Origin: SAR202 cluster bacterium
GTDB taxonomy: Bacteria > Chloroflexota > Dehalococcoidia > Lucifugimonadales > VGZY01
NCBI GenBank assembly: GCA_016872355.1
Contig: VGZY01000024.1
Location: forward strand, 1-39,118
Direction of reading: 5' to 3'
Length of the DNA: 39,118 nucleotides
In this document: positions 1-39,118 of the stretch, piece after piece
How positions within the stretch are numbered: position 1 is the first letter of the stretch
Layout of the letters: the number at the start of each line of letters is the position of its first letter
Translations under genes and position numbers: made by a program
The notes under the pieces: generated by a model
The model's database searches: none
The model's input: only the letters and a program-made list of their open reading frames with translations
What the model was told of the DNA's origin: nothing

Positions 1-187
1 GTCCTCGATTGCCATGGACCAGCCCTGCCGCTCCATCCTTCCGGTAGGTCGCCAGAAGCCTCCATACCTGGCGCTCCGATACCCCCAATGCCGTGGCAGC
101 TTGAGCCTTTGTCAATCGCTTCTCAAGGACAGCGTTCAACACTACCGTTCGTTTAGCCTCTCTCTCGCCCATTGTCAGTTCTTTCAT
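1..187 (-). CDS. Transposase N-terminus, ISNCY-like (partial, runs off left edge)
   Basis: Reading the minus strand from the ATG at 187 gives 62 residues open to the window edge. They begin MKELTMGEREAKR, contain a helix-turn-helix stretch (LTKAQAATALGVSERQVWRL) and reach AAGLVHGNRG. This layout, an LTM start, an HTH and then a GLVHGNRG block, is what I recall from ISNCY-family transposases, whose DDE catalytic core would lie outside the window. Only the DNA-binding head is visible, so family assignment is by pattern and an IS481-type HTH is the alternative. The gene points away from rpmH, so its upstream IS end lies at about 188-236. It may have displaced the usual dnaA-side neighbour of rpmH. 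Confidence 0.72.
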   Translation of the reverse strand, partial: MKELTMGEREAKRTVVLNAVLEKRLTKAQAATALGVSERQVWRLLATYRKDGAAGLVHGNRG

Positions 188-236
188 AGACTGACATTTT
201 CACTGCTCCCTTAACCCCTGACACTATCACTGCACC
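188..236 (-). mobile_element. Probable IS end with tandem transposase-binding repeats
   Basis: Just upstream of the transposase start lie two near-identical 16-nt direct repeats on the plus strand: CTGACATTTTCACTGC (191-206) and CTGACACTATCACTGC (218-233). They match at 13 of 16 positions and their starts are 27 nt apart. Repeats of this kind at the end of an insertion sequence are usually transposase-binding sites. The outer boundary is probably near 236, where TGCACC occurs twice. The exact end and any target-site duplication cannot be fixed because the other end is not in the window. Confidence 0.5.
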
Positions 237-316
237 AATGCACCAACACGAGCCCACCCCTTATCAAAGTGCGGGGTGTGACGTACAATAGTACCTTAAG
301 CCGGTTTGGGATTCGT

Positions 317-346
317 TTGACACCCCTTTGCGGCGCTCCATATAAT
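317..346 (+). promoter_or_regulatory. Consensus sigma-70-type promoter of the rpmH operon
   Basis: A perfect -35 box TTGACA (317-322) and a perfect -10 box TATAAT (341-346) are separated by 18 bp. Transcription would start near 353, leaving a leader of about 40 nt before rpmH. Matches to both consensus hexamers fit a strongly expressed ribosomal protein gene. Confidence 0.85.
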
Positions 347-394
347 CGTTCACGAATGCGTGCAATACCGCGCACCGGGACGCGTGAGGACGAA

Positions 395-535
395 ATGACA
401 AAGAGAACTTTCCAACCTAAAGTACGAAGGCGCTTCCGCGTGCACGGCTTCCGCGCCCGAATGGCGACGAATAACGGACGCAACGTGCTCAAGCGCCGCA
501 TGTTCAAAGGACGCCACAGGCTGACCGTGAACTAG
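395..535 (+). CDS. rpmH: 50S ribosomal protein L34
   Basis: The 46-residue, Arg/Lys-rich protein starts [20 protein letters not shown] and contains the conserved TFQP start and the GRNVLKRR segment of bacterial L34, at the usual length of 44-47. It is a structural protein of the large ribosomal subunit that packs against 23S rRNA. The ATG at 395 was chosen over in-frame upstream ATGs because GTGAGGA sits 4-10 nt before it and because it begins at the family's usual N-terminus. It is the first gene of the rpmH-rnpA-yidD-yidC-jag block and follows the consensus promoter at 317-346. Confidence 0.97.
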
Positions 536-557
536 AGTGGAACGGGTCCGCCGGACT

Positions 558-926
558 ATGCCCAGGGAACGGCGCCTGACGAAGTCCAGCGACTTTGGGG
601 CGCTCCGAGCGGAGAACCGCTCGTGGTCGGACAGGCTACTCGTACTCAGGGTAAAGCGGAACGGCCTTGGGGTAAGCAGAGCGGGCTTTTCAGTGGGTAA
701 ACGGATCGGTAACGCGGTAACGCGTAACCGGGCAAAGCGTAGAATGCGAGAGGCAGTGCGCTTGACACCAGTCCAGCAGGGCTGGGATTTCGTGTTTATC
801 GCTCGGAACGGTGTAGTTGAGGCAGACTTCAAGGAGATCTGCAGCTCGGTCGAGTCGCTGCTCAAAAGGGCCGGGCTGCTGGCGCGGGCGCCTGCTCCAC
901 CGCCCGGCGAGGCGGGCATCCCATGA
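558..926 (+). CDS. rnpA: Ribonuclease P protein component
   Basis: RnpA is the basic protein subunit that helps the RNase P RNA bind and cleave 5' leaders of pre-tRNAs. The ORF shows the family features in order: a short basic N-terminus (MPRERRLTKSSDF), a central beta-sheet segment, and the signature GNAVTRNRAKRRMRE with its RNR core, followed by a hydrophobic strand (WDFVFIAR). From the ATG at 558 it is 122 residues, normal for the family. An in-frame GTG at 537 would add seven residues and start just after the rpmH stop. Neither start has a clear Shine-Dalgarno sequence, so coupling to rpmH is plausible. The Pro/Ala-rich C-terminus ends in an ATGA overlap with yidD. Confidence 0.95.
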   Translation: MPRERRLTKSSDFGALRAENRSWSDRLLVLRVKRNGLGVSRAGFSVGKRIGNAVTRNRAKRRMREAVRLTPVQQGWDFVFIARNGVVEADFKEICSSVESLLKRAGLLARAPAPPPGEAGIP

Positions 927-1135
927 TGAAGCGGCTGTCGCTGGGAGCGATCAGACTCTACCAGACCTCGATGAGCCCCTATTTCAGGGGGCACTGCCGC
1001 CACACGCCGACCTGCTCAAGCTACACTTACGAGGCCATCTCCCGGTACGGCGTCCTGAAGGGCATCTGGCTCGGCACGAAGCGCATCGGCCGCTGCCGGC
1101 CTTTCGGCACCAGAGGTTACGACCCTGTGCCATAG
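923..1135 (+). CDS. yidD: Membrane protein insertion efficiency factor YidD
   Basis: The protein has 70 residues with the YidD hallmarks: an amphipathic N-terminal helix (RLSLGAIRLYQTSMSP) and the conserved cysteine block with CRHTPTCSSYTYEAI, followed by GVLKGIWLGTKRIGRCRPF. YidD is a small peripheral inner-membrane protein that assists YidC-dependent insertion of membrane proteins. The start codon overlaps the rnpA stop (ATGA), which indicates translational coupling. In most genomes yidC follows directly. Here a lipoprotein gene intervenes. Confidence 0.95.
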   Translation: MMKRLSLGAIRLYQTSMSPYFRGHCRHTPTCSSYTYEAISRYGVLKGIWLGTKRIGRCRPFGTRGYDPVP

Positions 1136-1212
1136 CTTCCGGCCAACACCGGCGCCGGTCCGGATTAGCGAAGCGTAATTCTGTTCAAGGCGGACGTCCC
1201 ATTTCCTCCCAC

Positions 1213-2331
1213 ATGTCATACAGAAACCTGCCCATCACGGCGATCTTGGCGGCGCTCTCCATCTTCGCGCTGGCCGCGTGCGGAGGGGCACCCACCCCAT
1301 CCGGCTGGTCAGGCGCAGTGGTCCAGGGGGACCGCGTCTACATCGGCACCATGGACAGGGATGTCCGGGCCATAGACGTCAATTCCGGCGATACGGTCTG
1401 GAAGTTCCCCCTTCGCGGTACGACCGAGCTTAACCGCGCGGTCTACGGCACACCTGCCCTCGTTGACAACGTGCTGTACTTCGCCGTTTACGACGGGCTC
1501 ATGTACGCCGTGAACACAAACGGACGCGAGGTATGGAGCACCTCCGTCGGCGGTGGCCACCCCTTCGTCGGCAGTCCTGCCGTTGCGGACGGCAAGGTCC
1601 TGATCGGCTCCAACGACCACCACCTCTACGCGCTGGACGCGGCCAGCGGCAGCCAGGTATGGCGCTTCAAGACCGGTAACATGGTCTGGTCGTCCCCTGT
1701 CGTGGACAACGGCAGAGTGTACATCGGCTCGCTCGACCAGAAGGTCTACGCCCTTCGGCTCTCTGACGGGTCAAAGGTGTGGGAGTTCGAGGCGGGCGGC
1801 TCCGTCACGTCCCGTCCCCTCGTGGCGGACGGGCGGGTGTACGTCGGCTCCTTCGGCTCGAAGTTTTTCGCGCTCAATGCCGATACAGGCAGCCAGGTCT
1901 GGGAGTTTGACGGGGCCGGGTCCTGGTATTGGGCAGACCCCATAAAAGACGCGACTACGGTCTACGCCGCCTCGCTGGACGGCAACCTTTACGCGCTGGA
2001 CGCCGCCACGGGGGGGATGAAGTGGAAAGCGGAGACGAACGGCCAGATCACCGGCGCCCCGGCGCTGCTGGGGAGTTGGGTGATGGTGGGCTCCACCGAC
2101 GGCCGCGTGAGAATTGTGAACGCGGCGGACGGCAGCTCAACCAATTCGTGCAACATCGGCCCGGCCATCCGCGCTCCGTTAACCGTGGCCGACGACCGCA
2201 TTTACGTCAGCGCCGCGGACCGATCCATACGGTCGCTGACCATCAAGTCGAACGGCAACCCGGATGAAGAGTGGGTGCACCGCTCCAACAAGGAAGACCC
2301 GGTCGACAACGAGAGCGCCAGCGCGTGCTGA
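1213..2331 (+). CDS. PQQ-like beta-propeller lipoprotein (BamB-like repeats)
   Basis: The 372-residue protein starts with a lipoprotein signal peptide (basic start, hydrophobic core, lipobox LAAC at about residues 19-22). At least seven repeats of about 40 residues follow, of the form VYIGSLDQKVYALRLSDGSKVW, the outer-strand pattern of PQQ-binding-like/BamB propellers. The start at 1213 was chosen because the open frame further upstream overlaps yidD and encodes no signal peptide. No clear Shine-Dalgarno precedes it. Enzyme residues and cofactor ligands are not evident, so it is probably a surface-anchored binding or scaffold protein rather than a dehydrogenase. Its place between yidD and yidC suggests a role in membrane-protein biogenesis, but that is inference. 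Confidence 0.85.
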   Translation: MSYRNLPITAILAALSIFALAACGGAPTPSGWSGAVVQGDRVYIGTMDRDVRAIDVNSGDTVWKFPLRGTTELNRAVYGTPALVDNVLYFAVYDGLMYAVNTNGREVWSTSVGGGHPFVGSPAVADGKVLIGSNDHHLYALDAASGSQVWRFKTGNMVWSSPVVDNGRVYIGSLDQKVYALRLSDGSKVWEFEAGGSVTSRPLVADGRVYVGSFGSKFFALNADTGSQVWEFDGAGSWYWADPIKDATTVYAASLDGNLYALDAATGGMKWKAETNGQITGAPALLGSWVMVGSTDGRVRIVNAADGSSTNSCNIGPAIRAPLTVADDRIYVSAADRSIRSLTIKSNGNPDEEWVHRSNKEDPVDNESASAC

Positions 2332-2398
2332 TATCCCTACCCTGCCCTGAGTACATACCGTCGGCGCAGGAGTCCAAGAGAACTGTGAACGGTGGCCA

Positions 2399-3352
2399 TT
2401 GGAAATAGTCAGCCTCTTATGGACTGAAATACTTATCCGACCGATGATCAACGGCCTTGTGCTGTTGTATTCGGTCCTGTTCCACAACCTGGGCGTTGCG
2501 ATCATCGCGTTCACGGTGATCCTGCGCGTCCTGATGATCCCGCTGACGCTGCGGCAGAGCAAGCAGATGAAGAAGATGTCAGCCATACAGCCGCGGCTGC
2601 GGGAGATACAGACCAAGTTCAAAGACGACCGGGCGCGGATGTCCCAGGAGACGATGAAGGCCTACAAGGAGTCCGGCGTGAGCCCGGCGGGCTGCCTTGG
2701 GCCAATGATCATCCAGCTTCCGCTGTTCATCGCCTTCTACTCCGTGCTTCGGGCGGCATTGCCCTCCACGCCGGAGAGGCTGGCGGACCTGTCAAAGCAC
2801 CTGTACCCCTGGCTCCAGGCGGTCAGCGACGCCATCCCCATCAACGGGCGCTTCCTGTGGATGGACCTGGGCCAGCTGGCCAGCGCAGGCACCTTCCCCT
2901 TCTTCCTGCCGGTGCTCGTGGGCGTTTCCACGTGGCTCATGCAGAAGGTCTCGACGATGCCGGCCAGCAACCCACAGCAGGAGCAGACGAACCGGACAAT
3001 GCTGTGGATCATGCCCGGCATGTTCGCGGTCTTCTCCCTGAATTTCGAAAAGGGCCTGGCGCTATACTGGATTGTGTCTAACATCGCGGGCATGATCATC
3101 CAGGGGTTCATCACCGGATGGGGTCCGCTCATAAATACGTTCAAGGGATTCGGCCGCAAGCGACAGCCTGCGGACGCCGCGCCGGCCAATGCAATAGCTC
3201 CGGCCGCGTCCAAGACCGCAAAGCCCCCGACAGAGGAGGCGCAAGCAGATGAAGACAATAGAGAGAACGGCAAAGACGGCGGAGGAAGCGATCGAGCTGG
3301 CGCTCAAGGAGCTCGACGTCGAACGCACGGAAGTCGAAATCGACGTCATTAG
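2399..3352 (+). CDS. yidC: Membrane protein insertase YidC/Oxa1
   Basis: YidC inserts and folds inner-membrane proteins with or without SecYEG. The 317-residue ORF fits the short, single-lipoprotein-free YidC type. It has a first long membrane segment around residues 20-50 carrying the conserved groove arginine (R43 in VILRVLMIPLTLRQSK), a charged cytoplasmic hairpin (residues 52-90), the PLFIAFYSVLR segment, and two further membrane regions ending LYWIVSNIAGMIIQ. The start is a TTG at 2399, and GGTGG about 5 nt upstream is a modest ribosome site. The tail beyond about residue 255 is Ala/Pro-rich, then charged, and its last 104 nt overlap jag in another frame. Confidence 0.94.
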   Translation: MEIVSLLWTEILIRPMINGLVLLYSVLFHNLGVAIIAFTVILRVLMIPLTLRQSKQMKKMSAIQPRLREIQTKFKDDRARMSQETMKAYKESGVSPAGCLGPMIIQLPLFIAFYSVLRAALPSTPERLADLSKHLYPWLQAVSDAIPINGRFLWMDLGQLASAGTFPFFLPVLVGVSTWLMQKVSTMPASNPQQEQTNRTMLWIMPGMFAVFSLNFEKGLALYWIVSNIAGMIIQGFITGWGPLINTFKGFGRKRQPADAAPANAIAPAASKTAKPPTEEAQADEDNRENGKDGGGSDRAGAQGARRRTHGSRNRRH

Positions 3353-3902
3353 CCGCGGCAAGGCCGGCATCCTGGGAATCGGCGGAGAGCCCGCCCGCGT
3401 GCGCGTTACGCTCCTGGAGAAGCCGAAGGCCGAGGAGCCGCCGAGCGTCGCCAAGGTGGCCGTTGAGGTGCTGGACGGCCTCATCAAAAACATGGGCGTC
3501 ACAGCAGTCGTCAACCTGCGCTCCACCTTCCGCGAAGACGTGGGAGGCCCCGTGCTGGAGATCGACGGCGACGACTCCGGCCTCCTCATCGGGCGGCGCG
3601 GAGAGACCCTCCGCGCGCTGCAGTTCCTCGTCACCTTCATCACCGGGCGCAGGACCAATGAGAAGGTCAACATCTTCGTGGACATCTCCGGCTACCAGGC
3701 GCGGCGCTACCAGGCGCTCGAGAACATGGCGCTAAAGGTTGCCCAGCGGGTGGAGTCGTCCGGCAGGCCGATCACGCTGGAGCCGATGCCCCCCAACGAG
3801 CGCCGCGTCATCCACATGGCGCTGGCGGACAACCCCCGCGTGAAGACCGCCAGCACCGGCGAAGGCGACCACCGCCAGGTGGTTGTTGAGCCGGCGCGGT
3901 AG
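3249..3902 (+). CDS. jag: RNA-binding protein Jag/KhpB (Jag-N, KH, R3H)
   Basis: The 217-residue protein has three domains in order. A Jag-N domain spans residues 1-55, with the GKAGILGIGG motif. A KH domain spans about 70-145, with the GxxG-type loop IGRRGETL near residues 114-121. An R3H domain spans about 150-210, with PMPPNERRVIHMAL. KhpB binds RNA and influences cell division and elongation in Gram-positive bacteria; its gene typically follows yidC. The ATG at 3249 has AGAGGAGG 8-16 nt upstream and lies inside the yidC C-terminus, so the two genes overlap by 104 nt and are probably co-translated. Confidence 0.93.
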   Translation: MKTIERTAKTAEEAIELALKELDVERTEVEIDVISRGKAGILGIGGEPARVRVTLLEKPKAEEPPSVAKVAVEVLDGLIKNMGVTAVVNLRSTFREDVGGPVLEIDGDDSGLLIGRRGETLRALQFLVTFITGRRTNEKVNIFVDISGYQARRYQALENMALKVAQRVESSGRPITLEPMPPNERRVIHMALADNPRVKTASTGEGDHRQVVVEPAR

Positions 3903-3917
3903 GGTCGGGGTGCGGGG

Positions 3918-3947
3918 CTGACTGCCGACCGTCTGCTGCTGTATCAT
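3918..3947 (+). promoter_or_regulatory. Possible promoter upstream of the LiaF-like gene
   Basis: CTGACT (3918-3923) and TATCAT (3942-3947) are separated by 18 bp, about 34 nt before the ATG at 3981. Each hexamer is one or two bases off consensus, so this is only a candidate. Confidence 0.35.
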
Positions 3948-3980
3948 GTTAACTGACTGATCGAATATGGAGGCCGAACC

Positions 3981-4673
3981 ATGAGAGGCCGCGGCGATTC
4001 AAGTCAGGTTATCATCGGGTCGATAGTCATTCTTGTCGGCGTTCTGTTTCTCCTCGAGACCACTGACGTCATCAACGTCGGCAACGTCTTCTAGTGGGTC
4101 CCTTCGCTTTTCATCCTCTACGGCATCTGGCTCATCGTCAAAAACGGGTTCCGGAGCCTCACCGGCCCAATCGTCATCATCACCGTTGCCGCGATCGTCC
4201 AGGCCGCAATGCTCGGAGTGAACGTCGGCGACCTGTGGCCGGTAATCCTGATCGTCGTCGGCCTCTCCATCATCTTCGGCGGGATGCGCGTGAAGTCACG
4301 AAGAATGGCCGATAAGGCAACCGTGGACATGGACTCCGTGAATGTCACCGCCGCGCTGAGCAGCTCGGAGCAGCGCGTGCTATCTCAGGACTTCAAGGGC
4401 GGCCAGGTCACTGCCATCATGGGCGGCGTGGAGATAGACCTGCGCGACGCCCATGTGCTCGAGAGGCCTGCGAAGATCGACGCTACGGTCATTATGGGCG
4501 GGGCGGAGATAAGCGTGCCGGAAGGCTGGGTTGTACGCTTCGACAACGTGAACTTCATGGGCGGCTCCGGAGACGAGCGCAAGCGGCGACATATGGAGCC
4601 CCCTGCGGACAACAAGCCTGACCTGCTTATTACGGGCCTCGTGCTCATGGGCGCGGTGGAAATCAAGTCCTGA
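3981..4673 (+). pseudogene. LiaF-like membrane protein interrupted by an in-frame amber codon
   Basis: An ATG at 3981, preceded by a good ribosome site (TGGAGG, 6-12 nt upstream), opens a frame that stops at TAG (4092-4094, codon 38) and then continues without another stop to 4673. The joined product would be about 230 residues: two to four hydrophobic segments in the first 100 residues, then a soluble C-terminal part with VTAIMGGVEIDL and ATVIMGGAEISVP. That repeat pattern is typical of LiaF/DUF2154-type cell-wall stress proteins. The TAG falls between NVF and WVPSL, where relatives usually have an aromatic or basic residue. The 154-residue ORF from ATG 4209 lacks a Shine-Dalgarno and the first membrane hairpins. 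It may be a nonsense mutation or a sequencing error. Confidence 0.75.
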
Positions 4674-4685
4674 GCGCCACGCGGT

Positions 4686-4714
4686 TTGACGCTCCAATGG
4701 CGCCTACGTACAAT
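4686..4714 (+). promoter_or_regulatory. Promoter of the sialidase-like/MetE-like gene pair
   Basis: TTGACG (4686-4691) and TACAAT (4709-4714) are separated by 17 bp, each one base off consensus. Transcription would start near 4721, giving a leader of about 47 nt before the ATG at 4768. Confidence 0.7.
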
Positions 4715-4767
4715 GTGGGCGATTCGCTTCCCTGCGCCTCCCATTACTTCGCACCTACGGAGTCACA

Positions 4768-5862
4768 ATGCTCAAGATCATCGACCAGGGCGTAATCTCG
4801 AAGGTACCCGGTCGGGGCGCCTATATGCCCACCATTACATTGCTGCCTGACGGCACATACGTTGCCGCGCAACACGTGGGCGCCGGGCTGGGCACGCCCG
4901 ACAACCACATCGAGCTGCTGCGGTCAAAAGACCTGAAGACGTGGACAAACGAAGGCAGCGTGCACGACGCCGATGACGAGCTGGACAAGTGGTGTTACCG
5001 CGGCCCCAGGGTGATCGTGGCGCCGGACGGCCGGTGGGCGCTTGTCTCCACGCGGTTTGAAAAGGGCGATACCTTCAACGTGCAGACCGAGGCCGTGCCC
5101 ACGTGCGAGCTCGTTCTTATGTGGTCGGGCGACCAGGGTCGCAAGTGGTCGAAGCCGCAGATAGTGCCCGTGGGCTACCCTTCCGACCAGTACACATGGA
5201 ACGGCACTGGGTACTTGCTCCAGATATCGCCGAAGAGGTGGATGTTCCCGTTCGAGACGTGGAAGCCGGAAGGCTACACGGGGCTGCCCAACCAGGTCGC
5301 GGGGGCCGTGTTCTCTTCCGACCAGGGGAAGACGTGGGGCGAGCGAACGGAGTTCCACCGGGACAGGCAGGTCAAGAAGCTGTGGTGGGACGGGGCGTAC
5401 GCCATCATGCCGAACGGCGACCTTATCTCGCTCTTCTGGGTGCACCTGTACGGGACGAGCGAGGACACATTCAACCACTGGTCCATATCGAAGGACCAGG
5501 GCAGGACGTGGTCCACGCCGCGGCCGACGAACCTTCGCGGCCAGGTATGCGCGCCCATACCCCTGAAGGACGGGCGGGTGGCGGCAGTGTACAACTACCG
5601 CCACGAGCCGCAGGGCGTACACGTCGCGCTGACGAAGAATTTCGACCACTTCGACACGGACAATGAGGTGAAGGTCTTCGACGCCAGCAAGGAGGCCACG
5701 CTGGGCAAGCCGGAGGCGGGGACGTTTATTGCGGAGCATATGAAGATTGCGTTCGGGAAGCCGAGCGGGATGACCTTGCCGAACGGCGACATCCTCACGC
5801 ACTTCTGGTGCACCACGCAGGGCGTCACACACACGCGCTGGGTGCGGCTGAAGGCGGAGTAA
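4768..5862 (+). CDS. Sialidase-fold (BNR/Asp-box) propeller protein
   Basis: The 364-residue protein has no signal peptide. It shows repeated Asp-box motifs of the S-x-D-x-G-x-T/K-W type: SGDQGRKW, SSDQGKTW and SKDQGRTW, plus a degenerate SKDLKTW near the N-terminus. This pattern marks the six-bladed sialidase fold found in exo-alpha-sialidases and many glycosidase-like or binding proteins. I cannot identify a full sialidase arginine triad, so the substrate is unknown. It sits behind a good promoter and 20 nt upstream of a MetE-like gene in the same direction, suggesting a two-gene operon. A cytoplasmic location is implied by the lack of an export signal. Confidence 0.85.
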   Translation: MLKIIDQGVISKVPGRGAYMPTITLLPDGTYVAAQHVGAGLGTPDNHIELLRSKDLKTWTNEGSVHDADDELDKWCYRGPRVIVAPDGRWALVSTRFEKGDTFNVQTEAVPTCELVLMWSGDQGRKWSKPQIVPVGYPSDQYTWNGTGYLLQISPKRWMFPFETWKPEGYTGLPNQVAGAVFSSDQGKTWGERTEFHRDRQVKKLWWDGAYAIMPNGDLISLFWVHLYGTSEDTFNHWSISKDQGRTWSTPRPTNLRGQVCAPIPLKDGRVAAVYNYRHEPQGVHVALTKNFDHFDTDNEVKVFDASKEATLGKPEAGTFIAEHMKIAFGKPSGMTLPNGDILTHFWCTTQGVTHTRWVRLKAE

Positions 5863-5882
5863 GTGTTTCTGAGGAGAGTCCC

Positions 5883-6953
5883 ATGACCAGGACCGTAAAG
5901 AACGACGTACCATTCGCCGCCGGCGTGGTGGGCAGCCTGCCGCGGCCGAAGGCCGTGATAGAGATGCTGCCGCAGACCCCGAGCCCGGAGGCGTCCCGCT
6001 CGCCCAACATGGATGCCGCCGCGCGCTTCGCCATCGCGCTGCAAGAGACAGCGGGGCTGGACCAGGTGAGCGACGGGGAGTGGCGCAGGCACGCGTACAC
6101 GCACATCATCGCGGACATCGCCTCCGGCTTCTCGGCCGACCTGCGAGAGAACCCGCGCCGGTGGGGCATATCGATCACGGAGCCCATGGTGGTCAAGCGC
6201 CCCGGGCTGATAGCCGAGGAGGCGAAGTTCCTCGTCAAGCATACGTCAAAGATGACGAAGGTGTGCTTGCCCTCGCCTTACCTGCTGGGCGTGCGCCTGT
6301 GGGAGAAGGACGTCTCGAAAAAGGCCTACCCTACCCGCGACAAGTTCATCGACGCGCTGGTGCCCATCCTCCGCAACGAGCTGATTGAGGTGGCGAAGAC
6401 CGGCGTGACCACTGTGCAGATAGACGAGCCGCACCTGTGCGTGCTTGTGGACCCCAGCTACCGTAACTCGTTCGATAACGCGCAGTACGAGATGGACCTG
6501 GCGGCAGCGAAGATCAACGAGATCATCCACGGCATCAAGGGCGTGCGGCTGGCGCTGCACCTGTGCCGGCGCAACTGGGGCCGCAAGGGCTGGGGCGCTG
6601 AAGGCGGCTACGAGCCGATCATCGACACGATGAAGAAGATCAAGGTGGACCAGTACGTGATGGAGTTCAGCATCCCCGTGGCCGGGGATGTGGCCATCCT
6701 GAAGCAGATGCCGGAGGACTCGCTGATCGGCCTGGGGTGCGTGGAGTGCCGCTTCGAGAAGATCGACACGCCGGAGGAGATCGTCGCGCGGGTGGAGAAG
6801 GCACTCCAGTACGTGGAGCCGCAGCGCATCAGCCTGAACCCGGACTGCGGCTTCGCCCCGGGGCTCGGCATCCCGATGGACCTGGACGAGCCCTACCAGA
6901 AGCTCAAGAACGAGGCCGAGGCGGCGAGACGGCTCCGCGAGAAGTACGCCTAG
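5883..6953 (+). CDS. MetE-like (cobalamin-independent methionine synthase C-terminal) family protein
   Basis: The 356-residue protein corresponds to the UroD/MetE-like TIM-barrel. It has the TTVQIDEPHL motif and candidate zinc ligands in the MetE order: H226 and C228 (LHLCRR), E261 (MEFS) and C322 (NPDCGF). The family transfers methyl groups to a zinc-bound thiol. The N-terminal folate/barrel half of full-length MetE is missing, as in the short archaeal-type MetE and many uncharacterised relatives, so the donor and acceptor cannot be named. The start at 5883 is supported by GAGGAG 8-13 nt upstream. It follows the sialidase-like gene by 20 nt. Its stop overlaps the stop of the convergent protease gene in the shared CTAG. 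Confidence 0.85.
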   Translation: MTRTVKNDVPFAAGVVGSLPRPKAVIEMLPQTPSPEASRSPNMDAAARFAIALQETAGLDQVSDGEWRRHAYTHIIADIASGFSADLRENPRRWGISITEPMVVKRPGLIAEEAKFLVKHTSKMTKVCLPSPYLLGVRLWEKDVSKKAYPTRDKFIDALVPILRNELIEVAKTGVTTVQIDEPHLCVLVDPSYRNSFDNAQYEMDLAAAKINEIIHGIKGVRLALHLCRRNWGRKGWGAEGGYEPIIDTMKKIKVDQYVMEFSIPVAGDVAILKQMPEDSLIGLGCVECRFEKIDTPEEIVARVEKALQYVEPQRISLNPDCGFAPGLGIPMDLDEPYQKLKNEAEAARRLREKYA

Positions 6954-8953
6954 GGAACGCGGGCCGTAAGCTCCAGCGTGGCGAGCGCGTATTCAAACAT
7001 CGGCAACAGGTCCTTGAAACGAGCGGCCGGCGCACTATAGGTTATGGCTACGCCCAGCCCGCCGTCTTTCACGATCAGCGTGATGCCCTGCGCCTGGCCA
7101 TCCCTGCTGCTGAACTCTATTAGCTCACCTGGCAGGCCCTTGTTTGTGGTCGCCTGTTTGCGCGTGAGCAGCCGCACAGATGGATCGACCTGCTGGGCGT
7201 CTATCATCGCCGCGTTCGCGTACTGCTCAAGGCTCATGGCCTCGCGCCCCCTGTCCGCCAGCTTCTCCTCCGCAATCGTCAGGACTGTGCCGTTTTCGGA
7301 AAGGAACACCTCAACGCCCGCAATAGGCAGGTCGTTCAGTATCCTCAGGTCCACAGGGTGCTGGACTGCCACCGTCCCATCCTCACTCAGGAAGTACCTC
7401 ATTGGGCCGAATGGGCTGTCCACTATCTCCGATTCGAGCGACGGCGCCGCAATAGAAGGCCTTGATAGCGCCTCCTCATTGATATTCACCGTCCAGTAGA
7501 CCTTCACTACATAGCCGAACGGGCCGTCGCCGAAAGCGTCCGTGACGGCAACAACGAAGCGTTCGGACCGCTTGCCCATGAACGTGATCGCCGGCTTCGG
7601 TCCGAACTCCCACTCCGCGCTGTCGAAGTCCTGGTAGTAGCGGTCGTATATCCTCCCCGCCGGACCCACGGATAGCTGAGGGGTCGAATATGGCGTTTCC
7701 ACCTCAACACGTACCATCATCTCCTCTTCGGGAAGCTCGTCCGGCACCTTGAAGATGAAGTAGTCGGTATCCGAAGGGTAGTCGAAAAACGCCCTGTAAT
7801 CGCCGAGGGTAATTGACTGGCCGTCGTCCGGGTCCTCCAGCGGGATAAGGTCCACGTTGCCGGTGATGGTGACGGTCTCCGGCTGAGTGAGGAGCGTTAT
7901 CAACCGCACGAAATGGGGGCCTTCCAGCTGGGTCTTGCCCTCAAGGGAGCTTCCGCTCGTATTGTTGCCGCCGGACGCCCCAAAGAGGTTCCTGCCCTGG
8001 CTGTCGATGAAATGGACCACGCCCTCAGTTGGGCTAACGTCCACCCTGACCGTAGTGTTTCTGACCTCGTTCACGACGAACACAGCCGAGTCGAACTGAC
8101 GGGCCAGCTCCACCTCGTGCGTCTTGCGCCCGCCCTCTTCCGGCACCCGCCTAGATATCACACTGCTGTGGGACAAGGCCACGGTCATCATCGCTATCCG
8201 AGGCGCAATGTCGTAGGCAGAGGCCGCCAGGCCGTATCCCCCCTTTTCCTGGCTTATACGCAGGCCGGAGATGCCTATGAGGTCGCCGTCCCGGGAGACG
8301 AGCGCACCGCCGCTTTGACCGCCTGCGAGAGACGCGTCCGTCTGGAAATAGGTCATCCCCATGTCGCCCCACTCCCTTAGCCGGGATATGAGGCCGCGAG
8401 AGATCGTCGGCGCTGAGCCGGATATGTTGTCGCCGGGGTAGCCGACGAGGAAGGAATCGCTGCCCACCGCCTCCTGCTCCCCGTTCACAAGCACCAGCGG
8501 CGTCACCTCCGTTACAAACGGCCCCACCAGCGCCAGGTCGGCGACACTGTCCTGCTTGAAGACCGGGGCGTCTTCGAACTTCTTGCCGTTCGGGAAAGTC
8601 ACCGTCACGCGGTTGAACGGCCATACCACGTGGGCGTTGGTGAGCACGTACCCGCCTTCGATCAGGACGCCGCTGCCCGTCGTCCGCGAGGGCGTCTGGA
8701 TAAACACTACCGCCGGCGACACCTTTGCATAGATCTGCGAGGACGTGAGCGGAGCGGGCGTGGCCGTTGGCGCGGGTGTGGCGGTGGGCTGCGGCGTCGG
8801 GGACGGCGATGGCACGGCGGTCGGCTCGGACGTTGCGGTAGCGGCGATCGTCACAGTGGGCTCCGGCGTCGGGGAGGAAGGCGCGGCGGGCGGGTCGCAC
8901 GCCAGGCATGTCCTAAGAAGGGTGGCGAGCAAAGCAACAACGGCCCTGGACAT
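6950..8953 (-). CDS. Secreted trypsin-like (HtrA-type) serine protease with C-terminal extension
   Basis: This 667-residue exported protein has a signal segment ending near C16/C19 (CLAC, an imperfect lipobox), a Pro/Thr/Ala-rich linker (residues 20-70), and a trypsin-like domain. The catalytic triad is visible as H108 (LTNAHVV), D139 (SVADLALV) and S214 (GGQSGGAL). The order matches HtrA/DegP-type proteases, but no clear PDZ domain follows. Instead there are about 400 residues with beta-rich segments, including one at about residues 360-490 resembling bacterial pre-peptidase C-terminal domains. It probably acts at the cell surface in protein quality control or processing. GGAGGCG lies 5 nt upstream of the ATG at 8953. 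Confidence 0.88.
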   Translation of the reverse strand: MSRAVVALLATLLRTCLACDPPAAPSSPTPEPTVTIAATATSEPTAVPSPSPTPQPTATPAPTATPAPLTSSQIYAKVSPAVVFIQTPSRTTGSGVLIEGGYVLTNAHVVWPFNRVTVTFPNGKKFEDAPVFKQDSVADLALVGPFVTEVTPLVLVNGEQEAVGSDSFLVGYPGDNISGSAPTISRGLISRLREWGDMGMTYFQTDASLAGGQSGGALVSRDGDLIGISGLRISQEKGGYGLAASAYDIAPRIAMMTVALSHSSVISRRVPEEGGRKTHEVELARQFDSAVFVVNEVRNTTVRVDVSPTEGVVHFIDSQGRNLFGASGGNNTSGSSLEGKTQLEGPHFVRLITLLTQPETVTITGNVDLIPLEDPDDGQSITLGDYRAFFDYPSDTDYFIFKVPDELPEEEMMVRVEVETPYSTPQLSVGPAGRIYDRYYQDFDSAEWEFGPKPAITFMGKRSERFVVAVTDAFGDGPFGYVVKVYWTVNINEEALSRPSIAAPSLESEIVDSPFGPMRYFLSEDGTVAVQHPVDLRILNDLPIAGVEVFLSENGTVLTIAEEKLADRGREAMSLEQYANAAMIDAQQVDPSVRLLTRKQATTNKGLPGELIEFSSRDGQAQGITLIVKDGGLGVAITYSAPAARFKDLLPMFEYALATLELTARVP

Positions 8954-8980
8954 GTGGCGCCTCCGCGTGCGGGACGGCTA

Positions 8981-8999
8981 GGATATTGCGTCAATATCC
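8981..8999. promoter_or_regulatory. Operator-like palindrome upstream of the protease gene
   Basis: GGATATTG-CGT-CAATATCC is a perfect inverted repeat with 8-bp arms, 28 nt upstream of the protease start. Its symmetry and position fit a dimeric regulator site. No partner regulator gene is adjacent. Confidence 0.4.
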
Positions 9000-9069
9000 C
9001 AGCTTCAGGCGCTCATCATACCAGGGCCGTTATGCAAAGTGTCGCGGATATCGTACGGATTTGCGTGAA

Positions 9070-9449
9070 CTAGTGCTTCACGAGCCCTCTGACCAGCACA
9101 TGCTCCAGCCAGTCGTTGCTGTCGTTGACTACGGAGTGCTTGCACTTCGGCGGGATGTAAACGGCATCGCCCGCCTTCACTTCGACAACGCGACCGTCCA
9201 GGTGGACCTTGCCGTGGCCCTTGATGATGTAGACCACGTGCTCCTTGTCGTTATGGTCGTGGAGAGGCTCCTCCATGCCGGGCTGGAGCAGGCGGTAGGT
9301 GAACCCGTGGATGCCGCCGCCCACGAGCACCTGCTGCTTCTCGCCCTCCGGAATCACCTCGCCCTTTTTTCGACGAACACCTTCCAGCCCACCGCGCCGT
9401 GGCTGTTCGCGGGCTCCTGCTCCGTCCAGTGCCTGACCGTTCCTGCCAT
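9070..9449 (-). pseudogene. Cupin-domain protein, frameshifted in an A6 run
   Basis: The downstream 95-residue frame (9357-9070) encodes a cupin barrel with the metal-site motifs EEPLHDHNDKEHVVYI and CKHSVVNDSNDWLEH. The missing N-terminus is in another frame: an ATG at 9449, preceded by GGAGGAG, encodes MAGTVRHWTEQEPANSHGAV and matches the start of the neighbouring cupin (MAGVVRHWSEQDTASSHNTV). It then stops after KRAR. Adding one A to the six-A run (plus-strand T run 9365-9370) restores a 126-residue protein joining the two frames. So this is either a recent frameshift or a homopolymer sequencing error. The function is unknown; cupins of this size bind metal and small molecules. Confidence 0.8.
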
Positions 9450-9466
9450 TGCCGTACTCCTCCAGA

Positions 9467-9850
9467 TTATTGTTTGACCATTCCGGTCACCAGCGTGTGC
9501 ACCAGCAGGTCCGTGCCATCGTTAATCAGGAAGTGACGGCACTTCGGCGGCACGTAAATCGAATCGCCGGGGCCGACATCGGTCACCTCGCCGTCCAGGC
9601 TTACCTTCCCGTGCCCGCTGACGATGTAGATGATATGCTCCTTGTCCTCGCGCTCGCGAGGGGGTTGCTGCATCCCCGGGGCCAGCATGAGGTAGTGGAA
9701 TGCGTGGAGGCCGCCCGCGCCGAGGACGACGCGCTTTTCGCCCGCCGGCGGCTGCGTCTGATCCTTGCGCTCCGCGAAAATGTTGCGGCCGACAGTGTTG
9801 TGGCTGCTCGCGGTATCCTGCTCGCTCCAGTGCCTGACTACGCCCGCCAT
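9467..9850 (-). CDS. Single-domain cupin protein
   Basis: This 127-residue conserved-barrel cupin starts MAGVVRHWSEQDTASS. It has first-motif residues in QQPPREREDKEHIIYIVSG and second-motif residues in PPKCRHFLINDGTDLLVH. Several usual metal-binding histidines of motif 1 are replaced (PREREDKEH), whereas the neighbour has EEPLHDHNDKEH, so metal binding may differ. The ATG at 9850 was chosen because the same start is conserved in the adjacent paralogue and GTGGAGCC precedes it; the frame further upstream crosses a terminator-like hairpin. It lies 18 nt before the frameshifted cupin in the same direction, so the two are probably co-transcribed. Substrate unknown. Confidence 0.85.
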   Translation of the reverse strand: MAGVVRHWSEQDTASSHNTVGRNIFAERKDQTQPPAGEKRVVLGAGGLHAFHYLMLAPGMQQPPREREDKEHIIYIVSGHGKVSLDGEVTDVGPGDSIYVPPKCRHFLINDGTDLLVHTLVTGMVKQ

Positions 9851-9912
9851 ACGTGGCTCCACCAATTTGTTGCGCCGGAATCTTAGCAGAACCGCCGCCC
9901 CCTCAACAACGC

Positions 9913-9947
9913 AAAGGGGCCCGGGCACATCGCGCCCGGGTCCCTTT
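9913..9947 (-). terminator. Terminator of the bicupin gene
   Basis: This is an inverted repeat with arms AAAGGGGCCCGGGC and GCCCGGGTCCCTTT, one mismatch and a seven-base loop. It lies 42 nt past the bicupin stop on the minus strand and is followed by TTTGCGTTGTTG. The T-tract is imperfect, so it is a moderate Rho-independent terminator. Confidence 0.6.
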
Positions 9948-9988
9948 CCTGTCTGGCCTACTACCAACTACCCACTACTTACTACTTG

Positions 9989-10810
9989 CTAGCCGCCGAT
10001 TTTCCCCTTCGGGTGGATCGGCTTGCCGACCTCGGCGCTGATGATCAGGTGCTCCAGCCAGTCGTCGCTGTCGTTGATGAGGCCGTGCTGCACCTTCGCG
10101 GGACCGTAGACGGCGTCGCCGTCGCGCACGGGGATCGTCTCGTTCCCGACGATCATCTTGCCCTTGCCGGAGGTGAAGTAGTACACCTGCTCCATATCGG
10201 CATGGTCATGAGTGCCAGTCTGGAGGCCCGGCTGCAGGCGATGCAGCGTGATCTTCTTAACGCCCGTCGCCGGCGCTTCGTTGTACGTCTTGCCCTCCTG
10301 CCCCAACGGGCCGAACACGCTCCACAGCAGGGCAGCGCCGTGCGAGACGCCGGGGTCGGAGTCCAGCCAGTTGCGATGGGCGATGACGTTCTTGAACTCC
10401 TTCGCCGCGATCTTCTTCTTGTTGACCTCTTGCTCCTCCGGGGAGACAACGCGGCCGTTCATGATCAGGTGCGCCAGCCAGTCATCGGTGTCGTTGATCA
10501 TCTGGTGGTAGCTGCCGATAGGCACGCAGAGGACGTCGCCCTTCTTTACATTGTACAGCTTGTCGTCCACGTTCATCTTGCCGGAGCCCTGGGTGAAGTA
10601 GTAGATCTGCTCGCGGTCAAAGTGGATATGGTAGTCGCCGCTCTTGCCGGGCTGGATTATGTGGAGCGTCAGCGCCTGGAAGCCGCGAAGGGGGGCCTGC
10701 TCCCACTTCTTACCCTCCTGCCCTTCCCAGCCGAAGTACGCGTACACGATTGCCGTGTGGTGGGACACCACGGGCGTAATCTGGCGCCAGTTGCGGATTG
10801 CGACGGTCAT
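9989..10810 (-). CDS. Two-domain cupin (bicupin)
   Basis: The 273-residue protein contains two cupin barrels. In the first, the motifs read DYHIHFDREQIYYFTQGSG and IGSYHQMINDTDDWLAH; in the second, GTHDHADMEQVYYFTSGKG and PAKVQHGLINDSDDWLEH. Both keep the His/Glu metal-ligand pattern. Each half also begins with the same RNW...SH segment as the neighbouring single cupins, so the gene looks like a tandem duplication and fusion. The start at 10810 is preceded by CTGGAGGAGTC; the frame continues upstream only as a short unrelated extension. TATAAT (10845-10850 on the minus strand) lies 35 nt upstream. Bicupins include dioxygenases, decarboxylases and binding proteins; the reaction here is unknown. 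Confidence 0.88.
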   Translation of the reverse strand: MTVAIRNWRQITPVVSHHTAIVYAYFGWEGQEGKKWEQAPLRGFQALTLHIIQPGKSGDYHIHFDREQIYYFTQGSGKMNVDDKLYNVKKGDVLCVPIGSYHQMINDTDDWLAHLIMNGRVVSPEEQEVNKKKIAAKEFKNVIAHRNWLDSDPGVSHGAALLWSVFGPLGQEGKTYNEAPATGVKKITLHRLQPGLQTGTHDHADMEQVYYFTSGKGKMIVGNETIPVRDGDAVYGPAKVQHGLINDSDDWLEHLIISAEVGKPIHPKGKIGG

Positions 10811-10844
10811 TGCGAGACTCCTCCAGAGTTTTGTGTTCCGGGGC

Positions 10845-10850
10845 ATTATA
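10845..10850 (-). promoter_or_regulatory. -10 box (TATAAT) upstream of the bicupin gene
   Basis: A perfect TATAAT on the minus strand lies 35 nt before the bicupin ATG. No recognisable -35 box is found at 16-18 bp, so it may be activator-dependent. Confidence 0.45.
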
Positions 10851-10873
10851 CGACAACGGCGCGCGTGGCGAGA

Positions 10874-11224
10874 CTACTTGAGATGGGCAGAAGGCCACAG
10901 GCCAAGGTCGGCCTCAAGGTCAAGAGCGTACACCACGGCGCCAGACAGGGCTTCCATCTTCTCGGCCGAGAGTGACGTGATCCTGGTCTGGAGGGTGGCC
11001 TTCTGAACAGTCACGATATCGTCCGCATTAACAACGCAGGCTACCGGCATGCCATCGCTTTCATCGAGTCCGACTTCCGCAGAGATTCCCCGGGCAGTGC
11101 GTGTTATCGGCGCTATCGTCACGGACGCGCGCTTGTCTATGACGGAGTCACGGGTGAGCAAGACTACTGGCCTGCGACCGGCGGGCGGCGGCAGCACCGC
11201 CCACCAGACCTCTCCTCGTCGCAT
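10874..11224 (-). CDS. MazF/PemK-family toxin (endoribonuclease)
   Basis: The 116-residue protein begins MRRGEVWWAVLPPPAGRRPV, the typical PemK/MazF start, and continues with RPVVLLTRDSVIDKRASVTIAPIT, the conserved TRD and Ser/Thr strand of the SH3-like barrel. Members cleave mRNA at short sequences and are neutralised by a co-expressed antitoxin. The gene follows the ribbon-helix-helix gene with a three-nucleotide gap, a classic toxin-antitoxin order. The length is normal (about 110-120). No disabling change is visible, so it is probably functional. Confidence 0.92.
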   Translation of the reverse strand: MRRGEVWWAVLPPPAGRRPVVLLTRDSVIDKRASVTIAPITRTARGISAEVGLDESDGMPVACVVNADDIVTVQKATLQTRITSLSAEKMEALSGAVVYALDLEADLGLWPSAHLK

Positions 11225-11227
11225 CGG

Positions 11228-11524
11228 TTACCATTCCTCCGCCGGAAGAATATCCGCAAGCATGGCTTCCTGGGTTATCGCCATCACGTTATCCTCGGGA
11301 AAGCGCTCATACGCATCCCTATCATTCCTTTCCATCTCGCGCCTCTCCAGGTAGCGGAGGTAGAAGCGACACGCCTCCCGAATTGTCTCCGCGCGTGGAG
11401 TCCCTTCGGCATCGGAGAGTGCGTCCAGCGCCAGGAGAAGCTCCGGAGACATGGGGACCTGGATAATCCTCCCGCGCTGGGGCTTAGCGCCCTCAGTGGC
11501 CCTCCGCTTTAGCTTTGTGGTCAT
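11228..11524 (-). CDS. Ribbon-helix-helix antitoxin
   Basis: The 98-residue protein has a basic N-terminus, a ribbon-helix-helix segment (RIIQVPMSPELLLALDAL, then TPRAETIREACRFYLRYLERRE), and an acidic C-terminus likely to wrap the toxin. RHH antitoxins repress their own operon as dimers. The start at 11524 is set by GGGAGGTGAGGCC immediately upstream; an in-frame extension to 11578 would run through the operators and lacks a ribosome site. Directly upstream are two palindromes (11538-11551 and 11571-11590) around a -10 box, fitting autoregulation. It pairs with the MazF-like toxin gene downstream. Confidence 0.88.
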   Translation of the reverse strand: MTTKLKRRATEGAKPQRGRIIQVPMSPELLLALDALSDAEGTPRAETIREACRFYLRYLERREMERNDRDAYERFPEDNVMAITQEAMLADILPAEEW

Positions 11525-11537
11525 GGCCTCACCTCCC

Positions 11538-11590
11538 TGCATCACGATGCACCAATCATACCACAACATGTTCCACAATAAATTGTGGAA
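11538..11590 (-). promoter_or_regulatory. Toxin-antitoxin promoter/operator
   Basis: The region holds a palindrome TGCATCACGATGCA (11538-11551), a -10 box TATGAT on the minus strand (11555-11560), two CCACAA copies, and an inverted repeat TTCCACAAT-AA-ATTGTGGAA (11571-11590) where a -35 box would lie. Flanking palindromes over a promoter are what an autorepressing RHH antitoxin would bind. The right palindrome also lies four bases past the stop of the upstream cupin gene. Confidence 0.6.
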
Positions 11591-11593
11591 GTC

Positions 11594-11968
11594 TCACTTC
11601 TGCGCGGGTATCAGCACCGTAATGACCAGGTGCTCCAGCCAGTCTTCGCTGTCGTTTATGATCTGGTGCTTCGTGGGAGGGGGGATGTGGATGGTGTCGC
11701 CGGCGCGGACTGGGATGAGCTTGTCGTCCAGGTTCATCTTGCCCTTGCCGCGGGTGATATAGAAGATCTGCTCTTTAGTGGTGTGGGAGTGGTAGTCGCC
11801 CTCGGAGTGCGGCTGGAGGAGGTGGAGCGTGAAGTTCTGGTAGCCGATGAGCGGGGCCTCGGCGAGCGGCTTGCCCTCCGCCTTCTGGCCGAAGATGTTC
11901 CAGATGATCGAGGTCCCGTGGCCGATCGTCGGCTTGATAGTCTCCCAGTGCCGGATAGTGGCGCCCAT
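11594..11968 (-). CDS. Single-domain cupin protein
   Basis: The 124-residue protein is in the same paralogous group. It starts MGATIRHWETIKPTIGHGTS, has cupin motif 1 with SEGDYHSHTTKEQIFYITRG (His and Glu ligands present) and motif 2 with PPPTKHQIINDSEDWLEHL. The start at 11968 is supported by GGGAGGG 5-11 nt upstream; the frame extends upstream without further similarity to the paralogues. It lies upstream of the toxin-antitoxin pair on the same strand, so the TA module interrupts an otherwise cupin-only cluster. Substrate unknown. Confidence 0.87.
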   Translation of the reverse strand: MGATIRHWETIKPTIGHGTSIIWNIFGQKAEGKPLAEAPLIGYQNFTLHLLQPHSEGDYHSHTTKEQIFYITRGKGKMNLDDKLIPVRAGDTIHIPPPTKHQIINDSEDWLEHLVITVLIPAQK

Positions 11969-12073
11969 AGCATCCCTCCCATGCGGATTTGGCGCGTAGG
12001 GTACGCCCGCCCCGCAGGGAAGGCAAGGGGCCAAACAGCCGAAGACCCCCTCCCTGTATCTCTCCCCTTCTCT

Positions 12074-13336
12074 CTACCCTATTCTGTCCCAGCCCGTGTA
12101 CGGGCGGAGCACTTCCGGGACCACGATGGAGCCGTTTGCCTGCTGGTAGTTTTCCATGACGGCGATGACGACGCGCGCCACTCCCAGGCCGGAGCCGTTG
12201 AGGGTGTGCAGCAGGCGCGGCCTGGCCTCCGCGTCCGGGCGGTAGCGGATGTTGGCGCGGCGCGCCTGGAAGTCGGTGCAGTTGGAGCACGAGCTGACTT
12301 CCAGCCAAGAGTCGACGCCCGGCGACCACATCTCAACGTCGTAGGTCTTCACCGAGGCGAAGCTAAGGTCGCCCGTGCAGAGCTTGAGCACGCGATGCGG
12401 AATGCCGAGTCGCACCGCCACGTCCTCGGCGTCCGCCACCAGCTTGTCCAGCTCCTTGGCCGACTCCGCCGGCTCCACGAACTTGAACATCTCCACCTTG
12501 TCGAACTGGTGGACGCGCTTGATGCCGCGAGTGTCCCTACCCGCCGCCGCCTTCTCGCGCCGGAAGCACGGCGTGTGGGCGACGTAGTACTTCGGCAGGC
12601 CGCCGGGCGGGAGAATTTCGTCGCCGTAGAGGTTGGTTATCGGCACCTCCGCCGTCGGCACCATCCAGAGGTCGTCCTCTGCGTCGTGGTACATGTTCTC
12701 CGCGAACTTGGGGAGCTGGCCGCTGCCGGTCGCGGTCTTCGTCGTGACCATATACGGCAGGTAGAGCTCATCGTAGCCGTGGTCGACGATGTGCAGGTTG
12801 AGCATCCAGTTGATGAGCGCGCGCTGGAGCGTCGCTCCCTTGCCCTTGAGCACGTAGAAGCGCGAGCCGGAGAGCTTCGCGCCGCGCTCCAGGTCGATTA
12901 TGTCCAGCTTCTCTCCAAGCTCCCAGTGCTGGAGCGGCTTGAAATCGAACTTGCGCGGCGCGCCGACGGTGCGGGCGACGACATTGTGTGACTCGTCCGG
13001 GCCGACCGGCACGTCGTCGTCGGGGATGTTGGGGATGACGAGCGCGACGGCGGCGAGCTCTTCCTCAACGCGGCGCGCCTCCTCCTCGAGCTCCTTGATC
13101 TTGCCGCCCACGCCGCGCATCTCCTCGATGAGCTCCGGCGGCTTGACCTTCATCAGGCTGATCTGCTTGCTAACGTCGTTGCGCCGCCCGCGCAGCGCGT
13201 CGCCCTCGACGATGATCTCGCGGCGGCGGGAGTCCAGCGCCAGCAGCCTGTCCACGGGGTCCTGGGACTGGCTGCGCTTCTCCAGCGCCTTTCGGACCCT
13301 CTCGGGCTCGTTGCGGATCAGGTCGATGTTTATCAC
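12074..13336 (-). CDS. serS: Serine--tRNA ligase
   Basis: Seryl-tRNA synthetase charges tRNA-Ser (and tRNA-Sec) with serine. The 420-residue protein has the normal length. It has an N-terminal coiled-coil arm (residues 1-105) that contacts the long variable arm, then the class II catalytic core with motif 2 (CFRREKAAAGRDTRGIKRVH followed by QFDKVEMF) and motif 3 (LNGSGLGVARVVIAVMENYQ). The start is GTG at 13336, with GAGGT about 10 nt upstream, and it gives the family's usual MINIDLIR-type beginning. No T-box leader is recognisable; the upstream gap is full of hairpin repeats. Confidence 0.97.
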   Translation of the reverse strand: MINIDLIRNEPERVRKALEKRSQSQDPVDRLLALDSRRREIIVEGDALRGRRNDVSKQISLMKVKPPELIEEMRGVGGKIKELEEEARRVEEELAAVALVIPNIPDDDVPVGPDESHNVVARTVGAPRKFDFKPLQHWELGEKLDIIDLERGAKLSGSRFYVLKGKGATLQRALINWMLNLHIVDHGYDELYLPYMVTTKTATGSGQLPKFAENMYHDAEDDLWMVPTAEVPITNLYGDEILPPGGLPKYYVAHTPCFRREKAAAGRDTRGIKRVHQFDKVEMFKFVEPAESAKELDKLVADAEDVAVRLGIPHRVLKLCTGDLSFASVKTYDVEMWSPGVDSWLEVSSCSNCTDFQARRANIRYRPDAEARPRLLHTLNGSGLGVARVVIAVMENYQQANGSIVVPEVLRPYTGWDRIG

Positions 13337-13435
13337 GGCTGTACCTCGATGTCGGTGAACGAAAGGAAAAGAAGCCGGCTATGGCGATGTCGCGAGGATG
13401 GAACGGCCCACCCTCATCCGGTCCGCCGCGGCGGA

Positions 13436-13554
13436 CCACCTTCTCCCTCAAAGGGAGAAGAGGGAAGGCGCCCTGCCACCCCACCCAATCACCCTCTCTG
13501 TCCCGCAAAGCCGGGACATCTCCCCCATCGAGGGGGAGACAAAGCCCGGGACGG
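13436..13554. repeat. Hairpin repeats of the CTCCC/GGGAG type
   Basis: The region includes CTTCTCCCTCAAAGGGAGAAG (imperfectly spaced arms TTCTCCCT and AGGGAGAA), TGTCCCGCAAAGCCGGGACA and TCTCCCCCATCGAGGGGGAGA. These are short GC-rich stem-loops of the same style as the longer CCTCTCC repeats further right. No coding potential is seen. Confidence 0.5.
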
Positions 13555-13574
13555 GTCGGAGGGGCTGCTTCCCT

Positions 13575-13692
13575 CCTCTCCCTGAGGGAGAGGCCTTGGG
13601 GCGCTTTGGCCCAAAGGGTGAGGGCTATGGCTGTTCGACTCCTCCTCTCCCCGAGGGAGAGGCCTTTGCGGCTTTGCGCAAAGGGTGAGGGT
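13575..13692. repeat. Two tandem copies (69-nt period) of a palindromic repeat, variant 2
   Basis: Copies at 13575-13624 and 13644-13692 share CCTCTCC-(loop)-GGGAGAGGCCTT, a second arm pair around TTTG..CAAAG, and the end GGGTGAGGG. Their starts are 69 nt apart. They resemble the variant at 19239-19350 and 37386-37504, which has the same first hairpin and the same GTGAGGG end but a TGTC...GACA second hairpin. Confidence 0.75.
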
Positions 13693-13913
13693 GGGACAGT
13701 GGACACCTGGCGGCACATTTCGGGCTGACACGCCGCCGCACCTTGTCTATCTCTTCGTCCACTATTTAGATGTGAACGAATCAAGTATATCCGGTAAAAT
13801 CGGGCCGCAATAGCCCTGCCCTTCCGTGCGCGCCCCCCTTGATGAATCTATCCGGAAGCTCTACCCTTCATGCTGTCCCGGGCCGCGCCACGCGCGCCCT
13901 ATCGGAGGCCAGA

Positions 13914-15002
13914 ATGATTGTAGACTCCCATGCCCACGCCTTCCCTTACATGGGTAGCGCTTCCGGCCACCGCTCCGCGCGGGAGCACCTGAAGTACGTG
14001 CAGCACATCATGATGAGCCACCACCAGCCGCAGCGCCGCGTGCTGGACAACGCCGTCGCGCCCTCCAACACGCTGTGGGACGGCCGCGACGCGGCGCTGG
14101 GAGCGATGCACCACGTCGCGTTTCGCGCGGGCGATTACGGCCGCTTCACCTGGGTGTCCAACGACGACGAGCATTACATCCAGTACTTCCCTCCCTCTCT
14201 TCGCGACATTGTCGCCACGCCCGAGCAGATGGTCGCGCAGATGGACTACCTCGGCGTCTCGAAGGCGGTCCTGCAGACGGGCCACCTGTACGGCAAGCTG
14301 AACACCTACATCGCCAGGGCGGTCCAGAAGTACCCTCACCGCTTCTGGGGCCTGGCGATGGTGGACGAGTGGAAAGCGGACCACCCCAGCGAGCGCCGGA
14401 CGGTGGACCACGCCGTAAAGGAGCTGGGCCTCCACGCGCTGTGGTTCTACTCCGTTGCGCTCCGCCAGCACCGGCGCGCCGAGGCGCTGGATGACCCGGC
14501 CTTCTTCCCATTCTGGCGCCACGTGCGCAAGCTGGGGATCCCTGTATTCTGGTCGGTGAGCACCTCGTTCCCCGGCGCGGACGCCTACATGGCGGAGATG
14601 GACGCCTTCGGCCGCTGGGCGCACCGGTACCAGGATATCCCCGTCGTGTACACGCATGGCCTTCCGCTCGGGCGCTTTACGAAGGACGGCAAGATTTCAG
14701 TCCCGAAAGAGGCCTGGCGCGCGCTGGAGTCAAAAAACGTGCTGCTGGAGCTGCTCATCCCGATCGCGCAGGGCGCATCGTGGGAGTACCCGTTCGTGGA
14801 GGCGCGGCCGTTCATAAAAGAGGCCTATGAGCGCCTGGGCCCGGACCGCCTGGTGTGGGGCTCGGACATGCCCAACGTGGAGCGCCACTGCACGTACAGG
14901 CAGTCGCTCGACTACTTGCGGCTGCACTGCGACTTCATTCCGAAGGCGGACATGGAGAAGATAACCGGCAAGAACACGGCGAAGCTGTTCGGGGCATCGT
15001 GA
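13914..15002 (+). CDS. Amidohydrolase family 2 (TIM-barrel metal-dependent hydrolase/decarboxylase)
   Basis: The 362-residue protein starts MIVDSHAHAFPYMG, with the HxH metal pair at H6 and H8, and ends in the family's WGSDMPN aspartate motif (about residue 316) followed by a KITGKNTAKLFG tail. This is the amidohydrolase-2 layout of ACMSD-like decarboxylases and lactone hydrolases. The reaction cannot be told from sequence. The start at 13914 is chosen for GGAGG 10 nt upstream; the frame extends 25 codons further without similarity. A second amidohydrolase follows after seven nucleotides, so the two are probably co-transcribed and translationally coupled, as in degradation operons for carboxylated or lactone intermediates. 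Confidence 0.88.
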   Translation: MIVDSHAHAFPYMGSASGHRSAREHLKYVQHIMMSHHQPQRRVLDNAVAPSNTLWDGRDAALGAMHHVAFRAGDYGRFTWVSNDDEHYIQYFPPSLRDIVATPEQMVAQMDYLGVSKAVLQTGHLYGKLNTYIARAVQKYPHRFWGLAMVDEWKADHPSERRTVDHAVKELGLHALWFYSVALRQHRRAEALDDPAFFPFWRHVRKLGIPVFWSVSTSFPGADAYMAEMDAFGRWAHRYQDIPVVYTHGLPLGRFTKDGKISVPKEAWRALESKNVLLELLIPIAQGASWEYPFVEARPFIKEAYERLGPDRLVWGSDMPNVERHCTYRQSLDYLRLHCDFIPKADMEKITGKNTAKLFGAS

Positions 15003-15009
15003 GCGGCCT

Positions 15010-15852
15010 ATGACGATCGACTTCCATACCCATATCTACCCCGAGTGGCTGCGCGACCAGCGGGAGAAGTACCTGTCGCGCGATGCCACGTTCGGCGAGC
15101 TGTTCGTGAGCCCGAAGGCGAAGATGGCCACAGCCCAGGAGCTTATCGCCGCCATGGACGAGGACGGCGTGCAGGCCTCCGTGGTGATGGGCGTCGGCTG
15201 GACGGACCAGGGGCTGGCGCGGGACGTTAACGACTACATCATCGACGCCGTTCGTATGTACCCGGGCCGCATCGTCGGCTTCGGCGGCGTCAACCCGGCG
15301 TGGGGAGACGCCGCGGTCACCGAGGCTGAGCGCTGCGCCCGCGCAGGGCTGCGCGGCATCGGGGAGCTACACCCGGACACGCAGGGGTTCGCCATCCAGG
15401 AGAGGAGGGCGATGGAGCCGCTGGTTGAGGTGCTCCGGGAGTACCGGCTCATTCTCACCACGCACTCCTCCGAGCCCGTGGGCCACCTGTACCAGGGGAA
15501 GGGCCATACCACGCCGGACAAGCTGTGGGCGTTTATAGAGAGCTTCCCGGACGTGAAGGTGGTCTGCGCGCACTGGGGCGGCGGCCTGCCCTTCTACGCC
15601 CTCATGCCGGAGGTCGCCGAGGGTCTTGCGAACGTGTACTTCGACACGGCGGCTTCTCCATTCCTTTACAGCGCCGGCATCTTCCGGCAAGCGACGGCAC
15701 TGGTGGGCGCCGGGAAGGTGCTCATGGCGAGCGACTTCCCCCTCATCCGCGCCAAACGCATCCTGAAGCAGATCAACGAGGCCGCTTTAACCCCTGCGGA
15801 CAGGCAGAAGATCGTGCACGACAACGCGGCCGCGCTGCTGGGCATCGCCTGA
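15010..15852 (+). CDS. Amidohydrolase family 2 protein
   Basis: The 280-residue TIM-barrel hydrolase starts MTIDFHTHIYPEW, with HxH at H6/H8, a central THSSEPVGH segment, a metal-site CAHWGGGLPFY and a catalytic aspartate in MASDFPLI. It is shorter than its upstream neighbour and clearly divergent from it, so the pair is not a recent duplication. Family members hydrolyse or decarboxylate small carboxylates and lactones with one divalent metal. It starts seven nucleotides after the upstream stop. The ribosome site is weak (GAGCGG), which fits translational coupling. Confidence 0.88.
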   Translation: MTIDFHTHIYPEWLRDQREKYLSRDATFGELFVSPKAKMATAQELIAAMDEDGVQASVVMGVGWTDQGLARDVNDYIIDAVRMYPGRIVGFGGVNPAWGDAAVTEAERCARAGLRGIGELHPDTQGFAIQERRAMEPLVEVLREYRLILTTHSSEPVGHLYQGKGHTTPDKLWAFIESFPDVKVVCAHWGGGLPFYALMPEVAEGLANVYFDTAASPFLYSAGIFRQATALVGAGKVLMASDFPLIRAKRILKQINEAALTPADRQKIVHDNAAALLGIA

Positions 15853-15893
15853 CCTGCCGTCGCCTCCCAGGGGCAATTCAGCCTTCCATATTT

Positions 15894-15922
15894 TTGTCCG
15901 GCTACCTGCCCCGTGATATTAT
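15894..15922 (+). promoter_or_regulatory. Promoter of the three-domain lipoprotein gene
   Basis: TTGTCC (15894-15899) and TATTAT (15917-15922) are separated by 17 bp. A start near 15929 would leave an 87-nt leader before the GTG at 16016. Confidence 0.55.
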
Positions 15923-16015
15923 GAAATCCGTTCCGGGCTGACTTGCGCGGCCCTCCAGACGTTCTAACCTTCGTCAACCCTATCGATCACTCCCTCTTAT
16001 CGCATGGAGATATCT

Positions 16016-18484
16016 GTGAAGCGCACCGTAATTGTCCTCTCCCTTATCGCAATTGCGCTATTCGCCATCGCCTGCTCGAAGGGCGACCCATCGCCGACGC
16101 CGACCCAGCCTCCGGCAGCGACGGCAACGGCCGTGCCGACAAGCTCGCCCACACCGGCGCCGCCCACAGCCACGCCGGTCGCCAACCCGCCCCAGGCGCA
16201 GGAGATACTGGGCACTTCTGCGAAGGCGATGCAGGCCCTGACTGCCGCGCACTTCGACATGGCCATAACAATGAAGGTCAGGAGCAATGACCTCACGCTC
16301 GATATACCGGTCTCACTGGTGGGAGACTTCCAGGCGCCGGACCGGTCGAAGGGCCTTCTCAAGATAGCCTTCGCGTTTCTTAACGTTGAATCGCAGGTCA
16401 TTTCCGTCGGCGGCACCACCTACATCACCAACCCCACCACAGGCGCATGGGAGGTCAGCCCCGGCGCGTCCGCCGTATTCTCCAACCCGTCAGAGTTCTT
16501 CACGGCAGACACGTCTGCTTTGACCGGCCTCACGCTGGTTGGGGAAGAGACTGTAGGCGGCGTGCAGACCTTCCATATCCGCGGGAAGGCCATTTCCGGC
16601 ACTTTCGGCGACGCCAGCGGCTCCGTGGACGTGGACTACTGGATCGGCATCCAGGACGGTTACGTCCGGAAGCTGGAGGCCACCGGGCCGATCAACCCCG
16701 GCCTGGAGCTTAGCCATCTCCTTACGGGCGTGAACACCACAAACGCCTCAATGGTCATGCGGATGACCCTCTCGGACTTCAACAAGCCGGTCATAATCGA
16801 AGCGCCGATCGTCGCCCCTCCCGCGCCGACGCCAGTGGCAAAGCAGTACCCGGGCGCGCCCGCGACGGTCATCGAGCCGGGGAAGACGTACACGGCCACG
16901 ATAGAGCTGGCGAAGGGCGGCAACATCGTTATCGGCCTCTACTCCAACCTTGCGCCGATCACGGTCAACAACTACGTCTTTCTCGCGCGGGACGGCTACT
17001 ACAACGGCGTCACGTTCCACCGCGTGATCGCTAACTTCATGGCGCAGTCCGGCGACCCCACGGGCACGGGCACCGGCAGCCCCGGCTACACCATCCCCAA
17101 CGAGTTCAGCAACGAGCTGCGGCACGCCCAGGCCGGGATACTTTCCATGGCCAACGGGGGCATGCCCGGCGGCCGCCCCACAAACGGCAGCCAGTTCTTC
17201 ATCACCTACGGGCCAACGTCATGGCTGGACGGCCTTAACCCGGACGGCAGCCCCAAGAGCTGCTCAGAGCCCCAGGTGGCGTGCCATTCCGTCTTCGGAA
17301 TCGTCCTTGAAGGGATGGACGTGCTGCGCTCGATCGCGCCGCGCGACCCGGCATTCGCGACGGCGCCGGGAGACGCAATCAGGTCGATTACTATCCAGGA
17401 GTACGCGGCCGGGCAGGGCCCGGATATCCCCCTGCCGGAGGCCGTCAAGCCTGCCGCCAGTGACATGGCAGACGCACGGTATATGCATGTCGCCGCGGCG
17501 CTACACGACGGCAGGACACTGGTGGTGGGCGGCATCGGCCAGAGCGGCCCCCTATCCTCCACGGAAATCTTTGACCCGGCAACCAACCGGTGGACAACCA
17601 CCGGAGGCACCTCGCAGCCGCGAGCCATCCATTCCGGCGTGACGCTCAAGGACGGCAGGGTCCTCGTTTCCGGAGGCCTCAATGCAGCCGCTACCGCGTA
17701 CATTAACCTGGCGGAGGTCTTCAACCCTGCCACCGGCGCGTGGACGGTGACCGGCCCCATGTCTGAAGTGAGGGGCGGACACTCGGCAACACTGCTGGGC
17801 GACGGCCGCGTGCTGATTGCGGGCGGTTCCACCGGCCAGGCGACGCTGAAGACAGCGGAGATATACGACCCCGCCACGAGCGTGTGGACCAGGGTGGCGG
17901 ATATGGCGCACGGGCGGGACGGCCATTCGGCCACTTTGCTTGCGAATGGGAAGGTGCTGGTTGCTGGAGGCGCAGATGAAACGACGAGCTCCCTGGCGAC
18001 GACGGAGGTCTATGACCCGGCGACAAATTCGTGGTCGAGCGCGGGCAACCTCGCGGCCGCCCGATCATCGCACACCGCCACACTGCTTCCCAACGGCAAT
18101 GTGCTGGTTGCAGGGGGCGGCATCGATCCTGTTGGGGTGATAGGCACGACGGAGATCTACGATGCCGTGGCTAACAAGTGGACAGGCGGCGCCGGCATGT
18201 CCACCCCGCGGGCCGGGCACAGCGCGGTGGCGCTGAAGGACGGAAAGGTGATGGTCATGGGCGGGCTGGACAATACACCGGCGCCCATAGCCGCGGCTGA
18301 GATCTACGACTCCGCCACAGGCATCTGGGTGCCGGCGATGGACATGCCCAGCGTGCGCATTCTTCACAGGACGCTGTTGCTCAGTGACGGCCGCGTGCTC
18401 TCAATAGGTGGCGTTGGCGTTAACTCCCTGCTGGCCTCCATTGCCTTATACGACCCGGCGACAGGCCGCTGGGCGGAGCAGTGA
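16016..18484 (+). CDS. LprG-like / cyclophilin / kelch-propeller fusion lipoprotein
   Basis: The 822-residue lipoprotein has four parts. There is a signal peptide with lipobox-like AIAC near residue 20, then a Pro/Thr linker. An LppX/LprG-like beta domain covers about residues 60-260. A cyclophilin-type peptidyl-prolyl isomerase domain covers about 285-460, with FHRVIANFMAQSGDP, NGSQFFITYGPTSWLDG and VFGIVLEGMDVL. Six kelch-like repeats cover about 480-822, of the form DGRVLVSGG...AEVFNPATGAWT. The cyclophilin core looks complete, including the FHR and QFFIT residues. GTG at 16016 is preferred because GGAG lies 6 nt upstream; an ATG at 16004 would overlap that site. It probably folds or binds secreted proteins or lipids at the cell surface; this is inferred from the domains. 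Confidence 0.9.
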   Translation: MKRTVIVLSLIAIALFAIACSKGDPSPTPTQPPAATATAVPTSSPTPAPPTATPVANPPQAQEILGTSAKAMQALTAAHFDMAITMKVRSNDLTLDIPVSLVGDFQAPDRSKGLLKIAFAFLNVESQVISVGGTTYITNPTTGAWEVSPGASAVFSNPSEFFTADTSALTGLTLVGEETVGGVQTFHIRGKAISGTFGDASGSVDVDYWIGIQDGYVRKLEATGPINPGLELSHLLTGVNTTNASMVMRMTLSDFNKPVIIEAPIVAPPAPTPVAKQYPGAPATVIEPGKTYTATIELAKGGNIVIGLYSNLAPITVNNYVFLARDGYYNGVTFHRVIANFMAQSGDPTGTGTGSPGYTIPNEFSNELRHAQAGILSMANGGMPGGRPTNGSQFFITYGPTSWLDGLNPDGSPKSCSEPQVACHSVFGIVLEGMDVLRSIAPRDPAFATAPGDAIRSITIQEYAAGQGPDIPLPEAVKPAASDMADARYMHVAAALHDGRTLVVGGIGQSGPLSSTEIFDPATNRWTTTGGTSQPRAIHSGVTLKDGRVLVSGGLNAAATAYINLAEVFNPATGAWTVTGPMSEVRGGHSATLLGDGRVLIAGGSTGQATLKTAEIYDPATSVWTRVADMAHGRDGHSATLLANGKVLVAGGADETTSSLATTEVYDPATNSWSSAGNLAAARSSHTATLLPNGNVLVAGGGIDPVGVIGTTEIYDAVANKWTGGAGMSTPRAGHSAVALKDGKVMVMGGLDNTPAPIAAAEIYDSATGIWVPAMDMPSVRILHRTLLLSDGRVLSIGGVGVNSLLASIALYDPATGRWAEQ

Positions 18485-18485
18485 G

Positions 18486-19634
18486 TCACCCCCCAATGTG
18501 GTACATCTCCACTTTCTTGCGGCGGGGCTGGGTGAGCGAGGTGCGCTCCTCGGAGTAGCGGTCGTCGCGCTTGCGCCACGTGCCCATGAAGATCTCGCGC
18601 AGCTCGCTGTCTGTGGCGCCGGCGCGCATGGGACCGCGGAGGTCTACGCCGCTGCCCGCGAACAGGCACGTGTACATCTTCCCTTCGGGCGAGAGGCGCA
18701 GCCTCGTGCAGTCCCCGCAGAACGGCTTGGTGACCGAGGCGATGATGCCGATCTCCCCGCCGCCGTCCCGGTAACGGAACCGCAGCGCCACTTCGCCCCA
18801 GTAGTTGCTCTCGATGGGCTCCAGCGGCATTGCCGCGTCTATCCGTGCCACGATCTCGTCCGCCGTCACAACCTGGTCCAGCTTCCAGTCGTTCCGCGTG
18901 CCAACGTCCATATACTCGATGAACCGCAGGATGTGGCCCCGGTCCTTCATAAACTTCGCCAGGTCCACGATGGTGTGGTCATTCACGCCTCGCTGGACGA
19001 CGGAGTTGATCTTGATCGGGGTCAGGCCGACACGCTCCGCCTCGGCGATGCCTGCCAGCACGCGCTCCGTGCCGAAGCTGCGGCCGTTCATCTTGCGGAA
19101 TACGGCGTCGTCCAGGCTGTCCAGGCTGACGGTCACCCGGTGGAGGCCGGCGTCCTTGAGCGCCTGGGCCTTCTGGGCGAGCAGGTAGCCGTTGGTGGTC
19201 ATGGTGAGGTCGATACCGGCGGGTTTCATCTCTGTGTTCCTCTCCCCCCGGGAGAGGATGTCGCGCTCCGGCGACAGGTGAGGGATGAGACTTTTTCCAC
19301 TTTCTCCTCTCCCCCCGGGAGAGGATGTCCCGCCCCGGGACAGGTGAGGGCTCGCCTCAATCTTCGCCAGCATCCCTACCAGTGTTTCCACCTGGTTTCG
19401 CACGAGCGGCTCGCCGCCGGTCAGGCGCACCTTGGCCGCGCCCATGCCGACGAACATCCGGGTGAGGCGCGTGATCTCCTCGAAGGTGAGGAGGTCCGGC
19501 TTCGGCAGGAACTCGTATCGCTCGCCGAATATCTCGGCGGGCATGCAATAAGTGCAGCGGAAGTTGCACCTATCGGTGACGGACACCCGCAGGTCCCGGA
19601 AGGGGCGATTCAGTTTATCTAATACCTGGATCAA
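18486..19634 (-). CDS. moaA: GTP 3',8-cyclase MoaA with a repeat-encoded insertion
   Basis: MoaA is a radical SAM enzyme that begins molybdenum cofactor synthesis by rearranging GTP. Visible features are the SAM-cluster cysteines C23, C27 and C30 (DRCNFRCTYC), the LTGGEPLVR motif (residues 71-79), the C-terminal cluster cysteines C306, C309 and C323 (CGDCTRLRL...YTC), and the C-terminal GG (MYHIGG) needed by the family. From the TTG at 19634 (GGTAAAGG just upstream) it is 382 residues, longer than the usual 325-340. About 45 extra residues (95-139) fall between the helix after LTGGEP and the TTNGYLL strand and are encoded by palindromic repeats. No other moa gene is nearby. Confidence 0.92.
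   Translation of the reverse strand: MIQVLDKLNRPFRDLRVSVTDRCNFRCTYCMPAEIFGERYEFLPKPDLLTFEEITRLTRMFVGMGAAKVRLTGGEPLVRNQVETLVGMLAKIEASPHLSRGGTSSPGGRGESGKSLIPHLSPERDILSRGERNTEMKPAGIDLTMTTNGYLLAQKAQALKDAGLHRVTVSLDSLDDAVFRKMNGRSFGTERVLAGIAEAERVGLTPIKINSVVQRGVNDHTIVDLAKFMKDRGHILRFIEYMDVGTRNDWKLDQVVTADEIVARIDAAMPLEPIESNYWGEVALRFRYRDGGGEIGIIASVTKPFCGDCTRLRLSPEGKMYTCLFAGSGVDLRGPMRAGATDSELREIFMGTWRKRDDRYSEERTSLTQPRRKKVEMYHIGG
19239..19350. repeat. Two palindromic repeat copies inside the moaA coding sequence
   Basis: Copies at 19239-19284 and 19306-19350 (start spacing 67 nt) share CCTCTCCCCCCGGGAGAGG, then a TGTC...GACA hairpin, then AGGTGAGGG. The spacer between them (ATGAGACTTTTTCC...) resembles the one between the 37386 and 37454 copies. 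In the moaA frame they encode PHLSRGG... and PHLSPERDILSRGE without any stop. Confidence 0.85.
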
Positions 19635-19650
19635 ACCTTTACCTACTCCT

Positions 19651-19704
19651 CCTCTCCCGGCTCCGCGGGAGAGGAGGCCCCGATTCCATCGGGACAGGTG
19701 AGGG
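19651..19704. repeat. Palindromic repeat copy at the moaA start
   Basis: This copy is CCTCTCCCGGCTCCGCGGGAGAGG, with 7-8-bp arms, then a CCCCGAT...ATCGGG hairpin and ACAGGTGAGGG. It is preceded by AAACCTTTACC, matching the spacer of the 37386/37454 pair. That spacer contains, on the minus strand, the probable moaA ribosome site and start codon. Confidence 0.75.
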
Positions 19705-19729
19705 CGGCTGTTCGGCTCTCTCTGTCCCC

Positions 19730-20329
19730 CTACGCCCCCGCCCAGCGCTTCAGCGCCGTGGCGGCCTTGCGGAACGCTGCGCCGCGATGGCTCCGGCGGT
19801 TCTTCTCTTTCGGCGGCAGCTCCGCCATCGTCTTGCCAAGCTCCGGGAACAGGAAAATCGGGTCGTAGCCGAAGCCGTTGCTGCCGCGCGGCTCGAACGC
19901 AATCTCGCCGTGGCATTCGCCTTCGAAGATGTCCAGGCGGTCGTCATCCCAGCAGACCGCAATTACGCTCCGGAACCGGGCGCGCCGGGCGCCTGCCTTT
20001 ACATTCTTCAACTTCTCAAGCAAAAAAGCAATTTTACGGTCGTCCGAGGCGCCCACGCCGGCGTACCTGGCCGAGCGCACGCCCGGCTCGCCGCCGAGCG
20101 CCTCCACCTCCAGCCCCGAGTCGTCGGCAAGCGTCGCCAGGCCGCTCAGGTCTGCGTAGGCGCGGGCCTTGAGCACCGCGTTCTCCTCAAAAGTCTCACC
20201 CGTCTCCTCCACGTCCGTCGTGATGCCCACATCCGCGAGCGAGAGCACCTTCACCGGGTAACCGGTCAGCATCTCGGTCAGCTCCTTGACCTTACCTTTG
20301 TTCGTCGTCGCGATTAGAAGGTTTTTCAT
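19730..20329 (-). CDS. rdgB: XTP/dITP diphosphatase (non-canonical purine NTPase)
   Basis: RdgB/HAM1 removes ITP, dITP and XTP from the nucleotide pool by hydrolysis to the monophosphate. The 199-residue protein has the family start MKNLLIATTNKGKVKE (the TTNKGK nucleotide site), the acidic LADDSGLEVEALGGEPGV block, and the substrate loop NGFGYDPIF. Length is normal. The start at 20329 has AAGAGGC about 8 nt upstream; ten additional in-frame codons upstream lack family similarity. It is the last gene before moaA on the same strand and lies downstream of the aldolase terminator, so it is probably transcribed separately. Confidence 0.95.
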   Translation of the reverse strand: MKNLLIATTNKGKVKELTEMLTGYPVKVLSLADVGITTDVEETGETFEENAVLKARAYADLSGLATLADDSGLEVEALGGEPGVRSARYAGVGASDDRKIAFLLEKLKNVKAGARRARFRSVIAVCWDDDRLDIFEGECHGEIAFEPRGSNGFGYDPIFLFPELGKTMAELPPKEKNRRSHRGAAFRKAATALKRWAGA

Positions 20330-20360
20330 CTGTGCCTCTTGGTGCGTTGGTAAAACCAAA

Positions 20361-20383
20361 GGGCTCCGGTGACGCCGGAGCCC
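20361..20383 (-). terminator. Rho-independent terminator of the fbp-aldolase pair
   Basis: The arms GGGCTCCGG and CCGGAGCCC (9 bp) enclose TGACG. On the minus strand the stem is followed by TTTGGTTTTACC. It lies 27 nt past the aldolase stop. Confidence 0.85.
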
Positions 20384-20410
20384 TTCCGCATATGCCTGTG
20401 AAAATTGGAC

Positions 20411-21451
20411 CTAAGCCTTGACGGGCTCTTTCTCCATGTCCGGAGTGTACTTGCCCAGCGCCGCAGCGCTCGTCAACTGCGCGCGGTGGTGGTAGGCCCT
20501 CTGCGCGCGGACGATGTTCTCAGGCTTGCCAGCCCAGGCCTTGAGCGGGGCTGCCTGCAGGCCGCGGCCGTATGAGTAGCTGAGCTTCCACGGCGCTCCC
20601 GCCTTCGCGGCGTACTGGTTGATGGCGTTCAGGTTGACCGTGGCCTCCTCGTCGCCCTGGCCGCCGGAAAGGAAGACGATGCCCGGCACGGCGGACGGCA
20701 CGGTGTGCTTGAAGCACGTGACCGTCTTCTCCGCAACGTCCTCAGTCCTGGCGCGGCCCGCCGGCGACTCTGTGCCTGCGACGACCATGTTCGGCTTCAG
20801 GAGCATTCCTTCGAGCACCACCCGCTGCTTGGCCAGCTCGTGGAAGGTCTCCCGCAGGGTCGCCTCCGTGACCTCGTAGCAGCGCTCGATAGTGTGCTCG
20901 CCGTCCATCAGCACCTCGGGCTCGACGATCGGCACCAGGTTCGCCTCCTGGCTGAGGGCGGCGTACCGCGCCAGCGCGTGGGCGTTGACCTCAATGCAGT
21001 ACCGGCTCGGGATGTTCTTTCCGATGGTAATGACCGCGCGCCACTTCGTGAAGCGGGCGCCAAGGTCGTAGTATTCCTTCAGCCGCTCTCGCAGGCCGTC
21101 CAGGCCCTCGGTGACGACCTCGTTCTCGGCGCCCGCGAGCGGCTTGGTGCTCTTGTCCACCTTGATGCCGGGAATGACACCCTGGCTTTGAAGCACCTTC
21201 ACCAGCGGCGTGCCGTCCGCGGCCTTCTGGCGCAGCGTCTCGTCGTACAGGATTACGCCGCTGATGTACTGGGAGGCCCCTTCCGTTCGGAAGAGCATCT
21301 CCCTGTAGATGCGGCGGTTGTCTTCCGTGGACTCCACCTTTATGGAATCGAAGCGCTTCTTTATTGTGGGCGCGCTCTCGTCTGCGGCAAGGATACCCTT
21401 GCCGGGCGCGACCAGGTCCCTTGCGGTCAGGGTCAGTTGCTTGAGGTCCAT
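20411..21451 (-). CDS. Class I fructose-bisphosphate aldolase
   Basis: It cleaves or forms fructose-1,6-bisphosphate through a lysine Schiff base. The 346-residue protein follows the eukaryote-type class I pattern. It has GKGILAADES near the N-terminus (residues 18-26), DNRRIYREML, the GIKVDK strand, KWRAVI (about 136), the Schiff-base lysine K219 in LLKPNMV, and the FLSGGQGDEEAT loop. Bacterial genomes more often carry class II enzymes, and class I occurs in several Chloroflexota. GAAGGAG precedes the ATG. It begins 42 nt after the fbp stop, and the two enzymes act in sequence in gluconeogenesis, so they form a functional operon ended by the hairpin at 20361. Confidence 0.95.
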   Translation of the reverse strand: MDLKQLTLTARDLVAPGKGILAADESAPTIKKRFDSIKVESTEDNRRIYREMLFRTEGASQYISGVILYDETLRQKAADGTPLVKVLQSQGVIPGIKVDKSTKPLAGAENEVVTEGLDGLRERLKEYYDLGARFTKWRAVITIGKNIPSRYCIEVNAHALARYAALSQEANLVPIVEPEVLMDGEHTIERCYEVTEATLRETFHELAKQRVVLEGMLLKPNMVVAGTESPAGRARTEDVAEKTVTCFKHTVPSAVPGIVFLSGGQGDEEATVNLNAINQYAAKAGAPWKLSYSYGRGLQAAPLKAWAGKPENIVRAQRAYHHRAQLTSAAALGKYTPDMEKEPVKA

Positions 21452-21493
21452 GAATAACTCCTTCGCAGTTTCTTGCTGTGGTGGTCCTCTGGG

Positions 21494-22471
21494 CTATCCC
21501 GCGGCGAGGATTGACACAACTTTTTCAACTACGTCCTTATTGCCCAGGATGAGCGGCGTCTTCTGGTGGTTATCTGAGGGCTGGATGTCCAGGATGCGCT
21601 TCGTGCCGGACGACGCTGCGCCGCCGGCCTGCTCGGCCACGTACCCAAGGGGGTTGGCCTCGTACATCAGCCTCAGCTTCCCTTCCGGACTCTTCTTGTC
21701 GCCCGGGTAGAGGAATATGCCGCCCTTGAGCAGGTTGCGGTGGAAGTCCGCCACCAGCGAGCCCACGTAGCGCTGCGAGTGGGCGTCGCGCAGGGTGGTG
21801 ATCGCCTTCTGGGTGGCCGAGTCCCAATTCTTGAAATTGCCGTCGTTCGCGCTGTAGTACTCGCACTTCCTGGGGATGGTAATGCCGGGGTGAGTAAGCG
21901 CGAACTCGCCGGTGGCGGTATCGAGAGTGAAGCCGTTGACGCTGTTCTGTGTTGCAACGACGAGCAGCGTGCATGACCCGTAGATGGCGTAAGCGGCGGC
22001 AACCTGTTCGCTGCCCTTTCGAAGCAGGGAGGCCTGGGTGACTTTCTCACCTGGCTTCCGTTTCCAGATCCCGAAGATGGAGCCTATGCTGATCGCGACA
22101 TCTATGTTGGAGGAGCCGTCCACCGGGTCCATCTGGATGATGTAGCTCTGCTGTGGTCCATCGCCTGCCAGCGCAGGGGTTTCGAGCTCTTCTGAGCCTA
22201 CCGCCGCCACCCTGCCTGAACGAGTGAGCACGTCTACGAAGATGTCCGAGCCGGCGGCGTCCAGCTTCTGGACCGCCTCGCCGTGCACGTTCGTTGTGCC
22301 CGTGGCGCCGACGACTCCCGCAATGCAGGAGGCCTGGACCTGCTTTTGCACGAGGATAGTGCCCTTCGCGATCGCGCTGACCACCTCGGTGAGGCCCTCA
22401 AGCTGCGCATTGCCCTTCAGAGCCGCGCCCATGAACTCCCCCAGAGTCCGGTAGCCGATCGTGCTGGTCAT
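21494..22471 (-). CDS. fbp: Class I fructose-1,6-bisphosphatase
   Basis: Fbp hydrolyses fructose-1,6-bisphosphate to fructose-6-phosphate, the committed gluconeogenic step. The 325-residue protein has the metal-binding signature MDPVDGSSNIDVAISIGSIF, and later the NLLKGGIFLYP strand and the LRLMYEANPLGYVAEQAGG block with conserved glutamate. The length is typical. The GGGGGAC sequence precedes the ATG at 22471, and a clear promoter lies at 22507-22535. It is the first gene of the fbp-aldolase pair. Confidence 0.96.
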   Translation of the reverse strand: MTSTIGYRTLGEFMGAALKGNAQLEGLTEVVSAIAKGTILVQKQVQASCIAGVVGATGTTNVHGEAVQKLDAAGSDIFVDVLTRSGRVAAVGSEELETPALAGDGPQQSYIIQMDPVDGSSNIDVAISIGSIFGIWKRKPGEKVTQASLLRKGSEQVAAAYAIYGSCTLLVVATQNSVNGFTLDTATGEFALTHPGITIPRKCEYYSANDGNFKNWDSATQKAITTLRDAHSQRYVGSLVADFHRNLLKGGIFLYPGDKKSPEGKLRLMYEANPLGYVAEQAGGAASSGTKRILDIQPSDNHQKTPLILGNKDVVEKVVSILAAG

Positions 22472-22506
22472 ATGAGTCCCCCGTAATACGCCCTGTAACT
22501 TTCACG

Positions 22507-22535
22507 AGTGTACCAACGGTTCCATGGAGCGTCAA
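22507..22535 (-). promoter_or_regulatory. Promoter of the fbp-aldolase operon
   Basis: On the minus strand TTGACG (22535-22530) and TACACT (22512-22507) are separated by 17 bp. A start near 22500 gives a leader of about 29 nt. Confidence 0.7.
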
Positions 22536-22599
22536 GATGGTCAAATAGCCGCGCGCGGGGCTCACAACAGGGGTACGAAAGCGGTGTTTGAAGGCGTGC

Positions 22600-23148
22600 T
22601 CAGGACCTGACGAATATCTCTTCGACGGGCATCTCGAAGCCGTTAATAATGGTCGAAGCAACGTTGCCGGAAGTGAAAGTGCGCAGAGACTCCTTGCCCC
22701 TCGGCCCAAGCTGCAGCACCTGCACGGTCTCCTTTTCCGGGTCGACCATCCAGTACTCCTTCACTCCGTACCGGGCATAGAGGTCGAGCTTCAACTTCCT
22801 GTCCCGCCCCACTGTCCCAAGTGAGAGGACCTCGATAATCAGATCGGGGGCGCCTTCGACCTTGGAGCCCGTGAGGATCGTTCGCCTGTCCTCGGCGATA
22901 AACAGAAGGTCCGGCTGCACAACATCCATCTTTGAGAACATTACATCGGTCGGCGAAAGCATCACCACTCCGAGGCGATGCTTCTTCAGAAACTGCCTCA
23001 GCGCGAGATACAGATTGCCGACTACTTCCTGGTGTTTGTTATTCGGCGCTGGTACCACGTAGAAGTCTCCCCCTATGAGCTCGCGGCGGTCGCCTTCCGG
23101 CAACAGCACGTAGTCCTCATACGTGAACTTCAACACGGGACTTTGCAT
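22600..23148 (-). CDS. Uma2-family (DUF820) putative endonuclease
   Basis: The 182-residue protein has the Uma2/DUF820 pattern. It has an N-terminal FTYEDYVLLPEGDRRELIGG, then a PD-(D/E)XK-like core: VVQPDLLFIAEDR, then APDLIIEVLS, then a Lys/Asp-rich helix (GRDRKLKLDLYARYGVKEYW). The family is widespread in cyanobacteria and Chloroflexota and shares the restriction-endonuclease fold, but its biological role is unsettled. It lies alone between fbp and a lipoprotein gene on the same strand. The start at 23148 is preceded by GGAGGTGATG, a strong ribosome site. Confidence 0.9.
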   Translation of the reverse strand: MQSPVLKFTYEDYVLLPEGDRRELIGGDFYVVPAPNNKHQEVVGNLYLALRQFLKKHRLGVVMLSPTDVMFSKMDVVQPDLLFIAEDRRTILTGSKVEGAPDLIIEVLSLGTVGRDRKLKLDLYARYGVKEYWMVDPEKETVQVLQLGPRGKESLRTFTSGNVASTIINGFEMPVEEIFVRS

Positions 23149-23243
23149 GGCGCATCACCTCCGGCCCACCCGGTAACACCATTCACCTTCCATCATCATA
23201 TCGCCTCGGCGTGAGACTGTCTCCCATCGTGCGCAATTGGTTT

Positions 23244-24650
23244 CTATTCGGAGCGCAGCCCGAACGCCAGGGCCTGGCGCACGGTGTCCAGCAGGACCAC
23301 GTCCGGGGCGATGGCGACTATTGTCATCAACCCATTGCGCTCGATGGATATCGCTCTGCTGGGCAGGACCATCGTCCTCGAGTTCGCGTTCGATGTTACG
23401 GGCTCCCAGTCCCTGTTAGCGATCAGCTCATTCAGGTCCAGGTAAGCCTCAAAAAACTCCTGGGCGTCCCGCTCTGTATCCCATACGATCGGGAGGGTCA
23501 CAACAGTCTTACCCTCCGGGCCCGTGTACATGGCCAGCGCGTCGCCGCCCCACCCGGTGGATGCCACAGCCGCCAGGTTGGGGTCGAGGCCATTCTCCAG
23601 GTAAGACCGCAGGAAGAGCTCTCCGCCGTTATCCATAAAATCGCGCTTCCAGCCGTTCCCCAGCACCCACGTCACGTCCGGAAGAATAACGCGGACGGGC
23701 ACCTCGCCCGCGAGGTACTTCTCAGGATGGATCACCTGCTCCGAGGAGGCCGGCGGGTTGCGGAAGGCATTGTTTATCGCCTCCCACTGCCCTTCCCGGT
23801 AAAGGGCAACTGCAAATTCGAGGCCCTGAACGTACGGGAAGATGAACTGCCTGAGCACGATGTATGGAGCGTCGCCGATTACTGCCTCAAGCTCGGGCGT
23901 TGTCTGCGGCTCAGACGCAATCTGCTTCGCCTCGTCAAAGTGCTGGCTGAGGTAGATGTACTCCGCCAGCACTGCATCGCCCTCAATCAAAGCGCGAAGC
24001 GACTGCTGCCCGTCACTGTCGTTCTTTCGCCTTTCCATCTCCGTCGCGGTGTCAAAGTTAGCTTGCTGGAGCGCGTGCACAAACTCATGCACGTACGTGC
24101 GCTCATCGGCCAGCGTCAGGTCAGGCCGCTCAGACACCACGTACATCTTCTCTTTCTCGGCGTCGAAGAAGCCGAGGATACCCTCCGTGCTGAGGCCGTA
24201 CATGGTGTCGTACAGGGAGGGGCCGTCCGGCGCCATCAGGCCGAGCGCGACGAGCAGGCGCTGCTGCGATTCGAGGTCCGCCTTGCTCTTCTCGAACTCA
24301 ACGTCAAACAGGGTCCGGAGCTCCGTATTCGATATGAAGTCCCTGTCAACCCCGGCAGTGAGGCTGAGCTGCCTAATGGCGTTCATCTTCAGCCCGGCTG
24401 CGTCCAGCGCCTTGGCGAACGGCTCGTCTGGCACTGGTGTGGGTGAGCGGGTCGGAGCGGCCACCGTGGGCAGGATTAAAGGAGGCGGGACAAAAACGCT
24501 CGGCGTCGGAGTCGGCGGTACCGGGGTCACCGTCGCGGTGGCCGCCGGCGCCGCAGCAGTGGGCGAAGGCGCGTCTGCGGGCGCAGGGTCTTCACCACAC
24601 GCCGACATCAAAGCGAGTAAGGGAACAATGAGGATCAGGGGCTTGCGCAT
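23244..24650 (-). CDS. Lipoprotein with HExxH zinc-protease motif
   Basis: The 468-residue lipoprotein begins MRKPLILIVPLLALMSACGE, with the cysteine of a likely lipobox at residue 18. A long Pro/Ala/Thr linker follows to about residue 70. The mature part contains HEFVH (residues 188-192), the HExxH zinc-metalloprotease signature, in a YVHEFVHALQQ context, and further down QFIFPYVQGLEFAVALY. This recalls uncharacterised surface metalloproteases. I cannot name a third zinc ligand with certainty. The start at 24650 is set by GGGAGTG 8 nt upstream and by the signal peptide; an in-frame extension to 24734 adds non-signal residues. A promoter precedes it at 24688-24716. Confidence 0.85.
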   Translation of the reverse strand: MRKPLILIVPLLALMSACGEDPAPADAPSPTAAAPAATATVTPVPPTPTPSVFVPPPLILPTVAAPTRSPTPVPDEPFAKALDAAGLKMNAIRQLSLTAGVDRDFISNTELRTLFDVEFEKSKADLESQQRLLVALGLMAPDGPSLYDTMYGLSTEGILGFFDAEKEKMYVVSERPDLTLADERTYVHEFVHALQQANFDTATEMERRKNDSDGQQSLRALIEGDAVLAEYIYLSQHFDEAKQIASEPQTTPELEAVIGDAPYIVLRQFIFPYVQGLEFAVALYREGQWEAINNAFRNPPASSEQVIHPEKYLAGEVPVRVILPDVTWVLGNGWKRDFMDNGGELFLRSYLENGLDPNLAAVASTGWGGDALAMYTGPEGKTVVTLPIVWDTERDAQEFFEAYLDLNELIANRDWEPVTSNANSRTMVLPSRAISIERNGLMTIVAIAPDVVLLDTVRQALAFGLRSE

Positions 24651-24687
24651 TTCTTGCACTCCCATGGAGGCCGACTTACAGGGGTTC

Positions 24688-24716
24688 AGTATCGAGTTGC
24701 CCGAGGAAAGTGTCAA
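24688..24716 (-). promoter_or_regulatory. Promoter of the HExxH lipoprotein gene
   Basis: On the minus strand a perfect TTGACA (24716-24711) and GATACT (24693-24688) are separated by 17 bp. A start near 24681 leaves about 30 nt before the ATG at 24650. Confidence 0.7.
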
Positions 24717-24845
24717 ACTCCGCAGATGGTGCAATGGCTTTTATTTTGTCAATGTAGACAGCCCTGTTCCCCAGATGGCGGTCCAGCTAACGCATGGACG
24801 ACTGCACCGTTCTTGTTTCTGTGAAACCACTCCAGGAGGACCTTC

Positions 24846-25325
24846 GTGGGTCCTGTAGGGCACGCGGCTATTTCCACAGGAATCGGCGTCGGCGTATGGG
24901 CGGCCACGGGCTCGCCGGCGGCGCTGCCGGCTGCCCTGGCTACCGGCGTGTTCAACGACCTGGACCACCTCCTGGACTATTATGTCTGGCACCGCACGCG
25001 CGACCGGCGGTTCTGCTTCTATCTTTTCCACGCCTGGGAATACACCATCGCAGGCCTGGTGCTTACAGCCTTCGTCTGGCGCAGCCCGATACCCATAGCG
25101 CTCGTGCTGGGCCACCTGGGCCATATGCTTACGGACCAGTCTGTGAACAGGCCCGTCAATCCATTTTCGTATTTCCTCACTTACAGGGCGATCAATCGCT
25201 TTCGGTATGAGCGCTTCTTCCCGGACCGCGGAGCGACTCTGCACAGCAACCTGAGCCGCAACATTCCCTTCTGGAGGTTTACCGGACCCCTGCTCTCCCG
25301 CTCCGCGCCGGGAGAAGGCAAATAG
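24846..25325 (+). CDS. YdjM-like integral membrane protein
   Basis: The 159-residue protein starts at a GTG with CAGGAGGA 6-13 nt upstream. It has three or four hydrophobic segments and the polar motifs VGHAAIS (N-terminus), FNDLDHLLD (about residues 36-44) and LGHLGHMLTD (about 87-96). The spaced His/Asp motifs within membrane helices resemble the YdjM/DUF457 group of predicted membrane-bound metal-dependent hydrolases. Similarity is by motif only, so function is open. It is transcribed away from the lipoprotein gene and is followed by the small membrane protein of the PspA region. Confidence 0.7.
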   Translation: MGPVGHAAISTGIGVGVWAATGSPAALPAALATGVFNDLDHLLDYYVWHRTRDRRFCFYLFHAWEYTIAGLVLTAFVWRSPIPIALVLGHLGHMLTDQSVNRPVNPFSYFLTYRAINRFRYERFFPDRGATLHSNLSRNIPFWRFTGPLLSRSAPGEGK

Positions 25326-25442
25326 CAATACCCCGCGCAAAACCGTCAAACGGCTCGCTGTCATTTATGGTCTCATTTGTTGGATAATACGCTGGTCACC
25401 CCGTTCGTGTATTCTGGAAAAGGGAGGACAAAGAGGAGCCAT

Positions 25443-25625
25443 ATGACGGGAATGGGCCTTGTAGTCGTCGCCGTAGTCCTGATAATTCTGGGCGTTCTTG
25501 TGCAGTCGGATCTGATCTCCTGGCTTCTGAATGTCATCGGTTTTGTGCTGATAGCCTCCGGCATCATTGTCGGAATCGTCGGCCTGGTACAGGTGGTCAC
25601 GGGCAGGAAGGGCTCCCGATTGTGA
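25443..25625 (+). CDS. Small hydrophobic membrane protein (60 aa)
   Basis: The 60-residue protein has two predicted membrane helices (VVVAVVLIILGVLV and VIGFVLIASGIIVGIVGLV) joined by a short SDLISW loop, with a basic C-terminal GRKGSRL. AAGAGGAG lies 5-12 nt before the ATG at 25443, so translation is credible. No family recognised with confidence. It is 71 nt upstream of pspA in the same direction, which suggests a membrane-stress partner. Confidence 0.7.
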   Translation: MTGMGLVVVAVVLIILGVLVQSDLISWLLNVIGFVLIASGIIVGIVGLVQVVTGRKGSRL

Positions 25626-25632
25626 AGCCCGC

Positions 25633-25660
25633 GCGGCCCGAGAACTAATTCCCGGGCCGC
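25633..25660 (+). terminator. GC-rich hairpin before pspA
   Basis: GCGGCCCG and CGGGCCGC (8 bp) enclose 12 bases. It is followed by AAACTGATC rather than a T-run. It could be a weak terminator, an attenuator or a processing site that separates the small gene from pspA. Confidence 0.4.
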
Positions 25661-25696
25661 AAACTGATCGCCGTTAAGGCATTTTGGAGGTTGGCA

Positions 25697-26473
25697 ATGG
25701 GAATGTTGTCCCGCATGTCGATGATCTTCAAGTCCAAGGTTAACAAGGTCCTGGACCGCCACGAGGACCCGAACGAGACTCTGGACTACTCGTACGAAAA
25801 GCTTATGGAGATGCTGCGAGACGTAAAGCGCGGCGTCGTTGAAATGGTGACCGCCAAGCGCCGCCTTGAGCTGCAGTCCGCCAAGGTGCAGGAGAGCATC
25901 ACCAAGCTGGACCTGCAGGCCCGCAAGTCGCTCGAGGTCGGCCGCGAGGACCTTGCCCGCCTGGCGCTGGAGCGCAAGCAGGCGGCCATAGCGGAGCTCC
26001 AGGGGTTGGAGCAGCAGGTATCCGGCCTGGAGATCGAGCAGGAGAAGCTCACGCAGGCAGAGCAGCGCCTGCAGGCCAAGATCGCCGCCTTCCGCACGAA
26101 GAAGGAGATCATAAAGGCCCAGTACAGCGCCGTGCAGGCCCAGGTGCGCATCGGCTCCGCCATGTCCGGGGTAGGCGAAGAGATTAGTGATGTGGCGATG
26201 GCCATTGAGAGGGCGGAGAACAAGACGGAAACACTTCGCGCCAAGGCCGGGGCAATCGACGAGCTGGTCGCGTCCGGTGTCCTTGACAGCCCGCTGGAGG
26301 GGGGCAAGGACGACATCGACCGGCAGCTGGCGCAGATGACCACGCGCGCCAGCGTGGACGCAGAGCTGGAGCAGATAAAGGCGAGCCTTGGGCCGGGCAA
26401 AAGCAGCTCAACCGCGGGCCTGAAACCGGGCACAACTGGAGTGGAGCCCAAGAAGCTCCCGGAGGGGCAATAA
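25697..26473 (+). CDS. pspA: PspA/IM30-family membrane stress protein
   Basis: PspA/Vipp1 proteins are ESCRT-III-like helical proteins that bind stressed inner membranes and limit proton leakage. The 258-residue sequence begins MGMLSRMSMIFKSKVNKVLD, an amphipathic membrane-binding helix. A long coiled coil of helices follows to about residue 200, rich in Ala, Glu, Lys and Gln, and the C-terminus is Ser/Gly/Pro-rich. The length is somewhat more than the 222 of E. coli PspA. The ATG at 25697 lies 6 nt after GGAGG; the TTG at 25691 is too close. A PspA-associated gene follows after three nucleotides and ends at a strong terminator. Confidence 0.92.
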   Translation: MGMLSRMSMIFKSKVNKVLDRHEDPNETLDYSYEKLMEMLRDVKRGVVEMVTAKRRLELQSAKVQESITKLDLQARKSLEVGREDLARLALERKQAAIAELQGLEQQVSGLEIEQEKLTQAEQRLQAKIAAFRTKKEIIKAQYSAVQAQVRIGSAMSGVGEEISDVAMAIERAENKTETLRAKAGAIDELVASGVLDSPLEGGKDDIDRQLAQMTTRASVDAELEQIKASLGPGKSSSTAGLKPGTTGVEPKKLPEGQ

Positions 26474-26476
26474 CAG

Positions 26477-26761
26477 ATGATCGTCCGGATTATGACCGAA
26501 GGTCAGTACATGCTGCCGGGCTCGTACATCGACCGGCTGAATGCGATCGATGACAGGATCGTCGACATGGTCGCCAATAACGACCGGGTGAAATTCCAGG
26601 CCGAGCTCAAGAAGATGCTTGACCTCGTCCGCCAGAAGGGCAGGCCTGTCCCCTGGGACGAGCTGGTGGAGTCCGATATTGTCCTGCCCCATCCGGACAT
26701 CACCATAGATGAGGCGAAGGACCTATTCGTCGGCGACGGCCTGGTGCCCAACAGCAAATAG
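26477..26761 (+). CDS. PspA-associated protein PspAA
   Basis: The 94-residue protein starts MIVRIMTEGQYMLPGSYID and has the LNAIDDRIVDMV and WDELVESDIVLPHPD segments that I recognise from PspAA domains, which sit next to PspA in actinobacteria, Chloroflexota and others. PspAA is thought to link PspA to other membrane-stress proteins; its mechanism is not known. It begins three nucleotides after the pspA stop, with GGAGGGGC overlapping the end of pspA as a ribosome site. A strong terminator follows. Confidence 0.85.
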   Translation: MIVRIMTEGQYMLPGSYIDRLNAIDDRIVDMVANNDRVKFQAELKKMLDLVRQKGRPVPWDELVESDIVLPHPDITIDEAKDLFVGDGLVPNSK

Positions 26762-26776
26762 CGCGAGTATCGACTG

Positions 26777-26824
26777 AAAACCACGAGGGAGCCTGGCAGC
26801 AGGCTCCCTCGTGGTTTCTTTTTC
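26777..26824 (+). terminator. Strong Rho-independent terminator after pspA-pspAA
   Basis: AACCACGAGGGAGCCTG pairs fully with CAGGCTCCCTCGTGGTT around a 4-base loop. The sequence CTTTTT follows. The four As on the other side mean it may also stop the convergent gene ending at 26841. Confidence 0.95.
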
Positions 26825-26840
26825 GATGTCCGGACCGTGG

Positions 26841-27131
26841 CTAGGCGGCTTCTCTCGGCGCGCCCACCATGCGGGTGCGGCAGGTAGGGCAGCCGCATCC
26901 GCGCTTGGGCCGCAGCGTATCCCTGTAGACCTGGCCCACCAGCTCGTACTCGGTCAGCTTGAAGCAGTTGCCGATGGCGAGGAGCTCCTTCATCCGGCGC
27001 GTCTTGTCCGCCTCCTCAGCGTCCGTCAGCGAGTCGTTCCTGAGCATTACTCTCCGGGCGTATGCGCGAACGACTGACAGGTGCTCCGCGACGAGCTCTT
27101 TCAGGTCTTGCGAGTCTGCGATAGTAGTCAT
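26841..27131 (-). CDS. Small CxCxxC protein, function unknown
   Basis: The 96-residue protein is mostly helical and Arg/Lys/Glu-rich and ends with RGCGCPTCRTR, giving C79, C81 and C84; another cysteine is at C56. This looks like a small metal-binding (zinc or Fe-S) knuckle. A start at 27131 has GGGAGGTGATGAGGCC directly upstream, a strong ribosome site. No family recognised. It is convergent with the pspA operon across a terminator and divergent from the DapA-like genes. Confidence 0.65.
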   Translation of the reverse strand: MTTIADSQDLKELVAEHLSVVRAYARRVMLRNDSLTDAEEADKTRRMKELLAIGNCFKLTEYELVGQVYRDTLRPKRGCGCPTCRTRMVGAPREAA

Positions 27132-27685
27132 GGCCTCATCACCTCCCCTGGTTGTCCGTGGTGGGGCTCTGTGAAACCCAGTGTATGGGCTGACCCGGCC
27201 CGTGGACTCCGTCGTTCCGCCACCCTCGCCTCATCCGTTTTCGGTAAATTTGCGTGGTCTCAAACCGCTGTATGAAACTTCTGTATGCGCCTAGTCCTGT
27301 TGCGTTTCTCTCCGGGCGTTCCAGCGTCGGTACTCGATGCGTTCGTCCTTTGCCCGGCCTCCCTCCGCGACCTTTTCAATATTTAGAACGCGTTCTGTTC
27401 GTTGGTGTCAGCTTTGCCTGCCCAGCCCGCTGTTCGAATGTGGCCGCCGGCCTTGCAGGGTGGTAGTCCATTTGAATATGCGGCATGGAGCCTTTATAGC
27501 GTCACGACCAGTCATTGCTGGAACTTCGTCATAATAGTTGGCTGAAGCGATTAATTGAATAGTTAATCAGGACTAATCGCAGTGTATGCCTGCACGGCGT
27601 ACTAGTGATAATATTGTCCGGTCAACCCGCCTTACTTTAGAGACGCCCGAAGCGGCGCCGAAATTCCGTTCAGAGGAGGACCCAG
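27132..27685. other. 554-bp gene-free region upstream of the DapA-like genes
   Basis: No frame has a ribosome site and a family match. It is visibly less GC-rich than its neighbours. It contains a perfect 12-bp palindrome AGAACGCGTTCT (27385-27396) and an inverted repeat GCGATTA...TAATCGC (27547-27580). An AT-rich stretch at 27530-27620 may hold the promoter of the next operon. A small RNA cannot be excluded by eye. Confidence 0.5.
27547..27580. promoter_or_regulatory. Operator-like inverted repeat upstream of DapA-like operon
   Basis: GCGATTA at 27547 and TAATCGC at 27574 face each other about 20 nt apart, with an inner TTAAT/TTAAT pattern. It lies about 105 nt before the first DapA-like gene. 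A candidate TGATAATAT -10 region lies at 27606-27614. Confidence 0.35.
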
Positions 27686-28636
27686 ATGATCACGGTCGAA
27701 GAGGCAAAGAGAAAGATGCGCGGGGTAACCATACCCCTGGCGACCATCTTCAAGGACGACCTTTCCCTGGACCTGGAGGCGACCAAAGCCAACATCCAGT
27801 GGATAGTGGACCAGGGCGCCGGTCCGGGCAACACCATCTTCATCGCGTGCGGCTCCGGCGGCGACTTCACTGTCATGAACACCGACGAGCGCAAGGCCGT
27901 GATCAAGGCCACCGCGGATATTGCGACGAAGGCCAAGATTCCCTCCTTCGCCAGCGTGCAGAGCACCGACATCCGCACCACGATCGAACTGTGCAAGCAT
28001 TGTGAGGATGTCGGCATCGATATTGTGCAGATGAGCTCTGCTTACTACTACGACGTGAAGCAGGGCGACCTGATCGCCTGGTACGAGGAGTGCGCCAAGC
28101 ACACGAAGGTCGGCTTCGCCGCATACAGCCACCACTACAGCGGCTCCAAGTACGACATGACGATGGATGTTGCTGAGCGCCTCCTCCAGGTGCCCAACAC
28201 CGTCGCCGTCAAGTGGGGCTCTCCCAACATTGCCAACTACCTGGCCGGCTTCAAGCTATTCGTCCCGCGCGTTGCCGTCGTAAACAACGGTCCTCTGTCT
28301 ATCTACGGCCACCAGATGGGCGTGAAGGCGTGGGTCAGTCACGTCCCCAACTTCTTCCCCCAGCACTCGTGGCGAGTCCACAGCCTCATGGAGAAGGGCA
28401 AGTACCAGGAGGCCCAGGCGGTCTTCGACGATTTTATGGACCCGTACAGCAAGATCCGCGGCGCAATCGGAGCGCAGACAGCCGGCGAGGGCGTCTTCGT
28501 GCGGCCGTTCATGGCCGAGGTCGGCCTCAAGGCGGGCAGGTCGCGCCTGCCGTCGCGTGACGAAGTTGTTACGCCGCAGATCCGCGCAGACGTCAAGAAG
28601 CTGCTGGCCAGCGCCAAGAGCGCGGTCGGCAAGTAG
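27686..28636 (+). CDS. DapA-family (dihydrodipicolinate synthase/N-acetylneuraminate lyase) aldolase
   Basis: The 316-residue TIM barrel starts MITVEEAKRKMRG. The Schiff-base lysine of the family is K176 (VAVKWGSPN), with an upstream tyrosine in AAYSHHYSG. The N-terminal GVTIPLATIFKDD matches the family start of substrate-binding strands. DapA-like enzymes add or remove pyruvate on aldehydes. The usual pyruvate-binding GTTGE-type loop reads ACGSGGD, so the substrate is unlikely to be that of lysine synthesis. GAGGAGG precedes the ATG. A second, divergent DapA-like gene follows after 13 nt, so they are co-transcribed and may form different steps of one catabolic route. Confidence 0.9.
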   Translation: MITVEEAKRKMRGVTIPLATIFKDDLSLDLEATKANIQWIVDQGAGPGNTIFIACGSGGDFTVMNTDERKAVIKATADIATKAKIPSFASVQSTDIRTTIELCKHCEDVGIDIVQMSSAYYYDVKQGDLIAWYEECAKHTKVGFAAYSHHYSGSKYDMTMDVAERLLQVPNTVAVKWGSPNIANYLAGFKLFVPRVAVVNNGPLSIYGHQMGVKAWVSHVPNFFPQHSWRVHSLMEKGKYQEAQAVFDDFMDPYSKIRGAIGAQTAGEGVFVRPFMAEVGLKAGRSRLPSRDEVVTPQIRADVKKLLASAKSAVGK

Positions 28637-28649
28637 AAAGGAAACGCAC

Positions 28650-29573
28650 TTGGACCGCAAAACCCTTCGTTCACTCATCCAGGGCACAATCGTCACAACG
28701 CCGACGCCCATGGACAAGGACCTGAAGATAGACCTGGCGATGACGACGTACATAACCCGGTGGTGGGTGTCCCAGGGCCTCGGCACCAACGTGGCGCCGC
28801 TCAAGGTTGTCGCGGCCGGTGGAGAAGGGCCGGACCTCTCCGACGACGAGTGGCCGCAGGTCGTTCGCACCACGGTCAACGCCGCCGGGAAGAACGCCGT
28901 CGTCATGTGCGCCCTGAAGACGAAAAATACCCTCCACACGATTGACGACGCGAAGCGCGCCGCCGACCTGGGCGCAATCGGCCTGCAGATTGACCTGCCC
29001 TTCTTCCATCACCCGAACCAGGACGACTATATCCGCTACTTCTCCGATATCTCCGACAAGATAGATATCGGCATCATGATATACAACACCTACTGGTTCG
29101 GCGCGGAGCCCATTGCGCCTGAGACGGTGGTGAAGCTGGCGAACAACGCCGAGCATGTCGTCGCGATCAAGTGGGGCGTCCCCAAGGGCGCGGACTACGA
29201 CGTCATGCGCCAGTTCTCCGACAAGGTGAACGTTATCGACAACACCAGCCAGGCCGTGCGCTGCCACAAGAACGGCGGCCGCGGCTACATCAGCTCCACC
29301 GCCACGGCGTACGCGAAGCACGACCTGGACGTGTGGCGGCTCATGGAGCAAAAGAAGTACGCGGAGGCGGACGCGGAGTTCGACCGCGTGCGGGTGCCGC
29401 TCAAGGAGTGGCGCGCGAAGGCCTCGAAGTCCGGCGGCTACCGCCATATCAAAGCCTACATGACGGCCGTCGGCAAGCACGTCGGCGACCCTCGCCCGCC
29501 GACACTGCCCATGTCAGACGACGAGATCGCAGAGCTGAAGCAGCTTATGCGGCAAATAGGCTGGATCAAGTAA
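28650..29573 (+). CDS. Second DapA-family aldolase
   Basis: The 307-residue protein starts at a TTG (28650) with AAAGGA 7-12 nt upstream. The start was chosen because the frame upstream overlaps the first lyase and lacks similarity. The family lysine is K174 (VAIKWGVPKG) and the catalytic tyrosine is Y145 in MIYNTYW. It is only distantly similar to the preceding gene: the GGEGPDLSDDE segment replaces the pyruvate-site loop. The two probably work on related substrates. An 11-bp-stem hairpin lies just after the stop. Substrate unknown. Confidence 0.88.
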   Translation: MDRKTLRSLIQGTIVTTPTPMDKDLKIDLAMTTYITRWWVSQGLGTNVAPLKVVAAGGEGPDLSDDEWPQVVRTTVNAAGKNAVVMCALKTKNTLHTIDDAKRAADLGAIGLQIDLPFFHHPNQDDYIRYFSDISDKIDIGIMIYNTYWFGAEPIAPETVVKLANNAEHVVAIKWGVPKGADYDVMRQFSDKVNVIDNTSQAVRCHKNGGRGYISSTATAYAKHDLDVWRLMEQKKYAEADAEFDRVRVPLKEWRAKASKSGGYRHIKAYMTAVGKHVGDPRPPTLPMSDDEIAELKQLMRQIGWIK

Positions 29574-29593
29574 GCCTGTAGAAGCATTCGGTA

Positions 29594-29618
29594 GGGGCCC
29601 CGATTCCATCGGGGCCCC
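29594..29618 (+). terminator. Hairpin after the second DapA-like gene
   Basis: GGGGCCCCGAT and ATCGGGGCCCC (11 bp) enclose TCC. No T-run follows, so it may stabilise or separate transcripts rather than terminate. The CCCCGATTCCATCGGG core also occurs in the repeat copy at 19677-19693. Confidence 0.5.
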
Positions 29619-29671
29619 AGTTGCGTCCGCGACGGGTCGCGGCCGACATAGCTCACCCCAGGAGGCCCTCC

Positions 29672-30589
29672 ATGCAACGCAGGTTCGGCTTCGGCAACTA
29701 CCTTTACGAGTACGTGGAGGGCTGGGCCAAATTCCCGGGCCGAGGAGTTGCCTCGGACATAGCCATCGATTCACGAGGTCTTGCATACGTCGCCTACCGC
29801 AAGGCCCCCTACCCCGCCACACGCACCGGCACGATTCTCGTGCTGGACCACAATGGTCGCTTCGTGCGCTCTTTCGGCGACAACCTCCTGGCGACGCCGC
29901 ACGGCATCCTCATAGGGCCGAACGACGAGATTTACCACGCTGATGCATACAACCACACTGTGACTCAGTTCAACACGGCCGGCGACGCGCTGATGACGAT
30001 CGGCACGCCTGGAAAGCTCGGCGAGCCTGGACAGCCTTTCGCGGGGCCTACGAATATCGCCCGGTCCCGGTCCGGCGACCTTTTCGTCTCGGACGGCTAC
30101 AAGCAGAACCGCGTGCACCGCTTCAGCGCGGACGGGAAGCTCAAGCTTTCGTGGGGCAGCGGCGACCCGGTGTACCACGAAATGAGCATGACGGGTAAGG
30201 TCTCCAGCAGGCCCGGCGTGGGTCCAGGTGAGTTCAACCTGCCGCACGGCATTGCAATCGACAGGAACGACCGCGTATACGTCCTTGACCGCTCCAACGA
30301 GCGCGTCCAGGTCTTCGACGACACCGGGAATTTCCTGGCGGAGTGGAAGGATATTCCCAGCCCTAACGACGTGGCGATAGATGCAGACGGCAACCTGCAT
30401 ATGCTGTCCGACATGGCCGTGCAGGTCATGTCGCCGGACGGCACCGTGCTGGGGCGCTGGGGTGAAACGGGTGAGGGGTCCGGGCAGCTGCGCCGGGTCC
30501 CTCACGGCCTGTGGATGGACAGGAACGGCGACATCTACATCGCCGAAGTTATAGTGGAAAACACCCTGCACAAATTCGCGCGCGTTTGA
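29672..30589 (+). CDS. NHL-repeat beta-propeller, peptidylglycine lyase-like
   Basis: The 305-residue protein has repeated NHL-type motifs such as PHGIAIDRNDRVYVLDRSNERVQVF, LFVSDGYKQNRVHRF and VPHGLWMDRNGDIYIAE. Together they form a six-bladed propeller like that of peptidyl-alpha-hydroxyglycine amidating lyase. Pairs of PHG-I motifs with metal-capable His residues occur as in that family. No signal peptide is seen. The ATG at 29672 is preceded by CAGGAGG. It follows the two DapA-like genes by about 100 nt with a hairpin between, so it may be in the same regulon. The enzymatic role is not certain, since many bacterial relatives are uncharacterised. Confidence 0.85.
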   Translation: MQRRFGFGNYLYEYVEGWAKFPGRGVASDIAIDSRGLAYVAYRKAPYPATRTGTILVLDHNGRFVRSFGDNLLATPHGILIGPNDEIYHADAYNHTVTQFNTAGDALMTIGTPGKLGEPGQPFAGPTNIARSRSGDLFVSDGYKQNRVHRFSADGKLKLSWGSGDPVYHEMSMTGKVSSRPGVGPGEFNLPHGIAIDRNDRVYVLDRSNERVQVFDDTGNFLAEWKDIPSPNDVAIDADGNLHMLSDMAVQVMSPDGTVLGRWGETGEGSGQLRRVPHGLWMDRNGDIYIAEVIVENTLHKFARV

Positions 30590-30636
30590 CGCGGCATTCC
30601 TCAGGCTCCGCCATTTCCTCACGCCGCGTCGGCCTG

Positions 30637-30774
30637 CCTCGTAGAGACGCCCCGCTGGGGCGTCTCATGCGTTGCGAGAACCCGTCACATGCGAGCGCCA
30701 CGGACGGTCCTGTGTCGGCCGGCAATGCGGCGGCGGTAACCCCGGAGACGCCCCAGCGGGGCGTCTCTACGAGG
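30637..30774. repeat. MITE-like unit with 30-bp perfect inverted termini
   Basis: The 30 bases at 30637-30666 and 30745-30774 are exact reverse complements. Each end itself contains the palindrome GAGACGCCCC-GCT-GGGGCGTCTC (or AGC on the other side). The 78-bp middle has no gene. A third palindrome, GAGACGCCCC-GCTT-GGGCGTCTC, lies at 30821-30843. An inner ATGTGACGGGT motif also recurs inverted at about 30675 and 30797. Confidence 0.85.
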
Positions 30775-30820
30775 GGAAAGGGCGCGAGGCGTCCCGATGT
30801 GACGGGTCACCCAAACGCCG

Positions 30821-30843
30821 GAGACGCCCCGCTTGGGCGTCTC
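30821..30843. repeat. Third GAGACGCCCC palindrome
   Basis: The palindrome is GAGACGCCCC-GCTT-GGGCGTCTC followed by TAC. It is in the same orientation as the copy at 30745. It lies 31 nt beyond the 2-hydroxyacid dehydrogenase stop and may end its transcript. Confidence 0.7.
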
Positions 30844-30873
30844 TACGGGCGGGCTATGAACGGCATCCGCTCC

Positions 30874-31866
30874 TTAACCCACCTTCGCGCGCGCTCGGCT
30901 CAGGACCTTCGGGTTCACGACGTTCGCGGGCATCTTGCCCTGCAGGACGCTGGCTACTTCGCCTGCGGCCCGCTGCTCAAGCTCCAGTACGGCTTCCGGG
31001 GAGTAGAACGCCACGTGCGGCGTCACTATGAGGTTGGGGAGCTGGAGCAGCTTGTGGCCCAGTGGAGGGTGGATGTCCACCACCACGTCCACGGCGGCGC
31101 CGGCCAGCTTGCCCGTGGAGAGCGCGTCGTACAGCGCCTCCTCGTCTATGAGCGGGCCGCGCGCCGTGTTGATCAGGTTAGCCGTGGGCTTCATAAGCGC
31201 CAGCTCCCGCCTGCCAATGATGTTCTTTGTAGCCGGCGTAAGCGGAGTGTGCAGGGAAACGAAGTCGGACTCCTTCAATAGGTCGTCGAGCGTCACCTTC
31301 TTTACCCCGTTCCTTGCAGCCTCAGCGTCCGTGAGCTGCGAGCTGTTCGCCAGCACCTCCATTCCGAAGCCGCGCGCCTTAACTGCCGTAGCCTTGCCTA
31401 TCTTGCCGAAGCCGATTATGCCCAGCTTCTTGCCCCGCAGCCGGTTCAGCGGCAGGTTGAGCGGCACGCTGCCCCACCCCGTCTTCTTCGTGGACGTGTC
31501 CCAGAGCACCACCTGCCGGTTCAGCGCCAGCAGGAGCGCCATGGCGTGGGTAGAGACTTCGTCCACGCAGTAGTCCGGCACGTTCGTGACAATGATCCCC
31601 AGCTCGGTAGCGGTGTCCACCGCAATGTTGTCCAGCCCCACGCCGTAACGGCCGATCACGGTTGCCTTCGTGGCTGCGCGCACCACCTTGTCGGTGACCT
31701 TTGCGAAGCACGTGAGGATGCCGTCCACGTCTTTGGCCAGCGCCGCCAGCGTCTCTTCATTGCCGTCCGGCGCGATCACCAACTCCGCGCCCGCGGCGGC
31801 GAGGACTGCTCTCTCCGGCTCAACGGAAGGCCAAACATAGTCCGTAACCAGCACTCTCTTTGTCAT
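30874..31866 (-). CDS. D-isomer-specific 2-hydroxyacid dehydrogenase (SerA-like)
   Basis: The 330-residue protein has the two-domain layout of NAD-dependent D-2-hydroxyacid dehydrogenases. The NAD-binding motif is GIIGFGKIGKATAVKARGFG (about residues 150-170). The catalytic Arg is in NTARGPLIDEEAL, and the Glu and His are in the region ending VTPHVAFYSPEAV. It is not the long SerA with an ACT domain, so it could reduce or oxidise other 2-oxo acids such as glyoxylate or a sugar-acid intermediate. GAAGAGGAG precedes the ATG at 31866. It converges with the DapA/NHL group and diverges from the histidine kinase gene. Confidence 0.92.
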   Translation of the reverse strand: MTKRVLVTDYVWPSVEPERAVLAAAGAELVIAPDGNEETLAALAKDVDGILTCFAKVTDKVVRAATKATVIGRYGVGLDNIAVDTATELGIIVTNVPDYCVDEVSTHAMALLLALNRQVVLWDTSTKKTGWGSVPLNLPLNRLRGKKLGIIGFGKIGKATAVKARGFGMEVLANSSQLTDAEAARNGVKKVTLDDLLKESDFVSLHTPLTPATKNIIGRRELALMKPTANLINTARGPLIDEEALYDALSTGKLAGAAVDVVVDIHPPLGHKLLQLPNLIVTPHVAFYSPEAVLELEQRAAGEVASVLQGKMPANVVNPKVLSRARAKVG

Positions 31867-31917
31867 TCAACGGCTCCTCTTCTCCATCTACGCGGGCGAT
31901 GCGCGCCCGCAAGGCAG

Positions 31918-31947
31918 AATGTACCATACTCCGCTGCCGGCGACCAA
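31918..31947 (-). promoter_or_regulatory. Candidate promoter of the 2-hydroxyacid dehydrogenase gene
   Basis: On the minus strand TTGGTC (31947-31942) and TACATT (31923-31918) are separated by 18 bp, about 50 nt before the ATG at 31866. Confidence 0.4.
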
Positions 31948-32069
31948 CTCACGGGGCGCATATCTGGCAAACTTTTCGCCAAGCTGCTAATGTCTATCCA
32001 CGGATGCGCGTTGACCGGTCATTTCGGCAGGCATCGCTACAACGTCGTCACCTCGGGACTCGCAGGTTC

Positions 32070-33929
32070 ATGGCCATACCCTGGACCTTCACGATAATTG
32101 CCGCCCCACACGTCGTGGTCAGCCTCTCCATGCTGGCCCTGGGTTCGGCTGTGCTCTACAGAGAGCGCTTTTCCCGCGTCGGCCTTTCTTTCATGCTGTT
32201 CACTGCCAGTATCGCCATAGGCGTGTTCGGTATAGCGCTTGTCTTTGTTGTTGACGACCCCGCCACGGCCCTGGCATATGCCAGGGTATTCGGCCACTTC
32301 GGCGTCGCGTTCATCCCATCAACCTTCCTGATCTTCACGCTGCATGTCGTCGGCAGGTACAGGGAGCTTCGGTGGTCAGCGTTCACCGCCCTGGCGGTCT
32401 CCATCGCCTTCTACCTTGGCTTCGCCGCTACGGACCTCTTCATACCGGAGCTTTATTCGTACTCGTGGGGGGACTACACGCGCTACGGACCGGCCTCACT
32501 TGTCTTCATTCTCTGTTTCTTCACCGGGATGACTTTTGCCTTTTATCTCTTCTGGCGCGAGTACCATGCGTATCCCTCCGGGCGAAAGCGCGAGCGCCCT
32601 AAAGAGCTCCTGCTGGCGGGCGCCGTGGGCATTATCAGCGGCGTGGACTTCTTTGCCGTATACGGGGTCGCCGTCTATCCATTCGGGTACGTTTTCATGC
32701 TCGGATTCGTGGTGCTGTGCGCCAGAGCGATCTGGCGGCACAGGCTGGTGGACATTACCCCCGCTTTTGCGGCGGAAGGAATCATCAGCTCCATGACCGA
32801 CGGCTTACTGGTCCTTGACCGCGACGGGTCGGTGCGCGTGGTCAACGCGGCGGCCTGCAGCATATTCGGATACGGGGAGGGCGAGATGGTGGGCCGCCCG
32901 CTCGCCGCCATGGTGCCGGGCCTGCCCAACCAGGGCAGCTATTTCGACCTCATACGCGTGTCCGGCGGCAAGAAATACTGGGAGATAGCGTATGCAGGAA
33001 AGCGGCATGGCGACGAGGCCAAGTACATCGACCTCTCGGCATCGGTTATGCCGGACCGGGATGGAGACATAGCGGCGATTGTTGTGATTGCGACGGATGT
33101 CACCCGCCGCAAGAAGGACGAGATGGCCATTCGAGAATCCAACGCGCGTCTTGCTGAGGCCCTTGAGGACCTGCGCCAGGCCCAGGAGAAGATGATTGCC
33201 CAGGAGAAGCTCCGCGCTCTGGGCCAGATGGCCAGGGGCATAGCCCACGACTTCAATAACTCTCTCACGCCGATTATCGGCTTTACGGAGATGCTCCAGA
33301 AGACGCCCGGAATGCTCCGGAACGAAGAGCGGACGCTCGAGTTTCTGGACATGATCCATACCTCGGCGCTCGATGCCAAGACCATCGTCCAGCGCCTCCG
33401 GCAACAGTACAGGCCGGATGCCAGCTCTGTCCCTGCCGTTGCCTTTGACCTGAACAGGTCAATCTCCCAGACGGTGGCGCTCACCAGGTCCCGCTGGCAA
33501 CCTGAGGCCCCGGGCTCCGGGAAGACCATTGAAGTGAAGACCGTCCTTGGCGCCTTGCCGGACGTGAACGGCAACGAGTCCGAGATACGCGAGGCGCTGA
33601 CTAGCCTGATATACAACAGCGTTGACGCGATGCCTGAGGGCGGCCGAATCACAATACAGACAGCCAGTGACGGTGATTCTGCGGTCGTTACTGTGGAGGA
33701 CACCGGCGTGGGGATGACCGAGGAGGTCCGGAGCCGCTGCTTTGAGCCATTCTTCTCCACGAAGGGCGAGCGCGGCACCGGTATGGGCCTGCCGATGGTG
33801 GCGCACGTCGTCCGCGAGCATCGCGGGACGATCACCGTCGAAAGCGAGCCCGGCAGGGGCGCGCGCTTTACGGTACGTCTCCCATTCGCCGCAGCCCAGC
33901 AGACGGAGTCCGACTTACCGCCGCCCTGA
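32070..33929 (+). CDS. Membrane histidine kinase (7TM-type sensor, PAS, HisKA, HATPase)
   Basis: The 619-residue protein has about seven hydrophobic segments in residues 1-225, resembling the 7TM histidine-kinase sensor region. A PAS domain covers about 235-355 (GLLVLDRDGSVRVVNAAA). A coiled coil precedes the H-box ARGIAHDFNNSLTPIIGF, with phospho-acceptor H393. The ATPase domain has the N-box near N516 (IYNSVDAMPEGG), G1 VEDTGVGMTEE, and G2 GERGTGMGLPM. The ATG at 32070 is chosen because the first membrane helix begins there; upstream residues are shadow reading of the divergent gene's control region. The ribosome site is weak. No response-regulator gene is adjacent, so the partner is unknown. 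Confidence 0.9.
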   Translation: MAIPWTFTIIAAPHVVVSLSMLALGSAVLYRERFSRVGLSFMLFTASIAIGVFGIALVFVVDDPATALAYARVFGHFGVAFIPSTFLIFTLHVVGRYRELRWSAFTALAVSIAFYLGFAATDLFIPELYSYSWGDYTRYGPASLVFILCFFTGMTFAFYLFWREYHAYPSGRKRERPKELLLAGAVGIISGVDFFAVYGVAVYPFGYVFMLGFVVLCARAIWRHRLVDITPAFAAEGIISSMTDGLLVLDRDGSVRVVNAAACSIFGYGEGEMVGRPLAAMVPGLPNQGSYFDLIRVSGGKKYWEIAYAGKRHGDEAKYIDLSASVMPDRDGDIAAIVVIATDVTRRKKDEMAIRESNARLAEALEDLRQAQEKMIAQEKLRALGQMARGIAHDFNNSLTPIIGFTEMLQKTPGMLRNEERTLEFLDMIHTSALDAKTIVQRLRQQYRPDASSVPAVAFDLNRSISQTVALTRSRWQPEAPGSGKTIEVKTVLGALPDVNGNESEIREALTSLIYNSVDAMPEGGRITIQTASDGDSAVVTVEDTGVGMTEEVRSRCFEPFFSTKGERGTGMGLPMVAHVVREHRGTITVESEPGRGARFTVRLPFAAAQQTESDLPPP

Positions 33930-33982
33930 ACACCCAGCGGCACGCGCCTGCGGGCATGTCGCTGAACAGGGATGGGCCAAAC

Positions 33983-35623
33983 CTACCCGACTTGCTCCTT
34001 CACCGCCCACACCATCTTCATAGGCTCAAACATGCAGCCGTCCACGAATATTTCGAAAAAGTCCGCCGTCGTCTCCAGTTCCACGTGCTCCACCTTGCGG
34101 ACGATCTGCTCCGCCTTCTCGCGCATAGGCCCCGAGAGTAGCATAATCGTGGCGCCCTCAAGCGAGGCGTTGCCCACCTTCTGGATGTTCTCGGGAGGGA
34201 AGTTGGCTATGAAGCCGATGTCCACGGCGTTAGCAACGTCGATATAGTTGGCAAAGCCGCCGGCCAGGTACAGCTTTGTTATTTTCTCTGCCGGGATGCC
34301 GTACTTGCGCATGACGATGTACTGCCCGCAGAAGTTGGCGGACTTCGCCTGGGCAAGCGCGGATATGTCTGCACGGGAGAGGTACATCCCGCGCTCCGGC
34401 GCAAAGAAAAACTCGCGCGAGCCGTCCGCGAAGACGCCCAGCTGGTTCATCCTGCCGCTGCCCTTTAGCACTGCCAGCAGGTCCACCAGGCCTGAGCCGC
34501 ATATGCCCTGGGGCGTCTGGTCGCCGATGGTCTTGATCTTGACCGTGCCGTTGTCGATGCGCACGTTCTCCACAGCACCGTCGTAACCCGGCATGCCGAA
34601 GGTGATCTGGCCGCCCTCGAAGGCAGGCCCCGCGGGGCACGATGCCGCCAGCATCCGGTCCTTGTTGCCGATCACCACCTCTGTGTTCGTCCCCACATCG
34701 ACGAGCATAACCGGCTCTTCCAACTGGTCCATGCCGATGGCGAGCAGGTCGGCGGATATGTCCGCGCCGACGTGGCAGCCGATGAGAGGCCCGCTGTAGA
34801 TGTTCGCAGCGGGGAAGATGCGGATGCCCATATCGATCGCGGTGGAGGTGATCGAGGTAGTGCGGCGCAGGCCCTTCTCCATCTCCAGCTCGGTAATCGA
34901 CTTGTACGGCTTTTCGCCTATCGTCTGCACGTCAAGCCCGAAGATGATGTCGCGCATCGTCGCGTTGCCCACGATCACGACGTCGTATATCTCCCGGCGG
35001 TGGAAGCCAAGGCGGCGCGACATGTCGCCGATCTCGAAGTTAATCGAGGAGAGCATCACCTGGCGCAGCTCGCCGTGGTACTTTCCGCCGTCATAAGAGA
35101 TGCGGTGCATAATGTCGCTGCCGCCGAACCGCTGCGGGTTCTCGAACGAAGCGGTGTAAACGATCTGCCCGGACTCCAGGTCCACCAGGTTCATCACGAC
35201 CGTCGTCGTCCCGGCGTCTATCGCCAGGCCGTAGACGTGGCCGCGGTAGGAATCGATCCGCTTGTCCTTGAAGTAAACGCTGTCTCCCTTGCGGTACGTA
35301 AGCGGCTCCAGCTTGACGTTGCGGCGGACGGAGTGCGTGAGGATGCGGGGCTGGCGCCTGAGCACGCCGAACTCCACCTCCGCATCGGGGTCGACGACTA
35401 CCGCCTGGCAGGCCAGGCGGTAGTTGTCGCGGAGGAATTTCTCCTCCTCCGTGATCGGAGTCAGCGCCTCCATACCTCGCTTGACCTCCACGATGCACTC
35501 GTGGCAATCGCCGCTGCGCCCGCAGGAAGTGGGCACGCGCACTTTCAGTTGGTCTGCGTAATCGAATATGGACTTGCCGGCTTCGAGGGGTATCTGCCTA
35601 TCGCCGTGGTAAAGAGGGGCCAT
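33983..35623 (-). CDS. RACo-like reductive activator of corrinoid proteins (2Fe-2S + ASKHA ATPase)
   Basis: RACo-type proteins use ATP to return inactive Co(II) corrinoid proteins to Co(I). The 546-residue protein has an N-terminal plant-type 2Fe-2S ferredoxin domain with cluster cysteines C34, C40, C43 (TSCGRSGDCHEC) and C72 (RLACQAV). A linker with LRRQPRILTH follows, then a long DUF4445/ASKHA ATPase domain with phosphate loops AIDAGTTTVVMNLVDL and VDVGTNTEVVIGNKDR, and a GICGSGLVD motif. Length matches the RACo/DUF4445 group. Its ATG overlaps the stop of the upstream gene (TAATG). A corrinoid protein and a pterin methyltransferase lie upstream on the same strand, supporting the assignment. 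Confidence 0.9.
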   Translation of the reverse strand: MAPLYHGDRQIPLEAGKSIFDYADQLKVRVPTSCGRSGDCHECIVEVKRGMEALTPITEEEKFLRDNYRLACQAVVVDPDAEVEFGVLRRQPRILTHSVRRNVKLEPLTYRKGDSVYFKDKRIDSYRGHVYGLAIDAGTTTVVMNLVDLESGQIVYTASFENPQRFGGSDIMHRISYDGGKYHGELRQVMLSSINFEIGDMSRRLGFHRREIYDVVIVGNATMRDIIFGLDVQTIGEKPYKSITELEMEKGLRRTTSITSTAIDMGIRIFPAANIYSGPLIGCHVGADISADLLAIGMDQLEEPVMLVDVGTNTEVVIGNKDRMLAASCPAGPAFEGGQITFGMPGYDGAVENVRIDNGTVKIKTIGDQTPQGICGSGLVDLLAVLKGSGRMNQLGVFADGSREFFFAPERGMYLSRADISALAQAKSANFCGQYIVMRKYGIPAEKITKLYLAGGFANYIDVANAVDIGFIANFPPENIQKVGNASLEGATIMLLSGPMREKAEQIVRKVEHVELETTADFFEIFVDGCMFEPMKMVWAVKEQVG

Positions 35624-35964
35624 TAGCTGTTGGTTTCTTCCTTCGGGGCGGGGACTGCGATATCCGCGTCCGTATCCTTGCCAAGCTCTGCCAGGAGCTG
35701 TTTGCGCACCTCAACCGGGGAGTGCGTCTCCCATGCGCCGCGGTAGTCAAGTTTATCGCTGCCGGCGCATACGGGCAAGTCGTCCGGGACCTTCGTAAAG
35801 TGCTGGTTCCGGCAGCTGAAGAGCGCCGTGCAGCGGCTCTTCGCGTTCTTGTATGGGCAGCGCCACTGCGACACCTCGTTTGTTGTGTCCGAGATCGATT
35901 TGAAGATCTCGTACAGCGTATCGAGGCTCTTCTGGTACTGATCCTTGTCTATCTTCTGGTCCAT
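35623..35964 (-). CDS. Small Cys-containing protein coupled to the corrinoid activator (unknown)
   Basis: The 113-residue soluble protein has an N-terminal helical part (residues 1-33), and then four cysteines, C36, C45, C51 and C66, spaced C-x8-C-x5-C-x14-C (QWRCPYKN, SRCTALFSC and PVCAG). An acidic and Pro-rich tail follows. The spacing could bind zinc or an Fe-S cluster. I do not recognise the family. AAGGACAG precedes the ATG at 35964. The stop overlaps the activator start (TAATG), so the two proteins are made together in similar amounts. It lies between the corrinoid protein and the activator, which suggests an accessory or electron-transfer role in corrinoid reactivation. Confidence 0.75.
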   Translation of the reverse strand: MDQKIDKDQYQKSLDTLYEIFKSISDTTNEVSQWRCPYKNAKSRCTALFSCRNQHFTKVPDDLPVCAGSDKLDYRGAWETHSPVEVRKQLLAELGKDTDADIAVPAPKEETNS

Positions 35965-36069
35965 CTGTCCTTCAGCGCGTTGCTTTCCCGATGATCTGCC
36001 ACCACGTCAAACCGTTACGAAATCCACCAGTTAATTGTAGCCTATCGCGCCCTGTATCCCAAAAATAGA

Positions 36070-36105
36070 CAGGGGCGAGAGATGCTCGGCGCTCTCTCGC
36101 CCCTG
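36070..36105 (-). terminator. Terminator after the corrinoid protein gene
   Basis: CAGGGGCGAGAGA and TCTCTCGCCCCTG (13 bp) enclose ten bases. On the minus strand TCTATTTTTGGG follows, a good T-tract. It lies 30 nt past the corrinoid stop, so the activator pair is likely expressed from its own or read-through transcript. Confidence 0.9.
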
Positions 36106-36135
36106 TGTGTTCTGTCTATGGCACCGGCGATCCAG

Positions 36136-36876
36136 CTATGAAGGCATGCCGACGCCGACGAGCTTTTTCGCAAGGTCCACGCATGCGATGGCGTCCTTGC
36201 CGTAGCCGTCCGCGCCCATGTCTTCGGCGAACTCCTGCGTTACCGGGGCGCCGCCGACCATGATCCTGACCTGCTCGCGCATGCCCTCGGCCTCGAAGGC
36301 CTGGATAGTCTTGCCCATGTTCGGCATCGTCGTCGTCAGCAGCGCGGACATGCCCAGCACCCTCGCGTTGTGCTCTGTGACCGCCGCGATGAACTTTTCC
36401 GGCTTCGTATCCACGCCCAGGTCATGGACGATAAACCCGGCGCCCCTCAGCATCATGATGCAGAGGTTTTTGCCGATGTCGTGCAGGTCGCCCTTCACCG
36501 TTCCCATGATGACCGTGCCGATGGGCTCGACGCCGGATGCGGACAGGATGGGCTCGATATACGTCATTCCAGCCTTCATGGCGCGGGCGGCGATGAGGAC
36601 CTCGGGAACGAAGATGATGTTGTCGCGGAACTTGATGCCCACGATCGCCATTCCGGCGATCAGGCCATCGTCCAGCACCTTGTTTGCCGTGAAGCCCTTG
36701 TCCAGGGCGATCTTCGTCAGCCGGCCGACCTCGTTGTTGTTGCCCGTGATCAGCGCGTACGCGATCTCGTGCATTAGAGGGTCCTTGTCCTTGAACAGGC
36801 CCTGGATATGCTTCTGCTCAAAGGGCTTGGTAACGTAGTTGAACTCTTTAGCAAGCCCCGCGTGGTTCGTCACCAT
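36136..36876 (-). CDS. Methyl-transfer corrinoid protein (B12-binding)
   Basis: The 246-residue protein has an N-terminal helical cap (about residues 30-115; EIAYALITGNNNEVGRL, LDDGLIAGMAIVG) and a Rossmann-like cobalamin domain. The motif GDLHDIGKN holds the lower-ligand histidine H132, and GMSALLTTTMPNMG and VMVGGAPVT-like strands follow. Such proteins shuttle methyl groups between a substrate methyltransferase and a folate methyltransferase. The N-terminus has about 30 residues more than usual; a second ATG at codon 35 preceded by AAGGACC is an alternative start. The promoter at 36918-36946 and the terminator at 36070 frame a single-gene transcript. Confidence 0.92.
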   Translation of the reverse strand: MVTNHAGLAKEFNYVTKPFEQKHIQGLFKDKDPLMHEIAYALITGNNNEVGRLTKIALDKGFTANKVLDDGLIAGMAIVGIKFRDNIIFVPEVLIAARAMKAGMTYIEPILSASGVEPIGTVIMGTVKGDLHDIGKNLCIMMLRGAGFIVHDLGVDTKPEKFIAAVTEHNARVLGMSALLTTTMPNMGKTIQAFEAEGMREQVRIMVGGAPVTQEFAEDMGADGYGKDAIACVDLAKKLVGVGMPS

Positions 36877-36917
36877 TAGGAAAACACCGCCCCCTACGAA
36901 ATGTGTGCAACCGAACC

Positions 36918-36946
36918 ATTATTCGTTCGAAGCCCGTCTTTGTCAA
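36918..36946 (-). promoter_or_regulatory. Promoter of the corrinoid protein gene
   Basis: On the minus strand a perfect TTGACA (36946-36941) and AATAAT (36923-36918) are separated by 17 bp. A start near 36911 leaves about 35 nt before the ATG. It is divergent from the promoter at 36970. Confidence 0.75.
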
Positions 36947-36969
36947 TTCAAGCGGGCCCCCGGTACCGT

Positions 36970-36998
36970 TTGCTTCCTGTGTATCAGGGTGCTAGGAT
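36970..36998 (+). promoter_or_regulatory. Promoter of the small membrane protein gene
   Basis: TTGCTT (36970-36975) and TAGGAT (36993-36998) are separated by 17 bp, close to the 37018 start codon, implying a leader of about 13 nt. Confidence 0.5.
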
Positions 36999-37017
36999 GA
37001 CATAAGGACTAGGCGAT

Positions 37018-37203
37018 ATGGCCTTATTGAAGATCAAGGAATCTATGCCAAAAGAAGTGGTTGTGCTCATAGGTATCCTTCTCGTGATCATCGGTTGCGG
37101 TCTTTACGCTATGGTTGATTTTGACCCCGTTCAGTTAGTGGGCGCTGTTCTTGCTCTAGCTGGCGTTCTTGTCGCAATTGCAGGCGGATTTATGAAAGAC
37201 TAA
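37018..37203 (+). CDS. Small membrane protein (61 aa), unknown
   Basis: The 61-residue protein has a short basic N-terminus (MALLKIKESMPK), two membrane helices (EVVVLIGILLVIIGCGLYAMV and VGAVLALAGVLVAIAGGFM) and a short tail. AAGGACTAGG lies 6-15 nt upstream of the ATG, and a -35/-10 pair lies just before it. Codon use is noticeably less GC-biased (many TTA, GTT, GCT) than in the neighbours, which suggests recent acquisition. Not assigned to a family. Confidence 0.6.
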   Translation: MALLKIKESMPKEVVVLIGILLVIIGCGLYAMVDFDPVQLVGAVLALAGVLVAIAGGFMKD

Positions 37204-37359
37204 GAACCCCGCTGCGTTTATGACATAGAAAAGGAACATCAAGAACAGCGCTCCCGTTAGCCATAACGGGAACAACTTAATGCCCATCACTACACCCATA
37301 GCACCAACACCAACTGCCATGCCGACGATCACACCCCACCGGCTACCACCGCCAAGCAA
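37156..37359 (-). CDS. Possible small two-helix membrane protein
   Basis: This 67-residue minus-strand frame converges with and overlaps the previous gene by 48 nt. It has two hydrophobic stretches (WGVIVGMAVGVGAMGVVMGI and LFLMFLFYVINAAGFLVF) and a CNCDKN tail. It starts at TTG (37359), or perhaps at an internal GTG or ATG. Its base use is as AT-rich as its partner. It could be a real gene of the same small island or a frame opened by chance. Confidence 0.3.
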   Translation of the reverse strand: MLGGGSRWGVIVGMAVGVGAMGVVMGIKLFPLWLTGALFLMFLFYVINAAGFLVFHKSACNCDKNAS

Positions 37360-37385
37360 ACGGAACCGGACCCCCTCGACTCTTT

Positions 37386-37504
37386 CCTCTCCCTCGACGG
37401 GAGAGGATGTCCGGCTCTGCGGACAGGTGAGGGTGAGACCTTTACCACCTCCTCCTCTCCCGGCCCCGCGGGAGAGGATGTCCGGCTCTGCGGACAGGTG
37501 AGGG
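37386..37504. repeat. Two tandem copies (68-nt period) of the palindromic repeat
   Basis: Copies at 37386-37433 and 37454-37504 are CCTCTCCC...CGGGAGAGG, then the hairpin TGTCCGGCTCTGCGGACA, then GGTGAGGGTGA. The spacer (TGAGACCTTTACCACC) resembles that of the moaA copies. The pair lies immediately downstream of the methyltransferase gene ending at 37515. Confidence 0.9.
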
Positions 37505-37514
37505 TGACCTCCCC

Positions 37515-38558
37515 TTACTTCCCCAACTTCCCGTCCCTGAACGCCTGGATGAAGTTCACGCAGAACTCGTCCTTGCCCGTGAGCATATCAATGGCGTACT
37601 TCGAGGCCTCCGTATTCGGGTCGAACTCGAAGACGTCCTTGATCTTGCTCTGGACGGGGTCGATGATGCCGCTGTCGATGCCGGCGTCCAGGCCCAGGTG
37701 AATGAACGCGTCGTTAATGAGCTTGCGCTTGGGCAGGCCGAAGGAGACGTTGCTCAGGCCGCCGCCGATGTGCACTTCCTTGCCCCACTTCTTGCGGATT
37801 GAGCGCACCGCGTCGAAGTAGTGGTTGCCGTAGCGCGGGTCCACGGATATCGGGAACACGAGCGCGTCGATGTGGATGTCATCCTTCGGCACGTCCCGCT
37901 TAAGCGCCGCCTCCATGAGCTGGCCGATGTTCTCCGCGCGCTCCTCGTCGTCGGACGGCATGCCCGATGCTCCGGCGGCGGTTACAATCACATGGGCCTT
38001 GTGCTTCTTGACCAGGTCGAGAGTCTCGATGCGCTCCAGCGCCAGCGAATTGATCATCGGCCGCCCGGCCTTGCCGGTGTACGCCGCAAGGCCCTCGGCG
38101 ATGATCTCGGCGTTGGATGAGTCGATGCTGGGGGGAACAGGCGAGACGGCCTCCACCACCTTGACGAGCCAGCGCATCGCTCGCTTCTGGATTTCCAGCT
38201 GGTAGGAGATCTCGTCCACGTTCAGGTCCAGGAAGTGCGCGCCCGCCCTGGCCTGTCGCCGCACCTCATAGCGAACGTACGCCGCGCCCTCCTGCTGCTC
38301 GTCCGGCCCGCCGTCTATACCCTTCCGGGCGGCGATCATGAAGTGCTTGATCTGCCCCTGAGAGTACGGCTGGGTGTTCTTGAACCACTCCGGCACTGTG
38401 AGCATTCGGTCTTCGCCGTCGTCGCCCTTGAACGGCACCGCCTCGTTCCCGTCCGGCAGGGTGACGGCGCGCTGCCCGTTTCGCAGCACGATGCGTGTCG
38501 TGTGGATGTTCTCGCCGATGATCTTGAACTGTTCCGGGGACGTTATCACGCGTGCCAT
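37515..38558 (-). CDS. Pterin-binding methyltransferase (MtrH/AcsE/MetH-like)
   Basis: The 347-residue TIM barrel has an N-terminal extension of about 70 residues, then the pterin-binding family strands: HFLDLNVDEIS, PPSIDSSNAEII, MINSLALER, VIVTAAGASG, IHIDALVFPIS and HIGGGLSNVSFGLPKR, the last very typical of folate methyltransferases. These exchange a methyl group between tetrahydrofolate and a corrinoid protein, matching the corrinoid protein and activator nearby. An uncharacterised homologue acting on another pterin is possible. The start at 38558 begins MARVITSPEQFKIIGENIH, a normal family start (GENIH). The ribosome site is weak. A repeat pair and a hairpin array flank the gene. Confidence 0.9.
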   Translation of the reverse strand: MARVITSPEQFKIIGENIHTTRIVLRNGQRAVTLPDGNEAVPFKGDDGEDRMLTVPEWFKNTQPYSQGQIKHFMIAARKGIDGGPDEQQEGAAYVRYEVRRQARAGAHFLDLNVDEISYQLEIQKRAMRWLVKVVEAVSPVPPSIDSSNAEIIAEGLAAYTGKAGRPMINSLALERIETLDLVKKHKAHVIVTAAGASGMPSDDEERAENIGQLMEAALKRDVPKDDIHIDALVFPISVDPRYGNHYFDAVRSIRKKWGKEVHIGGGLSNVSFGLPKRKLINDAFIHLGLDAGIDSGIIDPVQSKIKDVFEFDPNTEASKYAIDMLTGKDEFCVNFIQAFRDGKLGK

Positions 38559-38649
38559 TGTGGTTCGGTGTCTTCCTTATGATATGTTGCCATGCGATGG
38601 TGAGGTAGTGCGCAGGGCCGGCACCCAGCCCCGACCTCTCTCCCCCTGG

Positions 38650-38679
38650 CCCCCTCTCTCCGTGCACGGAGAGAGGGGG
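38650..38679. repeat. 30-bp perfect palindrome
   Basis: Two 15-bp arms, CCCCCTCTCTCCGTG and CACGGAGAGAGGGGG, meet with no loop. This is the strongest hairpin of the array. Confidence 0.85.
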
Positions 38680-38688
38680 AAATGAGCC

Positions 38689-38876
38689 CTGGGGCTTCGC
38701 CCCAGACCCCGGTGCGGGGCTTCGCCCCGTGCCCCACTGAGGGCTCCGCCCTCAGACTCCCATCGGGCCTATGGCCCGAATGATGGCCCGATGGGGCCAT
38801 GCCGAGCCGAAGGATCGGCCTCAGAACCCCTTCCCTCTCAGGGAAGGTCCCTAGATCCCGATGAGTCCTCGAATCG
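38689..38876. repeat. Array of GC-rich hairpins
   Basis: Hairpins include CTGGGGCTTCGCCCCAG (38689), a CGGGG-CTTCG-CCCCG one near 38716, CTGAGGGCTCCGCCCTCAG (38737), TCGGGCCTATGGCCCGA (38763), an ATGGCCC-GAT-GGGGCCAT one near 38783, CCTTCCCT-CTC-AGGGAAGG (38829) and CCCGAT...ATCGGG near 38857. They are not identical to each other, so this is a cluster of different stem-loops. A truncated CCTCTCCCC repeat follows at 38909-38931. Confidence 0.75.
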
Positions 38877-38908
38877 GGAGGCAGGGGTTAGGTGGCTGCT
38901 GGTTCCCT

Positions 38909-38931
38909 CCTCTCCCCGAGGAGACCTTTGC
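38909..38931. repeat. Truncated CCTCTCC repeat copy
   Basis: CCTCTCCCCGAGGAGACCTTT resembles the first half of the variant at 13644-13692 (CCTCTCCCCGAGGGAGAGGCCTTT) with internal deletions. The upstream context GGCTGCTGGTTCCCT also resembles that before the 13575 copy. Confidence 0.5.
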
Positions 38932-38995
38932 ATAACCCGGGGTAGAGGCGATAATCATACCTGTGCGAGGAAAATATAGCAAAATGGAGTGAGCC

Positions 38996-39118
38996 ATGCA
39001 CCGCAATATGGGAAACCCGTCCATGATCGAAGCGTTCCTTCCCGAGCAGGTTGGGCGTAACGAGCGATTGGAGAGGATAGCCCAAGTTGTGGACTGGGAA
39101 AAGATGGGAAAGCTGGTG
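38996..39118 (+). CDS. Transposase N-terminus, IS5-like (partial, runs off right edge)
   Basis: A frame opens at ATG 38996 with TGGAGTGAGCC directly upstream and runs 41 codons to the window end. It has FLPEQVGRNERLERIAQVVD, then WEKMGKL. A motif of this kind (a short start, then RNERL...I...VDW) is typical of the N-terminal segment of IS5-family transposases, which carry their DDE triad further downstream. Only the start is visible, so the assignment is by recollection of the motif. The upstream IS end is not recognised with certainty; it could lie in the AT-rich bases 38935-38995. Confidence 0.65.
   Translation, partial: MHRNMGNPSMIEAFLPEQVGRNERLERIAQVVDWEKMGKLV

Follow-up and report, generated by a model that had tools for sequence, protein, structure and literature searches.

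A lipoprotein of a SAR202 cluster bacterium joins LprG-like, cyclophilin and kelch domains in one reading frame

The lipoprotein gene and its surroundings

The window, by which we mean the whole 39,118-nucleotide stretch of contig VGZY01000024.1 that was analysed, holds a lipoprotein gene formed by a single unbroken open reading frame (16004..18484, + strand; 826 codons counted from the ATG), and the features of its product are collected in Table 1. By inspection, the N-terminus has both the signal peptide and the lipobox Cys of a bacterial lipoprotein (...LFAIAC24), lipidation itself being predicted, and the only other Cys residues in the protein are Cys420 and Cys427. An in-frame GTG at 16016, the start taken by an earlier sequence-only reading, yields MKRTVIVLSLIAIALFAIAC, likewise a good lipoprotein signal and of the more usual short type, so that both codons are possible starts of translation as candidates read from the sequence. 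That reading had placed LprG-like, cyclophilin and kelch parts on one anchored chain, and all three were recovered behind the lipobox in this one frame, each with a Pfam match above cutoff.

Upstream of the gene lies an adjacent pair of amidohydrolase genes (13839-15852, +), and at 817-3902 (+) a BamB/PQQ-type propeller protein adjoins a YidC-like insertase and a Jag RNA-binding protein in an envelope-biogenesis group. On the opposite strand (18486-20359) a listed MoaA-like frame (18486-19916) and a Ham1-like frame (19730-20359) share 187 bases; the first ~85 residues of the MoaA-like frame seem to be non-coding, so its real start is probably further in.

Table 1. Positions of the lipoprotein gene and of its parts in the window.
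Feature	Position	Strand	Residues and remarks	Basis
Whole gene	16004..18484	+	826 aa; second in-frame start, GTG, at 16016	
Signal peptide	16004..16072	+	1-23, ...IAIALFAIA	sequence
Lipobox Cys, predicted lipidation site	16073..16075	+	Cys24 (FAIAC)	sequence
Pro/Thr/Ala-rich spacer	16076..16195	+	25-64	sequence
LppX/LprG domain	16196..16792	+	65-263	Pfam PF07161; AlphaFold2 model; Foldseek
Cyclophilin domain	16838..17401	+	279-466	Pfam PF00160; active-site residues
Insertion ahead of catalytic His	17228..17284	+	contains Cys420 and Cys427 (DGLNPDGSPKSCSEPQVAC)	sequence and 107-domain alignment
Linker	17402..17461	+	467-486; C-terminal end of two-domain relatives falls here	
Seven-repeat kelch propeller	17462..18481	+	487-826; repeats begin at 487, 536, 586, 634, 683, 732, 781	

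Three domains and what each could do

The N-terminal domain matched the PF07161 family (LppX_LprAFG) over residues 65-263 with 48.2 bits against a cutoff of 24. When the LprG part alone was used to search the PDB by sequence no match was returned, and fold search alone gave matches; the assignment as LprG is supported by the fold matches of its model to LprG, LprF and LppX. This AlphaFold2 model, built from an alignment of 20 sequences (mean pLDDT 87.7), had M. tuberculosis LprG (3mh9) as its top Foldseek match (E 1.4e-12) and gave TM scores of 0.62-0.70 to LprG structures, the best matches being LprG (3mh9, 3mh8, 3mha, 4zra), LprF (4qa8) and LppX (2byo), with LolA-type carriers after them. 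The LprG-like domain read earlier from the letters was borne out by structure prediction. Models were built for the LprG domain and for the kelch domain one at a time, the full-length alignment having misplaced kelch rows onto the cyclophilin.

Since the top fold matches include lipid-bound forms of LprG, and LprG moves triacylglyceride between vesicles (PMC4709180), the LprG-like domain might itself be the working part, shuttling a lipid or glycolipid between the membrane and the wall with cyclophilin and kelch as accessory docking domains. We regard this as rather unlikely: no Rv1410-like MFS partner gene was found among the scanned genes of the window, and conservation of the LprG part is weak, at 16-32% identity with relatives, whereas most active-site positions of the cyclophilin are nearly invariant in an alignment of 107 domains.

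The cyclophilin domain matched PF00160 (Pro_isomerase) over residues 299-446 with 131.9 bits (cutoff 21.7), and the equivalents of the human CypA active-site residues R55, F60, M61, Q63, A101, F113, W121, L122 and H126 were all present (9/9). Just ahead of the catalytic His is an insertion with two Cys residues, found in 52 of the 107 aligned cyclophilins in the pattern K-x-C-x(3-6)-[SAP]-C-H, with the second Cys immediately N-terminal to the His. Most exported cyclophilins of the order carry this insertion (for example L002, L010, L115, L134 and L146), although those of families f6 and f19 do not, and the short signal-less cyclophilins are without the Cys pair, with the single exception of L148, the start of which is uncertain. 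An extracytoplasmic disulfide between Cys420 and Cys427 is plausible; that the pair controls isomerase activity is a guess, and its place beside the active site makes it a candidate switch that can be tested.

The C-terminal part matched several Pfam kelch models, the best with 165 bits (cutoff 20.1), and its PDB matches were headed by kelch structures. Six repeats had been counted in the sequence-only reading; the repeat table instead gave seven, of ~49 aa each, which all contain both a GG motif and a W motif, and the AlphaFold2 model (pLDDT 94.1, pTM 0.92) was all-beta with ~28 strands in seven blades of four. Two enzymatic assignments of this part were rejected. A radical copper oxidase of the galactose oxidase/GlxA type would need a Cys for the Cys-Tyr cofactor, which the kelch part lacks, and NCBIfam GlxA scored 93 bits where the cutoff is 800; the score for a sialate epimerase was likewise far below cutoff.

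Such a wheel could make the protein mainly structural or adhesive, binding an extracellular polymer or another cell, with the cyclophilin merely a stable inherited domain. Stand-alone kelch lipoproteins, which are common in the order and include one of 752 aa in the same genome (C41), are consistent with this, as is the free shuffling of modules described below, but a purely structural cyclophilin would not require the retention of every catalytic position, and we consider the adhesive explanation improbable.

An intact fusion among shuffled relatives

The fusion is known from a single genome, a draft of 133 contigs (3.07 Mb, 97.6% complete), and was judged from the assembly rather than from reads, so we considered whether an LprG-cyclophilin gene had been joined to a kelch gene during assembly. 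No sign was found of a sequencing artefact merging separate genes, one of the two outcomes that the earlier reading had named as fatal to it. The frame runs through LprG, cyclophilin and kelch parts with no stop or frameshift and with a short linker, the junction between cyclophilin and kelch falls exactly at the cyclophilin C-terminus of the two-domain relatives, and it is internal to the 39 kb contig with no repeat there. Third-position GC was broadly alike across it (cyclophilin 0.89, linker 0.81, kelch 0.78). The same genome encodes separate cyclophilin (C9, 61% identical to domain 2), kelch (C41) and LprG-like (C27) lipoproteins; no long DNA repeat links the fusion gene to the kelch or cyclophilin loci elsewhere in this genome, exact matches reaching 17 and 25 bases at most, and the genome was found to have neither a second LprG-cyclophilin gene nor a closely matching kelch gene. 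An artefact would require two frames to be joined in register exactly at a domain border, and we give it a very small probability; from the assembled sequence, a merge appears unlikely.

Searches for the same domain order returned no match. The full three-domain protein was not found in 98 relatives, a kelch part added to LprG-cyclophilin was found in none of 250 genomes of the order, and a cyclophilin-kelch fusion was absent from 393 genomes of the class Dehalococcoidia, 400 of the phylum Chloroflexota and 289 of the phylum to which G943, source of the Spartobacteria locus L044, belongs. Neither 67 loci from an 84,980-species collection nor 72,556 plasmids contained the architecture. These searches scored the best few candidates per genome, from which a rare or diverged fusion could escape, and the window genome is the sole representative of its family among the genomes searched. 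Among the open-access papers searched, none named cyclophilin alongside LprG and LppX, or SAR202 Chloroflexi alongside kelch, and papers mentioning both cyclophilin and kelch had, by title, other subjects.

The three-part architecture is therefore new to all collections searched, while anchored cyclophilins, LprG-cyclophilins and propeller-cyclophilins each already exist nearby. The combination had been described as unfamiliar, which holds for the complete order of domains but not for its parts: a two-domain LprG-cyclophilin lipoprotein occurs in at least 16 of the 250 genomes of the order, in four other families (f34, f16, f9 and f23), and propeller and cyclophilin are combined in a further one (f29). 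There, four lipoproteins of ~950-1030 aa (L134, L157, L158 and L159) contain PKD and a PD40 propeller, end in a cyclophilin and form one supported clade. Six genomes of a fifth LprG-bearing family (f6) have a middle part with no assigned domain between LprG and cyclophilin.

Other exported cyclophilins are joined to still different modules. One lipoprotein (L131:2168-4894, +) combines a trypsin-like protease, a middle part with no assigned domain and a cyclophilin, another exported cyclophilin is fused to PKD (L140), and a third protein (L146:1174-2445, -), a cyclophilin lipoprotein, has a C-terminal tail that by inspection only is cupredoxin-like (plastocyanin-type copper domain). Among the genomes searched, kelch C-terminal to cyclophilin was found in the window protein only. 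Sequences and domain models together show a kelch propeller appended to an LprG-cyclophilin module, which in relatives stands alone.

Maximum-likelihood analysis of 104 cyclophilin domains gathered the LprG-cyclophilins of f34 in one supported clade (100/99), and those of f16, f23, f9 and the window fell elsewhere, among single-domain lipoprotein cyclophilins. This distribution needs four changes, at least two of them forced by strong branches, which means that the pairing of LprG with cyclophilin arose, or came apart, on more than one occasion. The position of the window cyclophilin is not fixed because its branch is long.

Proposed role and comparison with known systems

We propose, at about an even chance, that the window protein acts as an extracytoplasmic foldase, tethered by its lipid anchor and extended by a kelch propeller for recruitment. 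Export and lipidation would place it on the membrane's outer side, where, by family knowledge, the cyclophilin may isomerise X-Pro bonds in newly exported proteins and the propeller may be the site at which a specific client or partner docks and is recruited or oriented. The membrane-proximal LprG-like domain could hold acyl chains or lipid, either from lipidated clients or so as to couple folding to the surface of the membrane. A folding factor at the cell surface, as suggested earlier, would be consistent with the intact active site and, by analogy, with the known surface cyclophilins.

Interchangeable modules on exported cyclophilins (trypsin, PKD with PD40, PKD, cupredoxin-like) would be anticipated were the added domain to steer the isomerase towards its clients, and this swapping around a constant isomerase supports the foldase proposal together with the lipid binding and transfer of LprG and the isomerase and chaperone activities in vitro of PpiA, the surface cyclophilin of Lactococcus lactis (PMC3307742). 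A lactococcal PpiA mutant, however, had almost no phenotype (PMC3307742), which counts against the proposal, as a cyclophilin at the surface need not be of great consequence. Also in favour of a foldase, two other genomes have exported cyclophilin and kelch genes as close same-strand neighbours: a kelch gene is directly upstream of the L131 cyclophilin gene (about 130 bases), and in a Burkholderiales MAG (L070:4533-7337, +) the gene for an exported cyclophilin lipoprotein precedes that for a kelch lipoprotein with fewer than 40 bases between them, so that the pair resembles the fusion in two-gene form. Against it, this pair was not recurrent among the relatives of L070, and we rejected the idea of a general cyclophilin-kelch operon.

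A broader and more doubtful scheme would have the active site of the order's exported cyclophilins switched by a disulfide of the Cys pair beside the catalytic His and their clients chosen by the swapped modules, with the window protein as a kelch-aimed version that is held at the membrane through its LprG-like lipid-binding domain. As a single fusion the protein is a curiosity, and the larger point is the modular family, in which a bacterial lineage that is largely uncultured appears to assemble surface foldases by exchanging modules, and a lipid-binding fold is repeatedly tied to a folding enzyme.

PpiA and the streptococcal lipoprotein rotamase A (SlrA) are, like the window protein, membrane-anchored extracytoplasmic cyclophilins, but they are not known to have an LprG or kelch domain (PMC3307742). 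The f29 lipoproteins share with it an anchored chain bearing both a beta-propeller and a cyclophilin, yet their propeller is of PD40 type and N-terminal to the cyclophilin and they lack LprG, where the window protein has LprG and a C-terminal kelch. Human PPWD1 (WD40-cyclophilin, PDB 5yzg) also has propeller and cyclophilin in one chain; it is nuclear, with WD40 rather than kelch, the propeller first and no known membrane anchor. The mycobacterial lipoproteins LprG, LppX, LprA and LprF (PF07161) have a lipobox and the same fold as the LprG domain of the window protein, which scores above the Pfam cutoff for their family; they are known as single-domain proteins, unlike the fusion to cyclophilin and kelch found here. 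The LprG-cyclophilin lipoproteins of the order (L010, L115, L118, L135 and others) have the same succession of signal, spacer, LprG-like domain and Cys-pair cyclophilin; they stop right past the cyclophilin, at the point from which the window protein continues into its kelch propeller.
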